Source: Flavipsychrobacter sp. (lineage in GTDB: Bacteria; Bacteroidota; Bacteroidia; Chitinophagales; Chitinophagaceae). Taken from it: 64,000 bases of DNA. The stretch's first letter is position 1. Every line of letters starts with the position of its first letter. A model generated the notes under the pieces. It was not told the DNA's origin. It saw nothing but the letters and a program-made list of their open reading frames with translations, and did not search any database. The stretch covers positions 25,630 to 89,629 of the forward strand of contig JAJNBJ010000017.1 in NCBI GenBank assembly GCA_021155965.1, given 5' to 3'. Made by a program: the position numbers and the translations under genes. Below are positions 1 to 64,000 of this stretch, in pieces.

Positions 1-2340
1 CCCTGTTGTTGTATAACTGATAAGAACAGTACCAACCCCCACACCGGTAACAACACCCGAGAATGAGTCGACCGTAGCCGTTGTGGTATCCTGGGATGTC
101 CATATACCACCCGGAGGTGTGCCTGTCAGCATTAATGTATCATTCTGGCAAACTGCAATGTCCGTACCGGAAATAACTGGCACAGGATGAACGGTAACAA
201 ATACGCTGGCATAACATGCGCCCACATAGTATCTTATTTCTGTACCACCTGCCGGGGTTATACCTACGCCCACTATATTGCCGCTGGTATCAACTGTTAC
301 CCTGAAGGTATCCGTACTAAACCAGGTTCCACCCAGAGTAGGATCACTAAGAGCCCCTGTCCCGCCAAAGCAAAGGCTGGTCGTACCGGAAATGGGTAAT
401 GGCACGGGGTTAACTGTAACTATTTTACACACCTGGCAGGTTGTGCTTAGTGTATAGCAGATGTTTGTGATACCGGGGCTCAATGGGGTAAACATGCCGG
501 TGGTATCTATTACCCCGATAGATATATTGCTGCTGGTCCAGGAGCCTAATGAAGGAGAGCTGGTGTACAACACAGAAGGATCTCCAACACACATACTATC
601 CGGCCCTACTATTGCAGTGGGCAGCGGGTTAACTGTGATGACAGCCGTGGCGTAGCAGCCTGTTGGTAAAATATACGTTATGAGAACGGTGCCTGAATCA
701 ATACCTGTAAGGTCGCCGCTCAGGGAGTCTATTGTTGCAACTGTAATATCTCCAGAGCGCCATACGCCGCCTGTAGAGCTGGTGAGCAATGTTATTGTGC
801 TGCCCTCACAAACCGACGTAGGGCCTGTGATGGCCCCCGGCAAAGGATTGACTGTAAGGGTAGTAATCTGCGCACAGCCCGTAGACAGGGTGTATAACAC
901 AATGGTAGTACCGGCAGATGTACCTGTTATGTCAACGCTATCGCCACATCCCCTGAAGCCTGTTATCGTTGCAACAGGTGCCCCTGGGACAAGACTCCAT
1001 GAGCCACCGCATGGGCCTGATGACAGCGTTGTTGTTTCGCCTGCACATATTTCCACGTCTCCTGCTATAGGCGTTGGCAGGTCATTCACCTGGATGGTTG
1101 TGTCTGTTCTGCAGCCTGTGCCGGGAGCAGTATAGATCAGTTTTGTTGTGCCAACAGCAACGCCGGTAACGGCGCCGTCGCCGGTCCCGATGGTTGCCAC
1201 TGTAGCAATAGCAGTACTTGCCGTTGCCCAGGTGCCGCCCCCCGGAACGCTGGTATAAATTCTTGTTGAGCCACGACAGATCTCAAAAAAAGGCGGCGTC
1301 ATATCGGCGGGCAGTATCGGGTAGGGATTGGGGTTAACGGTAACGCGCCTTTCCACGTAACAACCTGTGACGCCATGGGTATAACGGATAACACCAATAC
1401 CGGGAGGGCCTGCTTTTATCTTTGCCATGCCAGAGCCCACTGAGTTATCGGCAGTAACCAGCGTACTGGTAAATGTGCCCGGAAGAGTAGGGTCGCTGAC
1501 ACTGATAGAATCGTACCATGCACACAAACTGGAGTCCGTGATAACAATGGGCGCAGGAAGCGGATTTACGTTTACAGGCATGACCTGATAGCAACTGCCT
1601 AACGTAGCCGTAATAGTGGCAGGGCCAGCAGAAACACCACATACAACACCACCTGCACTAACGCTGGCTACAGCAGCGTTGCTGGTAGACCAGGTAACTC
1701 CGGGACTGGATGTAAAAGTATGGCAGTCATTTACACATATTGGTGAAGTGCCGCTGATAGGAACAGGTATGAGGCCCAGTTTACCAAAGCTGGTGCCAGT
1801 AGGGCCTGTAACTATACCTGCAATACCCGTGGTAGAAAATGCATGAATAATGCCGGACGCAGAACCGGTGAGCACCGGCTGAATACGCAGGCCGGTAATC
1901 GTTATCTGATCATGCAAAATAACGCCGCCGGGATTAAAATCGATCTGTAACGAAGAAGCGTTGAACGAAGTAGGAAGTATCACACCTGAAGGAGTTATAT
2001 CGCCGCCCCCTGCTACAGTTATAGTTGGAGCCGGTGTGGTACAAAACTGCCAGCCTGTTGGCGGATTAAGGATGATGCGGTCTGCGCCTGCTGAGAAATC
2101 GCTGTTGAGTGTTTCAGAGATGGTGATGGTACCTAATAGTGTGCAGGCGCCTGTAGTGGTGCTGAGCGCCGTTTGCGCGCAAATGGCGGTATCATTGGCA
2201 GGTGTTACTACCACCTGTGCATAACCTGAATAGCCGAAACATGATAGGGCAAGGGCTAATAGAAATATTCTTAGGGCTTTTATGCGGTCCCGTTGCGGGG
2301 AGAGAAAAGCAATAAGTGATCGCGAATAAAGTTTTTTCAT
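1..2340 (-). CDS. Large secreted Ig-like (BIG2-type) repeat surface protein, N-terminal 780 aa (C-terminus outside window)
   Basis: My minus-strand translation from ATG at 2340 (MKKLYSRSLIAFLSPQRDRIKALRIFLLALALSCFGYSGYAQ...) stays open to position 1; repeated modules such as '..ITVNPLPxxIxGxxxxCxGxxxxLxxSxxGGxWxSxDxxxAxxDxxGxxTGxxxGTxxIxY..'. Not in the ORF track because no stop lies in the window. Confidence 0.85.
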   Translation of the reverse strand, partial: MKKLYSRSLIAFLSPQRDRIKALRIFLLALALSCFGYSGYAQVVVTPANDTAICAQTALSTTTGACTLLGTITISETLNSDFSAGADRIILNPPTGWQFCTTPAPTITVAGGGDITPSGVILPTSFNASSLQIDFNPGGVILHDQITITGLRIQPVLTGSASGIIHAFSTTGIAGIVTGPTGTSFGKLGLIPVPISGTSPICVNDCHTFTSSPGVTWSTSNAAVASVSAGGVVCGVSAGPATITATLGSCYQVMPVNVNPLPAPIVITDSSLCAWYDSISVSDPTLPGTFTSTLVTADNSVGSGMAKIKAGPPGIGVIRYTHGVTGCYVERRVTVNPNPYPILPADMTPPFFEICRGSTRIYTSVPGGGTWATASTAIATVATIGTGDGAVTGVAVGTTKLIYTAPGTGCRTDTTIQVNDLPTPIAGDVEICAGETTTLSSGPCGGSWSLVPGAPVATITGFRGCGDSVDITGTSAGTTIVLYTLSTGCAQITTLTVNPLPGAITGPTSVCEGSTITLLTSSTGGVWRSGDITVATIDSLSGDLTGIDSGTVLITYILPTGCYATAVITVNPLPTAIVGPDSMCVGDPSVLYTSSPSLGSWTSSNISIGVIDTTGMFTPLSPGITNICYTLSTTCQVCKIVTVNPVPLPISGTTSLCFGGTGALSDPTLGGTWFSTDTFRVTVDTSGNIVGVGITPAGGTEIRYYVGACYASVFVTVHPVPVISGTDIAVCQNDTLMLTGTPPGGIWTSQDTTTATVDSFSGVVTGVGVGTVLISYTTTG

Positions 2341-2917
2341 CTGCAAATATTTGTCTTTCCAAGGCCAGATGGAACTCGCATCATCGCCAGTAAGTTGCCA
2401 ACTATAGGATTTTCATTTCCCTGTTTGCAAAACCCAGGCTTAATATGCTCGTTTCATCTGCAAATTAATTTGTCTTCTCAAAAGGCTACATAGAACGCCC
2501 ATAAATATGGTAGTTTAACAAGCCTTTATCTTAAAAAAATATCAACCTCACCAAACTAAACGAATGGTAAACATACTAAAAAAAACACATTACCAACTCG
2601 AAAGTTACGCTATTTTTTCCGTAAAACAATAGCCCTCAATATATATATAAAATATCCAAAACTATTGATGGAAAAATGAAATACAGGCGCAAGAGAAAAC
2701 GGGGCAAAAAACATGCCGAAAGCGCCCCGGAAATACATAAAATAAAAAGCCATCCAAAGATACCTCTGTGCAAAAATATTTTGCCGAAAAACTTGGAAAA
2801 TGAAGATTTTTTACTATAATTTTATAGAACGGTACACGCCTACGATCAACTATTCTCCTGATCCCTATCATTAAATATTCGTCATTGCATTTCTAACTTT
2901 CATAAAAAATAAAAAAT

Positions 2918-3310
2918 ATGGAAACAATGGAAAAAGTAAGCATTACTCATATGAGCAATGCACACACCGATTGGCTTCGCGGCCTCGATTTTTACAAGCA
3001 AGAGCTGGGTATTTTGAAGAACAGGCTCACGGAAATTGCCGGTAAGAATACCAACCGCGAGGTGATGAAAGAAGTAGAGCATTATGAGAACCAGTTCGAG
3101 ATACAGGCGGAGAACATCCACAAACTGAAACACGACATCAAGTATAACGTGAAGGTTGCCGGCAGAGAGGCCCAGAACTCGGGCGCAGGCTACATTGACG
3201 GCTACCTGCTGGACCAGCACTTCTACCTTGGTGAAAGGTATGACTCTGAAGAAAAAACTATCAGCGAGCTGAGGCAGTCGTTCAACCAGTTCGCATCAAC
3301 TTATATGTGA
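2918..3310 (+). CDS. Conserved hypothetical protein (coiled-coil-like, 130 aa)
   Basis: ORF with ATG start and helical/charged composition, followed by a terminator hairpin at 3402. Confidence 0.7.
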   Translation: METMEKVSITHMSNAHTDWLRGLDFYKQELGILKNRLTEIAGKNTNREVMKEVEHYENQFEIQAENIHKLKHDIKYNVKVAGREAQNSGAGYIDGYLLDQHFYLGERYDSEEKTISELRQSFNQFASTYM

Positions 3311-3401
3311 TCTGAAAGCGGTTTGCCTTTGGATAAAAACCGGGGACCCCGGCTTTGGGAGTGTATTATACCATTTAAAAACCAATATCATCAACCATAT
3401 T

Positions 3402-3432
3402 AAAAATGCCCCGATACTTCGGGGCATTTTTA
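3402..3432. terminator. Rho-independent terminator hairpin AAAAATGCCCCGA-tac-TTCGGGGCATTTTT
   Basis: Near-perfect inverted repeat with T-tract on either strand, between convergent genes. Confidence 0.85.
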
Positions 3433-3454
3433 TTGAAGTATATCTGAAAACATT

Positions 3455-4615
3455 TTATGGGTCAATTGCGCCTTCAAGAATATCCAGCTTTTCCACATAG
3501 TGCATAGACTTGGCAATATACTCGTGTGCCGGCTCAGAATTGCCTATTTCGGGCAGGTCTTCCAAAAGCCTTGAGTTATCGAAGACCTGTCCCAGTTCCA
3601 TAAATTCGAGGTATGGGTCCAAGCCTGTAAAGAGAATGCGGAGGTTGCTTTTGCCTTCAAATACTTCTTCCCAGTAATCCAGGTAATCCTGGTATTGGTA
3701 GAGCTCATCACCTTCGTGCAGTTTGTTTTTCGTCCATAGCTTAATGTGCTTGAGCATAGATTTTTCCACAAACTTGAACGGAGGCAGATCATCAAAATAA
3801 TCGCTTAGCGTTTTCGCCAACTGGTTGGCAGTAGTGGACGCCTTACCTGCCGATATATGGTAAGTATGGTATTTGCGTTTTGCGAACAGCAGGCCTATGA
3901 TAGCTTTTGCTGTATAATCCATGGGCACAATATCCAGCTTAGAGAATTCGTTCACAGGCATCAGCCTGAGGTGGTTGATAGTTGCCATTGCCCACAGGAT
4001 AACGGGTGAGCGCGGCATGATAGCACGGCTGTCGCCCATAATTATTGATGGGCGTGCAATGAATACTTTTTCATCGGGCAGGTGCTTATGTATGAGCATC
4101 TCGCCGCGCATTTTGGTGTAGGTATATTTTACAACGTGGTTTACTTTGGTGTTCGGAGATTCCACCTCCTGCACTATGCGGTCGCGTATGTCTTTGCCAC
4201 AAATAGTTGCAGTGCCTATGTAGAGGAAGGTTTGCAGTGTAGGTAACGTCTTTGCCCAAAGCAGTACTTTCTCCAGGCCGCCAACATTTGCCTTTTCTAC
4301 AAGTGTATCGTTAACGCGGGAAAATGAAGTGTTTGCTGCAGAATGGATAACAGTGTGTATGTCGTGCAGGTGTTTGTTCTCTACCAGTTGCTCTGTAAGG
4401 TGATCATCAAAAAGATTACCAACTACCGGGATTATTTTTTTAGCGTCGTAATGGTCTTCATGCACGTCAAAAACCTTGTGCAGGCGGGCCACCGCATCCT
4501 GGTGCGACTGCGCCCTTATGAGGCAATATATTTTCTTCACATCTTCCCGTTTAGAAAGACGCACCAGCAATTCCCCTCCCACAAGACCGGTACACCCGGT
4601 TAAAAAAATATTCAT
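3455..4615 (-). CDS. SDR-family NAD(P)-binding oxidoreductase, thioester-reductase/male-sterility-like
   Basis: N-terminal MNIFLTGCTGLVGGELL (TGxxGxxG Rossmann), YTYTKMRGE (YxxxK). Confidence 0.8.
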   Translation of the reverse strand: MNIFLTGCTGLVGGELLVRLSKREDVKKIYCLIRAQSHQDAVARLHKVFDVHEDHYDAKKIIPVVGNLFDDHLTEQLVENKHLHDIHTVIHSAANTSFSRVNDTLVEKANVGGLEKVLLWAKTLPTLQTFLYIGTATICGKDIRDRIVQEVESPNTKVNHVVKYTYTKMRGEMLIHKHLPDEKVFIARPSIIMGDSRAIMPRSPVILWAMATINHLRLMPVNEFSKLDIVPMDYTAKAIIGLLFAKRKYHTYHISAGKASTTANQLAKTLSDYFDDLPPFKFVEKSMLKHIKLWTKNKLHEGDELYQYQDYLDYWEEVFEGKSNLRILFTGLDPYLEFMELGQVFDNSRLLEDLPEIGNSEPAHEYIAKSMHYVEKLDILEGAIDP

Positions 4616-4637
4616 TTATTGCTACTTCTTTAAATTT

Positions 4638-4967
4638 CTAATCAAACAATTCGAGCCCCAGTATACCGAGTATAATGAGGGTAATAGAAACGATCTTAGC
4701 CACAGAAACAGGTTCATTGAACCATATCATCCCTATCACGGCTATGAGGGCTGTGCCCACACTCGCCCAAATGGCATACGCAATGCTTACCTGCATTTTT
4801 TCCAGCACAAACACCAGTGCTGCTAACGCAAGGCCATAAAAAACGAACACTAATACTGACGGCCATAACCTGGTGAAGCCTTTAGCATAGTGCATACAAA
4901 CAGTGCCCAACACCTCAAACACAATACCTAAAGCGAGTATGGTCCATTTGTACGTTAATAATTTCAT
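4638..4967 (-). CDS. Small multidrug resistance (SMR/EmrE-like) transporter
   Basis: 109 aa, four TM segments, YAIWASVGTALIAVIGMIWFNEPVS motif. Confidence 0.85.
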   Translation of the reverse strand: MKLLTYKWTILALGIVFEVLGTVCMHYAKGFTRLWPSVLVFVFYGLALAALVFVLEKMQVSIAYAIWASVGTALIAVIGMIWFNEPVSVAKIVSITLIILGILGLELFD

Positions 4968-5092
4968 TAGATACTTTGTGTTATATAATAAAAATTAAAT
5001 GTACCGAACCGCTTGGTGCGCGAAATTAATCTTTTCTGCCGATTTATATGCGTTAAAGATTACAAAACAGTTTAATGAATGGCAATGGTGAC

Positions 5093-5521
5093 TTACCTGA
5101 GCCTGTCTACCGATCGCACCAGCTTTTCGTCCCTGCGAATGCCCATTATTGCCATGAACAGGAAAACCAGTGATGCTACAGGCAGTACTGCACCTATCCA
5201 ATAGCTTTCGCTGGAGGGCAGGGCATTGAGGTTGCGGGTGCGCGAGAGGGCTATAGTAATAAAAGAGCATACTGCTAACATGCTCACAAAGCACATAGTG
5301 ACCTGGCGCTTACGGTTGCCAAACATGAATATAGTAACAAGGGGCAGCAAGGTCATGACCAATGCTATCAATAGCGAGGGGAAATGATCATTTATCCTTA
5401 CTTCTTTGAGTGTGTCAACACCGTTTTCCATGATATGGTAGCGGTAAACACCGAAAAGAAAAACGCCTGCGTTTAAAAGCGCAGCTATGAGAAGCCAGAG
5501 GGATTGTTTACGTTGTATCAT
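5093..5521 (-). CDS. DUF4293-like membrane protein
   Basis: MIQRKQSLWLLIAALLNAGVF... start and four TM segments typical of the Bacteroidota DUF4293 family. Confidence 0.7.
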   Translation of the reverse strand: MIQRKQSLWLLIAALLNAGVFLFGVYRYHIMENGVDTLKEVRINDHFPSLLIALVMTLLPLVTIFMFGNRKRQVTMCFVSMLAVCSFITIALSRTRNLNALPSSESYWIGAVLPVASLVFLFMAIMGIRRDEKLVRSVDRLR

Positions 5522-5537
5522 AATAAATTATTTGCGA

Positions 5538-5564
5538 GTAGAGCGGAATGCATTCCGGCTCTAC
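5538..5564. repeat. Palindrome GTAGAGCGGAATGCATTCCGGCTCTAC
   Basis: Perfect 12-bp GGAATGCATTCC core flanked by GTAGAG/CTCTAC arms (one-base offset). Confidence 0.8.
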
Positions 5565-5566
5565 GA

Positions 5567-6838
5567 TTAATTGATCATTTTTTTGCCAAAGAATGGTACC
5601 AATGCTTCGGGTATAACAACTCCTTCCGGTGTTTGGTGATTCTCCAGCAGGCATGCCATTATCCTTGGCAGCGCAAGTGAGCTACCGTTCAACGAATGCA
5701 CCAGTTGTGTTTTGCCGTTGCTGTCTTTAAACCTTGCTTTCATGCGGTTGGTCTGGAAGGTCTCAAAGTTAGATACTGAGCTTACCTCCAGCCAGCGTTC
5801 CTGCGCGGCACTGTAAATTTCAAAGTCGTAAGTAAGCGCGGATGCAAAACTCATATCACCACCGCACAGGCGCAGAATGCGGTATTCCAGTTCCAGCGAC
5901 TGCACCAGTTTCTCCACATGGCCCACCATTTCCTCTAATACTTCGTAGCTTTTCTCAGGGTGAACAAGCTGCACAACCTCTACCTTATCGAACTGGTGCA
6001 CACGGTTGAGGCCACGAACATCCTTACCATATGAGCCAGCCTCACGACGGAAGCAAGGAGAATAAGCGGTCATTTTTACCGGCAGGTCGCTTTCTTTGAT
6101 TATGGTATCGCGGTAGATATTGGTTACGGGTACCTCAGCAGTGGGGATGAGGTAAAAACCATCAGCCGTTACATGATACATCTGGCCTTCCTTATCGGGC
6201 AACTGCCCTGTGCCGTAGGCAGAATCTTCATTCACCATGAATGGCGGGCAGTACTCTTTATAGCCTGCGTGGGTATTATAGCTGAGGAAATAATTAATAA
6301 GCGCGCGCTGCAGCCTTGCACCCTGCCCCATGAATACAGGAAACCCTGCACCGGTAATTTTTGTACCGAGTTCCAAACTCATCAGGCCATACTTTTCAGT
6401 CAACTCCCAATGCGGCAGTTTTTGTGCATTAAGTGCAGGACGAGTACCGCCTGAACGCACGACTACATTCTCCTCCGGAGTTTTGCCATCAGGCACACTG
6501 CTGTGCGGCATGTTGGGCAACATCACCAGCATGTCGAACTGCTCGTTTTCCATTGCAGATAGCTGTGTAGCTATTTCAGCAGCGCGGCCTTTGTTTTTGG
6601 CTACTTCTGCTTTCATTTCTTCGGCCTTATCTTTTTCACCTTTAGCCATCAGCTGGCCTATCTGCTTTGAAGCACTATTTACCGATGCTGCTAATGTATC
6701 ATTTTCCACCTGCAGGGCGCGGCGGCGTTCGTCTATATCTATGATCTTATCTACCAGCTCAAGGTCTTTGAAGTTCTTCTTCTTCAACCCTGCCAGTACC
6801 AGTTCTTTGTTCGTCCTGAGTAATTGTATAGGTAACAT
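5567..6838 (-). CDS. serS: Serine--tRNA ligase
   Basis: Class II aaRS motifs (CFRREAGSYGKDVRGLNRVHQFDKVE; LNGSSLALPRIMACLLENHQ); likely start MLPIQLLRTN rather than the ORF start at 6859. Confidence 0.95.
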   Translation of the reverse strand: MLPIQLLRTNKELVLAGLKKKNFKDLELVDKIIDIDERRRALQVENDTLAASVNSASKQIGQLMAKGEKDKAEEMKAEVAKNKGRAAEIATQLSAMENEQFDMLVMLPNMPHSSVPDGKTPEENVVVRSGGTRPALNAQKLPHWELTEKYGLMSLELGTKITGAGFPVFMGQGARLQRALINYFLSYNTHAGYKEYCPPFMVNEDSAYGTGQLPDKEGQMYHVTADGFYLIPTAEVPVTNIYRDTIIKESDLPVKMTAYSPCFRREAGSYGKDVRGLNRVHQFDKVEVVQLVHPEKSYEVLEEMVGHVEKLVQSLELEYRILRLCGGDMSFASALTYDFEIYSAAQERWLEVSSVSNFETFQTNRMKARFKDSNGKTQLVHSLNGSSLALPRIMACLLENHQTPEGVVIPEALVPFFGKKMIN

Positions 6839-6924
6839 ATAATAAATATGGGGGAGCAAAGATAATGGGAAAGGGTTAAAACGAGGTTAGCGTTTGTTTA
6901 AATTGCTTTTCATATATTTGAAAT

Positions 6925-7098
6925 ATGTCTTTAGGAAAAAGCAAAAAAGTAAACCTGGCTTTCTCATCCGCCACCTCTATGAGTAAAGAAGAACTGGTGA
7001 AAATGATAAAAGAAGCTGAAAAAGGCCCATTTTATAGTACCGAAGAAGTAAAGCAGGACATTAACAAATGGAGCAAAAAATATAATCAAGCGCGCTGA
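6925..7098 (+). CDS. Small 57-aa protein, antitoxin-like composition (no partner seen)
   Basis: ATG...TGA frame MSLGKSKKVNLAFSSATSMSKEELVKMIKEAEKGPFYSTEEVKQDINKWSKKYNQAR; below the ORF-track size cutoff. Confidence 0.5.
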   Translation: MSLGKSKKVNLAFSSATSMSKEELVKMIKEAEKGPFYSTEEVKQDINKWSKKYNQAR

Positions 7099-7183
7099 TG
7101 TGGCGGACTGCTAGTTCTCAGGAGATTTCTCTCTTCGTTCCGTTTTCACTGCACTACGTTCGAAATGACGAATATAATTGGGC

Positions 7184-8713
7184 TCACCCTAAAACCCTCT
7201 TGATCCTTTTAATAGTCTCTTCCTTCCCTATCACCTCAGCAATAGTAAATACTCCCGGGCCATATTTGCCGCCAACCAGCATTACACGCAGAGGCAGCAT
7301 TACATCGCCTTTTTTGAGGCCATATTTGGCAAGTAGTTCAGTAAAATTTGTTTCGATGGGTATGGCTGTCCAATCGAGCAGGTTTTGTATTTCGGTGAGC
7401 CAGTTGGTGAAGAATTGCTGTTTCTGGTCGTTCCATTTGTCTTTTATGGCGGCTTCTTCTTTTATTTCAGGTGTGGCAAAGAAGAAGTGGCCTTGTGACC
7501 AGAAATCGGGCAGTAGCGTGCAGCGGTCTTTGATGAGACTTACGACCAGTCGTAAGTCGTAAGTCGTAAGTCGTGAGTCTGCGGGTTGGCTTTTTAGTTC
7601 TTCTTCTATGTAAGGTTTTGCCAATTCAGCCAGTTTTGCATCATCTGTGTGCTGAATGTATTGGTGGTTGAACCATTTGGCTTTTTCGAAATCGAATTTG
7701 GCGCCGCCTTTGTGCACGCGCTCTATGGAGAATGCTTTTACCAGTTCTTCCAACGAGAATATTTCCTGTTCGGTACCGCTGTTCCAGCCCAGCATGGCCA
7801 GCATGTTCACAAAAGCCTGCGGCAGGAAACCCATTTCCTTAAAACCTTTGGTTGTTTCTCCTGTCTTTGGGTCTGTCCAGTTCATAGCAAATACAGGGAA
7901 GCCGAGTCGGTCGCCGTCGCGCTTGCTGAGCTTGCCATTGCCATCGGGTTTCAGTATCAGCGGCAGGTGCGCCCATTGGGGCATATGGCTTTTCCAGCCA
8001 AGGTATTCCCAAAGCAATACATGCACAGGTGCGCTAGGCAGCCACTCTTCCCCACGGAAGGCGTGGGTTATCTTCATCAGGTAATCGTCTACCACCACGG
8101 CAAGGTGGTAGGTTGGCATTCCATCAGCTTTCAACAATACCTTATCATCTACCAGTGAACTATCGAATGATATTTCACCGCGTATCATATCGGTGAGTTT
8201 CACCGTATGGTTCTCCGGCATTTTTATTCGCACCACGTATGGAGTACCGGAGGCTATCAATTCATTCACTCTCTCTGTAGGTAGTGTAAGCGAGTTGAGC
8301 ATCAGTCCGCGAGTGCGGTGATCGTACTGGGCAGGGGTATGCTCATCAATGCGCTGGTCTTTGCGCATTTTTTCAATATCCTCTGTTGTATCAAATGCTA
8401 CGTATGCGTGGCCTGATTCCAGTAGTTTTTCAGCGTATTCCCTGTACAATTGTTTACGTTCGCTCTGGCGGTAGGGAGCATACGGGCCGCCCTTTTCTGC
8501 ACTCTCATCAGGCTCTAGTCCGCACCAGCGCAGGCAATCCATAATGTATTGTTCAGCACCTTCAACATAACGGCTCTGGTCGGTATCTTCTATACGTAAA
8601 ATGAACTCACCTCCATGGGCGCGGGCAAACAGATAATTATATAAAACAGTGCGCACACCACCCAGGTGCAAACCTCCCGTAGGACTAGGCGCAAAACGAA
8701 CACGAACTTTCAT
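7184..8713 (-). CDS. gltX: Glutamate--tRNA ligase
   Basis: MKVRVRFAPSPTGGLHLGGVRT (HIGH region), GKLSKRDGD (KMSKS-like). Confidence 0.95.
   Translation of the reverse strand: MKVRVRFAPSPTGGLHLGGVRTVLYNYLFARAHGGEFILRIEDTDQSRYVEGAEQYIMDCLRWCGLEPDESAEKGGPYAPYRQSERKQLYREYAEKLLESGHAYVAFDTTEDIEKMRKDQRIDEHTPAQYDHRTRGLMLNSLTLPTERVNELIASGTPYVVRIKMPENHTVKLTDMIRGEISFDSSLVDDKVLLKADGMPTYHLAVVVDDYLMKITHAFRGEEWLPSAPVHVLLWEYLGWKSHMPQWAHLPLILKPDGNGKLSKRDGDRLGFPVFAMNWTDPKTGETTKGFKEMGFLPQAFVNMLAMLGWNSGTEQEIFSLEELVKAFSIERVHKGGAKFDFEKAKWFNHQYIQHTDDAKLAELAKPYIEEELKSQPADSRLTTYDLRLVVSLIKDRCTLLPDFWSQGHFFFATPEIKEEAAIKDKWNDQKQQFFTNWLTEIQNLLDWTAIPIETNFTELLAKYGLKKGDVMLPLRVMLVGGKYGPGVFTIAEVIGKEETIKRIKRVLG
7537..7579. repeat. 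Heptanucleotide tandem repeat (GTCGTAA x3 + GTCGTGA) plus 10-bp inverted repeat, inside gltX
   Basis: gacttacgac-ca-gtcgtaagtcgtaagtcgtaagtcgtgagtc read directly. Confidence 0.9.
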
Positions 8714-8726
8714 GCGGCGAAATTAA

Positions 8727-8752
8727 TTAAAAAGCCGCTCTATCGAGCGGCT
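8727..8752 (-). terminator. Rho-independent terminator of tig
   Basis: AGCCGCTC-GATA-GAGCGGCT followed by TTTTTAATTAATT on the minus strand. Confidence 0.8.
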
Positions 8753-8770
8753 CGTAATATCCAGTATCAA

Positions 8771-10156
8771 TTAATGGTGGTGGTGGTGTGCATCGTGTGC
8801 GCTGCCCAGCTTGAAGAACTCTTCTTCGCCTATTTCTTTTTCTGTGATGTTCAATGTTGTTTCGAGGTAGCTGAACAGCTTGTTGTATAACAAACGGCGG
8901 TATGTCTCATCTATCATCTTTTCATCCTTTGCTATTTTAGCCATGTAGCCGTCCATCCATGGTGCTTCATCTTCCTGATCTGGGCCAAGACCGAAGTATT
9001 GCAGCACGCGGGTTTTAATGTCTTTGTTCACTTCTTCAACACTCACTTCTATACCCTGTTCAGCCATAAGCTTATCAGAAATAAGCTGCCAACGGAGCTG
9101 ATGCTCAAAACCACCAAACTCATGCTCAACAGCTTCTGCCGACTTTGGTTTTTCGCCACCTTCGCGCATCCAGCGTTTCAGGAAAGCTACGGGCAGGTGG
9201 ATGTTGGTGCCGTGCACCAGCAACTCGTACATTTCATTCTGCAGGCGCTCGTTGGTGATGCGCTCGAATTCACGGCCCAGTTCAGCTTTCAGTTTCTCCC
9301 TGAAGTCTGCTTCGTCTTTTACTTCCTGGTTCTGGAATACCTGCGCATACAGCTCAGGGCCCAGTTCCTGTGGTATCAGTAAACCAACTTTAGTTATGGT
9401 CAGTTTGTAGTGTTGTTCTCCTTCCTCAGGATTCGCCTTCAGCGGGTCTTTCATGAACTTTGGCAGTTCTTCTGCAGTGCATACATCAGCCGGGCGGAAA
9501 ACTATAGTGTCTTCCGGCTTTTTGCCCATTACCATTTCCTTTAGTTTGGCAGGCATTTTATCCAATACCTCGGTATCTTCTATTTTGCCGGTGCCTTCAG
9601 CCACATTGCCGTTAGCATCGCACTGCTCATAAGTAGCATAGATAAGGTCTTCCTTATTGGTAACTTCTGTTTGCGACTCTACCTTACCGTAGCGGCGCCT
9701 GATGCGCTCTACTTCATCATCCATCATCCTATCGCTAACAACAATTTTGTAGCGGGTGAGGCTGGCTTTATTTTTAATGGGATCTATTTCAAATTCCGGC
9801 TTCAGGCCCACTTCGAAAGCAAAGTCAACATCGGCAGGGGAATTCATATCAAGTTGTGTCCTGGCAGCATCCGGCATTATCATTGGCTGTGCGAATATGG
9901 ACAGCTTCTCGTCCTTCATATAGTCTTCCAGCTTTTTGCCGGCAGCACGTATCACCTCTTCGTTGAAGATAGACTGGCCATACATTTTGCGCAGCATACC
10001 CGATGGTACCATACCCTTGCGGAAACCCGGAACATTTGCCGTTTTAGCATATTGTTTCAGTGTTTTCTCGAAAGAAGGCAGGTAGTCGCCTTTTTCCAGT
10101 TTCACTATTAGTTTATCATGAAGTGTGCCTATACTTTCACGTGTTACCGTTGCCAT
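8771..10156 (-). CDS. tig: Trigger factor
   Basis: N-terminal MATVTRESIGTLHDKLIVKL.. with GFRKGMVP motif (PGFRxGxxP); His-rich C-terminus; start chosen downstream of the promoter-like TATCTTTG. Confidence 0.85.
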   Translation of the reverse strand: MATVTRESIGTLHDKLIVKLEKGDYLPSFEKTLKQYAKTANVPGFRKGMVPSGMLRKMYGQSIFNEEVIRAAGKKLEDYMKDEKLSIFAQPMIMPDAARTQLDMNSPADVDFAFEVGLKPEFEIDPIKNKASLTRYKIVVSDRMMDDEVERIRRRYGKVESQTEVTNKEDLIYATYEQCDANGNVAEGTGKIEDTEVLDKMPAKLKEMVMGKKPEDTIVFRPADVCTAEELPKFMKDPLKANPEEGEQHYKLTITKVGLLIPQELGPELYAQVFQNQEVKDEADFREKLKAELGREFERITNERLQNEMYELLVHGTNIHLPVAFLKRWMREGGEKPKSAEAVEHEFGGFEHQLRWQLISDKLMAEQGIEVSVEEVNKDIKTRVLQYFGLGPDQEDEAPWMDGYMAKIAKDEKMIDETYRRLLYNKLFSYLETTLNITEKEIGEEEFFKLGSAHDAHHHHH

Positions 10157-10185
10157 AGTATTATCTATTTTTTTATTAAGGGGTG

Positions 10186-10193
10186 CAAAGATA
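10186..10193 (-). promoter_or_regulatory. Bacteroidota -7 element TATCTTTG upstream of tig
   Basis: Exact TAnnTTTG 30 nt upstream of the ATG; -33 element not clear. Confidence 0.5.
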
Positions 10194-10263
10194 AGAAACA
10201 GTGTGGAGAAAGAGAGCGGAGGTAGAAAACTACCTATTGGGGACCATTTCGGACCGAAACAGG

Positions 10264-10492
10264 GGGTATAATTTTCGAAAGTGCCCATTTGCGGTTAATA
10301 ATTTTTTGTCGTGATGCCTGTAATGCTGTGTGGGCAATGTTTATGTGTTTTATTTTCATGTCTAAAAGGGTATAAAAGCGACTAAGAAACGGGCTAAAAT
10401 GACTAAAAAACGGCATTTTGGGTATAATTTTTTAAAGTCGGCACGCCTGCATCGGCAGATAAATAAGTTGTCAGTCATTCAAAGAACTTGCC
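10264..10492 (-). repeat. Dispersed two-copy element, copy 1
   Basis: Shares AATTATACCC boundaries, TTTTATACCC, ACATGAAAnnAAAACACATAAAC, AAAAATTATTAACCGCAAA, CGAAAATTATACCC and CAAAGAACTTGCC with 63697-63906. Confidence 0.75.
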
Positions 10493-10554
10493 CCAATTTT
10501 TCTGGAGCTGAGTAAAGTTCATTATTGCCATTGTTTCTGCAAAATTTAAAAACC

Positions 10555-10602
10555 GTCACGGTACTGAAACTGTACCGTGACGGTACAGTTTCAGTACCGT
10601 CA
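10555..10602. repeat. 43-bp perfect palindrome (10558-10600) with two nested alternative hairpins
   Basis: GTCACGGTAC-TGAAACT-GTACCGTGAC and TGACGGTAC-AGTTTCA-GTACCGTCA, overlapping ACGGTACTGAAACTGTACCGT-G-ACGGTACAGTTTCAGTACCGT. Confidence 0.95.
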
Positions 10603-10663
10603 TGGAAATTATTCTCCGTTATAGGCGCGGATCTGAGGGAATTTAGTACTGATATTTTTAGGC

Positions 10664-10840
10664 CTATTTCGCAAATCTACCTGAACCTTCAGCAATATTT
10701 AGCTGAATGCTCAAGCTCGCCCTTCCTAACTGATCCTTCACATACCTAGGAATTGCTATGTCCGTCTTTAGCAAGCGGTATATTTTCTGATTCTGTGCGA
10801 AAGCTTTTTTGTAAACATCAAGATTTTCGAATGTGAACAT
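10664..10840 (-). pseudogene. C-terminally truncated four-helix-bundle protein (S23/IVP family)
   Basis: MFTFENLDVYKKAFAQNQKIYRLLKTDIAIPRYVKDQLGRASLSIQLNIAEGSGRFAK* ends at the conserved IAEGSGR motif; full-length members continue about 60 aa. Confidence 0.6.
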
Positions 10841-10869
10841 TAAATAAAGATAAAAGCAACATTGAAAGA

Positions 10870-10954
10870 AACAAAAAAGAAACAGAAACAGTGCGAGGGA
10901 ACAAGAAAGAGCAGAAACCCTACGCACTCTTTCTGCGCACTGTTTCTGCTCTTG
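10870..10954 (-). terminator. Long nested hairpin with T-rich tail downstream of tRNA-Leu
   Basis: CAGAAACAGTGCG (10936-10948, minus) pairs perfectly with CGCACTGTTTCTG (10883-10895, minus), inner GAAAGAG/CTCTTTC pairing, then TTTCTTTTTT. Confidence 0.5.
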
Positions 10955-11036
10955 TGCGGGCGGAGGGACTCGAACCCCCAAGCCGCGAAGCACTAGATCC
11001 TAAGTCTAGCGTGTCTACCAATTTCACCACGCCCGC
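10955..11036 (-). tRNA. tRNA-Leu (anticodon TAG)
   Basis: GCGGGCG...CGCCCGCA acceptor pairing, anticodon arm CTAGA-CTTAGGA-TCTAG, T arm GGGGG-TTCGAGT-CCCTC; no encoded CCA. Confidence 0.92.
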
Positions 11037-11220
11037 ATACTAACTAAAAAGTTAAAAATCAAAAGTAAAAAGTTAGATTCTTCTCTTTTTCGGGACGGCA
11101 AAGGTAGGGGAAAAGTTGATAAGTTGCAGGCGTCACGGTTTGAAAATGTCACGTACAGACAATAAAATATTATCTACGTTCGTTTATACAGTATCTTTAT
11201 AATACCAAAAACAATATCCT

Positions 11221-11526
11221 ATGCGTACATTCTTTCAATTATTATTAGCTACTGCAATCGCAACCTCCCTCTCCTGTAAAAAGGGTAATAGTATAAACAT
11301 AACAAGCGAAGACATTACAGCTACCGGTACTTTACAAAAAATACATGCTAGTATCATTATGTATGGCACGCATATGCTTAATGATCACCTGCTTGAAAGT
11401 AAAACAATAGACCTTGACAAATTTGCTGGATCGCGGGTAATTATCACTGCGAAAAATACACACTACCGGCTTTCGGAACGCGACCCTGAGTTATATAATG
11501 TAACCTCTATAGTGCGGGTGCCTTAA
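11221..11526 (+). CDS. Small lipoprotein-like hypothetical protein
   Basis: Signal peptide with lipobox-like SLSCKKG. Confidence 0.6.
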   Translation: MRTFFQLLLATAIATSLSCKKGNSINITSEDITATGTLQKIHASIIMYGTHMLNDHLLESKTIDLDKFAGSRVIITAKNTHYRLSERDPELYNVTSIVRVP

Positions 11527-11529
11527 CCT

Positions 11530-12900
11530 TTATAATCCCAGTATAAGCGCTGCGGCAGTAAAGTAAATAATTAGCCCTGTCACGTCCACAAGCGTGGCTA
11601 CGAAGGGAGCCGAAGAAGTGGCAGGATCCAGCTTCAGCCTTTTCAGGATGATAGGTATCATAGAGCCGCTGAGGGTTCCCCACATTACCACGCCTATCAG
11701 CGATATAGAGACTGTAAAGGCTACACCTATCCAGCCGTAATCCTCATTATAATTGTACCACCCAAGCTTTTGCCACAAGGCTATGCGGATGAAGCCGAAA
11801 ATGCCGAGGATAAACCCGAGCACAAGCCCGGAAAATATCTCCCGCCGCATAACATACCACCAGTCTTTTGGGGTAAGCTCTTTAAGCGCCATAGCGCGAA
11901 TGATGAGCGTTGCCGCCTGCGAGCCGCAGTTACCACCGCTGGATATAATGAGCGGCACGAACATACCCAGCACCATTGCTTTGGCTATCTCCGATTCGAA
12001 ATGCTGCATGGCAGTTGCCGTGAGCAGCTCACCAAAGAACAGGACTATGAGCCAGCCGGCGCGCTTCTGTATCATTGTAAAGAAGGCGGTCTTCACGTAT
12101 GGCAGGTCCAGCGATTCCACACCACCGAACTGTTGCATTTCCTTGGTGTCTTTTTCTTCTGCCTGGTCTATCACGTCATCGATGGTGACCACACCCATTA
12201 CCACGTTGTTACTGTTGGTTACGGGTAGGGCCACACGGTCATACTCCTTAAACTTCTGGATGGCATCTTCTATGTTGTCCTGTATGTCCAGCTTCACATA
12301 GAAGCCGTCCATTATATCCTCCACTTTCTTGCCGTGCTCATTCAAAACCAGGCGGCGGATGGGCAGGTCGTCTATCAGCTTTCCGGTATTGTCCACCACG
12401 AAGATCACATTGGCTGCAGGGGTATCGGTATAAAAACGACGCAGGTGCTCTACGGCCTGGCCGATGGTCCACTCTTTGCGAACGGATGTAAAGTTGGTAT
12501 TGATCAACCGTGCCACGCTGTTCTCGGGATAACCCAAAAGATCGTAAGTGGCAAGGCGGTTTTTATCATTAAGCAGGTTCAGGTATTCGGTTACCTGGAC
12601 GCCGTCAAGAGTTTCAAAGAAAGCGATACGGTCGTCTGATTCAAGCCCGTTAAGGATATTGGAGATCTTGGGGCGGGGCAGTTCTTCAATTACCCCAATC
12701 TGCAGGTCGTGATCAAGGAAGCCGAATATCTCGTTCTGTACTTTTTCGGGTAGATGGAGGTAGGTATTGATGCCATGCTCTGCCGGCAGTGTTGCCAATA
12801 GCTTAGCTACCTCAGCGGGATAGTCTTCATCCTTGCTGTGGTGGAGCAACTCGCTGAGGTCGCCTTCCAGAATTTTCTCTCTCAGATCCTGAACCAGCAT
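11530..12900 (-). CDS. mgtE: Magnesium transporter MgtE
   Basis: N-domain + CBS pair + five TM; SSGGNCGSQAATLIIRAMAL motif. Confidence 0.95.
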   Translation of the reverse strand: MLVQDLREKILEGDLSELLHHSKDEDYPAEVAKLLATLPAEHGINTYLHLPEKVQNEIFGFLDHDLQIGVIEELPRPKISNILNGLESDDRIAFFETLDGVQVTEYLNLLNDKNRLATYDLLGYPENSVARLINTNFTSVRKEWTIGQAVEHLRRFYTDTPAANVIFVVDNTGKLIDDLPIRRLVLNEHGKKVEDIMDGFYVKLDIQDNIEDAIQKFKEYDRVALPVTNSNNVVMGVVTIDDVIDQAEEKDTKEMQQFGGVESLDLPYVKTAFFTMIQKRAGWLIVLFFGELLTATAMQHFESEIAKAMVLGMFVPLIISSGGNCGSQAATLIIRAMALKELTPKDWWYVMRREIFSGLVLGFILGIFGFIRIALWQKLGWYNYNEDYGWIGVAFTVSISLIGVVMWGTLSGSMIPIILKRLKLDPATSSAPFVATLVDVTGLIIYFTAAALILGL

Positions 12901-12985
12901 CGTCTCCCATCTATGTTGGTTTTAGTTAAAAAATGATACCCGAGGATTTGGGTGTGGCCCGCTCGTATAGCTACGTTCGGGCGGG

Positions 12986-13014
12986 CAAAGGTAGTTTTAT
13001 TTATTTTAAGGCAA
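12986..13014 (-). promoter_or_regulatory. mgtE promoter TTG-N18-TACCTTTG
   Basis: Bacteroidota -33/-7 consensus on the minus strand. Confidence 0.6.
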
Positions 13015-13058
13015 GTATTAAACCCAATATTATAATATTAAATCTTTTATTCAATTTG

Positions 13059-13090
13059 TTTGATGAATAGATTATATTTTTTTATCTTTA
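13059..13090 (+). promoter_or_regulatory. Putative deaminase promoter TTTG-N20-TATCTTTA
   Basis: 7/8 match to TAnnTTTG; lies inside the ORF called from TTG at 13060, supporting the ATG at 13129. Confidence 0.5.
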
Positions 13091-13128
13091 CATTGCATTA
13101 CTTTTCATCAAAAAACCTCTTTCGTACC

Positions 13129-14676
13129 ATGTCTGAAGTAGCACTAGCATTTCCTTTGCCAAATCCTGAAGAAAATAAATCAAAAGATTCAGTTGATGAA
13201 CGAACTCTAAAAAAAAGGATTAAAGATACTTATACAGAAGAACTCATTATAGGGCTTTGTGGCCCAGTAGGGACAGATATACATTACGTTGCAACCGAAA
13301 TAGGTGCAATAATTAAAGAGAAATATAGTTATGAAGTAGAAATCATAAGACTTAGTGATTTCATCCAAAATCATACAAATGTTCAAAAAACAAATAATCA
13401 CTATCAAAACATAAGCAATTTAATAAACGCGGGTAACCATTTACGATCTGAAAAAGGTAATAGTGTCTTAGCAGAATTAGCAATAAATGAAATTGCGATA
13501 AAAAGAGAATTGAAAAGAAAAGGGGGAGATTTTAAGTCAAACAGAATTTGTTATGTTATAGACTCAATTAAAAATAATGAAGAGCTAGAATTATTTAGAT
13601 TAATTTATTCAAACTTATTCTATTTTATTGGTGTTTTCTCTAGCGTTGAAGTTAGAGAGAAAAATTTGGAAAATAAAGGTCTTACAAAACCAGAAGTATA
13701 TCAACTTATTGATAGGGATTCTGGTGAAGAACTTGACTTTGGTCAAAAAGTTTCCGACACATTTGTACAATCTGATTTCTTTTTAAGAATCGAACAATCT
13801 ACTTCTGCAACTATTAACTATAAAATAGCTAGATACTTAAGCTTAATTTTTAATTCTGATATTGTAACACCAACCTCTGACGAAACAGCAATGTATCAAG
13901 CGTTTGCTGCTGCCGGAAATTCTGCCTGCCTAAGTAGGCAGGTTGGAGCGTCAATTACAAACTCAAAAGGTGAAATTATTTCCATTGGGTGGAATGACGT
14001 TCCGAAATATAATGGCGGGGTTTATACTACTATTAAAGAAGATATACTTGGGTCGGAAGATTTTAGATGTATAAACTTACACGGTGGAGTTTGTTTTAAT
14101 GATATAGAAAAAGACCTTATTAGAAATCTACTAGTAGATAAATTAATGTCCCAAGGGTTAATAAAAAAAGAGGATATGGGTAAGGTAGAAGACATCATTA
14201 AAAAATCTAGGATAAAAGAACTAATTGAATTTTCCAGGGCAGTTCATGCAGAAATGCATGCAATTATTATTGGCAGCCAAAAGTCTGGGCATGATGTTAT
14301 TGGTGGTAAATTGTACTGTACTACCTATCCATGTCATAATTGTGCTCGTCACATTATCGCAGCAGGTATTAAAGATGTATACTACATTGAACCATATAGA
14401 AAGAGTTTAGCTATAAAATTGCATGATGACGCTATATCCGAAAAAGAAAATGATGATGGAAAAAAGGTTAGAGTTTTAATGTTTGATGGCGTTTCACCAA
14501 GGAGATACTTAGATTTGTTTAAAATGATGCCAAATTCAAGGAAAGAAAATGGTAAAAAAAAGAAAACAAACATGCAACAAATTTCTCCAAAGAACACAGT
14601 ATCTTTACAGGCAATCCCCATCTTAGAGAAAGAAATTATTAAAGAGCTCAAAAAAAAGCATCTTATTGAGGTTTAG
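13129..14676 (+). CDS. Anti-phage dCTP deaminase-type protein (P-loop nucleotide-kinase-like N-term + zinc deaminase C-term)
   Basis: LIIGLCGPVGTD P-loop-like; CLSRQVGASI; HAEMHAI...CTTYPCHNCARHIIAAGI (HAE/PCxxC deaminase zinc motif). Confidence 0.85.
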   Translation: MSEVALAFPLPNPEENKSKDSVDERTLKKRIKDTYTEELIIGLCGPVGTDIHYVATEIGAIIKEKYSYEVEIIRLSDFIQNHTNVQKTNNHYQNISNLINAGNHLRSEKGNSVLAELAINEIAIKRELKRKGGDFKSNRICYVIDSIKNNEELELFRLIYSNLFYFIGVFSSVEVREKNLENKGLTKPEVYQLIDRDSGEELDFGQKVSDTFVQSDFFLRIEQSTSATINYKIARYLSLIFNSDIVTPTSDETAMYQAFAAAGNSACLSRQVGASITNSKGEIISIGWNDVPKYNGGVYTTIKEDILGSEDFRCINLHGGVCFNDIEKDLIRNLLVDKLMSQGLIKKEDMGKVEDIIKKSRIKELIEFSRAVHAEMHAIIIGSQKSGHDVIGGKLYCTTYPCHNCARHIIAAGIKDVYYIEPYRKSLAIKLHDDAISEKENDDGKKVRVLMFDGVSPRRYLDLFKMMPNSRKENGKKKKTNMQQISPKNTVSLQAIPILEKEIIKELKKKHLIEV

Positions 14677-14679
14677 TTC

Positions 14680-14865
14680 ATGAGTAAAAAAGGTAAGAAA
14701 AATAAAGAAAATGGTCAATTAAAACTTGACTTAAATGCTTCAAATCAAGCTGACCCGCATACCTATGGCAAACATGACAACTCTCACCATACTAAAAGTA
14801 GAACTATCTACATAGATTTACGCTCTAATATTTACAGAAGCATATTAAATAGAAAGATGGAATAG
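14680..14865 (+). CDS. Unknown 61-aa protein, probable second gene of the deaminase operon
   Basis: ATG 3 nt after the deaminase stop, same AT-rich composition; [61 protein letters not shown]. Confidence 0.6.
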
Positions 14866-14889
14866 TTTGTACTATTTGCCGGAATCTAA

Positions 14890-14926
14890 TTTGCTTAAGT
14901 ATATAACTATACTATCCCTACCTTTG
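14890..14926 (+). promoter_or_regulatory. metH promoter, -7 TACCTTTG
   Basis: Exact TAnnTTTG 6 nt upstream of ATG 14933; TTTG at 14890. Confidence 0.5.
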
Positions 14927-14932
14927 CACCCT

Positions 14933-15955
14933 ATGAATACAGAGACCCAATTACGCAAACTGCTGGATGAGAAGATACTGATGATAGATGGCGCCATGGG
15001 CACCATGATACAACGCTATAAACTGGAGGAAAAAGATTACCGCGGTGAGCGTTTTAAAGACTGGCATTCTGATATAAAAGGCAATAACGACCTGTTGTGC
15101 CTTACCCAACCACAGATAATCAAAGAGATACATAAAGAATACCTGGCGGCAGGGGCAAATATCATTGAGACGAATACCTTCAATGCACAGGTGATATCGA
15201 TGGCGGATTATGATATGCAACCGCTGGCGTACGAGATAAATGTAGCTGCAGCCAAAATTGCCAAAGAAGCGATAAAAGAGTTTGTGGCAGAAACAGGGGC
15301 ACCAACAGGGGAGTATTTTGTTGCAGGGGCCATCGGGCCAATGAACAAAACACTATCCCTTTCGCCGGATGTGAACAACCCCGGCTACAGGGCTGTGACT
15401 TTTGATGAGGTTGCCGATGCTTATTACGAGCAAATTAAAGGCCTTGCAGATGGTGGTGCAGATATACTGCTGGTAGAAACCATATTCGATACGCTGAATG
15501 CCAAAGCAGCTATTTACGCGATCAATAAATACTTCAGGGACACCAAGACCAAGCTGCCGGTAATGATATCGGGTACTATTACCGATGCATCGGGCCGCAC
15601 ACTGAGCGGGCAAACGCTGGAGGCGTTCTACATATCGGTAATGCATGCAAACCCTATAAGCATTGGGTTGAATTGTGCATTGGGTGCAGCGCAAATGAGG
15701 CCACATATTGAAGAGCTGTCTGAAATTGCCGCATGTTATGTGAGCGCTTATCCTAATGCAGGCCTGCCCAACGCTATGGGCGAGTATGATGAAGCGCCGG
15801 AACAAACGGCTGCCATTATAGGCGAGTGGGCAAAAGAAGGCTGGGTGAACCTTGTAGGCGGTTGCTGCGGCACTACACCGGATCATATTGCAGCTATAGC
15901 GAAAGAGATGAAAAAGCATATGCCACGCCGCTTACCGGAGATGGTAAATGCATAA
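14933..15955 (+). CDS. metH: Homocysteine S-methyltransferase module of cobalamin-dependent methionine synthase (split MetH)
   Basis: [50 protein letters not shown] zinc motif; ends after the Hcy-binding domain. Confidence 0.85.
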
Positions 15956-16003
15956 GAGAGCATCTCGCAAAGACACTTTACTTCAGTCTGTACCAATAAA
16001 ATC

Positions 16004-16702
16004 TTACGGATTGTAATTGAACTTGAAGCCGATGCCGTGTATAGTTTGCAGCTTTGCAGATGATTGCGACTTCAGGTACTTCCTTACTTTGGTAATGAAC
16101 ACATCCATGCTCCTGCCGAGGAAGTAATCATCCTTGCCCCAAACATTCATCAGTATCTCGTCGCGCTTCAGTACGCGGTTAGCGTTCAGGCACAGATAGC
16201 GCACAAGGTCTGCCTCGCGCTGTGTGAGTTGGTATTCCACTTTATCGTTGCTGAGGACGAGGTTTGTATAATCAAAATTGAGGTCGCCAATTTTAAAGAT
16301 CACCGGCCCCACATCGTCTTTCTTTTTCGACCGTTTCAGGAAAACCTGTATCCTTAAAAGCAGCTCCTGCAGGTTGTATGGCTTGGTTATGTAATCATCT
16401 GCACCTGTTTCAAACCCGGCAATTTTATCATTGTCCATGTTCTTGGAAGACAATAAGATAATAGGGATGCTGTCATTTTTCTTGCGGATGCTGTTAGCCA
16501 GCTCCATGCCGTCTTTTTTGCCGGGCAATAATATATCAAGCAGGCATACGTCGTAGATGTTCTTCATGAATTGCTGCCATGCAACATCCCCGTCGGTACA
16601 ATGCGTAACGTCAAAGTCCTGTTTTTGCAGAAAATCCTTTACCACGTACCCGAGCACCGGGTCGTCCTCCACTAATAATATTTTCACTTTTGGCTGCGAC
16701 AT
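16004..16702 (-). CDS. OmpR/PhoB-family response regulator
   Basis: Receiver (VEDDPVLGYVV, DVCLLDILLPGKKDG, ITKPY) + winged helix. Confidence 0.92.
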   Translation of the reverse strand: MSQPKVKILLVEDDPVLGYVVKDFLQKQDFDVTHCTDGDVAWQQFMKNIYDVCLLDILLPGKKDGMELANSIRKKNDSIPIILLSSKNMDNDKIAGFETGADDYITKPYNLQELLLRIQVFLKRSKKKDDVGPVIFKIGDLNFDYTNLVLSNDKVEYQLTQREADLVRYLCLNANRVLKRDEILMNVWGKDDYFLGRSMDVFITKVRKYLKSQSSAKLQTIHGIGFKFNYNP

Positions 16703-16809
16703 AAAATACTCTTAGGTATATATTTAACAGTTTCACCCGCTAATATAATACATCTATTTTCAAAGGTTAAAGGAAAAGTCCACATTAATTTGCGCTCTAA
16801 GATAGAAAA

Positions 16810-17397
16810 TTATTTTATTCTATCGGGGTTCATAGATATAAAAGCTTCCCAACTATTAGCTTTTTTACTCTTTTTTGCTTTCGGAACTGCAGCCGGTGCA
16901 CCGGTTATAGCAGCCTTCCGGCCCTGGTAATGGTGGCAAAGCGCCACAGCCACTGCATCGGTGGCATCGAGGAAGCGCACATCCTCCTGAAATTTCAGGG
17001 TGTGCTGCAGCATTTTCCATACCTGCTCTTTTGTGGCATTACCCTTACCTGTAATGGATTGTTTTATTTTCCGGGGAGCATACTCTACGGCATTCAAACC
17101 ACCCATCATTGCAGCGGCAATAGCCACACCCTGCGCCCTGCCCAGTTTGAGCATACTCTGCACATTTTTACCAAAAAACGGGGCTTCGATGGCTACAGCG
17201 GTTGGCTGATGTAACTTTATAAGGCTTTCCATTTTTTTAAAAATAAGGTGCAGCCTTTCTGCATGGTCCTCATGCTTTGAAAGCTGTAATACACCCATTT
17301 CTATCAGCGATATGTTACTTTTGTTTACAGAGATGAGGCCATACCCCATTACTAATGTTCCGGGGTCTATACCAAGGATGATCTGGTCTTCTTTCAA
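16810..17397 (-). CDS. ruvC: Crossover junction endodeoxyribonuclease RuvC
   Basis: ILGIDPGTLVMGYG; VAIEAPFFGKN; GRAQGV. Confidence 0.95.
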   Translation of the reverse strand: MKEDQIILGIDPGTLVMGYGLISVNKSNISLIEMGVLQLSKHEDHAERLHLIFKKMESLIKLHQPTAVAIEAPFFGKNVQSMLKLGRAQGVAIAAAMMGGLNAVEYAPRKIKQSITGKGNATKEQVWKMLQHTLKFQEDVRFLDATDAVAVALCHHYQGRKAAITGAPAAVPKAKKSKKANSWEAFISMNPDRIK

Positions 17398-17411
17398 ATA
17401 TTGAGATCGTT

Positions 17412-18359
17412 TTGAACAAATCTACCAAAATATGGCTTAATTATGTTGTTGGCGGAGCCATTTCCCTGTTTTTGCTTTGGTGCATTTACTTGCAGGTAAA
17501 GAAGCAACTTGCGGGAATTGACTCAACGGCGTGGCAGCAAACTGGCCCTGGCATTTACCTGCTGATGTGCATAGCGCTCATGTTCATCAACACATCGCTT
17601 GAGGGGCACAGGTGGCACCGCCTTGCCCGGTCTGTGGAGCCAATGAGTTATTCGCGGGCATTTTCCAGTTACCTTGCCGGTGTAGCATTTGCCGTAATTA
17701 CTCCTAACCGGATCGGCGAATATCCCGGGCGCATCCTGTACCTGGGCAGGCAACACACCTTCAGGTACATCAATGTATCCATACTGGGTGTACTTGCGCA
17801 GTTGTGGGGTATATATCTTTTCGGGCTTGGTGCGCTGATCTACTACAATATAGCTTTCCCTGCGCCCCTAGCTAAGGTGGCATTATGCTTATGCATGGCG
17901 GCTAATGTGCTGGCAGCCATTTTCTATTTCCGTTTCGAATCATGGCTGCCTTTATTGGAAAAGGTAAAGTGGCTGAGGAAATTTGCTATTTACGGGAAAC
18001 TTGTCCATCGCATTGATAAAAGTGAGCAAATAAGAATATTAACAATTTCGCTGGTGCGCTTTGCCATTTTTACGGCACAGTATTTGATTTTACTGAAATG
18101 GATGAATGTTAATATATCACCGGTTGCGGGTTTTGGAATGGCTGCATTGTTTTTCTGGGTTATTGCCGTGATACCTTCCATTGCGCTAACGGAGCTGGGT
18201 GTAAGGGGATCGGTAAGCATTTTCCTGTTCCAGCATTTTTCTACAAACACGGTAGGCATATTGGCGGCAACTGCCGGTATATGGATATTAAATCTTATTG
18301 TACCTGCCATTATTGGCAGTATTTTAATAGCAAGAATGCGCCTGCTGAGGTTAGAATAA
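17412..18359 (+). CDS. Lysylphosphatidylglycerol synthase TM region/YbhN-like flippase-domain membrane protein
   Basis: Multi-TM protein with SYLAGVAFAVITPNRIGEYPGR and TELGVRGSVSI motifs. Confidence 0.8.
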   Translation: MNKSTKIWLNYVVGGAISLFLLWCIYLQVKKQLAGIDSTAWQQTGPGIYLLMCIALMFINTSLEGHRWHRLARSVEPMSYSRAFSSYLAGVAFAVITPNRIGEYPGRILYLGRQHTFRYINVSILGVLAQLWGIYLFGLGALIYYNIAFPAPLAKVALCLCMAANVLAAIFYFRFESWLPLLEKVKWLRKFAIYGKLVHRIDKSEQIRILTISLVRFAIFTAQYLILLKWMNVNISPVAGFGMAALFFWVIAVIPSIALTELGVRGSVSIFLFQHFSTNTVGILAATAGIWILNLIVPAIIGSILIARMRLLRLE

Positions 18360-18366
18360 CAGATTT

Positions 18367-19191
18367 ATGATTTTATTAAGAACGGCAAAACTGATGCGCC
18401 ACATAACAATATTCTTTTTCATTTTTCTCAGCTTTTTCTCTGGAAAGGCTGTAGCACAGCATGATTTTTGCGCAGCGCGGAACATCAGCTTCAGGGAAGG
18501 CGAACACCTGACTTTTAAGGTGTTTTATCACATGGGCTTTATCTGGATACATGCCGGTAATGCCGATTTCACTACTACACTTGAGGATGTACATGACCAC
18601 AAATCGTACCACATAGTTGGCGAGGGCAAAACAGCCAGCTCTTATGAATGGTTCTACAAAGTGAAAGACAGGTATGAAACATTCATTAATGCAGAAACAC
18701 TGGCGCCAGACAGGTTCATCAGGAATGTGCAGGAAGGCAGCACCAGGATATTCCAGGATGTAACGTTCGACCACGAAAAAAAGCAAGCCATTTCAAAGGG
18801 GAAGGCATATGCTATCACCAAATGCACGCAGGATGTACTCTCTGCCATCTATTTTGCCCGCAATATCGATTACAATAAATTCAATATAGGCGATAAGATA
18901 CCCTTCAATATGTTTCTCGATGATAAGCTTTACTCATTGTATATAAAATATATGGGTAAGGAGGTAATTGAAACAAAAATGGGTAAATTCAGGGCAATCA
19001 AAATAGTTCCGCTGCTGATACAGGGCACTATCTTCGATGGTGGTGAAAAAATGGTGATCTGGGTATCAGACGACAACAACCACCTACCCCTTCGCGTAGA
19101 GAGCCCCATACTGGTGGGCAGCATCGCCGTGGACCTGGTAGAATACAGCAACCTGCGCAATCCTTTCGGCGCATGCATTTCTAAGAATTAG
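18367..19191 (+). CDS. DUF3108 domain-containing protein
   Basis: GEHLTFKVFYHMGFIWIHAGNADF ... VWVSDDNNHLPLRVESPI; probable real start at MRHITIFF. Confidence 0.75.
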   Translation: MILLRTAKLMRHITIFFFIFLSFFSGKAVAQHDFCAARNISFREGEHLTFKVFYHMGFIWIHAGNADFTTTLEDVHDHKSYHIVGEGKTASSYEWFYKVKDRYETFINAETLAPDRFIRNVQEGSTRIFQDVTFDHEKKQAISKGKAYAITKCTQDVLSAIYFARNIDYNKFNIGDKIPFNMFLDDKLYSLYIKYMGKEVIETKMGKFRAIKIVPLLIQGTIFDGGEKMVIWVSDDNNHLPLRVESPILVGSIAVDLVEYSNLRNPFGACISKN

Positions 19192-19252
19192 TGACCTCTT
19201 TATCAGTCATATAAATATATATGCATCTATTTCTACTGGCATCGCTTTTATA

Positions 19253-19260
19253 TATCTTTG
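19253..19260 (+). promoter_or_regulatory. -7 element TATCTTTG upstream of the ammonia-lyase
   Basis: Exact TAnnTTTG. Confidence 0.45.
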
Positions 19261-19290
19261 CACCCCTTATATAAAACTTATTTTTTCAGT

Positions 19291-20856
19291 ATGGTATCTG
19301 TAGGGCGGAAAAAGATGGATATTACCGAGTTTGGGAAAATAGTGCTGCACAACAAGCCTGTTGTCCTGAATAGTAATGCAGTGGAAGAAGTGAAAAAATG
19401 CCATGATTTTCTCAAGGTATTTTCCAAAGGCAAATTGATATACGGTATCAATACCGGTTTTGGCCCTATGGCCCAGTACCGTATTGACGATGCCGACCTT
19501 CGCCAGCTACAATACAACCTGGTGCGCAGCCACAGCTCGGGTTTGGGTAAGGTGATGTCGTCCACGCAAACAAGGGCTACGATGCTTGCCCGCCTCAATA
19601 CACTTTTACTGGGCTATTCAGGTATTCACCCGGATACTGTGAAACTAATGTCTACGCTGATCAATAACGAGGCTTACCCTTGTGTATATGCTCATGGTGG
19701 TGTAGGTGCAAGTGGTGACCTTGTTCAATTGGCACACCTGGCTCTTGGGCTGATTGGCGAAGGTGAGTTTTGGTTCAAGGGTAAAATAACCCCTGCAAAA
19801 GACGTTTTCAAAGCCCTGGAGCTGGAGCCTATGCAAATACACATACGCGAGGGCCTGTCAATCCTTAATGGCACCTCTGCTATGACAGGCGTAGGTGGTA
19901 TCAATGTGATCATGGCAAGGAGGCTGGTGTTATGGAGCCTGCTGCTATCGCTGATGATCAACGAGATGATGGAGGCTTACAACGACTCCTTCTCTGCAGA
20001 GCTGAACAATGTGAAGCTGCACAGCGGACAAATGCAGGTAGCAGAGCTGATGCGCACATTGGGTGCCAAAAGCAAATTGCTGCGCAAACGTGATGAGCAC
20101 TTATACGACAGGAAGGTAACCGAGGAAGTCATCAACGATAAAGTGCAGGAGTATTATTCGCTCCGTTGTGTGCCACAAATACTTGGCGCTATACTTGATA
20201 CGGTACAGAATGCGCAGGAAGTGATAGAGAATGAACTGAATTCTGTTAACGACAATCCTGTTGTTGACTATAAGAACGAGAATATTTTCCATGGCGGTAA
20301 TTTCCATGGTGATTATGTGTCGCTGGAGATGGATAAGCTGAAACTGGTAGTCACCAAGCTTTCTATGCTTGCTGAACGCCAGTTGAACTTCCTGCTGAAC
20401 CCACACCTGAACCAAAAGTTGCCGGCATTTGCAAATGCTGGTAAGCTGGGCCTTAACTTCGGTATGCAGGGCATGCAATACCCTGCAACATCTACCGTTG
20501 CCGAGAACCAGGCATTGAGCACATCGCTGTATATACACAGCATACCCAACAATAACGACAACCAGGATATTGTGAGCATGGGCTGCAACGCAGCCATGGT
20601 ATGCAGCCAGGTGATAGAGAACGCACATGAAGTATTAGCTGTGGAACTGGTTGCACTGGTGCAGGCAATAGATATACGCAAGATCAGTACAAAACTCTCC
20701 CCTGCAAGCAAATGGCTTTATGAGAACACCCGCAAGCTGTTCCCTTATTTCGAAGAGGATTTTGCGCCGTCGCAAAAGATGCAGCAGGTAAAAGCATGGC
20801 TGATGGAAACCGATATCACCGAGCATTTTCAAAAAGAGATCAACGCATTAAGCTGA
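19291..20856 (+). CDS. Aromatic amino acid (tyrosine/histidine) ammonia-lyase, FjTAL-like
   Basis: MIO motif GASGDL, YGINTGFGPMAQYRI, NLVRSHSSG, NGTSAMTG; closely resembles the Flavobacterium johnsoniae TAL sequence as I recall it. Confidence 0.9.
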   Translation: MVSVGRKKMDITEFGKIVLHNKPVVLNSNAVEEVKKCHDFLKVFSKGKLIYGINTGFGPMAQYRIDDADLRQLQYNLVRSHSSGLGKVMSSTQTRATMLARLNTLLLGYSGIHPDTVKLMSTLINNEAYPCVYAHGGVGASGDLVQLAHLALGLIGEGEFWFKGKITPAKDVFKALELEPMQIHIREGLSILNGTSAMTGVGGINVIMARRLVLWSLLLSLMINEMMEAYNDSFSAELNNVKLHSGQMQVAELMRTLGAKSKLLRKRDEHLYDRKVTEEVINDKVQEYYSLRCVPQILGAILDTVQNAQEVIENELNSVNDNPVVDYKNENIFHGGNFHGDYVSLEMDKLKLVVTKLSMLAERQLNFLLNPHLNQKLPAFANAGKLGLNFGMQGMQYPATSTVAENQALSTSLYIHSIPNNNDNQDIVSMGCNAAMVCSQVIENAHEVLAVELVALVQAIDIRKISTKLSPASKWLYENTRKLFPYFEEDFAPSQKMQQVKAWLMETDITEHFQKEINALS

Positions 20857-21590
20857 TGCAGAACAAATACGCACTTGTAACGGGAGGATCAAGAGGCATA
20901 GGCCGCGCAGTGTGCCTGAAGCTGGCGCAGATGGGCTATGGCATCCTGGTAAATTATAAGGGCAATAAAGAGGCTGCTGAAGAAACTGCTACGCTTGCAA
21001 AGGATGCAGGCGTTGCCGCCGAAGCTATTTGTTTTGATGTTGCCAACCGCGATGAAGTGAAAAGTGTGCTGGGCGGATGGATGGAGAGCAATAAAGGCAA
21101 AGTAATAGAAGTGCTGGTGAACAATGCCGGCATACGAAAAGATACGTTGCTGCCCATGATGAGCGACGACCAGTGGGATACCGTACTGAACACCAGCCTG
21201 CAGGGCATGTATAACGTAACCAGGCAGGTGATAACAGCAATGGCCATGAACCGCTATGGCCGGATCATCAATATGGTATCGCTGAGCGGACTTAAGGGTA
21301 TGCCCGGGCAGGTGAATTATTCTGCCGCAAAGGCGGGTATGATAGGCGCCACCAAGGCACTGGCGCAGGAAATAGCCCGCCGTAATATTACCGTAAATGC
21401 CATTGCTCCCGGTTTCATTAAAACAGATATGACCGCTGACCTTGATGAGAAAGAGCTCATCAATATGATACCCTCCAAGCGCTTTGGCACAGCCGAAGAA
21501 GTTGCCGACCTGGCGGGTTTCCTTGTCTCAAAAAATGCTGGTTACATCACCGGGCAGGTGATCTCTATTAATGGGGGACTGTATTCGTAA
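20856..21590 (+). CDS. fabG: 3-oxoacyl-ACP reductase (SDR)
   Basis: LVTGGSRGIG, NNAG, YSAAKAG; ATG overlaps the lyase stop (TGATG). Confidence 0.85.
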   Translation: MQNKYALVTGGSRGIGRAVCLKLAQMGYGILVNYKGNKEAAEETATLAKDAGVAAEAICFDVANRDEVKSVLGGWMESNKGKVIEVLVNNAGIRKDTLLPMMSDDQWDTVLNTSLQGMYNVTRQVITAMAMNRYGRIINMVSLSGLKGMPGQVNYSAAKAGMIGATKALAQEIARRNITVNAIAPGFIKTDMTADLDEKELINMIPSKRFGTAEEVADLAGFLVSKNAGYITGQVISINGGLYS

Positions 21591-21599
21591 ACTCCCTAA

Positions 21600-23111
21600 T
21601 CAGAACAATCTCTTATTTTTCTTCACCGTAGCGATATATTCTCGCAGGTCAGCAGATGGTTTCAGCCACCAGAGCATCAGCATATATACAATAACAATTA
21701 TTGTGCTTCGGATACACACATCTGCAAAGGTGCGTACGTATATGTGCCGCGTCTGGTCGAAAAAATGCGGGAAGAAATAGCCTGCTGCAAATGCGGGCAG
21801 AGCGGCAACGATTACCAAAATCGTATTGCGCGAGAACGGTTGCATATCCAGCTTCTTCCGTATGAACAGGAACTTGATGAAATTGAACAGGATAACGGTA
21901 ATGCTTGTTCCCATGGCAGCGCCATACAGACCATAATGCGGTATCAATACCCGCAGCATCCCAAACAGAACGACCATCAGCAATAAGGAGAGGTAAAAAT
22001 TGAACTTATAGTATTTGGCGATAGAGAGTACCTGATCTGTCATACCGGTTGCAATCTCAAATAACCGCCCTATGGACAAAATAATAACTACAGGTGTTAT
22101 GGCAGAATAATCATTGTTGATAACAGTTACTGCATTGCTTAGGTTGCAATAGATGAGCACCGCCATGCCCACACAGGGAATCAATATATTGACCGATGCC
22201 CGTCTGAAAATATCCTTTGCTTTATCCATATCGTTATCATTGAATGCCTTTGCCAGCACAGTGAAACTGGCCGGCATCAGCGCTTTGAACGGCAATTGGA
22301 TGAACGATATAATAAATGCTGCCACACCGTATATGGCAACAGACTTAAACCCATTTTTGTCGTATAGTGGAAGCGCCATAGCATCCATGTAGTTGATCAT
22401 TACTATGGAAGCCGTAAGCAGGAAATGGTACCAGGCAAAATGCGACATGTCCTTGTATTCATTATTTGAAAACTCATTGGATTTAACTGTAAGGCCAAAA
22501 TCTTTTATCCTGAACATGAGTAACACGAAAACACACAACGGTAACAGGTAAATAAGCACCATACCTATTACCAGTACATCGAAATTTACGTAACCAAAAC
22601 CATAGAGCAGTATCAATACAATATTGGCTACACGTACTACCACCTCCCTCATGAATGCAGACACCGCTACTTTCATTTGCGAGCCGAGGTACTGCTCCAG
22701 CAATACCATATACACAAAGAAAACAGTGAACAGGGGCAGCCATGTAAAATACCGGTCCATAAAAGGGATATCCTCTGGCTGGAAATGGTTCAGTATCCAG
22801 GGCTTCAGTAAAAAACAACCTATAGTGAATATAAATGCCGGAACAAGGGGGATTGCCAGAGAGAGGGTAACCAGGGAATTCCTTTTGGCGGGGCTATTGG
22901 TATATTTATGTATATAGACTGTAAGTGCGTTATTGACTCCTAAAAGCAAAAACTGGGAAAAAGTAACCGCATAATTGGTAAGGTTGCGTGTAAATCCTAA
23001 TTCTTGTTTGGTGGTATATTTGGTAGACAACCATATAACAAGAGCGCCCAATAAAGCGCCCATTGCTGCCACTATAGCATTTTTTGCAGACTGCCGGAAA
23101 ACAATGCCCAT
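21600..23111 (-). CDS. Polysaccharide/oligosaccharide flippase (MATE/Wzx-like)
   Basis: 503 aa polytopic membrane protein, Wzx-like layout. Confidence 0.75.
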   Translation of the reverse strand: MGIVFRQSAKNAIVAAMGALLGALVIWLSTKYTTKQELGFTRNLTNYAVTFSQFLLLGVNNALTVYIHKYTNSPAKRNSLVTLSLAIPLVPAFIFTIGCFLLKPWILNHFQPEDIPFMDRYFTWLPLFTVFFVYMVLLEQYLGSQMKVAVSAFMREVVVRVANIVLILLYGFGYVNFDVLVIGMVLIYLLPLCVFVLLMFRIKDFGLTVKSNEFSNNEYKDMSHFAWYHFLLTASIVMINYMDAMALPLYDKNGFKSVAIYGVAAFIISFIQLPFKALMPASFTVLAKAFNDNDMDKAKDIFRRASVNILIPCVGMAVLIYCNLSNAVTVINNDYSAITPVVIILSIGRLFEIATGMTDQVLSIAKYYKFNFYLSLLLMVVLFGMLRVLIPHYGLYGAAMGTSITVILFNFIKFLFIRKKLDMQPFSRNTILVIVAALPAFAAGYFFPHFFDQTRHIYVRTFADVCIRSTIIVIVYMLMLWWLKPSADLREYIATVKKNKRLF

Positions 23112-23196
23112 CCAGGTAGGTTACGAAGATAGCAACAAAAGTAATTTTTATTGGCTAAAACCCCATTTGCTGCTCCCCCGAATGCGTTAATTACCG

Positions 23197-24807
23197 TTAA
23201 TCCCTCTTGAGTATCTTTTTGTAGACTACCTCTCCATCATATTGTAGCCGTAGGATATACATGCCCTGGGGTAAACCGCCAACGTTAAATTCTGTTTTGC
23301 TATTCACACCGGTTTGTTTTGCTACTATCTGGCCCAACCCGTCCATAAGTTCAATATTGGCATTAGCAGCATCTTGAGGTAACACAACTGTAAACTCGTC
23401 AGACACCGGGTTAGGATAAATGTTTACTGAAGATAAAGTCGTGTTTTGCATTCCAGTTGTAGTCCGAACGATCAGTATGGCACTATTAGATGTGTCGGCG
23501 CAGAAAACGCCACTTGCCACAATACATCTGTAATGAGTGGTATGTAAAAATATGCTGGTATGGTCTATTGTCAATGTATCGGTAAATACACCACTATATG
23601 GCCAAACATTTGCCAGGTTTACGAAGCCCGTGCCTGGGTCTTCCTGCCATTGGTATGTTGGCGTTGGCATGCTTGTTACTACAAAATATTTTGCATCAGT
23701 GCCTTCGTTCACTGTGTCATGCATGGGGTGAGTGGTGACCGAGCCGGTGCAGTTCTGTAGCCTGCGGACTCTGTTGTTATTATTATCGGTTAGTACAAGC
23801 CGACCAGATGTATCAAACTCGATCTCATTAGTCTGGTCGATCATTGCTGCAGTTGCAGGTCCACCATCGCCCGAATATCCGGCATATCCGGTGCCCACTA
23901 CAGTGCTGATAATATTTGAAGCAGATACCTTGCGGACTTTATAGTTCAGTTGATCGGCTATATAGATATTACCTGAACCATCAATGGCAATATCACAAGG
24001 ATTAGATAGTTGCGCCGCTGTGGCCGATCCGCCGTCGCCACTAAAGCCAGCGATGCCTGTACCGGCAAATGTAGAAATTATCCCTGCCGGGTTGACTTTA
24101 CGTATATTATTTTGAGGAGATACCGCTATATAAATATTTCCGGCGCCATCAATTACAACACCAAATGGCTGAAACATACTAGCTGCAGTTGCAGGCCCGC
24201 CATCGCCTCCCGGCCCACCAATCCCATTACCGGCAACAGTCGTAATGATACCGGCAGTAGATATTTTCCGGATACGATTGTTGGCGTTGTCTGCTATATA
24301 GATATTGCCCGCGGCATCAATGTCTAAACCGGTGGGGTGAAATAAACTGGCAGCAGTTGCCGGGCCACCATCACCACCATATGTACCTGTTCCATTGCCA
24401 GCAATAGTGGTAATTATACCTGCAGTTGATATTTTTCTCACCCTGTTATTATACTGATCTGCAATGTATAAGTTTCCTGCACCGTCAAGAGTTATTTTTG
24501 TAGGCTTGTTAAGTTGTGCCGATGTTGCTGCACCGCCATCGCCACTATATCCGGCGGTTCCGGTGCCCCCTATCGTAGTTATTACGCCTGAAGGCGACAC
24601 TTTGCGTATTTTATTTTCATAATACCCTGCCACATACATATTGCCTGAATTATCAAAGGCAAGGCCACCTGGGCCATTTATTCCTGCAGCAGTGGCAAGG
24701 CCACCATCGCCACTTGATATACCGCTTCCGGTGCCGGCAATTGTATATATATTTTGACCAATAGATGCTATAGGCAACATCATCATTACAAAGAGTAGTT
24801 TTTTCAT
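23197..24807 (-). CDS. NHL-repeat secreted protein with T9SS C-terminal sorting domain
   Basis: Six repeats of the GTGxxGxSGDGGxATAAxLxxPxxIxxDxxGNxYIADxxNxRVRKIS type; C-terminal VNIYPNPVSDEFTV...GMYILRLQYDGEVVYKKILKRD. Confidence 0.9.
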   Translation of the reverse strand: MKKLLFVMMMLPIASIGQNIYTIAGTGSGISSGDGGLATAAGINGPGGLAFDNSGNMYVAGYYENKIRKVSPSGVITTIGGTGTAGYSGDGGAATSAQLNKPTKITLDGAGNLYIADQYNNRVRKISTAGIITTIAGNGTGTYGGDGGPATAASLFHPTGLDIDAAGNIYIADNANNRIRKISTAGIITTVAGNGIGGPGGDGGPATAASMFQPFGVVIDGAGNIYIAVSPQNNIRKVNPAGIISTFAGTGIAGFSGDGGSATAAQLSNPCDIAIDGSGNIYIADQLNYKVRKVSASNIISTVVGTGYAGYSGDGGPATAAMIDQTNEIEFDTSGRLVLTDNNNNRVRRLQNCTGSVTTHPMHDTVNEGTDAKYFVVTSMPTPTYQWQEDPGTGFVNLANVWPYSGVFTDTLTIDHTSIFLHTTHYRCIVASGVFCADTSNSAILIVRTTTGMQNTTLSSVNIYPNPVSDEFTVVLPQDAANANIELMDGLGQIVAKQTGVNSKTEFNVGGLPQGMYILRLQYDGEVVYKKILKRD

Positions 24808-24830
24808 AAAATAAATAAGTATTTGTTTAG

Positions 24831-24859
24831 CAAATATAATTAAACAAATGAACTCTCAA
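24831..24859 (-). promoter_or_regulatory. Promoter TTG-N18-TATATTTG of the NHL/T9SS gene
   Basis: Bacteroidota consensus on the minus strand, flanked by TTTGTTTA/TAAACAAA and ATGAACT/AGTTCAT inverted repeats. Confidence 0.6.
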
Positions 24860-24867
24860 GTTCATGA

Positions 24868-25779
24868 TTACAATTTTCTAAGCCATATGGTCTGATTCCG
24901 GGATTTTGCCAAATATGGGAAATCTTTGTTAAAAAGTTCCGGTTCTTTATTGATTAGGTAATCAGGGAACAAGAGTATCTCAAACTGAGTGTTGTACATC
25001 AGGAAAGCCCGGCAGAGGAATATTTCGTTCCAGTTATTTCTTATTTCATATACCCAGTTTTTGGGGTACATAAAACCATTGAATATATCATGAATGTGAA
25101 TAATAACACCTTTTTTCAACCTAGGAAATATCTCGAAAAACATATGGTTTACATCACTGCCTATTTTTGATACGTGCGAGTTATCGATGAACAATATGTC
25201 GTTTTCTTCAAGTGCTGTAAAACTGGCCATATCTACATGCTGCACCATTTGAGGAATAATGTGCGCGCTTTTTTTGTCAGTTTCACGGATCAGCCCCAAT
25301 AACCTGTCTTGCGGATTAGGGTCAATAAAGGTGAGTGATAATTGATTATTGAATTCTGTATTATTGATATCCAGCATCATTGCCGAACTATGCCCTGAAC
25401 CTACTTCTATTATACGCTTGGGCCTGAAGTTCATTATCATGAGGTACAACAAAGTGGCATCAGCATATGTGTACCATGTATTGTGAAATGAGTATCGTCC
25501 GCTCACCTGTCCTTTAGGTTTATCGAATTGGGCCAAGTCCAGTTTATCATAAAGATCCTTGAGCGATTTGAGAAATTTTACTTGTTCTTCTTTGTTAATG
25601 TTTATCCCATTTAACCACTGGTCATTCGGGTCATCCGGCCATATCAGGTGTTCGTTAGCTTTTACATAGTCTACATCGGTAACAGAAGAATAATAACTGC
25701 CCGGCCTGTTAGAACTGTTTTTCCTGTACCAATATGCGTATCGTATATAGGGTATTTTTTCTAAAATCTTACCGATCAT
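24868..25779 (-). CDS. Class I SAM-dependent methyltransferase (family 24-like)
   Basis: RIIEVGSGHSSAMMLD motif I; DILFIDNSHVSKIGSDV. Confidence 0.75.
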   Translation of the reverse strand: MIGKILEKIPYIRYAYWYRKNSSNRPGSYYSSVTDVDYVKANEHLIWPDDPNDQWLNGININKEEQVKFLKSLKDLYDKLDLAQFDKPKGQVSGRYSFHNTWYTYADATLLYLMIMNFRPKRIIEVGSGHSSAMMLDINNTEFNNQLSLTFIDPNPQDRLLGLIRETDKKSAHIIPQMVQHVDMASFTALEENDILFIDNSHVSKIGSDVNHMFFEIFPRLKKGVIIHIHDIFNGFMYPKNWVYEIRNNWNEIFLCRAFLMYNTQFEILLFPDYLINKEPELFNKDFPYLAKSRNQTIWLRKL

Positions 25780-25817
25780 TTTTTAAAATTTTAACTATCG
25801 AAATTAGCCTTATTTTA

Positions 25818-26543
25818 TTAAACCTTACGGGCAACCACTACAAAATTGAGCGTTGAACTGTAGTCTTTATCGAATTTGTCGAGTGCAGAGAATAAGATAT
25901 TGATCAACCATTTTATTCTTAACACGAAAAAAAGTGCAGCAAATATTCTCCTTATGATAGTTTTTTTTGCAAACGAACTGCGAATGCTATTCATCATTAG
26001 TTGCCCCACCAATGCCCATTTGCCACCATTAGGAATAATTTGGACTTCTGTAAACTTATATTGCTCCAGTAACCATTCAAACCCGTGACGTGTAAACCGG
26101 AAAAAATCGTAAGGCACCTCATGATGTTCCCAAGCCATAGGCCCGGACAAAATAAGATATCCTCCCGGTTTCAATATTCTGTATGCTTCTGACAGTAATT
26201 TGCGGTGGTCAGCTACATGCTCTATCACCTGCGTGGTAAATATTGTGTCTACTGAATTATCAGACAATGGTATATCTACTGCCTGACAAATAATATCTAC
26301 TAATCCCTCGCTGGATTGCACTATATCGCAGCCTGTATACCTTGATATATTCTGAAAAAAACATTTATAAGGCTTATTTCCACATCCTATATCAAGCACA
26401 TCTCCCTTTCCATACTTTTCTATTACATGTTTCAGGTCCCTGAACAGGAAATTAGACAGCAAGTAGTATGGATCATTCAGGCTTGTTTTAGGGTAGGCCA
26501 TTCGCTGAATATTGCCAGCCCTGTTCGTTTCAATATCGTTCAT
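25818..26543 (-). CDS. Class I SAM-dependent methyltransferase
   Basis: VLDIGCGNKPYK, EAYRILKPGGYLILSGP. Confidence 0.88.
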   Translation of the reverse strand: MNDIETNRAGNIQRMAYPKTSLNDPYYLLSNFLFRDLKHVIEKYGKGDVLDIGCGNKPYKCFFQNISRYTGCDIVQSSEGLVDIICQAVDIPLSDNSVDTIFTTQVIEHVADHRKLLSEAYRILKPGGYLILSGPMAWEHHEVPYDFFRFTRHGFEWLLEQYKFTEVQIIPNGGKWALVGQLMMNSIRSSFAKKTIIRRIFAALFFVLRIKWLINILFSALDKFDKDYSSTLNFVVVARKV

Positions 26544-27397
26544 TACAAATATTTTCTTAGCACCTGTTTTTTTACCAGGTAATTGAAAAATTTCGGAAAA
26601 TATATCATTAGCAATACCTTAATTACATAAGCGGTAAAATTCGACCTGAATTTATTTAAGAAATATTTATCTACCTCATATAAACCAAAATATTGGCTAT
26701 ACTTTTCAGCATAACGGTCAATACACATGTTTACTTTGCTCTTTTTAGCCAAAAGCTTTTTAGTACGTGATGCCTTTATTATCCTGTATTCAAATAGTGG
26801 CTTTTCGATATAGTAAAATTTATAACCATGAAAAGCGGCATTAAGCCACAAATCCCAATCTTCGATACCTATCCTTGAGAAAAACAGGTCATAGCCGCCA
26901 ATTTTATCAATCATGGATTTTTTAAACATAGCACAATTTTCTATGTAGTTGTCCAACATGAGTCGTTGCATATTATACGGCCCTGCTTTTCTTATACCTG
27001 TTTCCTCCCCAAATAGATAATAGTCGGTATAAACAATAGATATCTCAGGTTGTGAATTAAAAATTGCGAGTGCTTCGTCAATAAAAGCAGGGCCCAGCTT
27101 ATTATCTGCATCAACTGGTAGTATGTACTTACCTCGTGCGTTGGCAATAGCATTATTTTTTGCAGCGCATACTCCTTGATTCTCCTGGAATATAATATTG
27201 TATTTACCTGTATGCGCTAATGCAGCAAGTCGCTCATTAGTATAGGCATCCGTAGAACCGTCATTTACAATAATAATTTCATATATATTTTCATTTTCTA
27301 TTTTTTCAATGCTCGAAATGGTTTCATCAATATATTTTCCATGATTATAACATGGTAATATGATGGAAACTAACGGAGACTTTTCAGTGTGCAGCAT
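26543..27397 (-). CDS. Glycosyltransferase family 2
   Basis: VSIILPCYNHGKYIDETISSI, VNDGSTD, PVDADNKLGP. Confidence 0.92.
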   Translation of the reverse strand: MLHTEKSPLVSIILPCYNHGKYIDETISSIEKIENENIYEIIIVNDGSTDAYTNERLAALAHTGKYNIIFQENQGVCAAKNNAIANARGKYILPVDADNKLGPAFIDEALAIFNSQPEISIVYTDYYLFGEETGIRKAGPYNMQRLMLDNYIENCAMFKKSMIDKIGGYDLFFSRIGIEDWDLWLNAAFHGYKFYYIEKPLFEYRIIKASRTKKLLAKKSKVNMCIDRYAEKYSQYFGLYEVDKYFLNKFRSNFTAYVIKVLLMIYFPKFFNYLVKKQVLRKYL

Positions 27398-27467
27398 GAA
27401 TTAGCTATAAGCAATATCTAAACTCAAAAGTATGTATTTTAGAAAGAGAATGTTAACCAGCAAAAAA

Positions 27468-28355
27468 CTATCTTATTTTATGCTTAAATAACTTATAGAT
27501 AATAATTTTTATGTAATACCTGGCCATTTCTTTAATTGTAAGAATAAAAATGAATATTTGATAATATACATCCCTGCCCCTGCGGTATTCCATGATCCTC
27601 AGCTCTAACTCCAGGAATTTTTTCAGCAGTTTCAGCTGTTTTGAAGGCTCAGTGCTGGCGTTATGTATATGTATCACGGTTGTTTCGGCAAGGTAATAGC
27701 TTTTATAGCCCAGTTCATGAAACTGGTAGCACCATAGCTGGTCTTCGCCATACATAAAGAAACGTTCGTCAAGCTTTTTGCCAGGTCGTTTATCCAATGT
27801 TTCCTTTCTAAACATTAAAAAGGCACCGCTAACCCAATCGGCATAGGTATTATAATCGCCGTGGAAGTATTGGTTGAGCATTAGATCTGCCCTTTTTTTA
27901 TAGGGCATCAATAACAGGATAGGGCGTAAAACGTCTAATATCTCATTTCTTATACTCCTGAATTTACGGGCAGTATGCTGCAATTTGCCATCAGGGTATA
28001 TCAACCGAACGCTAAGGGCACCTACTTCAGGCATTTGCTGTAGTTTACCGGCGGCAATACTTATACTATCCTCATTAAGAACAGTATCTGAATTCAATAA
28101 TAAAATAATATTTCCTTTGGCAACTTCTATCCCCAAGTTATTGCCTTTTGCAAAACCACCATTCTCTTTGCTCTTTACGAGCGTAATTGAAGGAAACTTT
28201 ACAAGGAAATCATCGGGGTTGTCGTTAGGTGATGCGTTGTCTACAAGGATGATCTCATAAGGTATATTTTTAGTGAATTTGATGACACTTTCGATGCAAT
28301 CGCATGTTACCCGGAAGGTGTTATAATTGACAATAATGACGGATACGAGCATCAC
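27468..28355 (-). CDS. Glycosyltransferase family 2 (rhamnosyltransferase-like)
   Basis: VSVIIVNYNTFRVTCDCIESV, VDNASPNDN, NGGFAKGNNLGI, FFMYGEDQLWCYQ. Confidence 0.93.
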   Translation of the reverse strand: MMLVSVIIVNYNTFRVTCDCIESVIKFTKNIPYEIILVDNASPNDNPDDFLVKFPSITLVKSKENGGFAKGNNLGIEVAKGNIILLLNSDTVLNEDSISIAAGKLQQMPEVGALSVRLIYPDGKLQHTARKFRSIRNEILDVLRPILLLMPYKKRADLMLNQYFHGDYNTYADWVSGAFLMFRKETLDKRPGKKLDERFFMYGEDQLWCYQFHELGYKSYYLAETTVIHIHNASTEPSKQLKLLKKFLELELRIMEYRRGRDVYYQIFIFILTIKEMARYYIKIIIYKLFKHKIR

Positions 28356-28490
28356 AGAATTTGCCTCAAAAATATCATTATATCGCGAATTTTATTCAAT
28401 GAAAAAACAAGGCCTCACATGCCATATATTCAAACATAATACTCTTAGTTAAAATATAGCACCTATGCCCCAAAAAAGGCTGTGTAATAG

Positions 28491-28520
28491 TTGAATTATC
28501 GCAGTATAGATGTAATTTTG
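28491..28520 (+). promoter_or_regulatory. nuo operon promoter TTG-N19-TAATTTTG
   Basis: Exact TAnnTTTG with TTG 19 nt upstream, 40 nt before the nuoA ATG. Confidence 0.65.
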
Positions 28521-28560
28521 CATTTCCTTTTAAACAGCATTCCAAGTAACGAAACCATTT

Positions 28561-28953
28561 ATGGATGTTTTAATGCTTTCGGCGGAGCAGAATACGCCAT
28601 TCAATTATTTCCCGATAGCCCTTCAATTGGTAATAGCCGTTGGCTTTGTGGTGGTAATGATGCTTGTTTCTCACCTGTTGGGGCCAAAAAGAAAAACTGA
28701 GGATAAGCTGATCAATTTTGAGAGTGGCATACCGTCGGTTGGCAATGCACGCCAGCCGATGGGTATCAAATATTTCCTTGTGGCAATACTCTTTGTGCTG
28801 TTCGATGTGGAGGTAATATTCTTTTATCCGTATGCTGTGAATTTTAAGTATTTAGGTAAGGAGGGATTTTTAGAAGTTGTGTTGTTTGTAGCCTTCTTTT
28901 TATGTGGTTTTATATACATAGTGAAGAGAGGTGCTTTGGAGTGGGAAGACTAG
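28561..28953 (+). CDS. nuoA: NADH-quinone oxidoreductase subunit A
   Basis: YESGIPSVGNARQ-like and VLFDVEVIFFYPYA motifs. Confidence 0.93.
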   Translation: MDVLMLSAEQNTPFNYFPIALQLVIAVGFVVVMMLVSHLLGPKRKTEDKLINFESGIPSVGNARQPMGIKYFLVAILFVLFDVEVIFFYPYAVNFKYLGKEGFLEVVLFVAFFLCGFIYIVKRGALEWED

Positions 28954-28962
28954 AATATATAT

Positions 28963-29060
28963 GATTTAAGATCTGTGATGTATGATTGGTTGTATTTGAT
29001 TCTTAAATTTTATTGTTAAAGCATGTGTGGTTTTCAATCATAAATCACACATCGAAAATC
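28963..29060. repeat. Imperfect inverted repeat (26-bp arms, 22/26) built from heptamers, between nuoA and nuoB
   Basis: GATTTAAGATCTGTGATGTATGATTG vs reverse complement of 29035-29060 GATTTTCGATGTGTGATTTATGATTG. Confidence 0.85.
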
Positions 29061-29071
29061 AAAAATAAGTT

Positions 29072-29632
29072 ATGCGTCCGGTACAGTATAATACGAATGT
29101 GAAGATGGTGGAAGCCCCAGAGGGGTATTCCGGTGAAGGTTATTTCTCAACCTCGTTTGACAAGATAGTAGGTCTTGGCCGTAAGAATTCATTATGGCCG
29201 TTGCCGTTCGCTACGTCATGCTGTGGTATCGAGTTTATGGCAACAATGGGTTCGCATTATGACCTGGGCCGCTTTGGTGCAGAGCGTATGGGTTTTACCC
29301 CGCGCCAATGTGATGTGCTGCTGGTGGCAGGAACAATAGCCAAGAAGATGGGGCCGATATTACGCCAGGTATACCTGCAAATGGCAGAGCCCCGCTGGGT
29401 AATAGCCATAGGCGCATGTGCCAGCAGTGGTGGGATATTTGATTCTTATTCTGTGTTACAAGGCATAGACCAGGTGATACCGGTAGATGTGTATGTACCG
29501 GGTTGTCCACCAAGACCGGAAGGAATTATAGACGGGATATTGAAACTGCAGGACCTTGTAAATAATGAAAGCCTGCGCCGCAGGCACAATCCTGTGTATA
29601 AAGACCTGATGGAAAGTTACGGAATACAATAA
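29072..29632 (+). CDS. nuoB: NADH-quinone oxidoreductase subunit B
   Basis: PFATSCCGIEFMA, VPGCPPRPEGIIDG. Confidence 0.95.
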   Translation: MRPVQYNTNVKMVEAPEGYSGEGYFSTSFDKIVGLGRKNSLWPLPFATSCCGIEFMATMGSHYDLGRFGAERMGFTPRQCDVLLVAGTIAKKMGPILRQVYLQMAEPRWVIAIGACASSGGIFDSYSVLQGIDQVIPVDVYVPGCPPRPEGIIDGILKLQDLVNNESLRRRHNPVYKDLMESYGIQ

Positions 29633-29647
29633 AATTAAAAAGTAAAA

Positions 29648-30151
29648 GTGGGATTGACGAACGAAACAGTAAGGCAGCAATTAACAGAGAAGTTCGGGGA
29701 GCAACTGACCGAATGGGAAGAGCAATTCGGTTTGCTCACTTTCACTGCTCCTGCTGAAATGAACCTGAAAGTGATACAACACCTGTATGATGATGAAAGT
29801 TTGCGTTTCCGTTTTCTTACGGACCTGACGGGTGTGCACTACCCTGAGAGAAAAGGAGAGGAGCTGTGTGTTGTCTATCACCTGCACAATCTTGTTGATA
29901 ATATCCGTTTGCGTTTCAAAATATATGTGCCGTCAGAAAAACCTGATGTGTATACGATAACACAAAGGTTCTCAACAGCGAACTGGATGGAACGTGAGAC
30001 GTATGATTTCTTTGGCATCAACTTCATCGGGCATCCTAACCTTATCCGAATATTGAATGTGGATGAAATGGATTATTTCCCGATGAGGAAGGAATATGAA
30101 ATGGAAGACCCGACAAGAAGAGATAAGGATAACGAAATGTTTGGAAGGTAA
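29648..30151 (+). CDS. nuoC: NADH-quinone oxidoreductase subunit C
   Basis: NWMERETYDFFGINFIGHPNLIRIL. Confidence 0.93.
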   Translation: MGLTNETVRQQLTEKFGEQLTEWEEQFGLLTFTAPAEMNLKVIQHLYDDESLRFRFLTDLTGVHYPERKGEELCVVYHLHNLVDNIRLRFKIYVPSEKPDVYTITQRFSTANWMERETYDFFGINFIGHPNLIRILNVDEMDYFPMRKEYEMEDPTRRDKDNEMFGR

Positions 30152-30152
30152 G

Positions 30153-30234
30153 CCCCCGACCCCTAAAGGGGAGGTGCTATGAAAATAAGAGTTAGTTTAA
30201 ACAAGTGAAAGTCCCTTTAGGGATTTAGGGTATG
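30153..30234. repeat. CCCCTAAAGGGG-family intercistronic inverted repeat (nuoC/nuoD)
   Basis: GCCCCCGACCCCTAAAGGGGAGG ... AAAGTCCCTTTAGGGATTTAGGG. Confidence 0.8.
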
Positions 30235-31482
30235 GAACTACAGCATCAACATCAGCAGCATATAAAACTTTCTGAGGAGTCACTTCAGAAGCAGACCACT
30301 ACGCTCAATCTTGGTCCGACACACCCAGCCACACACGGTGTGTTCCAGAACATAATGGAGATAGATGGTGAGCGCGTTTTGGAGACTGTGCCTACCATAG
30401 GTTATATACACCGTGCTTTTGAAAAAATAGCAGAGCGCAGGCCTTTCTACCAGATCACTACACTTACAGACCGCCTTAACTACTGTTCATCACCCATCAA
30501 TAATATGGGCTGGCATATGACGGTAGAAAAACTGTTGAAGATAAATGTGCCCAAACGCGTACAATACCTGCGTGTTGTCATCATGGAACTTGCCCGCATT
30601 GCCGACCACCTGGTTTGTAATTCGGTAATAGCTGTGGACACGGGTGCCCTGACACCGTTCACTTATGTATTCCAGTCGCGTGAGCATATTTACGAGATAT
30701 TTGAAGAGATCTGCGGCTCACGCCTCACAACCAATATTGGCCGTGTGGGTGGCTTTGAGCGCAACTTCACCCCTGCATCATTTGATAAGCTGAATAAGTT
30801 TTTGGTGAATTTCCCAAAAACGATGAAGGAATTTGAGAACCTGCTGAACCGCAACCGCATCTTTATGGAGCGATGCATAGGTGCAGGGCCTATCAGTGCT
30901 GAGCGTGCACTGAATTATGGCTTTACAGGCCCAAACCTGAGGGCTGCGGGTGTTGATTATGATGTGCGTGTAGCTCAACCTTATTGTTCGTACGAAGATT
31001 TTGATTTTAAAATACCTGTTGGCACTACCGGTGATGTTTATGACCGCTTTATGGTGCGCAACGGCGAAATATGGGAAAGCCTGAGCATTATTCTCCAGGC
31101 ACTGGAAAAGATAGAGAAGATAGAAAAAGAGTTTCCTGAGCAGAAAGAAATATTCTATGCACAGGAAGCAGACCATTTCCACCTGCCACCGAAGGAAGAT
31201 GTGTATACGAAGATGGAAGCACTTATCTATCACTTTAAAATAATAATGGGTGAGATAGATGCACCAAAGGGTGAAGTATATCATGCGGTAGAGGGTGGTA
31301 ATGGAGAATTGGGCTTTTACCTGATCAGTGATGGCGGACGTACACCGTACCGTTTGCACTTCCGCAGGCCGTGTTTTATTTACTACCAGGCTTACCCGGA
31401 AATAGTGAGCGGTGGTTTGCTGAGTGATGCGGTGGTAACATTGAGCAGCCTGAACGTGATAGCAGGAGAATTGGATGCGTAA
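30232..31482 (+). CDS. nuoD: NADH-quinone oxidoreductase subunit D
   Basis: LGPTHPATHGV, GYIHRAFEKIAE, position in operon. Confidence 0.95.
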   Translation: MELQHQHQQHIKLSEESLQKQTTTLNLGPTHPATHGVFQNIMEIDGERVLETVPTIGYIHRAFEKIAERRPFYQITTLTDRLNYCSSPINNMGWHMTVEKLLKINVPKRVQYLRVVIMELARIADHLVCNSVIAVDTGALTPFTYVFQSREHIYEIFEEICGSRLTTNIGRVGGFERNFTPASFDKLNKFLVNFPKTMKEFENLLNRNRIFMERCIGAGPISAERALNYGFTGPNLRAAGVDYDVRVAQPYCSYEDFDFKIPVGTTGDVYDRFMVRNGEIWESLSIILQALEKIEKIEKEFPEQKEIFYAQEADHFHLPPKEDVYTKMEALIYHFKIIMGEIDAPKGEVYHAVEGGNGELGFYLISDGGRTPYRLHFRRPCFIYYQAYPEIVSGGLLSDAVVTLSSLNVIAGELDA

Positions 31483-31483
31483 C

Positions 31484-31556
31484 CCCCGACCCCTAAAGGG
31501 AAGGTGTGGTTTAAAATAAATTTTGATAAATAAAGCCCCTTTAGGGGTTGGGGTTT
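31484..31556. repeat. CCCCTAAAGGGG-family intercistronic inverted repeat (nuoD/nuoE)
   Basis: CCCCCGACCCCTAAAGGGAAGG ... TAAAGCCCCTTTAGGGGTTGGGGTTT. Confidence 0.85.
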
Positions 31557-32051
31557 ATGATAAAATTTTCGGAAGAGAAATTAAATAAGGTAAAAGAAGT
31601 GATGGCCCGCTACCCGGAAGGGAAGCAGAAAAGTGCTTTGATACCGGTATTACATATGGCACAGGATGAGTTTGGCGGCTGGCTGGACACTCCTGTTATG
31701 GATTATGTGGCAGAGTTACTGAATATACTGCCGATTGAAGTGTATGAGGTAGCTACATTCTATACCATGTTTAATATGAAACCTGTTGGTAAGCACCTGC
31801 TGGAGGTGTGCCGCACAGGGCCATGCATGGTGAATGGTTGTGATGATATAATAGACCATATAAAACAAAAGCTGGGCATTAGTGAAGGTGAAACAACCCC
31901 TGACGGGTTGTTTACTTTAAAACCAGCTGAGTGCCTGGGCGCATGTGGGTATGCACCTATGATGCAGTTGGGCAAGACATACAGGGAACATTTGACAAAA
32001 GAGAAAGTAGATAAGCTGATAGACGAACTGAGGGCACAGGCAAAAAACTAA
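31548..32051 (+). CDS. nuoE: NADH-quinone oxidoreductase subunit E
   Basis: VATFYTMFNMKPVGKHLLEVCRTGPCMVNG, ECLGACGYAPM 2Fe-2S motif. Confidence 0.93.
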   Translation: MGFMIKFSEEKLNKVKEVMARYPEGKQKSALIPVLHMAQDEFGGWLDTPVMDYVAELLNILPIEVYEVATFYTMFNMKPVGKHLLEVCRTGPCMVNGCDDIIDHIKQKLGISEGETTPDGLFTLKPAECLGACGYAPMMQLGKTYREHLTKEKVDKLIDELRAQAKN

Positions 32052-32054
32052 CCT

Positions 32055-32456
32055 ATGGCTTTCGACCTGAAACTTGAGTTCATATTATCGGCAAAGCCGA
32101 AGAGAGTAATGCAACTGCTCACAGATGCAAAGCTGATAAGAAAATGGAGCGGAGGAGAAGCGGTAGTTGAAAATAAAGTTGGTGGCAGGTTTGAAATGTT
32201 TGACGGCTGGGTGAGAGGCGAAGTGCTGAAGGCAAGTGAAAATGAATTAACCTACACCTGGAAAGTGAGTGAATGGCTGGAAGAGACAAAACCAACAGAA
32301 GTTCATTATTTATTGAAAGAGGATGAAGCGGGAACAAGGGTGATAGTACATCATAGCGGTTTCCCAAGCGAAGATGAAATGAAAAGCCACAAAGCCGGCT
32401 GGACAGATTACTTCTTCGACCCGATAGAAGATTTTATAATGGCGTTTGATAAATAA
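32055..32456 (+). CDS. SRPBCC/START-like (AHSA1-type) domain protein inserted in nuo operon
   Basis: 133 aa, AKPKRVMQLLTDAKLIRKWSGGEAVVENKVGGRFEMFDGWVRGEV pattern. Confidence 0.75.
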   Translation: MAFDLKLEFILSAKPKRVMQLLTDAKLIRKWSGGEAVVENKVGGRFEMFDGWVRGEVLKASENELTYTWKVSEWLEETKPTEVHYLLKEDEAGTRVIVHHSGFPSEDEMKSHKAGWTDYFFDPIEDFIMAFDK

Positions 32457-32458
32457 GG

Positions 32459-32881
32459 ATGAGGTATTTAGTTACCATAGTGTTGCTCTTTGTAAGTATT
32501 GGTGCATTTGCACAAAAGGAGGATTCGGTGAGTCTTACAAGAGCTATCCATGCTTTTAATAAGGCTTTGGTGACGAAAGACACTGTTTCTCTGAACTGGC
32601 TATTACGGGATGATGTTCGTTATTATCATTCAAACGGATGGCTGGAGCTGAAAAGAGATGTGATAGAAGACCTATATAATGGCAAACTGACCTACAATCA
32701 GCTAAACGCAACATTGCAGGGAATACGGTTTACCGGCAGTATTGCACAGGCGAGAATGGTAGCAGATGTGGACGTTGCGCTGAATGGTAAACCAATTCAG
32801 TTGAAGTTACAAATAGTACAGGTGTGGACACGGAAGGATGGCAGGTGGGTGATGTACTCAAGACATAGTGAAAGAATTTAA
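32459..32881 (+). CDS. Secreted NTF2-like (DUF4440-type) protein inserted in nuo operon
   Basis: Signal peptide + HAFNKALVTKDTVSLNWLLRDDVRYYHSNGW ... VQVWTRKDGRWVMYSRHSERI. Confidence 0.75.
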   Translation: MRYLVTIVLLFVSIGAFAQKEDSVSLTRAIHAFNKALVTKDTVSLNWLLRDDVRYYHSNGWLELKRDVIEDLYNGKLTYNQLNATLQGIRFTGSIAQARMVADVDVALNGKPIQLKLQIVQVWTRKDGRWVMYSRHSERI

Positions 32882-32942
32882 ACCTCCGGCCCTTAAGCGG
32901 GAGGTGGTAAATAAAAATATAAAAGTCCCTTAGGGGTATGGG
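32882..32942. repeat. Degenerate CCCCTAAAGGGG-family inverted repeat upstream of/overlapping the nuoF start
   Basis: CCTCCGGCCCTTAAGCGGGAGG ... AAAAGTCCCTTAGGGGTATGGGTG. Confidence 0.7.
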
Positions 32943-34293
32943 TGTAAAACTGTTATTAGAGCACGATAAGGTAGAAGGTATCCGTTATTACGATACCTAT
33001 CGCAAGAATGGCGGATACCGTGCGGCAGAGAAGGCATTGAAAATGTCTCCTGCAGATATTGTTGAAGAAGTGAAGAAGAGCGGCCTGCGTGGCCGTGGCG
33101 GTGCGGGCTTCCCTACGGGTTTGAAATGGAGCTTCCTGGCAAAGCCTGAGGGTGTGCCACGCCACCTGGTGTGCAATGCTGATGAGTCGGAGCCGGGTAC
33201 ATTTAAAGACAGGTACCTGATGGAGTTCCATCCGCACCTGTTCATTGAAGGGTTATTGATCAGCAGCTTTGCGTTAGGCAGCAATACCACCTACGTTTAT
33301 ATACGTGGCGAATATGCATGGATACCTGACATACTGGAACAAGCAATAGACGAAGCAAAGAATAACGGCTGGTTAGGTAAGAATATACAGGGTACAGGCT
33401 TTGACTGCGAGATATATGTGCACCGCGGTGCGGGCGCTTATATATGCGGCGAGGAAACAGCATTGATAGAATCGCTGGAGGGCAAGCGTGGTAATCCTCG
33501 TATGAAGCCGCCATTCCCGGCGATACAGGGTGTATGGATGAGGCCTACGGTGGTGAATAACGTAGAAACACTGGCGGCAGTAGTGCCTATTATTAACCTT
33601 GGTGGCGATGAATATGCTAAAATAGGTGTAGGTAAATCTACAGGCACCAAACTGATGAGCGCATGCGGCAACATTAATAAGCCGGGCGTTTATGAAATAG
33701 ATATGACCATCTCGGTAGAGGAGTTCATCTACAGCGATGAATATTGTGGTGGTATCAGGAATGGTAAGAAATTAAAAGCTTGTATACCTGGAGGTTCGTC
33801 AGTTCCGATATTGCCTGCTAACCTGTTGCTGAAAACAGCAAAAGGTGAAACAAGGCTGATGAATTATGAGAGCATGAGCGATGGCGGTTTTGTATCAGGC
33901 TCAATGATCGGCTCTGGTGGTTTCGAGGTGCTGGATGAAGACCAGTGTATCGTAAAACATACGATGACACTTGCGCGCTTTTACAACCACGAAAGCTGCG
34001 GACAATGCAGCCCTTGTCGTGAAGGTACCGGCTGGATGTATAAGATACTGAAGAACCTGGAGTATGGTAAAGGCAAGATGAGTGATATAGACCTGCTGTG
34101 GGATATCCAGCGCAAGATAGAGGGTAATACCATCTGTCCGCTGGGTGATGCGGCAGCATGGCCGGTGGCGGCTGCCATACGCCACTTCCGTGATGAGTTT
34201 GAATGGCATGTATTAAATCCTGATGAGTCACAAAAAAGGAATTATGGCCTGGCGCACTATGCCGACCCGATCCATGTGGCTGCATCAGCATAG
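32938..34293 (+). CDS. nuoF: NADH-quinone oxidoreductase subunit F
   Basis: LRGRGGAGFPTGLKW, GAGAYICGEETALIESLEG, CGQCSPCREGTGWM. Confidence 0.95.
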   Translation: MGVKLLLEHDKVEGIRYYDTYRKNGGYRAAEKALKMSPADIVEEVKKSGLRGRGGAGFPTGLKWSFLAKPEGVPRHLVCNADESEPGTFKDRYLMEFHPHLFIEGLLISSFALGSNTTYVYIRGEYAWIPDILEQAIDEAKNNGWLGKNIQGTGFDCEIYVHRGAGAYICGEETALIESLEGKRGNPRMKPPFPAIQGVWMRPTVVNNVETLAAVVPIINLGGDEYAKIGVGKSTGTKLMSACGNINKPGVYEIDMTISVEEFIYSDEYCGGIRNGKKLKACIPGGSSVPILPANLLLKTAKGETRLMNYESMSDGGFVSGSMIGSGGFEVLDEDQCIVKHTMTLARFYNHESCGQCSPCREGTGWMYKILKNLEYGKGKMSDIDLLWDIQRKIEGNTICPLGDAAAWPVAAAIRHFRDEFEWHVLNPDESQKRNYGLAHYADPIHVAASA

Positions 34294-34307
34294 AATTTTG
34301 AATTGTT

Positions 34308-35462
34308 ATGTCAGAGACACCAAAGTTTAAAGTAACGATCGATAACATCAGCATAGAAGTGCCGGCAGGTACTACTATACTGAATGCGGCCCGTAGTATA
34401 GGTGGCGAAGTTGCTCCGCCTGCTATGTGCTACTATAGCAAACTACAGGATAGCGGCGGTAAATGCCGTACCTGCCTGGTGGAGGTGAGCAAGGGCTCTG
34501 AAAAAGACCCTCGCCCTATGCCCAAGCTGGTAGCAAGTTGCCGCACTACTGTGATGGATGGCATGGAGGTGAAAAACATTACCTCTGAGAAAGTAATTGA
34601 TGCCCGCAAAGGAGTTGTTGAATTTTTATTGATCAACCACCCGCTTGATTGTCCGGTATGTGACCAGGCAGGCGAGTGTGACCTGCAAGACCTGAGCTAT
34701 GACCATGGTACAGAAGGTACACGGTATGAGTTCAAACGCCGCACATTTGAGAAAGAAGATATAGGCCCATACATATCGCTGCACATGAACCGTTGTATCA
34801 TGTGCTTCCGTTGTGTATTTGCTGCAGACCAACTCACCGAAAAACGTGAGCATGGTATATTAGACAGGGGAGACCATGCCCAGATAAGCACTTATCTGAG
34901 TAAGGCACTCGACAACGATTTTATTGGCAATGTAATAGATGTATGCCCGGTAGGCGCACTTACCGACAGAACATTCCGTTTCAAAAACAGGGTATGGTTC
35001 ACCAAGCCTATGGATGCGCACAGGAATTGCAGCAACCCTAAATGCTGCGGCAGTGTGCGGTTGTGGATGAGAGGCGATGAGGTGTATCGTGTAACAGCTC
35101 GTAAGGATGAATGGAACGAAGTGGAGAATACACCGGATGGAAAACCCGGATGGATATGCAATGAATGCCGCTTTGAGAAGAAAGAAACCAAGGATTGGGT
35201 GATAGAAGGGCCGACACAAGTGCGCAGAAGCAGTGTGATATCTCAAGGACACTATGAGGGCACGAAGCCAACACCTGTATTGATAGATACAGTGATGGGC
35301 AGGAAACCACAATACACTATTGACATTCACAGTGTAAGTGATGTGAACAGGCCGGAAGTTGAGCTGTCGAAGATAGATGGGCCGGCACATTCTGATGATT
35401 TTAAGCCCACGCAGAGCGATGGCGGATTGAAAAAGTGGACTGATAAGCTGGGCAAGGGATAA
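34308..35462 (+). CDS. nuoG: NADH-quinone oxidoreductase subunit G (short form lacking the C-terminal molybdopterin-like domain)
   Basis: 2Fe-2S GGKCRTCLVEV, HPLDCPVCDQAGECDLQD, CIMCFRCV; 384 aa only. Confidence 0.9.
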   Translation: MSETPKFKVTIDNISIEVPAGTTILNAARSIGGEVAPPAMCYYSKLQDSGGKCRTCLVEVSKGSEKDPRPMPKLVASCRTTVMDGMEVKNITSEKVIDARKGVVEFLLINHPLDCPVCDQAGECDLQDLSYDHGTEGTRYEFKRRTFEKEDIGPYISLHMNRCIMCFRCVFAADQLTEKREHGILDRGDHAQISTYLSKALDNDFIGNVIDVCPVGALTDRTFRFKNRVWFTKPMDAHRNCSNPKCCGSVRLWMRGDEVYRVTARKDEWNEVENTPDGKPGWICNECRFEKKETKDWVIEGPTQVRRSSVISQGHYEGTKPTPVLIDTVMGRKPQYTIDIHSVSDVNRPEVELSKIDGPAHSDDFKPTQSDGGLKKWTDKLGKG

Positions 35463-35493
35463 TATTTAAAACGAAAACTATTTTTGCAACATT

Positions 35494-36567
35494 ATGCTGT
35501 TACTACAAATTGATACAGCGCTTATCATAGAAAAAGGCCTTTTGATCACAGCCATACTTTTAGGCTCGCTGGGGATAGCTATGTATGCTACCTGGGGCGA
35601 GCGTAAAGTCGCTGCCATTATGCAAGACCGTATCGGCCCCAACCGTGCGGGCCCTTTTGGATTGCTGCAACCTTTGGCTGATGGATTGAAATTATTTTTC
35701 AAAGAAGAAATTATACCAGACCGCTCAACAAGACTGATATTTATATTAGGCCCTAGCTTAGCGATGCTTACTGCTACAATGACCAGCGCTGTTATACCAT
35801 GGGCGCCAGATTATACAACAGACAGCGGGCATGTTTTCTCTTTCCAGGTGGCAGATATTAATATTGGTATCCTGTTCATATTCGGTGTTGTGAGCCTTGG
35901 TGTATATGGCGTGATGCTGGGTGGCTGGGCTTCCAATAATAAATTCTCATTATTAAGTAGCATCCGTGCGGCATCGCAGGCTATCTCTTATGAGCTGGCA
36001 ATGGGTATTAGCTTGATCGCTTTATTAATGATGACAGAGTCGCTGAGCTTGCGTGATATTGTGCAGCAGCAACACGGCTTCTGGGCAGATAATTATTTTA
36101 CGTGGAACTTCTTTAAGCAGCCGCTGGGTTTTATCATTTTCCTTACCTGTGCATTTGCTGAATTGAACCGTGCGCCATTTGACCTGCCGGAATGTGAAAG
36201 TGAGCTGAACATGGGCTACCACCAGGAGTATTCGTCCATGAAGCTGGGCTTTTACCTATTTGCGGAATATGTGAACCTGTTCATCAGCTCTGTACTCGTC
36301 AGCACACTGTACTTTGGGGGATATAATTTCCCGTTCATGGACCAGGTGGCGGCGAATGTACATCCTATGTTGTATTCGATAATTTGCCTGATGGTGTTGA
36401 TGACGAAGGCTGTGATGGTAATATTATTCATAATGGCGGTAAGGTGGACTTTGCCCCGCTTCCGTTATGACCAACTAATGAAACTGGGGTGGAAATCGCT
36501 GATACCATTGGCATTGGTGAATATGCTGATAACCGGGGGAGTGATATTGTGGGCTATTAATAAGTAA
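35494..36567 (+). CDS. nuoH: NADH-quinone oxidoreductase subunit H
   Basis: GERKVAAIMQDRIGPNRAGPFGLLQPLADGLKLF; ELNRAPFDLPECESEL. Confidence 0.95.
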   Translation: MLLLQIDTALIIEKGLLITAILLGSLGIAMYATWGERKVAAIMQDRIGPNRAGPFGLLQPLADGLKLFFKEEIIPDRSTRLIFILGPSLAMLTATMTSAVIPWAPDYTTDSGHVFSFQVADINIGILFIFGVVSLGVYGVMLGGWASNNKFSLLSSIRAASQAISYELAMGISLIALLMMTESLSLRDIVQQQHGFWADNYFTWNFFKQPLGFIIFLTCAFAELNRAPFDLPECESELNMGYHQEYSSMKLGFYLFAEYVNLFISSVLVSTLYFGGYNFPFMDQVAANVHPMLYSIICLMVLMTKAVMVILFIMAVRWTLPRFRYDQLMKLGWKSLIPLALVNMLITGGVILWAINK

Positions 36568-36574
36568 AGAAGAA

Positions 36575-37084
36575 ATGGAAAAATTAACTAACAGGTCGGT
36601 GCAGATAAACCGTAGCCCCATGAACTTCATGGAGAAGGCTTACCTGCCTGCCCTTGCCAAAGGGTTGACCATCACCCTTGGCCATATATTCAAGAAAAAG
36701 GCTACGGTGAGCTATCCTGAGGAAAAGCGACCGTTCAGCCCGGTATTCCGTGGACTGCATATTCTGAACCGCGATGAGCAAGGAGCGGAGCGCTGTACTG
36801 CATGTGGCCTGTGTGCGTTGGCATGTCCTGCCGAAGCAATTACCATGGAAGCTGCAGAGCGCAAACCGGGAGAAGAGCATTTATACCGCGAAGAGAAGTA
36901 TGCTGCAAAATATGAGATAAATATGCTGCGTTGCATCTTCTGCGGTTATTGCGAAGAAGCTTGCCCGAAGGATGCCATATATCTTACTGAAACTGTAATG
37001 CCTTCTAATTATACCCGCGAGAGTTTTATTTATAAAAAAGAAGACCTGCTGATACCCGACCCTAAAAAAAAGGAAAGTAAATAA
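36575..37084 (+). CDS. nuoI: NADH-quinone oxidoreductase subunit I
   Basis: Two 4Fe-4S motifs CTACGLCALACPAEAI, CIFCGYCEEACPKDAI. Confidence 0.95.
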   Translation: MEKLTNRSVQINRSPMNFMEKAYLPALAKGLTITLGHIFKKKATVSYPEEKRPFSPVFRGLHILNRDEQGAERCTACGLCALACPAEAITMEAAERKPGEEHLYREEKYAAKYEINMLRCIFCGYCEEACPKDAIYLTETVMPSNYTRESFIYKKEDLLIPDPKKKESK

Positions 37085-37086
37085 TT

Positions 37087-37626
37087 ATGGAGTTATACGA
37101 TATTTTATTTTGGGTATTGTCTGCTATTGCGGTTAGTTGTGCGCTTGGGGTTATCCTCAGTCGCAACCCTGTGAATAGTGTATTGTTCCTGATACTTACA
37201 TTTTTTGCTATTTCGGGACATTATGTGCTGATGAATGCCCAGTTCCTGGCAATAGTGAATATCATTGTGTATGCAGGTGCGATCATGGTGCTATTCCTAT
37301 TTGTGATCATGCTGATGAACCTGAATGCAGATGTAGAGCCGCAGAAGGGTCAATTAGTGCAGCTAGCCGGGGTAATATCCGGCGGTATATTGTTCCTGGT
37401 AGTGCTGGCATCTATTAAAACAGCAAAGGCCGAGATCATGGATAAAACATCTACAGATATAGGGCTTATTTCGAATTTGGGAAAAGTGCTTTTCAAAGAG
37501 TATGTGTTACCATTTGAGATTAGCAGCGTGCTGTTCTTGAGTGCCATGATAGGTGCAATTGTAATTGGTAAAAAAGAAGAAGTAAAAACATCTGCAACTG
37601 CTAAAATGGAGCATGTTAGCGAATAA
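37087..37626 (+). CDS. nuoJ: NADH-quinone oxidoreductase subunit J
   Basis: NPVNSVLFLILTFFAISGHYVLMNAQFLAIVNIIVYAGAIMVLFLFVIMLMN. Confidence 0.95.
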   Translation: MELYDILFWVLSAIAVSCALGVILSRNPVNSVLFLILTFFAISGHYVLMNAQFLAIVNIIVYAGAIMVLFLFVIMLMNLNADVEPQKGQLVQLAGVISGGILFLVVLASIKTAKAEIMDKTSTDIGLISNLGKVLFKEYVLPFEISSVLFLSAMIGAIVIGKKEEVKTSATAKMEHVSE

Positions 37627-37636
37627 ATTATAAAGT

Positions 37637-37942
37637 ATGCCGGTAAATTCGACACATTATTTATTCTTAAGCCTGCTGTTATTCTCCATAGGAGTAATGG
37701 GGGCACTGATGCGCCGTAATGCCATCATCATATTTATGTGCATTGAGCTGATGCTTAATGCGGTGAACCTGTTGTTGGTTGCTTTCTCAAAAATATATGC
37801 CGATGCAAATGCACAGCTATTTGTATTTTTTATAATGGTAGTAGCAGCGGCAGAAGTAGCTGTGGGACTGGCAATAATAGTGATGATGTATCGCAAGGTG
37901 CATTCGGTGGATATAAATATCTTAAACAGGTTAAAACATTAA
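37637..37942 (+). CDS. nuoK: NADH-quinone oxidoreductase subunit K
   Basis: RRNAIIIFMCIELMLNAVNLLLVAF. Confidence 0.95.
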   Translation: MPVNSTHYLFLSLLLFSIGVMGALMRRNAIIIFMCIELMLNAVNLLLVAFSKIYADANAQLFVFFIMVVAAAEVAVGLAIIVMMYRKVHSVDINILNRLKH

Positions 37943-37966
37943 TAGCCCTTAGGGGATTTAGCATAT

Positions 37967-39862
37967 ATGGCTAATTTAGTTTACTTAGTTCCGTTGTTCC
38001 CATTGATCGGTTTCCTGATCAATGGTATTTTCTGGAAGAGAATGCCTAAAACGCTGGGCGGCGTTATAGGTTGTGTGGCAATTCTTGCTTCTTTCATTAT
38101 ATCATTGGGTATTTTCTTTGAAGTTAAAAGTGCTTCTTTCCAGGGGCCTTTGGTTGTTAAACTGTTTGATTTCATACAATCGGGCAACCTGAATATTCAT
38201 TTTGATTTCCAGGTAGATGCGCTTTCCTCCTTGTTCCTGCTCATTATTACCGGTATAGGTTTCCTGATACACGTTTATTCAACCTCTTATATGGGACATG
38301 ATGAGGGTATGGTGAAATACTTTGCCTACCTGAACCTGTTCGTATTCTCTATGTTACTATTGGTATTGGGTGCTAACTACCTAATCATGTTCATTGGATG
38401 GGAGGGCGTGGGATTATGTTCTTACCTGCTCATTGGGTTCTGGTTCAAGAACAGGGATTATACCAATGCTGCCAAGAAAGCATTTGTGATGAACCGTATT
38501 GGCGACCTTGGCTTCCTTGTAGGTATGCTGCTCATCCTGTTCAACTATGGTACGCTTGCTTACCAGGATGTTTTTGCAAAGCTGCCTGCTGCTCATACAG
38601 AAACATCTTCGATGTATAATTGGATAGCGCTGTGCCTGTTCATAGGCGCTATGGGTAAAAGCGCGCAGATACCACTGTATACGTGGCTGCCTGATGCGAT
38701 GGCGGGTCCGACACCTGTCTCAGCGCTTATCCATGCTGCAACGATGGTTACAGCAGGCATCTATATGATAGCCCGCAGCCATGCGTTGTATGACCTTGCG
38801 CCGATGGCTCTTGATCTTGTTGCGGTAATAGGCCTTGCAACCGCATTGCTTGCAGCTACCATAGCGTTATACCAGAACGATATAAAAAAGGTACTTGCTT
38901 ATTCAACGGTAAGCCAGCTTGGTTTCATGTTCCTTGCATTGGGTGTTGGTGCCTATACCACCGGCGTTTTCCATGTAATGACGCATGCTTTCTTCAAGGC
39001 GCTGCTGTTCCTCGGCGCAGGCTCAGTGATACATGCTATGGGTGGCGAGCAGGATATTAAAAACATGGGTGGATTAAGAAAGAAACTGCCTATAACCTAC
39101 ATTACTTTTTTGATTGGCGTGCTTGCAATCGCAGGTTTTCCATTCACTTCCGGGTTTGTATCGAAGGATGAGATACTGTTAGCCGTTTATGAGCACAATA
39201 AAGTGTTTTTCTACCTGGCTGCATTCGCTGCTGTGCTTACTGCAATTTATATGTTCCGCCTGCTGATGCTGGTATTTATGGGTGGTTTCCGCGGCACACA
39301 TGATCAGGAGCATCACCTGCACGAATCGCCTGCTGCAATAACTATCCCACTTATTATTCTCGCAATATTCTCATTAGTCGGAGGATTTGTTCAAATCCCG
39401 CATTTGTTTGGAGGACACGATTACTTAAACCAGTTCCTGGGCAAAGCAGGGGTGCCAGCAGTAATTCATGAAGGGCCCGGCCTGGAAATGAAAGAATGGA
39501 CATTGTTTGGTGCAACTTGCGTAGGGTTGCTCGTTATTTTCCTTGCTACGAAGAAACTATTCGCTGTTTCTCAATTTGATGGTAATTACAGCGGCTTCAA
39601 AAAGGTATTGGCCAACAAATGGTATGTGGATGAGCTGTATGATACTATCATCGTGAAACCAATTGGTGCGTTATCAGGTATACTGGATAAGTTTGCAGAA
39701 AAAGCCGGGATAGATGGTTTAGTGAACGGCGTTGGCAAAACTGTAAGATGGGGTGGCGACAGAATGCGCCTGCTACAGACAGGCCAGGTTGGTTTTTACA
39801 TTTTTATTATGGTGCTTGGTATGGTGGCGTTGTTTACGCTTGGTTTTTTTTGGATCAAATAA
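37967..39862 (+). CDS. nuoL: NADH-quinone oxidoreductase subunit L
   Basis: FIGWEGVGLCSYLLIGFWF; GPTPVSALIHAATMVTAGIYM. Confidence 0.95.
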   Translation: MANLVYLVPLFPLIGFLINGIFWKRMPKTLGGVIGCVAILASFIISLGIFFEVKSASFQGPLVVKLFDFIQSGNLNIHFDFQVDALSSLFLLIITGIGFLIHVYSTSYMGHDEGMVKYFAYLNLFVFSMLLLVLGANYLIMFIGWEGVGLCSYLLIGFWFKNRDYTNAAKKAFVMNRIGDLGFLVGMLLILFNYGTLAYQDVFAKLPAAHTETSSMYNWIALCLFIGAMGKSAQIPLYTWLPDAMAGPTPVSALIHAATMVTAGIYMIARSHALYDLAPMALDLVAVIGLATALLAATIALYQNDIKKVLAYSTVSQLGFMFLALGVGAYTTGVFHVMTHAFFKALLFLGAGSVIHAMGGEQDIKNMGGLRKKLPITYITFLIGVLAIAGFPFTSGFVSKDEILLAVYEHNKVFFYLAAFAAVLTAIYMFRLLMLVFMGGFRGTHDQEHHLHESPAAITIPLIILAIFSLVGGFVQIPHLFGGHDYLNQFLGKAGVPAVIHEGPGLEMKEWTLFGATCVGLLVIFLATKKLFAVSQFDGNYSGFKKVLANKWYVDELYDTIIVKPIGALSGILDKFAEKAGIDGLVNGVGKTVRWGGDRMRLLQTGQVGFYIFIMVLGMVALFTLGFFWIK

Positions 39863-39892
39863 AATAAGCTCCCTTTATAGGGGTTTGGAGTT

Positions 39893-41335
39893 ATGATTTT
39901 AATATTACTGATACTGATTCCTTTTTTAACGGGCATTATCTCTTTCACTACAAAAGGAGATGGCGCTAAGTCGTTAGGTTTACTAAGCTCTATGCTCACA
40001 TTGGCGGTTGCCGCTTACGTGAGCGGGGCAAATTTTGCGGCGCCTATCACATTCACTAAGCCGTGGATACCTATCCTTGGGACCCAGTTCAGCCTGATGG
40101 CCGATGGAATGAGCAGTATGCTGTGCCTGCTTACGGGTATCGTATCGCTGGTGGTAATGATCATGAATGTAAATAAGCCGGTAGAACGGGCAGGTGCGTT
40201 CTACGGATTCCTGTTGTTATCTCAGGCGGGCTTAATGGGTGTTTTCCTTGCTTCTGATGCCCTGTTGTTCTATGTATTCTGGGAGCTGGCTTTGATACCC
40301 GTTTACTTCCTGTGCTCGCAATGGGGTGGTGAAAAGCGTATCCCTGTTACGTTCAAATTCTTCATCTATACATTTGTAGGCAGCCTTATGATGCTGGCGG
40401 GACTAATTTACCTCTCCCTGCAAACACCGGGCGTTACCAGTTATTCATGGAACGATATAGTTCGTGCCGGGACATCATTACCTGCCGACCAGCAGATGTG
40501 GTTGTTCTGGCTCATTTTCATAGCCTTTGCTATTAAAATGCCTGTGTTCCCCTTCCATACATGGCAGCCTGATACTTATGAACAATCGCCTACCCCCGTT
40601 ACCATAATTCTTAGTGCGCTGATGGTGAAGATGGGTTTATTTGCAGTACTGCGCTGGTTGATACCGGTATTGCCTGCAGGTGTTGCTTATTGGTCTGAAA
40701 CTGTAGTTATTCTTTCTGTTGTAGGCATTGTTTATGCATCGTGCATAGCCATTGTGCAAACAGATATTAAGCGCCTCATAGCCTATTCTTCTATTGCCCA
40801 CATGGGACTTATGTGTGCAGCAGCTTTCACCAATTCTGCTGTTGGCATGCATGGCATTATGGTACAAATGTTCAACCATGGTATCAACATTACCGGTATG
40901 TGGGTAATAGTAAGCATGATAGAACAGCGCTATGGCACCCGCGATATGACCAAACTGGGTGGTATGGCATCTGCTGCCCCTGCTATGGCAATTGCATTGG
41001 TAATTATCTCACTTGCCAATATTGCTCTGCCACTTACCAATGGTTTTGTGGGTGAGTTCATGCTGTTCAATGGCATATTCCGTGCAGATACAGCGGGGCA
41101 TATCCTTATAATGGTAGTTGCAGGTCTGGGTATTATCCTCGGCGCAGTATATACCCTGAACATGATACAAAGAACCGCTTATGGAGACGCAGGATCGGCA
41201 GTTGTGGTGAAAGACTTAAGCGTAAACGAATATTTAGGATTAGCAATTATCATCAGCCTGATATTGTTCCTCGGTGTTTATCCAAAACCTCTTTTGGATC
41301 TTACAGCGGGAGTAGCCGGAATGATGGTAAGATAA
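39893..41335 (+). CDS. nuoM: NADH-quinone oxidoreductase subunit M
   Basis: FWELALIPVYFLCSQWGG; HTWQPDTYEQSPTPVTIILSALMVKMG. Confidence 0.95.
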   Translation: MILILLILIPFLTGIISFTTKGDGAKSLGLLSSMLTLAVAAYVSGANFAAPITFTKPWIPILGTQFSLMADGMSSMLCLLTGIVSLVVMIMNVNKPVERAGAFYGFLLLSQAGLMGVFLASDALLFYVFWELALIPVYFLCSQWGGEKRIPVTFKFFIYTFVGSLMMLAGLIYLSLQTPGVTSYSWNDIVRAGTSLPADQQMWLFWLIFIAFAIKMPVFPFHTWQPDTYEQSPTPVTIILSALMVKMGLFAVLRWLIPVLPAGVAYWSETVVILSVVGIVYASCIAIVQTDIKRLIAYSSIAHMGLMCAAAFTNSAVGMHGIMVQMFNHGINITGMWVIVSMIEQRYGTRDMTKLGGMASAAPAMAIALVIISLANIALPLTNGFVGEFMLFNGIFRADTAGHILIMVVAGLGIILGAVYTLNMIQRTAYGDAGSAVVVKDLSVNEYLGLAIIISLILFLGVYPKPLLDLTAGVAGMMVR

Positions 41336-41402
41336 AACCCGGAATTAGTAATTGGGTGAGCGCGATTTGTGATTTGATTTTTTTTGATCTTTTAGTAGTT
41401 AT

Positions 41403-42785
41403 ATGAAAGCAATTATTGCTACAACAGTTTTTGGAGTGATCATGATGTTTGCCGGGTTATGGGTAAACGATAAAAAAAGTATTGCCGGGCTTGCAACTTT
41501 CCTTTTTGCTGCCCTGCTGGGTGTAACCATATGGGACCTTACTACAACATCTGTTAACAGCCCAAAGTCATTATTTAATGATATGCTACGTTCAGAGCAT
41601 TATTCATTATGGTTTAATACTATCATGACCGGATGTTCGCTTCTGTATGTATTACTGATGGGTAAAGAAGTGCAAAAGGTAGGCAAATATGTATCGGAAT
41701 ACTTTGCTCTTATATTCTTTATCCTGTGCGGGTTATACCTGCTATCCATGTACAACAACCTGCTGATGATGTTCATTGGCATTGAGATCCTCTCTATACC
41801 TCAATACATACTGGCTGGCAGTGACAAGCGCAACCTGAAGAGCAGTGAAGCATCGCTTAAGTACTTCCTGATGGGAGCATTCTCTACGGGTATATTACTC
41901 ATGGGTATCACTTTGCTTTATGGCGCTGCCCGCACATTCAACATTACGGAAATGGTGACATTAATGCATAGTGATGCGCTGAACCCATTGGCACTTGCAG
42001 GTATCCTGTTCATTATGATCGCTTTTTCTTTCAAAGTTTCGGCAGCCCCCATGCATATGTGGACCCCGGATGTGTATGATGGCTCTCCTACTGTTTTTAC
42101 GGCGTTTATGGCCACAGTTGTAAAATCGGCGGCATTCTTTGCATTCCTCCGCCTGTTCCAGGTTTCCTTCAACTCGCTCAGCGAACATTGGGTAATGGTG
42201 TTAGCCATCATTACAGCTGCAACGCTGCTGGTGGGAAATGTCACTGCAGTATTCCAGCAAAGTGTGAAGCGCATGTTGGCGTATTCATCAATAGCGCAAG
42301 CAGGTTTTATGCTGTTTGCGGTGCTGGCAGTAAATGCAGTAGCGTGGCAGGGCATCATTATTTATGCAGTGGCATATAGTGTTGCCACCATTGGCATATT
42401 TGCTGTACTGGTAAAGCTGAAAGACTATACTTATGATGGCTTTAATGGCCTGGCGCAAAGGGAACCTTTGCTTGCATTTGTAACTACTATCTTCTTATTC
42501 TCACTGGCAGGCATCCCACTTACCGGCGGATTTATGGCTAAGTATTATGTATTGCTGGCTGTGGTGCAGCAAGGCCAATTGATGTGGCTGGTGATATTTG
42601 CGCTGTTGATGGCGGCAATCAGTGTTTACTATTACTTCCGCGTTATTATAGCTATGTACTTTAAGGCAGGCACACCGGAGATAAGCTCACCTGTAACAGG
42701 AGGTGATAAATTTATGTTGGTGGTTACTTGTGCATTGGTGATATTACTCGGAGTGTTACCTCAATTATTCCTCACGAAAGTTTAG
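41403..42785 (+). CDS. nuoN: NADH-quinone oxidoreductase subunit N
   Basis: FKVSAAPMHMWTPDVYDGSPTVFTAFMATVVK. Confidence 0.95.
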   Translation: MKAIIATTVFGVIMMFAGLWVNDKKSIAGLATFLFAALLGVTIWDLTTTSVNSPKSLFNDMLRSEHYSLWFNTIMTGCSLLYVLLMGKEVQKVGKYVSEYFALIFFILCGLYLLSMYNNLLMMFIGIEILSIPQYILAGSDKRNLKSSEASLKYFLMGAFSTGILLMGITLLYGAARTFNITEMVTLMHSDALNPLALAGILFIMIAFSFKVSAAPMHMWTPDVYDGSPTVFTAFMATVVKSAAFFAFLRLFQVSFNSLSEHWVMVLAIITAATLLVGNVTAVFQQSVKRMLAYSSIAQAGFMLFAVLAVNAVAWQGIIIYAVAYSVATIGIFAVLVKLKDYTYDGFNGLAQREPLLAFVTTIFLFSLAGIPLTGGFMAKYYVLLAVVQQGQLMWLVIFALLMAAISVYYYFRVIIAMYFKAGTPEISSPVTGGDKFMLVVTCALVILLGVLPQLFLTKV

Positions 42786-42788
42786 GGT

Positions 42789-43355
42789 TTACTGAGTATC
42801 TAATAGAAACTCAATAGTTCTTGGAAAGTAGAAGTGCTCCAATTTGTGTATCCTTTTTGCTAACGTGTCAGCAGAATCGTTTTGCCCCACCTTGCATCTT
42901 GCCTGAACGATAACATCTCCTTCATCGTAATGCTCATCCACATAGTGAATAGTAATTCCTGATTCCTTTTCTTTAGCAGTTATAACTGCATTGTGTACGT
43001 TATGCCCATACATTCCTTTGCCTCCATAGGATGGCAGTAATGCGGGATGGATGTTTACTATTTTACCGGGAAATGCATGGATAAGTGCATCAGGTATTTT
43101 CCAGAGGAAACCGGCCAATACAATTAATGATGGCTTGTATGAGCTCAATTGCTCCAGCAATAATGTTTCATGAAAAGTTTTCCTGTCTATTATTAGAAAG
43201 GGTATCTCCTCTCTTTTTGCTATTTCCAGCACGCCAGCATTAGCTTTATTGCTCACTACCAGAGAAACTTTTGCTTTGCCATTTTTTTTGAAATATTCGA
43301 TAATGGCATAAGCATTAGTACCTGTACCGGAAGCAAATATGATGAGTGAATGCAT
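42789..43355 (-). CDS. purN: Phosphoribosylglycinamide formyltransferase
   Basis: IFASGTGTNAYAIIEYF; IVNIHPALLPSYGGKGMYG. Confidence 0.92.
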   Translation of the reverse strand: MHSLIIFASGTGTNAYAIIEYFKKNGKAKVSLVVSNKANAGVLEIAKREEIPFLIIDRKTFHETLLLEQLSSYKPSLIVLAGFLWKIPDALIHAFPGKIVNIHPALLPSYGGKGMYGHNVHNAVITAKEKESGITIHYVDEHYDEGDVIVQARCKVGQNDSADTLAKRIHKLEHFYFPRTIEFLLDTQ

Positions 43356-43402
43356 ATACCTACAAGAGAATTATAAACATAAAAGTAACGAAAGATCTAT
43401 AG

Positions 43403-45217
43403 CTATGGTAGCGTGGGGTTATTTATCTCGTTCAGCCGCTTGCGGGCTTCCTGAACATAGGTGCTGCCTATGTAGTCTATAATGAGCTGTTCGTAATACT
43501 TTTTAGCTTCATCAATCTTGTTGAAATTGTACTGGTATAGCTCGGCCATTTTGAAAACGGCATCATCTCCCAGCACATCTTCTCCGTACTTCTCTTTTAT
43601 CATTCTAAGGTACCCCAATGCCTTATCGTACTGCAGATGCTTTTTAGCCATCTCAGCACGGGTCATCAGGATATCGTCATTCAGTGGGTGATCAGCATAT
43701 GCTTTATTGATACTGTCGAGCAGTGTTTCAGCCTCTGCATCCTTGTTCTGGAACATTAATAACCCTGCGTAAGCAAAACGTTGCAGCGGCACATAATTAC
43801 TGTCGGCAACATTCTCGGTTATCAGTACGGAAAGATATATAGCATCGTTGGAAATGAGCTGCGAGGTAGCCGATTTCAATATGTTCAACTGGCGCTGCGC
43901 CCATTCAAAATCTCCACGGTAGTATGCCAGCTTTGCATTGCGGAAACGGGCTTCTTCGCCCAATGCATCCTGTTTAAAATCTTTATCCACCTGACTGTAG
44001 GTGAGCGATGCCTCCCATATTTTTCCGACAAGCACTAAGTAATCACCCAGCTGCAATTTGAACTTGCCTACCATATCTTTCCTTGCGTCTACTTCGGCAA
44101 TGCCTTTTTTAAGTACCGTTATGGCACGCGGCGCATTATTGGCATATTGTGCCAGCAGCAAGGCAAAATCTGAACCTGACTGCATACCGTAGTGTTTGGG
44201 GAACTCGACAAAAAAACTATCGTATAACGTAACCAAGCTATTCACTTCCTCCGGTTTTACTTCCGGGCTATTTTTTATCCTGTTCAGCCCTGTAGCCAGT
44301 CTCTCGCTCCTTGCCAGGTAATAATACGGCGACTCTTTGCCTTTGGCAATGATATCATCATAGGCCCTTTCTGCAACTTCATATTTTTTTGCACCTGCCG
44401 CTTCGCGTGCAAACCCCATCAGGTGGTTGCCATTCTCCCTGTTGCGCTCGTCTATAGCCTCCATCTGTATCAAGGCGCCTTCCCAGTCATTTTTTTGCGT
44501 GTATATCCAAGTGATCAACTCTACATACCATATCGTTTCAGGATGCTCATTGGTTTTTTTGATCAGCACCTTCTGCATTTGGTGCAGCTTATCCTGGTCG
44601 TTATTGAGCAGTTCGAGCAATGTATTTTTTACTTCTTCCACATTCAATCCCATACCCGGTATCTGAATCAGCAATACATCAATTGCTTTTTCCAGGTTGC
44701 CCATCTTAACATAAAGGGCAGCTAACGGTTGTTTAAAGTAATATGGTGCATTTATGATACTGCCCCCTTTCTCATAAGCTTGAATGGCGTAATCTTCTTT
44801 CTTTACATTAATAAAAGCCTTGGCAACGCGTTCTGTAAGAATAATATCGCCATTGATCATCTTTAGCACCTTATCATACTGCTCTTTTGCTTTATCATTT
44901 TTGCCATCAACTTCATAAACAAGGCCAAGGTCTATTTGCAGAAAGGGATTATCCCTTAAAGTCATTTGCTTTTGCACGAGTTGCTCTGCCTGCTTGAATT
45001 TTTTAGCTGCGATAAGTGTGTTGAGATATTCTGTGTAAACCGAATCGGGAGAAAGGCCATAAACTTCTGTATACAACTCAATGGCTTTGTCGTATTTTTT
45101 GGCCGCCGCCTGTTGCCTTGCATTTGCCACAGTTACCTGGGCAAACACGTTACTGACTGATACTGAAAACAGTATTACCAGCAACACGAAACCCGCCTTG
45201 TTCAGCCTTTTTTGCAT
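43403..45217 (-). CDS. TPR-repeat periplasmic protein
   Basis: Signal peptide and TPR-like helices (AIELYTEVYGLSPDS, AKEQYDKVLKM...). Confidence 0.8.
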   Translation of the reverse strand: MQKRLNKAGFVLLVILFSVSVSNVFAQVTVANARQQAAAKKYDKAIELYTEVYGLSPDSVYTEYLNTLIAAKKFKQAEQLVQKQMTLRDNPFLQIDLGLVYEVDGKNDKAKEQYDKVLKMINGDIILTERVAKAFINVKKEDYAIQAYEKGGSIINAPYYFKQPLAALYVKMGNLEKAIDVLLIQIPGMGLNVEEVKNTLLELLNNDQDKLHQMQKVLIKKTNEHPETIWYVELITWIYTQKNDWEGALIQMEAIDERNRENGNHLMGFAREAAGAKKYEVAERAYDDIIAKGKESPYYYLARSERLATGLNRIKNSPEVKPEEVNSLVTLYDSFFVEFPKHYGMQSGSDFALLLAQYANNAPRAITVLKKGIAEVDARKDMVGKFKLQLGDYLVLVGKIWEASLTYSQVDKDFKQDALGEEARFRNAKLAYYRGDFEWAQRQLNILKSATSQLISNDAIYLSVLITENVADSNYVPLQRFAYAGLLMFQNKDAEAETLLDSINKAYADHPLNDDILMTRAEMAKKHLQYDKALGYLRMIKEKYGEDVLGDDAVFKMAELYQYNFNKIDEAKKYYEQLIIDYIGSTYVQEARKRLNEINNPTLP

Positions 45218-45379
45218 AGAATTATTAACTCAAATGTAGGTTATATTACTCTTTTAAATTCTTATGAAAAACATAATTGTTTAAAAAAAGAGCGTGCAAA
45301 ATCTGGTGGTTTTACATTGTAAATATATTTACTCCACCCGATTTATATGATAAAAATATTTGTTGTATAACTCAAATAA

Positions 45380-45420
45380 AAAATCCAAATCCCGAAGCAA
45401 TACCCTGGAATTTGGATTTT
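45380..45420 (-). terminator. Hairpin AAAATCCAAAT...ATTTGGATTTT downstream of dnaN
   Basis: 11-bp perfect stem followed by TTTATTT on the minus strand. Confidence 0.7.
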
Positions 45421-45439
45421 ACTATTAATAGAATTTCCT

Positions 45440-46561
45440 TTAAACTCCCACCATCAGCGGCATTAGTAACATCAGCAGGTCTTCATTCTCCACTTTATCT
45501 ATTGAACGGAAGATGCCTGCGCGGGTGGGTGTGCTCAACTCTACCTGAACTTCGTTGCCATCCAGGTTGCCCACCATTTCTACCATCAGCTTGGCATTGA
45601 AGGCTATTTTCATATCCTCGCCACTATACTGGCAGCTCAGCATTTCTTTGCCTTCGTAAGAGAAGTCGATATCCTGTGCGCTTATCTGCAGTGCATTGCC
45701 GTTAATATCCAGTACTACCTGGTTAGTGGTTTTGTTGGCAAAAATGCTGACACGGCGCAATGCGCTTACCAGGTCCCCACGGTTAATAGTAAGCTTGTAC
45801 GGATTATCTACCGGTATTACGGCTTTATAATCGGGGAAGCGTGCATCTATAAGGCGGCAGCTAAGGCTCAGGTGAGCGCTTGTAACGAACAGGTGGCTGC
45901 CGTTGTACGCCAGTTGCAATAGTGTTTCATCGGCTGCAAGAGTGGCCCTTAATTGCTGTAATGGTTTTTTAGGCACTACAAAACCATCCTTCTGCGGACA
46001 GTTTATGTCTGTGCGGCGCACCTGTACAAGCCTGTGGGCATCGGTTGAAACAAAGGTGATGCTGTTTTTGTCCAGTTCAAAATAAACACCTGTCATGGCA
46101 GGGCGTAAGGTATCTGCACTGACTGCAAACAGTGTTTTATTGATGCACTCCAATAATGCTATAGATGGCATGGTGAACTGAGTAGTATCTCCCGGAGCCG
46201 GTTCTTTTGGAAAATCGTCAGCTTTCTCGCCACCAATTTTATACTTACCTACATCGCTCGACATTTCGATGGACAGCTCACCCACATTGATATTGAATGT
46301 GATAGGTTGCTCAGGTAGATTTTTCAGGTAGTCGGTCAGTATTTTTGACGGGATACAGATACGGCCATTGCCCTGGGCATCGTTCACTTCCATCTGCACC
46401 CGCATCATGGTCTCCAGGTCGGTAGCTGTAAGTGTGAGTGTGTTGCCGCGCAACTCAAAAAGAAAATCCTCAAGTACTGACAGCACAGTATTGGCGCTGA
46501 TAACGCCGCTAATTTGTTGCAGATTTTTGAGTAAAGCTGTTGATGTAACTATGAAACGCAT
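45440..46561 (-). CDS. dnaN: DNA polymerase III sliding clamp beta
   Basis: MRFIVTSTALLKNLQQISGVI; LTLTATDLETMM; C-terminal LLMLLMPLMV. Confidence 0.95.
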   Translation of the reverse strand: MRFIVTSTALLKNLQQISGVISANTVLSVLEDFLFELRGNTLTLTATDLETMMRVQMEVNDAQGNGRICIPSKILTDYLKNLPEQPITFNINVGELSIEMSSDVGKYKIGGEKADDFPKEPAPGDTTQFTMPSIALLECINKTLFAVSADTLRPAMTGVYFELDKNSITFVSTDAHRLVQVRRTDINCPQKDGFVVPKKPLQQLRATLAADETLLQLAYNGSHLFVTSAHLSLSCRLIDARFPDYKAVIPVDNPYKLTINRGDLVSALRRVSIFANKTTNQVVLDINGNALQISAQDIDFSYEGKEMLSCQYSGEDMKIAFNAKLMVEMVGNLDGNEVQVELSTPTRAGIFRSIDKVENEDLLMLLMPLMVGV

Positions 46562-46691
46562 TGGAAATTATGGTTTGAAACAAAGATATTTTAAATAAAG
46601 CCAAAATTAAAAGCCATCTGCTTAATGTGGATAAATAGGGCGGGAATGGGAATTAGGCTTTTAGAGGGGATAAAATCAATATATTACGAAA

Positions 46692-46913
46692 TCAAGCGTA
46701 CATGAGTTTTCCTTTGGGTTTAGGTATTGTTCTGCCCAAGGATTTTGCCGTGTCAATCCATTCCTGAATAATGACTTGAACATTATCCAACGCTTCATTT
46801 TGCGTTGCACCATCAGCCATACATCCCGCTAATTCAGGTACTTCAGCAATAAAAGCTTTATCATCGTTACTCCAGTAAATAATTACCTCATATTTATTTG
46901 GATTCTTGTTCAT
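46692..46913 (-). CDS. hicB: HicB-family antitoxin
   Basis: YWSNDDKAFIAEVPELAGCMADGATQNEALDNVQVIIQEWIDTAKSLGRTIPKP. Confidence 0.88.
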   Translation of the reverse strand: MNKNPNKYEVIIYWSNDDKAFIAEVPELAGCMADGATQNEALDNVQVIIQEWIDTAKSLGRTIPKPKGKLMYA

Positions 46914-47163
46914 TTCCCCACAGTTTATATTTTACTATTAACTCCCTTACCTGTTTAACCTGATATGGCTTAGCTTTACTGCCATTAGGTTGCAGGTTAA
47001 CAATGTCAGGAATTCCTTTCTTGACAAAAATATGATGGCTACTGTTCGTTGTCCGCATTTGAAACCCTAATGATAGCAATATTTTCACAAGGTCGTCAAA
47101 CTTGAAATTCTTATCGGCAGAACCGAAAAGCAGTTTCGTCAATAGCTTATCAAATTTACTCAT
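46894..47163 (-). CDS. hicA: HicA-family mRNA interferase toxin
   Basis: FDDLVKILLSLGFQMRTTNSSHHIFVKKG...KPYQVKQVRELIVKYKL; start MSKFDKLL rather than ORF start 47271. Confidence 0.82.
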   Translation of the reverse strand: MSKFDKLLTKLLFGSADKNFKFDDLVKILLSLGFQMRTTNSSHHIFVKKGIPDIVNLQPNGSKAKPYQVKQVRELIVKYKLWGNEQESK

Positions 47164-47179
47164 AAAAGGGTAATAAAAC

Positions 47180-49807
47180 TCATAATAGTCCCCTAACTTT
47201 CTCAATAACTGCCTGTAGTCCACCAACGTCCTGCCCACCGGCTGTAGCGAGGGTCTTTTGTCCACCACCACCGCCTTTTATCAGGGGTGCTACCTGCTCT
47301 TTTATGATCTTTCCTGCATCCAGTCCTTTAGCAGCTACTACTTTTTCGTCAACGCCAACAGCTACAAATGGTTTGCCATCTATGTTAGCGCAAAGAACGA
47401 TCACATGATCGTTGAGGTGGTTCTTCAGATCGTGGCAGAGTTTTTTGAGAGAATCTGCTGAACCAACAGAAACCATTTGTCCAATAAAACTCACCTGGTT
47501 AATAATCTCGTCTTTTGTCAGCAATTCGTTCCTGATACCAACCAGTTGGCGGGCTTCCAGGTTCTCAACATGCTTTTCGAGAATTGATTTCTCCTCCTGA
47601 AGTTTCTCAATTGCTTTCAGCGGGTCTTTGACATTCTTCAGTTGGGTTTGGATACTGGCTATCAGTTGTAACTGCTCATTAATAAAGTGTTCAGCAGCTC
47701 TGCCGCTTACCGCTTCCATACGGCGTACGCCCGCGGCTACTGCTGCCTCGCTGGTTATTTTGAAGAAACCTAGCTGGCCCGTAGCACCTACGTGCGTGCC
47801 GCCACAAAGCTCAATAGAATAGTTGGGGTCCATTATTACCACACGCACCTCGTTACCATACTTCTCGCCAAACAACGCCATAGCACCTAAGGCTACAGCC
47901 TCATCTTTCAGCATGGTTTTAATAATAACAGGTATATTCTCACGTATCTTTTCGTTTACTATGGCTTCAATTCTTGCTATCTCTTCATCGCTTACTTTGG
48001 CAAAGTGCGAGAAATCGAAACGCAGGTAATCTGCGTTTACAAGCGAGCCTTTTTGTGCAACGTGTTTACCAAGCACATCACGCAAGGCTGCATGCAGCAA
48101 GTGTGTGGCACTATGGTGCACTTCGGTAGAAATACGTTTGATACCATCTACTTTTGCAAGCAGGGGGACATTCACATTTTCCGGAAGCACTTCTGCAAAG
48201 TGTATAGTGAGCCCATCTTCTTTTTTGGTATCTACTATCTGTATACTTTCGTTAGGGAAAATAAATTCTCCTGTATCGCCTACCTGGCCGCCGCTTTCAG
48301 CGTAGAAGGGAGTAGAATCCAGTACAAGCTGGTATGACTCTTTACCCTTCGCTTTTACCCTGCGGTACTTCACGATAGAAGCATCAGTTTCCATGTGGTC
48401 GTAACCAACAAAGGTTGTTTTACTGCTGTCTTTTATGATCACCCAATCGTCGGTATCCAACGCTGTGGCTGCGCGGCTGCGGGTTTTCTGTTGCTGCAAT
48501 TCGCTGTTGAATACAGCTTCATCTACCTGCAGTCCATTCTCACTGCCTATAAGGCGGGTAAGGTCAATAGGGAAACCGTAAGTATCATACAACTCAAAAG
48601 CTGCTTTGCCATCGATGGTTGTTGTTCGCTTATTTTTTGTGTCAGTGATTATGTCATCTATCTTCCTGAGACCTTTATCCAGCGTACGCAGAAAAGCTTC
48701 TTCCTCTTCTTTTACTACACGGCTCACCAGGTCTATCTGCTGGTGCAGTTCCGAAAATACATGCTCGAATTGCTTCGCCAGTACAGGCATTAAACGGTGC
48801 AGCAGTGGTTGCTTATGATCGAGGTAAGAGTAATAATATCGTACGGCGCGACGCAATATGCGGCGTATCACGTAACCGGCGCCTGTGTTTGATGGCAATT
48901 GCCCATCGGCGATGGTAAAGCCAATAGCGCGGATATGGTCTGAAAGCACACGGAAAGCAATGTCTTTTTTGCTATCGGTATTGGTGTACTTGCGGTTGGT
49001 CATGTGCTCTATAGCTGAGAGCGTGCCTGAGAAGAGGTCGGTATCATAGTTGCTTTGTTTACCCTGCAACACACGTACCAGCCTTTCCAGACCCATACCT
49101 GTATCCACATGCATGGCAGGCAATGATTCTAATGTTCCGTCCTTCAACCTGTTGAACTGCATGAATACATTGTTCCATATCTCTATCACTTGCGGATGGT
49201 CGGCATTTACAAGTGTTTTACCATCTATTTGCTTTCTTTCTTCCTCACTGCGACAATCAACATGTATCTCAGAGCAAGGGCCACATGGGCCTGTATCGCC
49301 CATTTCCCAGAAGTTATCTTTTTTATTGCCCAGAAGAATGCGATCTTCGGCTACAAACTGCTTCCAGAAGTTGTATGCCTCTTCATCCTTAGGCAGGTTC
49401 TCTTTTGCATCTCCCTGGAAAACGGTCACATACAGCTTGTCTTTAGGTATGCCGTAAACTTCCGTTAGTAATTCCCAGCTCCATTCTATTGCCTCTTTTT
49501 TAAAGTAGTCGCCAAAGCTCCAGTTGCCCAGCATCTCGAACATGGTATGATGGTAGGTGTCCACACCCACCTCTTCAAGATCGTTATGCTTACCGCTTAC
49601 ACGAAGACATTTCTGTGTATCTGCCACACGGGTATGCTGCGCTGCACGGTTGCCCAGGAAATAATCTTTGAACTGGTTCATACCTGCATTGGTGAACAGC
49701 AGGGTGGGGTCGTTTTTTACTACTATTGGAGCAGAAGGAACTATCTCGTGTCCCTTGCTGCGGAAAAAATCTAAAAATTGCTGGCGTATCTCGTTACCGG
49801 TAAGCAT
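47180..49807 (-). CDS. alaS: Alanine--tRNA ligase
   Basis: MLTGNEIRQQFLDFFRSKGHEIVPSAPIVVKNDPTLLFTNAGMNQFKD; HSATHLLHAAL; C-terminal GGGGGQKTLATAGG. Confidence 0.96.
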   Translation of the reverse strand: MLTGNEIRQQFLDFFRSKGHEIVPSAPIVVKNDPTLLFTNAGMNQFKDYFLGNRAAQHTRVADTQKCLRVSGKHNDLEEVGVDTYHHTMFEMLGNWSFGDYFKKEAIEWSWELLTEVYGIPKDKLYVTVFQGDAKENLPKDEEAYNFWKQFVAEDRILLGNKKDNFWEMGDTGPCGPCSEIHVDCRSEEERKQIDGKTLVNADHPQVIEIWNNVFMQFNRLKDGTLESLPAMHVDTGMGLERLVRVLQGKQSNYDTDLFSGTLSAIEHMTNRKYTNTDSKKDIAFRVLSDHIRAIGFTIADGQLPSNTGAGYVIRRILRRAVRYYYSYLDHKQPLLHRLMPVLAKQFEHVFSELHQQIDLVSRVVKEEEEAFLRTLDKGLRKIDDIITDTKNKRTTTIDGKAAFELYDTYGFPIDLTRLIGSENGLQVDEAVFNSELQQQKTRSRAATALDTDDWVIIKDSSKTTFVGYDHMETDASIVKYRRVKAKGKESYQLVLDSTPFYAESGGQVGDTGEFIFPNESIQIVDTKKEDGLTIHFAEVLPENVNVPLLAKVDGIKRISTEVHHSATHLLHAALRDVLGKHVAQKGSLVNADYLRFDFSHFAKVSDEEIARIEAIVNEKIRENIPVIIKTMLKDEAVALGAMALFGEKYGNEVRVVIMDPNYSIELCGGTHVGATGQLGFFKITSEAAVAAGVRRMEAVSGRAAEHFINEQLQLIASIQTQLKNVKDPLKAIEKLQEEKSILEKHVENLEARQLVGIRNELLTKDEIINQVSFIGQMVSVGSADSLKKLCHDLKNHLNDHVIVLCANIDGKPFVAVGVDEKVVAAKGLDAGKIIKEQVAPLIKGGGGGQKTLATAGGQDVGGLQAVIEKVRGLL

Positions 49808-49858
49808 GTTTGTAATTATAAGGCTGCAAAACTAAGGAAAACGCTATAAGATAAGGCA

Positions 49859-50974
49859 TTAATCTCTGCCCCTGAACGCCATAACGGTCGTCATTTCCCG
49901 TTTCCTTGCCACTTTGTCCTGTGGCTTTTTTATAACAAGCCGATATAATACGATCGTGAAGGATGCACCTTTGTACTCTCCATCGCTCTCCGCTACCAGT
50001 TTGCCCCCATGCTTTTCCACAATTTTCTTGCTCAGGTATAAACCCAGGCCTGTGGATGCCTCACCATGAGTGCCCTTCTTATTTGCAGTGGTAAACCGTT
50101 CAAAAATCTTCTTCATATCACTGGGTTTAAAGCCGAGGCCTTCGTCTTTTATACTCAGTGATATCTGGTTATCGTCTTGTTTGCCAACTATTGTAATGGA
50201 TTTGCCTTCGGGTGAAAACTTAATGGCATTGCCTAAGATATTGCGGATAGCTTGTTTAAAAAGTTGTTGTTGTATAGGAATGTAAATACCCTCATCGATG
50301 GATACATTTATTTTTAAATTTTTCTCTGCAGCAGAGAACTGGTAGAAGCTGAGCGTTTCCTGTATCAGTTTGTTGAGGTTGACAAACTCAAGCCTGAACT
50401 CATTGTTTTCTTCCCTTAGTATTAGCAAGATGTTCTCCAGGAGGCTAAGCAGGCCAGTGCATTCATTAATTATATAATCGGAATATAATTCCACTTCACC
50501 TCCCCCCTCAGATTTGATCATATTACTGAGGCTGAGAATGCGGCCCACAGGGCTCCTCAGGTCGTGAGAAAGAAGGTCGACCATATCACTTTTCTCAACA
50601 ATAAGCGTATCCAGCTTTGTGAGTGTCTGCTGCACATTAGCCAATATTTGCCCTGCCTCATCCTCGTAATTAACAGGCAGGTCCAATATCTTTCTTGTAG
50701 CAATATAATTTTCCAGCGATCTATTGGCAAGCCGCAATGGACTAATAAGTTTATTGAATAGAATGTATGAGGAAATTATTGCTGTAACTGCCAATGCTAA
50801 TGAAACTGTAACAAATACAGGTAACTGAACTTTCACTACACTGTTGTCCATCAATATAACAAAGACGACCTCTCCTAAGGCTAAGGCAGCCAAAGGTATG
50901 GTGACCAGGAAAAATTTGAACGCGTATTTTTTCCGGATAGGAGCGATCCCCACAACAAAATCGTAAAACTTCAT
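49859..50974 (-). CDS. Sensor histidine kinase
   Basis: H-box SHDLRSPVGRI, N-box NILGNAIKFS, G-boxes DEGLGF/GLGLYLSKKI; two TM + HAMP-like region. Confidence 0.92.
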   Translation of the reverse strand: MKFYDFVVGIAPIRKKYAFKFFLVTIPLAALALGEVVFVILMDNSVVKVQLPVFVTVSLALAVTAIISSYILFNKLISPLRLANRSLENYIATRKILDLPVNYEDEAGQILANVQQTLTKLDTLIVEKSDMVDLLSHDLRSPVGRILSLSNMIKSEGGGEVELYSDYIINECTGLLSLLENILLILREENNEFRLEFVNLNKLIQETLSFYQFSAAEKNLKINVSIDEGIYIPIQQQLFKQAIRNILGNAIKFSPEGKSITIVGKQDDNQISLSIKDEGLGFKPSDMKKIFERFTTANKKGTHGEASTGLGLYLSKKIVEKHGGKLVAESDGEYKGASFTIVLYRLVIKKPQDKVARKREMTTVMAFRGRD

Positions 50975-51168
50975 ACCGAACTTGCAAAATTTAGAAGATT
51001 TTTGTCATTAACCAATTATTTACAAAAAATAAATTAAAAAGGAGTATTTATTTGAAATTAATTAATGTTACGTTTTTAGATATGAGGTAATTGTGCAAAC
51101 TATTCGGTTGTTTTTTAACTAAATGAGCCCTGATATTTTATGTAGCTTGCAGCTTAAACAATTTTTGC

Positions 51169-52107
51169 TTGCATAGCCACCATCACAGTCATGAGCACCA
51201 TCATGAGGGGCACCACCACCATCATCACCACACTGTTCCTGATGTGGTAAGCAATGCTTTTATTGCCGGTATTGTGCTGAACAGTGCATTTGTGGTAGTG
51301 CAGGCGATCGCAGGATTTATGACCGATTCAATGGCATTGCTATCGGATGCGGGGCATAATTTAAGCGATGTTGCCAGCCTGGCACTTGCGCTAATGGCAT
51401 TGCGACTGGCTAAAGTGAAGCCTTCCCATTCTTTTACCTACGGTTATAAAAAAACCACTATTCTTGCTGCGCTTACAAACGCCGTGATATTATTCATCAC
51501 TATTGGCATACTTGGCTATGAATCTATACAAAGGCTAATGGCCCCCCGGCCGGTGGAAGGTGGTACTGTTGCCATAGTGGCTGCCATTGGTATTATTGTC
51601 AACTTCGGTTCTGCAATGCTCCTGTTCAGGAACAAAGAACATGACATGAACACCAAAGGAGCTTACCTGCACCTGCTTAGTGACGGACTGGTATCGGTTG
51701 GTGTTGTTGTTGCCGGCGTGCTTATTAAATATACTAACTGGTTTTGGCTGGATGGCGCTATCAGTATTGCCATACTTATTGTGATACTCGTCAGCACATG
51801 GTCTTTATTGACTGCCAGTTTACGCGCATCAATGGATGCTGTTCCGGCTAATGTAAACATTGAAAATATAGAAACCCTGGTACTAAAAGTAAAAGGTGTA
51901 GAAAGCGTGCACCACCTGCATATATGGGCCATGAGCACTACCCAAAACGCGCTTACAGCCCATCTTGTATTAAGCGACCAGCTCAGCTTTGACGAGAAGA
52001 TGAAGCTTGTTCACCAAATCAAACACCAACTGTTCCATAACAATATACACCATGCCACTATTGAGCTGGAATCAGCCAACTTACCTTGCGATGATGCGAT
52101 CTGCTGA
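51169..52107 (+). CDS. CDF-family cation (Zn2+) efflux protein
   Basis: His-rich N-terminus HSHHHSHEHHHEGHHHHHHH; DSMALLSDAGHNLSDVASLALAL; TTG start, no in-frame ATG seen close upstream. Confidence 0.9.
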   Translation: MHSHHHSHEHHHEGHHHHHHHTVPDVVSNAFIAGIVLNSAFVVVQAIAGFMTDSMALLSDAGHNLSDVASLALALMALRLAKVKPSHSFTYGYKKTTILAALTNAVILFITIGILGYESIQRLMAPRPVEGGTVAIVAAIGIIVNFGSAMLLFRNKEHDMNTKGAYLHLLSDGLVSVGVVVAGVLIKYTNWFWLDGAISIAILIVILVSTWSLLTASLRASMDAVPANVNIENIETLVLKVKGVESVHHLHIWAMSTTQNALTAHLVLSDQLSFDEKMKLVHQIKHQLFHNNIHHATIELESANLPCDDAIC

Positions 52108-52124
52108 TCCATGATAAAAGAAAA

Positions 52125-52149
52125 GTGCCGAGCCTAAAAGGCACGGCAC
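52125..52149 (-). terminator. Hairpin GTGCCG...CGGCAC with T-rich tail on the minus strand
   Basis: GTGCCGTGCCTTTTAGGCTCGGCAC then TTTTCTTTT. Confidence 0.7.
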
Positions 52150-52178
52150 ATATCATTAAGCTTATGAATGGCTACGTT

Positions 52179-52649
52179 TTAGGGTGCAATTGCGTATGAT
52201 ACATTGCACTTATCGCCCTCATCGGTGCGGATAAGCGTGAGATGGTTAGACTCAACCATTGGCACTATATATTTAGCGGTTGCTCCTGTTTTCTTTCTTT
52301 TCAGTGTTAGTACCACATTGCCGTTCTCATCTGTATTCAGTGAGTACGTTCCGGTTTCCTTCGGGTTATCGCTTGCATCCCTGTTTACCCACACGTAAGT
52401 GCCGTAATTAATATTGTTGATGTTGCTTACTGTCAGTTTAAGGGTGGCAAAATGCTTAATGTGGTATGTTTCATCGCCAATTTTATCGGGGCACTTCATG
52501 CCTACAAAATGCCAGGTCTTATCCAGCAGCTCGTACCTGTTTATGGGATTCATATTGTCAGGTACAAAGTTGCTTTCGCGCTGCGCAAAAACGCAGGCTG
52601 GAACTGCCATAAGGCAAATAAGGAAGATCTTCGTGAGCGTGTGTTTCAT
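52179..52649 (-). CDS. Secreted lipocalin-like hypothetical protein
   Basis: Signal peptide; LLDKTWHFVGMKCPDKIGD..., beta-rich. Confidence 0.6.
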   Translation of the reverse strand: MKHTLTKIFLICLMAVPACVFAQRESNFVPDNMNPINRYELLDKTWHFVGMKCPDKIGDETYHIKHFATLKLTVSNINNINYGTYVWVNRDASDNPKETGTYSLNTDENGNVVLTLKRKKTGATAKYIVPMVESNHLTLIRTDEGDKCNVSYAIAP

Positions 52650-52826
52650 CAGAATATTATTTTTCTTTTCAATTGCCGTCCAGAACCCAAACCGGATTCT
52701 TCAGAGTAAAAGTAATAAATACTCTGATTAATTATATAGCATGCCAAAATAAGCAATATTATTTAAGTATGCTAGTACCTCTGCCAAAATATGAAATATT
52801 ATAATTAACCAAAATGAATAATGGCT

Positions 52827-53528
52827 TTAGTAGTCGTCTTCCCGGTGCATTGTTTCCACTTTAGACCCAAAGAAGTTAAGGAACAACACTATAAACGCTA
52901 CCACCATTACTGATTGTATGCACACGAACAACTTTCCCAGGCCCGTAACAGGATTTATATCGCCGTATCCAATGGTAGTGGATGTGACAACGCTGAAGTA
53001 GATATAATCGAAATTGGTTTCTGCCTGGTTTCCCAATAAACCAAGCCCGGCATAGATAACCGCAAAGCAAAAAGATATTTCCATGTAGTTGAGAAACAGC
53101 ATCAGTATGTTACGCCGGTAAGAGCGGGGCTTAACAAACATATCTGCAACAAAAATGAGCGAAGCGACATAACACATGGTCTCAAAAAGCAGGTAGATGG
53201 ATATAACGACTGTAGCCTTGTAGCGATAGAGGCCGCTCATTATAAAATAAACCGGCAAAAGTGTTTTGAACAATACAAAAAACTCTATGGCCACATTCCT
53301 TTTAATCAGCCCGAACCTGCCGAAGAAGTTCCTGATGTGAATACCGGGGAAAATGAACTGTATAGCTACAAGGAACAGGCGGAGTATTTTCTCAAAACCA
53401 ATATCGTGGTGCCTTTCATTGTTCCATATCCTGAAAAAATGTCTTCGCTGGGCTACATAGGCATGTATCCTGATCTGCTTATTGTACTCCGGTTTTCCGA
53501 AAAATAATTTGGATAAGAATTTCAGCAT
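52827..53528 (-). CDS. Potassium channel family protein
   Basis: Selectivity filter TSTTIGYGDINP, TM segments. Confidence 0.88.
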   Translation of the reverse strand: MLKFLSKLFFGKPEYNKQIRIHAYVAQRRHFFRIWNNERHHDIGFEKILRLFLVAIQFIFPGIHIRNFFGRFGLIKRNVAIEFFVLFKTLLPVYFIMSGLYRYKATVVISIYLLFETMCYVASLIFVADMFVKPRSYRRNILMLFLNYMEISFCFAVIYAGLGLLGNQAETNFDYIYFSVVTSTTIGYGDINPVTGLGKLFVCIQSVMVVAFIVLFLNFFGSKVETMHREDDY

Positions 53529-53609
53529 AATCCTGTATTGCAGGTAAGATACAAAATCTCAACAAATGATGAATATTCCGTATCTTGCATATACCCCAAA
53601 CATATCATT

Positions 53610-53948
53610 ATGCCTTTCATAGATTTTCACACACGGAAAAAAGTAAAACTATTCGATGGCATCACTGCGACAATGTTCCATTCTGATACAACAACATTCG
53701 CCCATGTGGTGCTGGATGAAGGCGCAGTGGTACCCGAGCACAGTCATGTGCATGAGCAATGGACACATGTGGTGAAAGGGCAAATGGAGTTCAACATTAA
53801 CGGCGAGGTGGAACGGCTGACACCGGGAATGACGGCATATATACCCTCAAATATGCCGCATTCTGCCAAGGCTGTGACCATGTGCAAGGTGATAGATAGC
53901 TTCACTCCTGTGCGTGAGGATTTTGTAGCGCTGGAGAAGAAAATGTGA
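53610..53948 (+). CDS. Cupin-domain protein
   Basis: EGAVVPEHSHVHEQWTHVVKGQMEFNINGEVERLTPGMTAYIPSNMPHSA. Confidence 0.88.
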   Translation: MPFIDFHTRKKVKLFDGITATMFHSDTTTFAHVVLDEGAVVPEHSHVHEQWTHVVKGQMEFNINGEVERLTPGMTAYIPSNMPHSAKAVTMCKVIDSFTPVREDFVALEKKM

Positions 53949-53979
53949 GCATCCTGCCCACATATAAATCATTCCTACT

Positions 53980-55854
53980 CTATTTAGGCAACACCATTTT
54001 ATCCAGGCTGAACGCCGGATTGGCTTGTTTTATGATCGCTTCGTATTTCTTTGCAGAATCTGGCTGGCCTGCTGCATTGTAAACTGCGGCTATCAGTTTA
54101 AGGGCATTGCTGTTATTACTATTTGTCACAAGTACTTTTTGCAGATAATAGGCAGCAGAATCATACTGCCGGGCACGCACATTGCATACTGCGATATTAT
54201 AGATATAATTAGGGTTGCCCGGATCAGTGGCGCTCACTCTTTTTAGTATGTCCAGTGCGTCCGCGTATTTAGCATTTTCAACGCACATATTGGCGAACCT
54301 GATGTATGCGGCGGCATTTTCCGGGTGTTTCGCCAGTACTTTCCTGCAATAGAAAGCGGCAGAGTCGGCCTGGCGTGTTTCCATGAATGCTGCAAACAGG
54401 AAAAACTGTGCATCTCCATAATCAGGATGGATAGCCTGGGACCGCTGCAGGTGCCCTATTGCTTCATGAAGCAGTTGTTGCCTTACTTCAGGTTCCGTTC
54501 CAGGCTCATCAGCCCGCTTCATTTCCTCAATACCTGCAAAATAATTTACCCTGACGTTATTAGGGGACCTCTTACTATCTGCACGAAACAACGTATAATC
54601 ATCCTTCCATTCAGCATTCCTTACAATAGTGAGTATGGCAAATAAAACGGAGAGGGGAGCTAAAACTATAAGCGCCTTCCTGTTGCTGAATGAAAGGCCC
54701 GTGGTACCCGGCGTAGATACATAGCGCTCAATGAAGAACGCAGCAGCCAGGCAAAACCCCGCTGAAGGGAAAAACATAAACCGCTCTGCCATTATAGTAG
54801 CCAGCAGAATCGCGATGTTTGAAAAAATGGAAATAGTAACAAGGAAAAACAGAATGCCGAACGAGAGCGGTGCATTTTGTTTTTTTACCAATAAATAAAC
54901 ACCTAACCCGAACAAACAAACGTAGACAGAAAGAGATAACCATACCCACAAATTGGTAAAATCAGTGTTGGGTACAGCGTTGTAGCTATAATCGCTTATT
55001 AGCGGCCACGGCAGAACCAGCAATTTTAAATAGTGCCCCAGTACCAGTATTGCGGTAGCCAGCCGCGAAGTATACGTTGGTGCGGCAACAAGATTATTGA
55101 CCTCGAAATGTATCTCTGCCATTTCGTAAGTACGGTGGGCCTCCAAAACATTGTGCCTGGCAAACAGGAATATTCCTGCCGCAGCAATGGAAAGTAACGT
55201 AATATAGCCTGCACGTTTTTTATCCTGGCTCCTGTACAAAAAGTAGATCAGTGGTATAATAGCAAGGAAAGTAATGGAAGTTTCTTTTGAAAATAATGAG
55301 AGTAAATATAAGAACCCACCTAAGAGTAACGTGCCCACATGGCCTGTATCTGAATAGCGTATGAAAAAATTAAGGGACGAAATTGCGAATAAGAAACACA
55401 ATAACTCATCGGCACTTTTAATGTTTGCCACCACTTCTGTGTGTATTGGATGCAGCGCAAATAAGAGAGCTGCGGTAAAAGCCAGCGCTTCGCGTTTTTT
55501 CCTGAACAGGTGATACAAGAAAAAGAAAAACAGCACAATGCAACCTGCATACAATAATATGTTCACAAAGTGGGCAGGCATAGGGTTGTCGCCGAAAAGC
55601 TGGTATTCTGTTGCAAAAAGTACGAGAGGCATGGGCCTGTATAGCTGTTCGCCCGACGAACGAGCCACCTCTCTTACACTATCTTCGTAATAGGGGGAAG
55701 AAATAATATCAGGTATAGCGGTTATGCCTTCCTTTACCAGTTCGTTCTTCCTGATAAGACCGTCATCATATGCAAAATCATTGCCTAAAGTATTCGCATA
55801 AATGCAAAAAGCCACAACGGCCAGGAAAACAGCATATTTTTTTATCTGGGACAT
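53980..55854 (-). CDS. TMTC-like polytopic membrane protein with C-terminal TPRs
   Basis: YANTLGNDFAYDDGLI, HPIHTEVVANIKSADELLCFLF, RFMFFPSAGFCLA; TPR helices at C-terminus. Confidence 0.82.
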   Translation of the reverse strand: MSQIKKYAVFLAVVAFCIYANTLGNDFAYDDGLIRKNELVKEGITAIPDIISSPYYEDSVREVARSSGEQLYRPMPLVLFATEYQLFGDNPMPAHFVNILLYAGCIVLFFFFLYHLFRKKREALAFTAALLFALHPIHTEVVANIKSADELLCFLFAISSLNFFIRYSDTGHVGTLLLGGFLYLLSLFSKETSITFLAIIPLIYFLYRSQDKKRAGYITLLSIAAAGIFLFARHNVLEAHRTYEMAEIHFEVNNLVAAPTYTSRLATAILVLGHYLKLLVLPWPLISDYSYNAVPNTDFTNLWVWLSLSVYVCLFGLGVYLLVKKQNAPLSFGILFFLVTISIFSNIAILLATIMAERFMFFPSAGFCLAAAFFIERYVSTPGTTGLSFSNRKALIVLAPLSVLFAILTIVRNAEWKDDYTLFRADSKRSPNNVRVNYFAGIEEMKRADEPGTEPEVRQQLLHEAIGHLQRSQAIHPDYGDAQFFLFAAFMETRQADSAAFYCRKVLAKHPENAAAYIRFANMCVENAKYADALDILKRVSATDPGNPNYIYNIAVCNVRARQYDSAAYYLQKVLVTNSNNSNALKLIAAVYNAAGQPDSAKKYEAIIKQANPAFSLDKMVLPK

Positions 55855-55961
55855 GCTCTTGAGTGATATCCGCTTTAGGATTTAAAGATAGGATGTTTCT
55901 TTAAACGGCGATTGGTTACTTCTAGCAAACAATAAGTCAACCGCTAGCCAACTATTTGTTT

Positions 55962-57503
55962 CTACCCTCCCCATCCCTCTCTGTCCAAACTCCTGTACTG
56001 TATAGCTTCTGCAAGGTGTTCAGGTTTTATGTCTTCGCTGGCGGCGAGGTCGGCTATGGTGCGGCTTACTTTGAGGATGCGGTCGTAGGCACGGGCGCTG
56101 AGATTGAGCCTGTCCATGGCGGTTTTGAGGAGGTTCTGGCCTATGGGGTTGATGGCACATATCTCTTTCAGCAGCTTGCTGCCTATCTGTGCATTGCAGT
56201 AAATGCCCTCGTGCGCTTCAAAGCGTTTTGCCTGTATCTCGCGCGCTTTTATTACACGCTCGCGAACAGCATCGCTGTTCTCAGAGGTCTTTTGTGATGA
56301 TAGTTCTGTAAAAGCCACAGGCGTTACTTCCACATGGAGATCGATACGGTCGAGCAGGGGGCCGCTTATTTTGTTGAGGTATTTCTGTACCATTATGGCA
56401 CTGCAGGTACATTCTTTCTCCGGGTGATTGAAATAACCGCAGGGACAGGGATTCATAGACGCTATTAGCATAAAGCTTGCCGGGAAATCCATACTTACTT
56501 TGGCACGGGAAATATTTACCCGGCGCTCTTCCATGGGCTGACGCATTACTTCCAGCGCAGACCGTTTGAATTCGGGCAGCTCATCAAGAAAAAGAACGCC
56601 ATTATGCGCTAAAGATATCTCGCCCGGCTGCGGAATGCCACCGCCGCCAACCAACGCTGCGTCGGAAATAGTATGATGGGGACTCCGGAATGGGCGTTGA
56701 GCAACCAGTGATGTATTAGAAGGCAGTTTACCAGCAACAGAATGTATCTTGGTGGTTTCAAGCGCTTCGTGCAATGTGAGTGGGGGCAAAATAGTCGGCA
56801 AACGTTTTGCCAGCATGGTTTTACCGGCACCGGGAGGGCCTATCAGTATTGCATTATGGCCGCCTGCGGCGGCTATCTCCAGCGCACGTTTCACGTTCTC
56901 CTGCCCTTTTACATCGTTGAAGTCAATATCAAAATGGCTTTGGGCATCAAAGAACTCTTCACGTGTGTTTACCTTCACCGGCTTCATAGTACTGTTGTCG
57001 TTGAAGAAATCTATCACATCCTTTATATGCTCTACCCCGTAAACATCTAAATTATTCACCAGCGCAGCTTCGCGGGCATTCTCTTTTGGTACTATAAGCC
57101 CTTTGAATTTCTCTGCACGGGTTTTAATAGCTATCGGCAAGGCTCCTTTTATTGGCCTTACGGAACCGTCCAATGACAGCTCTCCCATTATCACATACTC
57201 ATGCAGGTGTTCAGTTGGTAATTGTTCAGTAGCTCCAAGGAAGCCGAGCGCAATCGGCAAGTCGTAGGCTGCACCTGCCTTTTTAATATCCGCAGGAGCC
57301 ATGTTCACCACCATTTTATACCTGGGGCGGTTGTAGCCGGAATTCATTATAGCTGATAAAACCCTTTCTGTACTTTCTTTTACTGCATTATCAGGCAGGC
57401 CCACTATAAAATAACCCAATTGCCCACCGGGGGTATCCACCTCGATGGTAATTGTGATCGCATCTACACCATATACCGCACTGCCGAAAAGTTTTACTAG
57501 CAT
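55962..57503 (-). CDS. comM: YifB/ComM Mg-chelatase-like AAA ATPase
   Basis: MLVKLFGSAVYGVDAITITIEVD; ILIGPPGAGKTMLAKRLPTILPPL; FLDELPEF. Confidence 0.94.
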   Translation of the reverse strand: MLVKLFGSAVYGVDAITITIEVDTPGGQLGYFIVGLPDNAVKESTERVLSAIMNSGYNRPRYKMVVNMAPADIKKAGAAYDLPIALGFLGATEQLPTEHLHEYVIMGELSLDGSVRPIKGALPIAIKTRAEKFKGLIVPKENAREAALVNNLDVYGVEHIKDVIDFFNDNSTMKPVKVNTREEFFDAQSHFDIDFNDVKGQENVKRALEIAAAGGHNAILIGPPGAGKTMLAKRLPTILPPLTLHEALETTKIHSVAGKLPSNTSLVAQRPFRSPHHTISDAALVGGGGIPQPGEISLAHNGVLFLDELPEFKRSALEVMRQPMEERRVNISRAKVSMDFPASFMLIASMNPCPCGYFNHPEKECTCSAIMVQKYLNKISGPLLDRIDLHVEVTPVAFTELSSQKTSENSDAVRERVIKAREIQAKRFEAHEGIYCNAQIGSKLLKEICAINPIGQNLLKTAMDRLNLSARAYDRILKVSRTIADLAASEDIKPEHLAEAIQYRSLDREGWGG

Positions 57504-57811
57504 CAGGCCTAAATATTCAGAATAGCAAATATACTGTCTTAGAAAATGAATTTACCGGCAGTATCTCAGTTTGAAAATAATGCATAACATACATTGCCAA
57601 AGCACCCGAAAGTAAAAAAGGCAACCTGTTCCATCAAATAAAGCATCAAATTTGTGGATATCTTTTGAAATTCAAATAAAGACTGCCATAATTCTTTGGT
57701 CGTTCTAATTAATCCGCAGTAAATAAATACCGCTTTTCCGAAAAAAGTCAACCTGAATACTAACGCCCACCCCCAACCTTACGTCTATGATGTAAACTAA
57801 ACACATTTTTT

Positions 57812-58834
57812 ATGAAAACAGCATATCGCCCGCTCCTTATGATGGTCATGATCCTGCTGCTGGCAGCATCCTGCAAAAAGCCACAGACAAAATCAAGCTT
57901 ACCAACGCCTACTCCGACACCAACCGTAACGCCTACCCCTACCCCTACAATTACCCCTACAGCGTCATACAGTAAGAAAAATCTGAACAAGTTATTTTCG
58001 GCTTTAAAAAGCACTCCTCAGAGTTTTACGGTGACAGCAGGCACCTATAGGACAGTGGTTGGGGCAGCAGGTACAATACTGAAGTTCTATCCTAATTCCT
58101 TTAAAGATGCCAGCGGGACTATCATCACGAGCGGCACCATAACTATTAAGCTTACTGAAATGTACAAACCCGGGCAGATGATAGCCAACAGGGCAACAAC
58201 AACCGCCAATGGGGAATTGTTGCGAAGCGGAGGACAGGTATACATCTCTGCTACCAAGAGTGGCTCTGAAGTATATGCCAATAAATACGGGATAGCTTTT
58301 GAGCAGCCGGGGTCATCGGGGCAACCCATGAACTTGTTTTATGGCAACACCAATAATGCTGACTCTGTAACAACATGGACCGCGGCTGATACAACCAAGG
58401 CAGGCGTTGCAGTGTCCGGTACGGTTGTAGATAGCTTTAGTTTCAGGTACGAGTTTGATTCCTGTACAGACTTCAGGTGGGTAAATTGCGACTATTTCTA
58501 CCGGGTTTCTGCTGGTTCTCTCACCAACATATCAGTTGTCGTGCCCGATACCAGTTTCAATTATTCCAATACACAGGTATTCCTGGTCTTCCCCACAGAG
58601 AATATAGCCACCTATTTAGGTTCATATGATTTCGGTACCCATGCCTTCAGCCTTCAAGCCAGTTATAAAATTCCTATCGGATCTGGTATAACCCTGGTAG
58701 CGATAACGAACAAAAACGGAGTTTATTATTTCTACAAACAAACCGGCATCACGGTCAGCAGCAATATGACGCTGAATGCAACGATGATCTCGCAAACACT
58801 CACAACTATACTCTCTCAATTAAGTACTTTATAG
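57812..58834 (+). CDS. Lipoprotein with Pro/Thr-repeat linker
   Basis: Lipobox LLLAASCKKP followed by LPTPTPTPTVTPTPTPTITPTAS. Confidence 0.75.
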   Translation: MKTAYRPLLMMVMILLLAASCKKPQTKSSLPTPTPTPTVTPTPTPTITPTASYSKKNLNKLFSALKSTPQSFTVTAGTYRTVVGAAGTILKFYPNSFKDASGTIITSGTITIKLTEMYKPGQMIANRATTTANGELLRSGGQVYISATKSGSEVYANKYGIAFEQPGSSGQPMNLFYGNTNNADSVTTWTAADTTKAGVAVSGTVVDSFSFRYEFDSCTDFRWVNCDYFYRVSAGSLTNISVVVPDTSFNYSNTQVFLVFPTENIATYLGSYDFGTHAFSLQASYKIPIGSGITLVAITNKNGVYYFYKQTGITVSSNMTLNATMISQTLTTILSQLSTL

Positions 58835-58849
58835 TTCCTCCCCCTGTTA

Positions 58850-58882
58850 AAAAAAGAGCGCTGAAGTATGGCGCTCTTTTTT
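58850..58882. terminator. Bidirectional terminator GAGCGC...GCGCTC
   Basis: AAAAAAGAGCGCTGAAGTATGGCGCTCTTTTTT between convergent genes. Confidence 0.8.
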
Positions 58883-58890
58883 ATTGGCGA

Positions 58891-60348
58891 TTATAACTCA
58901 ATACAAACGTTCTTAGGCTCTGTAAAGAAGCGTAAGGCTTCCCAACCGCCTTCGCGGCCAACACCGCTATTCTTGAATCCGCCAAAGGGTGTGCGCAGAT
59001 CGCGCAGCAGCCAGCAGTTCACCCAGATAATGCCGCTATGCACTTTTGCTGCAACCCGGTTGGCACGGCTCACGTCCTGTGTCCATATTGTAGCGCTGAG
59101 GCCGTAGTCGCTTGCGTTGGCCAGTTGCAGTGCTTCATCTTCTGTTTTAAATGACTGCAATGTTACCACGGGTCCAAATATCTCTTCCATATTGGTGCGG
59201 CAGTTGGGGCCAAGGCCTTCGATAATAGTTGGCTCAATGAATAAACCATTCTCACACCGGCCGGGGACTTTTACAACATTACCACCGGCTAATATTTTGC
59301 CGCCTTCCTGTTTTGCAAGTTCTATACAACCCAACACTTTGTCAAAATGCAATTTACTCACCACTGCGCCTTGTTTTGAATGATCATCGAGCGGATCGCC
59401 GACAATAAGTTTTTTTGTACGGGCTATAAATTCAGCTTTGAACTTTTCGTAGATACTTTCTTCTACAAGCACGCGGCTGCCGCAAAGGCATATCTGTCCC
59501 TGGTTGCTAAATGATGATTGTACGGTTGTACGCATCATTTTATCCCAGTCACAATCTGCAAAAATGATATTGGGGTTTTTACCGCCCAGCTCTAATGATA
59601 CTTTCTTGAACATTGGTGCAGCAGTAGCAGCTATTTCCCTGCCTGCGCGGGTGCTGCCGGTGAAGGATATGGCTTTTATGCCCGGATGAGCGGTTATTGC
59701 TGCCCCACAACCCGGACCTGTTCCATGAACAATATTCAATACGCCTGCAGGTAGACCAGCTTCAATACAGATGTGGCTCAGCAGATAGGCTGTCATTGGC
59801 GTTACCTCGCTTGGCTTTGCCACTACGCAATTGCCTGCAGCTAATGCCGGGGCTATCTTCCATGTAAAAAGATAGAGTGGCAGGTTCCATGGAGAGATGC
59901 AGCCAACAACACCTATGGGCTGGCGAAGTGTATAATTGATGGCTTTGTCCTCCATGCTATGGCTATCGGTGCTGAAGTGCATGATACCCGTAGCGAAGAA
60001 CCTGAAGTTGCTGGATGCGCGTGGTATGTCCACCCTTTTGCTTAACCATAAAGGCTTGCCGTTATCGTTTGTTTCTGCCAGCGCCAGTGCATCAAGATTA
60101 TCGTCTATCAGTTGGGCAATCCTGTTCAGTATCTTAAACCGTTCTTCAGCCGGGGTTGTACTCCACAATGGGAAAGCAGCTTTTGCTGCACCCACTGCTT
60201 CATCAATGTCTTTTGAGTCACTGTCGGGTGTCTGGCTGTATGCTTCGCCCGATGCCGGGTTAACATTATCAATGTACTTACCATTTAGCGGCGCCTGTAA
60301 CGACCCTGCTATGTAGTTGGCTATATTTGAAGGAGCTTTCAGATCCAT
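58891..60348 (-). CDS. Aldehyde dehydrogenase
   Basis: SFTGSTRAGREIA, LELGGKNPNIIF, NQGQICLCGSR. Confidence 0.94.
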   Translation of the reverse strand: MDLKAPSNIANYIAGSLQAPLNGKYIDNVNPASGEAYSQTPDSDSKDIDEAVGAAKAAFPLWSTTPAEERFKILNRIAQLIDDNLDALALAETNDNGKPLWLSKRVDIPRASSNFRFFATGIMHFSTDSHSMEDKAINYTLRQPIGVVGCISPWNLPLYLFTWKIAPALAAGNCVVAKPSEVTPMTAYLLSHICIEAGLPAGVLNIVHGTGPGCGAAITAHPGIKAISFTGSTRAGREIAATAAPMFKKVSLELGGKNPNIIFADCDWDKMMRTTVQSSFSNQGQICLCGSRVLVEESIYEKFKAEFIARTKKLIVGDPLDDHSKQGAVVSKLHFDKVLGCIELAKQEGGKILAGGNVVKVPGRCENGLFIEPTIIEGLGPNCRTNMEEIFGPVVTLQSFKTEDEALQLANASDYGLSATIWTQDVSRANRVAAKVHSGIIWVNCWLLRDLRTPFGGFKNSGVGREGGWEALRFFTEPKNVCIEL

Positions 60349-60370
60349 AGAAACGAAAATATACTTTTAG

Positions 60371-60928
60371 TTATTCACCCCATTTATAGGTGCTAATATT
60401 TAACCCTGCCAGTTGCAATGCCCTGCTTACAACCGTATCTGCCATTTCTTCAAAAGTTTGTGGCTTGCTATAGAACGATGGCGTGGCAGGACAAATTATG
60501 CCGCCTGCCTCTGTAACCGTAGCCATATTCTTCAGGTGTATCAAATTGTAGGGCGTTTCCCTCACCACGCAGATCAGTTTACGCCGTTCTTTGAGCATCA
60601 CATCTGCGGCGCGGGTTATGAGGTCATTACTGATACCTCCAGCTATTCTGCCCAGCGTACCCATGCTGCACGGACAAATGATGAGCGCACTATAGGATGC
60701 ACTGCCCGAAGCTATAGGCGCCATAAAGTCATTCTTATCCCATACTTTAAAGGGGTACTTTTCATAGTCTTTCTTGCCCAGCTCATGTTGCCAAACCGTA
60801 CGGGCATTATCGCTCATAACCATACCTACTTCAGCGACCTGCTCTTTAAGCTGCATAAGCCTGTCCAGCAACACTTTGGCATATATGGAACCACTTGCAC
60901 CCGTAACAGCAACTGCTATTTTTATCAT
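60371..60928 (-). CDS. ubiX: Flavin prenyltransferase UbiX
   Basis: MIKIAVAVTGASGSIYAKVLLDRL; SMGTLGRIAGGISNDLITRAADV; KERRKLICVVRETPYNLIHLKNM. Confidence 0.93.
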   Translation of the reverse strand: MIKIAVAVTGASGSIYAKVLLDRLMQLKEQVAEVGMVMSDNARTVWQHELGKKDYEKYPFKVWDKNDFMAPIASGSASYSALIICPCSMGTLGRIAGGISNDLITRAADVMLKERRKLICVVRETPYNLIHLKNMATVTEAGGIICPATPSFYSKPQTFEEMADTVVSRALQLAGLNISTYKWGE

Positions 60929-60996
60929 AAAATTCCCCGCAAACAGCAAAACTACATGGAATATTTGTAAATTCGTTTCCCTAAAACACGTAATTG

Positions 60997-61626
60997 ATGA
61001 CACGTATTTTGCTTATTGCTATACTGATCCTGTCCGCTCCCGTTGTGCTGATGGCTGACGATAAAAAGAAAAAAACCACCGGAACCCAGAAACCGGCTGC
61101 TAACGCACCCGCAGTAAACACTGCAAAGGAAGAGATCCACTGGATATCGGACCTGAACGAACTGCAGGCAAAAATGCAGGCAAGCCCCAAAAAAGTGATC
61201 ATTGATGTGTACACGGCTTGGTGTGGCTGGTGCAAAAAGATGGATGCGACCACCTACGAAAACCCCGACCTGATAAGGTACGTGAACAATAATTTTTATG
61301 CCGTGAAACTGGATGCCGAGCGCCAGGATGCGTTCATCTTCCAGGGCAAGGAATACAAATTTGAACCCCAATACAAGGCAAATACATTTGCAGTGGAAAT
61401 AATGAAGGGTTCTATGTCATATCCTACCACCGTATTCATGGTTGAGAATTTCCAGATGCCCACGCCGATACCCGGTTTCCGTACGGTGAAAGAAATGGAG
61501 CTATTCCTTACTTATTTTGGTGATAATATGTATAAGCGTGTGAAGTTTGACGACTACCAAAAAACCTTTACTTACCATTGGGACAAAGGGCAAGCGCCCG
61601 ATATGACTGCGCCTGCTGGACATTAA
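60997..61626 (+). CDS. Secreted thioredoxin-fold protein (thioredoxin_7-like)
   Basis: VIIDVYTAWCGWCKKMDATTYENP (CxxC). Confidence 0.88.
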   Translation: MTRILLIAILILSAPVVLMADDKKKKTTGTQKPAANAPAVNTAKEEIHWISDLNELQAKMQASPKKVIIDVYTAWCGWCKKMDATTYENPDLIRYVNNNFYAVKLDAERQDAFIFQGKEYKFEPQYKANTFAVEIMKGSMSYPTTVFMVENFQMPTPIPGFRTVKEMELFLTYFGDNMYKRVKFDDYQKTFTYHWDKGQAPDMTAPAGH

Positions 61627-61633
61627 ATATTCC

Positions 61634-61657
61634 AAAGCCCCTTTTAGGGGCTTTTAT
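61634..61657. terminator. Terminator AAAGCCCC-TTTTA-GGGGCTTTTA
   Basis: GC stem with T/A tails between convergent genes. Confidence 0.8.
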
Positions 61658-62310
61658 TTTTCTATGATGTACTTCATATCTGTCTGGTAAAACTTGCAAC
61701 CGGGCTTTAGTCCGCATTGCTCGCATTTAGGACGGCGTGCCACGCAGATGTAGCGCCCATGCAGTATGAGCCAATGATGGGCAACAGCGAGCAGTTCCTG
61801 CGGGATATTAGCTACCAGTTGTTGTTCTGTTTGCAGTGGTGTTTTAGCATTGGTTGTAAGACCTATTCGGGCAGATACCCGGAACACGTGTGTATCCACC
61901 GCCATTCCAGGCTGATCAAAGACCACGGAAATAATGACATTGGCGGTTTTTCTTCCAACACCGGGTAGTGTTATCAAGTCTTCCATATTACCCGGTACTT
62001 CACCATTAAAATTCTCCACCAGCATTTTAGCCATTCCTATAAGGTGGCGGGTTTTGTTATTAGCGAAACTGATGCTTCGAACTAATGGTTCTACATCGTC
62101 AAATTCTGCCTTAGCGAGTTTTTGCGGTGTAGGAAATTTTTTAAACAAAGCGGGTGTTACGATGTTAACACGTTTGTCAGTGCATTGGGCGGAAAGTATT
62201 ACCGCTACCAGTAATTCATATGGGTTGCTGTAATTCAGTTCCGTTTCGGCATCAGGATTATTTTTCTGAAACCAGTCGATAACAAATTGGTAGCGCTCTT
62301 TTTTAGTCAT
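61654..62310 (-). CDS. nth: Endonuclease III
   Basis: HhH LPGVGRKTANVI, AVDTHVFRVSARIGL, 4Fe-4S CVARRPKCEQCGLKPGC. Confidence 0.95.
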   Translation of the reverse strand: MTKKERYQFVIDWFQKNNPDAETELNYSNPYELLVAVILSAQCTDKRVNIVTPALFKKFPTPQKLAKAEFDDVEPLVRSISFANNKTRHLIGMAKMLVENFNGEVPGNMEDLITLPGVGRKTANVIISVVFDQPGMAVDTHVFRVSARIGLTTNAKTPLQTEQQLVANIPQELLAVAHHWLILHGRYICVARRPKCEQCGLKPGCKFYQTDMKYIIEK

Positions 62311-62432
62311 ACCCCAAACCCCTAAAGTGGCTTCCCCATGTTATGTGAAATGGGGCTGTAAAAGTAGAATTTTGTTTGAATCCGGTATTGTTACAAAATG
62401 ATGAGGAGCCCCTTTAGGGGTTCGGGGCTTTA
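62311..62432. repeat. CCCCTAAAGGGG-family inverted repeat upstream of nth
   Basis: ACCCCAAACCCCTAAAGTGG ... GAGCCCCTTTAGGGGTTCGGGG. Confidence 0.75.
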
Positions 62433-62527
62433 AATGTTAAAGGTATTCTTAATGAGAAAAGAAGAAAATTGGGGGTGAATTACCTGATTATAAAATAATG
62501 ATGTATTTTGGCATATCATTTTTTCGG

Positions 62528-62716
62528 ATGAACAATAAATTCGCAGGCGTTATAGTATTGTTGCTGCTGGCCCTTGTTTTCGAGAGCAGTTGCGGCACTA
62601 CTACCTACAGAAGGAAACGGTATCAGAGTCCCAAGTATATCAATTACAAGAAGCACTGGTTCAACTGGCACGAGCATCATTACCGTCCACGCCAGCATAG
62701 GGGCGGGTATTGGTAG
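62528..62716 (+). CDS. Small lipoprotein-like basic protein
   Basis: MNNKFAGVIVLLLLALVFESSCGTTTYRRKRYQSPKYINYKKHWFNWHEHHYRPRQHRGGYW. Confidence 0.5.
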   Translation: MNNKFAGVIVLLLLALVFESSCGTTTYRRKRYQSPKYINYKKHWFNWHEHHYRPRQHRGGYW

Positions 62717-62765
62717 TTGCAGTGTATTCATTTATCAGCTTATCTTCCTTATTTAAGTCAGGTTG

Positions 62766-63590
62766 CTATTCTGCCAGGTCAAAGCTGGAATGGTATATGC
62801 TTTTTGTTTGCTCGTTTTTATAGCATACATCTCCTATACTGCTTACCCAGCGCATTCTTTTTATGGCATTGGTGAGGAATACCTCATCTGCCAGCAATAA
62901 TTCCTCCACCGATAATTTTTTCTCTTCCACAGGTATATCATGCATTAAATAACGCCGAATCACGCCTGCCACGCAGCCTTCAGATAATGGCGGTGTATAT
63001 ACTGTTCCGTTCTTTATCCAGAAAATATTGGCAATGGTGCTTTCTATTATGTTGCCCAATGTATTGCAAACCATTGCATCATTCCATTGGTGTTCCCGTG
63101 CCTGATTTGCCGCCATGGTGTAGATAAGCGCATTGCATGATTTTAAGTTACAGAGTGCATCCATGCTTTTATTGAGTCCATGAGCTACGCCAACAATAAG
63201 ACCGTTTTCGTTAAAATGCATTACTCCTTCATCCAAAGAAAAACATTCTATGACATAACCAGCCTTTCTATCTCCGGGCTCGTATAAGCCTCCTTCCCCA
63301 CCATATACTTGCAGGCGTACCCGGCAAAGTTTATCCAACTTGTTCTTATTAACTGTTCGCCAAACTTCTTCTTCCAGGTAGTCGAGTGTTACCAATGGGG
63401 GTAGTTCAAGCTCCAGTTGCTTCATGCCGGCATAGAGGCGCTCCCAGTGGTACTCACTTAAATGGATAGTATCGTTTACAATGAGCATGGTCTCGAATAT
63501 GCCGTAACCATACCGAAAAGCCCTGTTCTCTACCGGCAGGCGGGCATCGTCTCTTGTGGTGATCTTTCCGTTCAGGTTGATGTAGCTCAA
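62766..63590 (-). CDS. Class IV (PabC/IlvE-like) PLP aminotransferase
   Basis: RAFRYGYGIFETMLI; NTLGNIIESTIANIFWIKNGTVYTPPLSEGCVAGVIRR; apparent TTG start. Confidence 0.9.
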   Translation of the reverse strand: MSYINLNGKITTRDDARLPVENRAFRYGYGIFETMLIVNDTIHLSEYHWERLYAGMKQLELELPPLVTLDYLEEEVWRTVNKNKLDKLCRVRLQVYGGEGGLYEPGDRKAGYVIECFSLDEGVMHFNENGLIVGVAHGLNKSMDALCNLKSCNALIYTMAANQAREHQWNDAMVCNTLGNIIESTIANIFWIKNGTVYTPPLSEGCVAGVIRRYLMHDIPVEEKKLSVEELLLADEVFLTNAIKRMRWVSSIGDVCYKNEQTKSIYHSSFDLAE

Positions 63591-63696
63591 AGTGCGTTTT
63601 TAGGTCTGATATTATTACAGAAATATTTTTCATTATAAAGGTAGGTCTTGAAAGAGTGAAATAATGTCGCATACCGAAAAAACTGACATGGGTGAA

Positions 63697-63906
63697 GGGT
63701 ATAATTTTCGAAAAGTGCGTGTTTGCGGTTAATAATTTTTATCGGGTGTGGGTAAAATGCGCTTTGGGGTTGGTTTATGTGTTTTGCTTTCATGTATAAA
63801 GGGGTATAAAAGGGTATAAAAAGGTATATTCCAGGTATAAATCTCAATACAAGAGGTATAAAAAGGTATAAAAAGGGTATAATTTCCAGTAAACAAAGAA
63901 CTTGCC
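63697..63906 (-). repeat. Dispersed two-copy element, copy 2, with (GG)GTATAAAA tandem array
   Basis: Same ordered blocks as 10264-10492. Confidence 0.75.
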
Positions 63907-64000
63907 TCGTCCTGAAATTGCTTTACACTTTGTGAGATAATCCTGTTTTTACTTTACAGGTGTTTTTGTTAGTCCTGAAAGGTGCTTACACCTTTGAAAA

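Follow-up and report, generated by a model that had tools for sequence, protein, structure and literature searches.

Dispersed gene-less repeats as probable derivatives of a multicopy element with a single TerS-like gene in one Chitinophagaceae genus

Most dispersed bacterial repeats have been traced to transposases, whereas the gene tied to the repeats described here encodes a packaging-type DNA-recognition protein without a recognisable catalytic part. Certain PICIs encode a TerS of their own, through which packaging is redirected. Compared with phage satellites such as PICI, PLE and P4, the present element has one gene only and is without integrase, capsid-interference and replication genes. 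The pac region that a TerS protein recognises lies near or within the protein's own gene, and a ring of HTHs, each binding weakly, has been proposed to select bent DNA (PMC4737164; review PMC9611059); the pac region of SPP1 holds three sets of direct repeats spanning promoters and the start of terS (PMC4737164). The gene described here resembles such systems in its N-terminal HTH, its size, its homology to TerL-adjacent TerS and the repeat array beside it, but is multicopy and unaccompanied by TerL or other phage genes.

Repeats with a linked gene are also known from REP/REPIN sequences and their RAYT (TnpA-REP; PMC3116915, PMC8266576), in which, as here, dozens of non-coding, species-specific copies accompany a low-copy, family-linked gene. 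The element's gene is, however, not a Y1 transposase, and its unit measures 130–450 bp as against the 20–40-bp palindrome of REP. RAYT/IS200 was rejected as the mover: the genome gave three Y1 matches at two loci, one degenerate and the other an IS200-type gene divided between contigs, neither linked to intact gene copies. MITEs and other miniature elements derived from insertion sequences are similar in that copies without the gene are more numerous than those with it and retain both ends, but the gene lost here is a TerS-like HTH gene. The Porphyromonas gingivalis MITE with a minisatellite (PMC4596501) is likewise a Bacteroidota repeat element with a tandem repeat; it differs in that no TerS-like gene is mentioned in the portion of its description considered here. 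A literature search found no description of such a repeat in Chitinophagaceae.

Two copies lie in the window, by which we mean the whole 64,000-nt stretch of DNA analysed. Their parts, together with two neighbouring features outside the element, are as follows.

10184..10193, minus strand: -7 motif of tig's own promoter (TATCTTTGCA), outside the element; identical in motif and place in several relatives without the element
10264..10389, minus strand: conserved core of copy 1 (TTTTATACCC ... AAAATTATACCC); profile R1, 87.4 bits, E 3e-26 in the window
10390..10429, minus strand: 5' repeat units of copy 1 (AATTATACCC, CGTTTTTTAGTCA, CGTTTCTTAGTCG); TTTTTAG-type likeness to the units 3' of the C5 gene of relative G002
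10478..10489, minus strand: boxA-like AAGTTCTTTGAA in the type II leader of copy 1; recurs upstream of many copies, function putative
10511..10520, minus strand: inferred promoter-like GAACTTTACT of copy 1; placed relative to the palindrome like GAACTTTG upstream of intact genes
10553..10605, minus strand: left palindromes of copy 1 (CCATGACGGTACTGAAACTGTACCGTCACGG and TACAGTTTCAGTACCGTGACGG); sole match in the window, 0 in 100 shuffles
63697..63822, minus strand: conserved core of copy 2; profile R1, 93.6 bits, E 4e-28 in the window
63823..63902, minus strand: remnant of a type I leader (AGTTCTTTGTTTACTGGAAATTATACCC) with extra TATACC units, copy 2; corresponds to type I leaders found in other copies
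63903..64000, minus strand: insertion sequence end, presumably IS3-type, cut by the contig end and outside the element; its 98 nt recur in near-identical form at a dozen contig ends

The original prediction described these loci as an intergenic element present in two copies. All of the blocks it listed occur in order on the minus strand at 10492-10264 and 63906-63697, the spacing from ACATAAAC to TTATTAACCGC is identical in both copies (a 63-nt match each by pattern search), and the 1-nt length difference before CGAAAATTATACCC is real. A block GGCAAGTTCTTTG reported as shared is present at both loci but is partly a coincidence: in copy 2 the insertion sequence end (63903-64000) abuts AGTTCTTTG and supplies the GGCA, while in copy 1 GGGGCAAGTTCTTTGAATGACTG is part of a different leader from that of copy 2. 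The blocks given for copy 1 exist but understate its extent, as the copy begins near 10605 with a palindrome. The proposal that this is a DNA element rather than a gene was borne out, with the MK.KHIN frame interrupted by a stop in 25 of the 41 full copies, directly after ACATAA in 20 of these; a small protein gene was rejected on the same count, and no Pfam match was obtained.

The figure of two copies was an artefact of reading a single window. A profile built from 41 full copies (alignment A1, 135 columns, mean pairwise identity 74%) gave about 74 matches to the core of about 126 nt in the 4.25-Mb genome at E<=2e-4, that is, approximately one per 57 kb on both strands, and a relaxed pattern search returned 29 matches, its reversed control 7. 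The draft assembly has its contigs broken at repeats, and 15 copies abut an insertion sequence end or a contig end. Core length was near-constant over the 41 copies. The core begins with a palindrome, one half of which is the inverse of the core's right end, and the TATACC units are in 10-bp phase (AATTATACCC TTTTATACCC CTTTATACC). Some copies are truncated or carry an internal deletion; half copies considered as an autonomous parent (C16:121447, C5:97414, C34, C36 and C15) proved to be such deletions or truncations, without a transposase. The sequence CCGCCGTAGCTTTTTTCAGCGAAGGAGGGC recurs beside the right end of the core in many 3' flanks (e.g., L016, L028 and L026) and is apparently another dispersed repeat.

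Upstream of the core, a leader was co-oriented with it in 57 of the 59 copies with at least 250 nt of upstream sequence, the two leaderless copies being 3' fragments. A palindrome leader of the type CCTTGACGGTACTGTTTCAGTACCGTCAAGG followed by a promoter-like sequence was found in 36 of these 59, and a type I leader with the sigma54 -24/-12 consensus TGGYAY-N5-TTGC in 21, where chance would give about 0.001 per copy, the copies being related and not independent. The genome encodes three sigma54 proteins, and no sigma54 leader was seen before an intact gene. Genome-wide, the palindrome had 87 matches (0 in the reversed control), about half of them not near a TATACC core, so that leader and 3' part also occur separately. 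A boxA-like sequence, (A)AGTTCTTTG or AGCTCTTTGA, recurs in both leader types; together with the promoter-like sequences, this recurrence makes transcription of gene-less copies plausible. Arrays of GACTTATGACTTACGAC of variable length lie between the leader and the TATACC units in several gene-less copies (L022, L007, L014 and other loci).

In three of the 59 copies (C37:132701, C16:203241 and C6:53578), an intact HTH gene of 166–171 aa lies between the palindrome leader and the repeats; in the remaining 56, the gap between leader and core is too short for the gene, or no gene was seen. A weak profile match in relative G008 also falls just 3' of a 200-aa HTH gene. Two paralogues in this genome (C40 and C14) have a palindrome as in other copies and differ in their 3' repeats, which consist of TGCGCAAA and of GACTTATGACTTACGAC with TGCGCAAA, respectively. 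Despite differing sequences and 3' repeats, each of the five TerS-like genes that were examined in this genome has the palindrome. The HTH portion has matches to Terminase_5 and to related Pfam models; a near-full-length match was obtained to PHROG 4151, annotated as 'DNA binding protein' (E 3e-22). By tblastn, the closest functional homologues were the TerS of Porphyromonas phage 007a (E 3e-14) and of Bacteroides phage p00 (E 3e-10), at about 30–33% identity and directly adjoining TerL in both phages; the 2ao9 phage protein matched weakly in sequence (E 0.045). An AF2 model of low confidence (pLDDT 60) places three long helices after the HTH and had no significant Foldseek match in the PDB. 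In some species, TerS-like proteins carry tails of up to several hundred residues. Neither TerL, portal nor capsid genes were found among the ORFs within about 1.5 kb of the gene copies in this genome, which have chromosomal genes around them, and short patterns retrieved no relatives of the gene from viral contigs.

The gene family was present at 1–14 copies per genome in 34 of the 35 genomes of the genus and absent from all 26 genomes from outside the genus; the relatives named in records are all uncultured Bacteroidetes or Chitinophagaceae MAGs. Copies cluster by species in the tree (11 in G010, five in G029, three in this genome and two in G002) with 98–100% support. The eleven G010 copies are about 90–92% identical, have unrelated flanks and mostly end in TGCGCAAA units. 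Upstream of TerS-like genes in that species (L192, L195 and L191), we observed a further unit of about 120 bp (GTACTTTTTTCGCTGTAGAAAAAAAGTACGAGC...GATCAAGCGCATAG...), both tandem and dispersed. TATACC arrays, with 4–11 units per 3' region, follow seven of the eight genes, from five species, whose recognition helix is of the VSQ(K/R)T type, whereas other paralogues have 0–2 units. Matches from a DNA-only search in G002, G008 and G020 coincide with VSQ(K/R)T-type genes. Since these genes occupy one region of the tree, the association with TATACC does not represent many independent events. The exception, the VSQ-type C5 gene of G002, is followed by TTTAGAAG and TTTTTAGCAA units and no TATACC, and the same units occur in two gene-less G002 copies. 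Gene-bearing and gene-less copies in G002 share a leader (GATATNCACAA...TACCTTTGTGCCG) and a core (GTAGCGCATTTCAGCC) of their own, which indicates that the architecture recurs in a second species with other sequences.

The locus of copy 1 allowed one syntenic comparison. In four relatives (G012, G017, G027 and G033), tig is directly preceded by tRNA-Leu, while in this genome the tig start at 10156 is about 800 bp from tRNA-Leu (10954-11036), an interval that contains copy 1 and a truncated 23S_rRNA_IVP gene. No TATACC array was found before tig in the 22 relatives examined (21 regions readable). With the tig promoter motif located between the element and tig, and relatives without the array, copy 1 is, judged by this comparison, an insertion upstream of tig's own promoter and not a leader of the gene. 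The truncated gene (10664-10840, minus strand) encodes a 23S rRNA-intervening-sequence protein (PF05635, first 53 of 106 positions) and lies in the interval that the relatives lack.

The best explanation, which we regard as probable, is that these features are derivatives, without the gene, of a multicopy element that carries a single gene and is confined to one Chitinophagaceae genus. The complete element would comprise a leader with long palindrome and promoter, one TerS-type HTH gene, phased TATACC repeats and the core of about 126 nt. Its protein would most likely oligomerise and bind the repeats arrayed at its own gene's 3' end. As TATACC units in 10-bp phase would suit a TerS ring, we take the 3' array as a likely candidate binding site. 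The leader palindrome is likewise a likely candidate operator of the TerS-like protein, which would probably regulate its own gene through it. Gene-less copies, having retained leader and repeats, would then spread in trans. We infer mobility from the dispersal of the copies, their species-specific amplification and the comparison at tig. For the element, we found neither a transposase nor a recombinase nor a target-site duplication, and no empty/filled site pair from one species was seen; movement without a transposase could involve a host recombinase, or insertion after packaging by a phage or gene transfer agent. More tentatively, the element may represent a new class of mobile element, with a TerS-like protein as its sole gene product matched to a 3' repeat array, a large gene-less progeny and spread without a self-encoded transposase. 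It would offer one system in which to test how a transposase-less element spreads, and the pairing of recognition-helix class with repeat class amounts to a natural experiment on site choice by TerS-type HTHs.

Among other explanations, the copies might be chromosome-wide binding sites of a domesticated TerS-like protein with a role in nucleoid organisation or global regulation, maintained by selection, with homogenisation through gene conversion in place of selfish spread. Near-universal presence of the gene in the genus, intergenic placement and a core of near-constant length at 74% mean identity over 41 copies would all suit such sites. Nonetheless, whole leaders with their promoters have been copied along with the sites, the tig site is not conserved between species, gene copy number ranges from 1 to 14, and some copies are truncated or internally deleted, so we consider this explanation unlikely. 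Less likely again is a minimal phage-satellite-like element, whose TerS-like protein would mark the repeats for packaging by a helper phage or gene transfer agent. Chromosomal insertion is not explained by packaging alone, no phage genes were seen beside the copies and short patterns found no relatives in viral contigs; this is set against closest functional homologues that are TerS proteins adjoining TerL in Porphyromonas phages and Bacteroides phage p00, and a gene-adjacent repeat array like that of SPP1's pac region (PMC4737164).

A transcribed regulatory RNA or shared cis-regulatory leader with boxA antitermination, as first proposed for these loci, now seems very improbable. Promoter-like leaders, the boxA-like AGTTCTTTG and the three sigma54 genes of the genome speak for it, but RNAalifold found no conserved pairs among the 41 copies, and the only Rfam match in the window was to the tRNA, none to the element. 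The distance of about 106 nt from element to start codon is real at both loci; its equality, previously read as meaningful, is due to chance, the range over all copies extending from overlap to several hundred nt. Across 72 copies, the next downstream gene was co-oriented in 42 and opposite in 30 at widely varying distance, counts that are approximate as ORFs were picked mechanically. A leader of tig or of the aminotransferase gene was therefore rejected on mixed gene orientation and variable distance, and also because tig keeps its own promoter motif downstream of the element and relatives have no array there. The weakest candidate, a classical MITE from a DDE insertion sequence such as the neighbouring IS3-type one, can draw on the 10-bp inverted ends of the core (GGGTATAATT...AATTATACCC, one half of the core-start palindrome being the inverse of the right end) and on IS3-type copies abutting many cores, but is scarcely credible with leaders outside those inverted ends, insertion sequence ends that do not match the core ends, no target duplication established and no parent transposase gene flanked by such ends found.

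The insertion sequence abutting copy 2, which we take to be of the IS3 type by resemblance, is represented at 63903-64000 by one of its ends, the 98 nt being near-identical at a dozen contig ends. Other contig ends carry TGTCTAGTCCTGAAAAAACC...ATGGAAAGACAGAAAGG, with a similar terminal repeat and then an ORF start. The contig-end repeat was accordingly dismissed as a parent of the element, as this other end and ORF start mark an IS3-type insertion sequence sitting at the repeats. It recurs in or beside TATACC repeats in this genome and is apparently a repeat-targeting insertion sequence. Elsewhere in the window, three tandem ACTTACG units lie inside the glutamyl-tRNA synthetase ORF (7550-7578, minus strand; peptide RLTTYDLRLV). 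The unit is that of the GACTTATGACTTACGAC repeats of the C14 paralogue, which gives the impression of a repeat set in frame within an essential gene.
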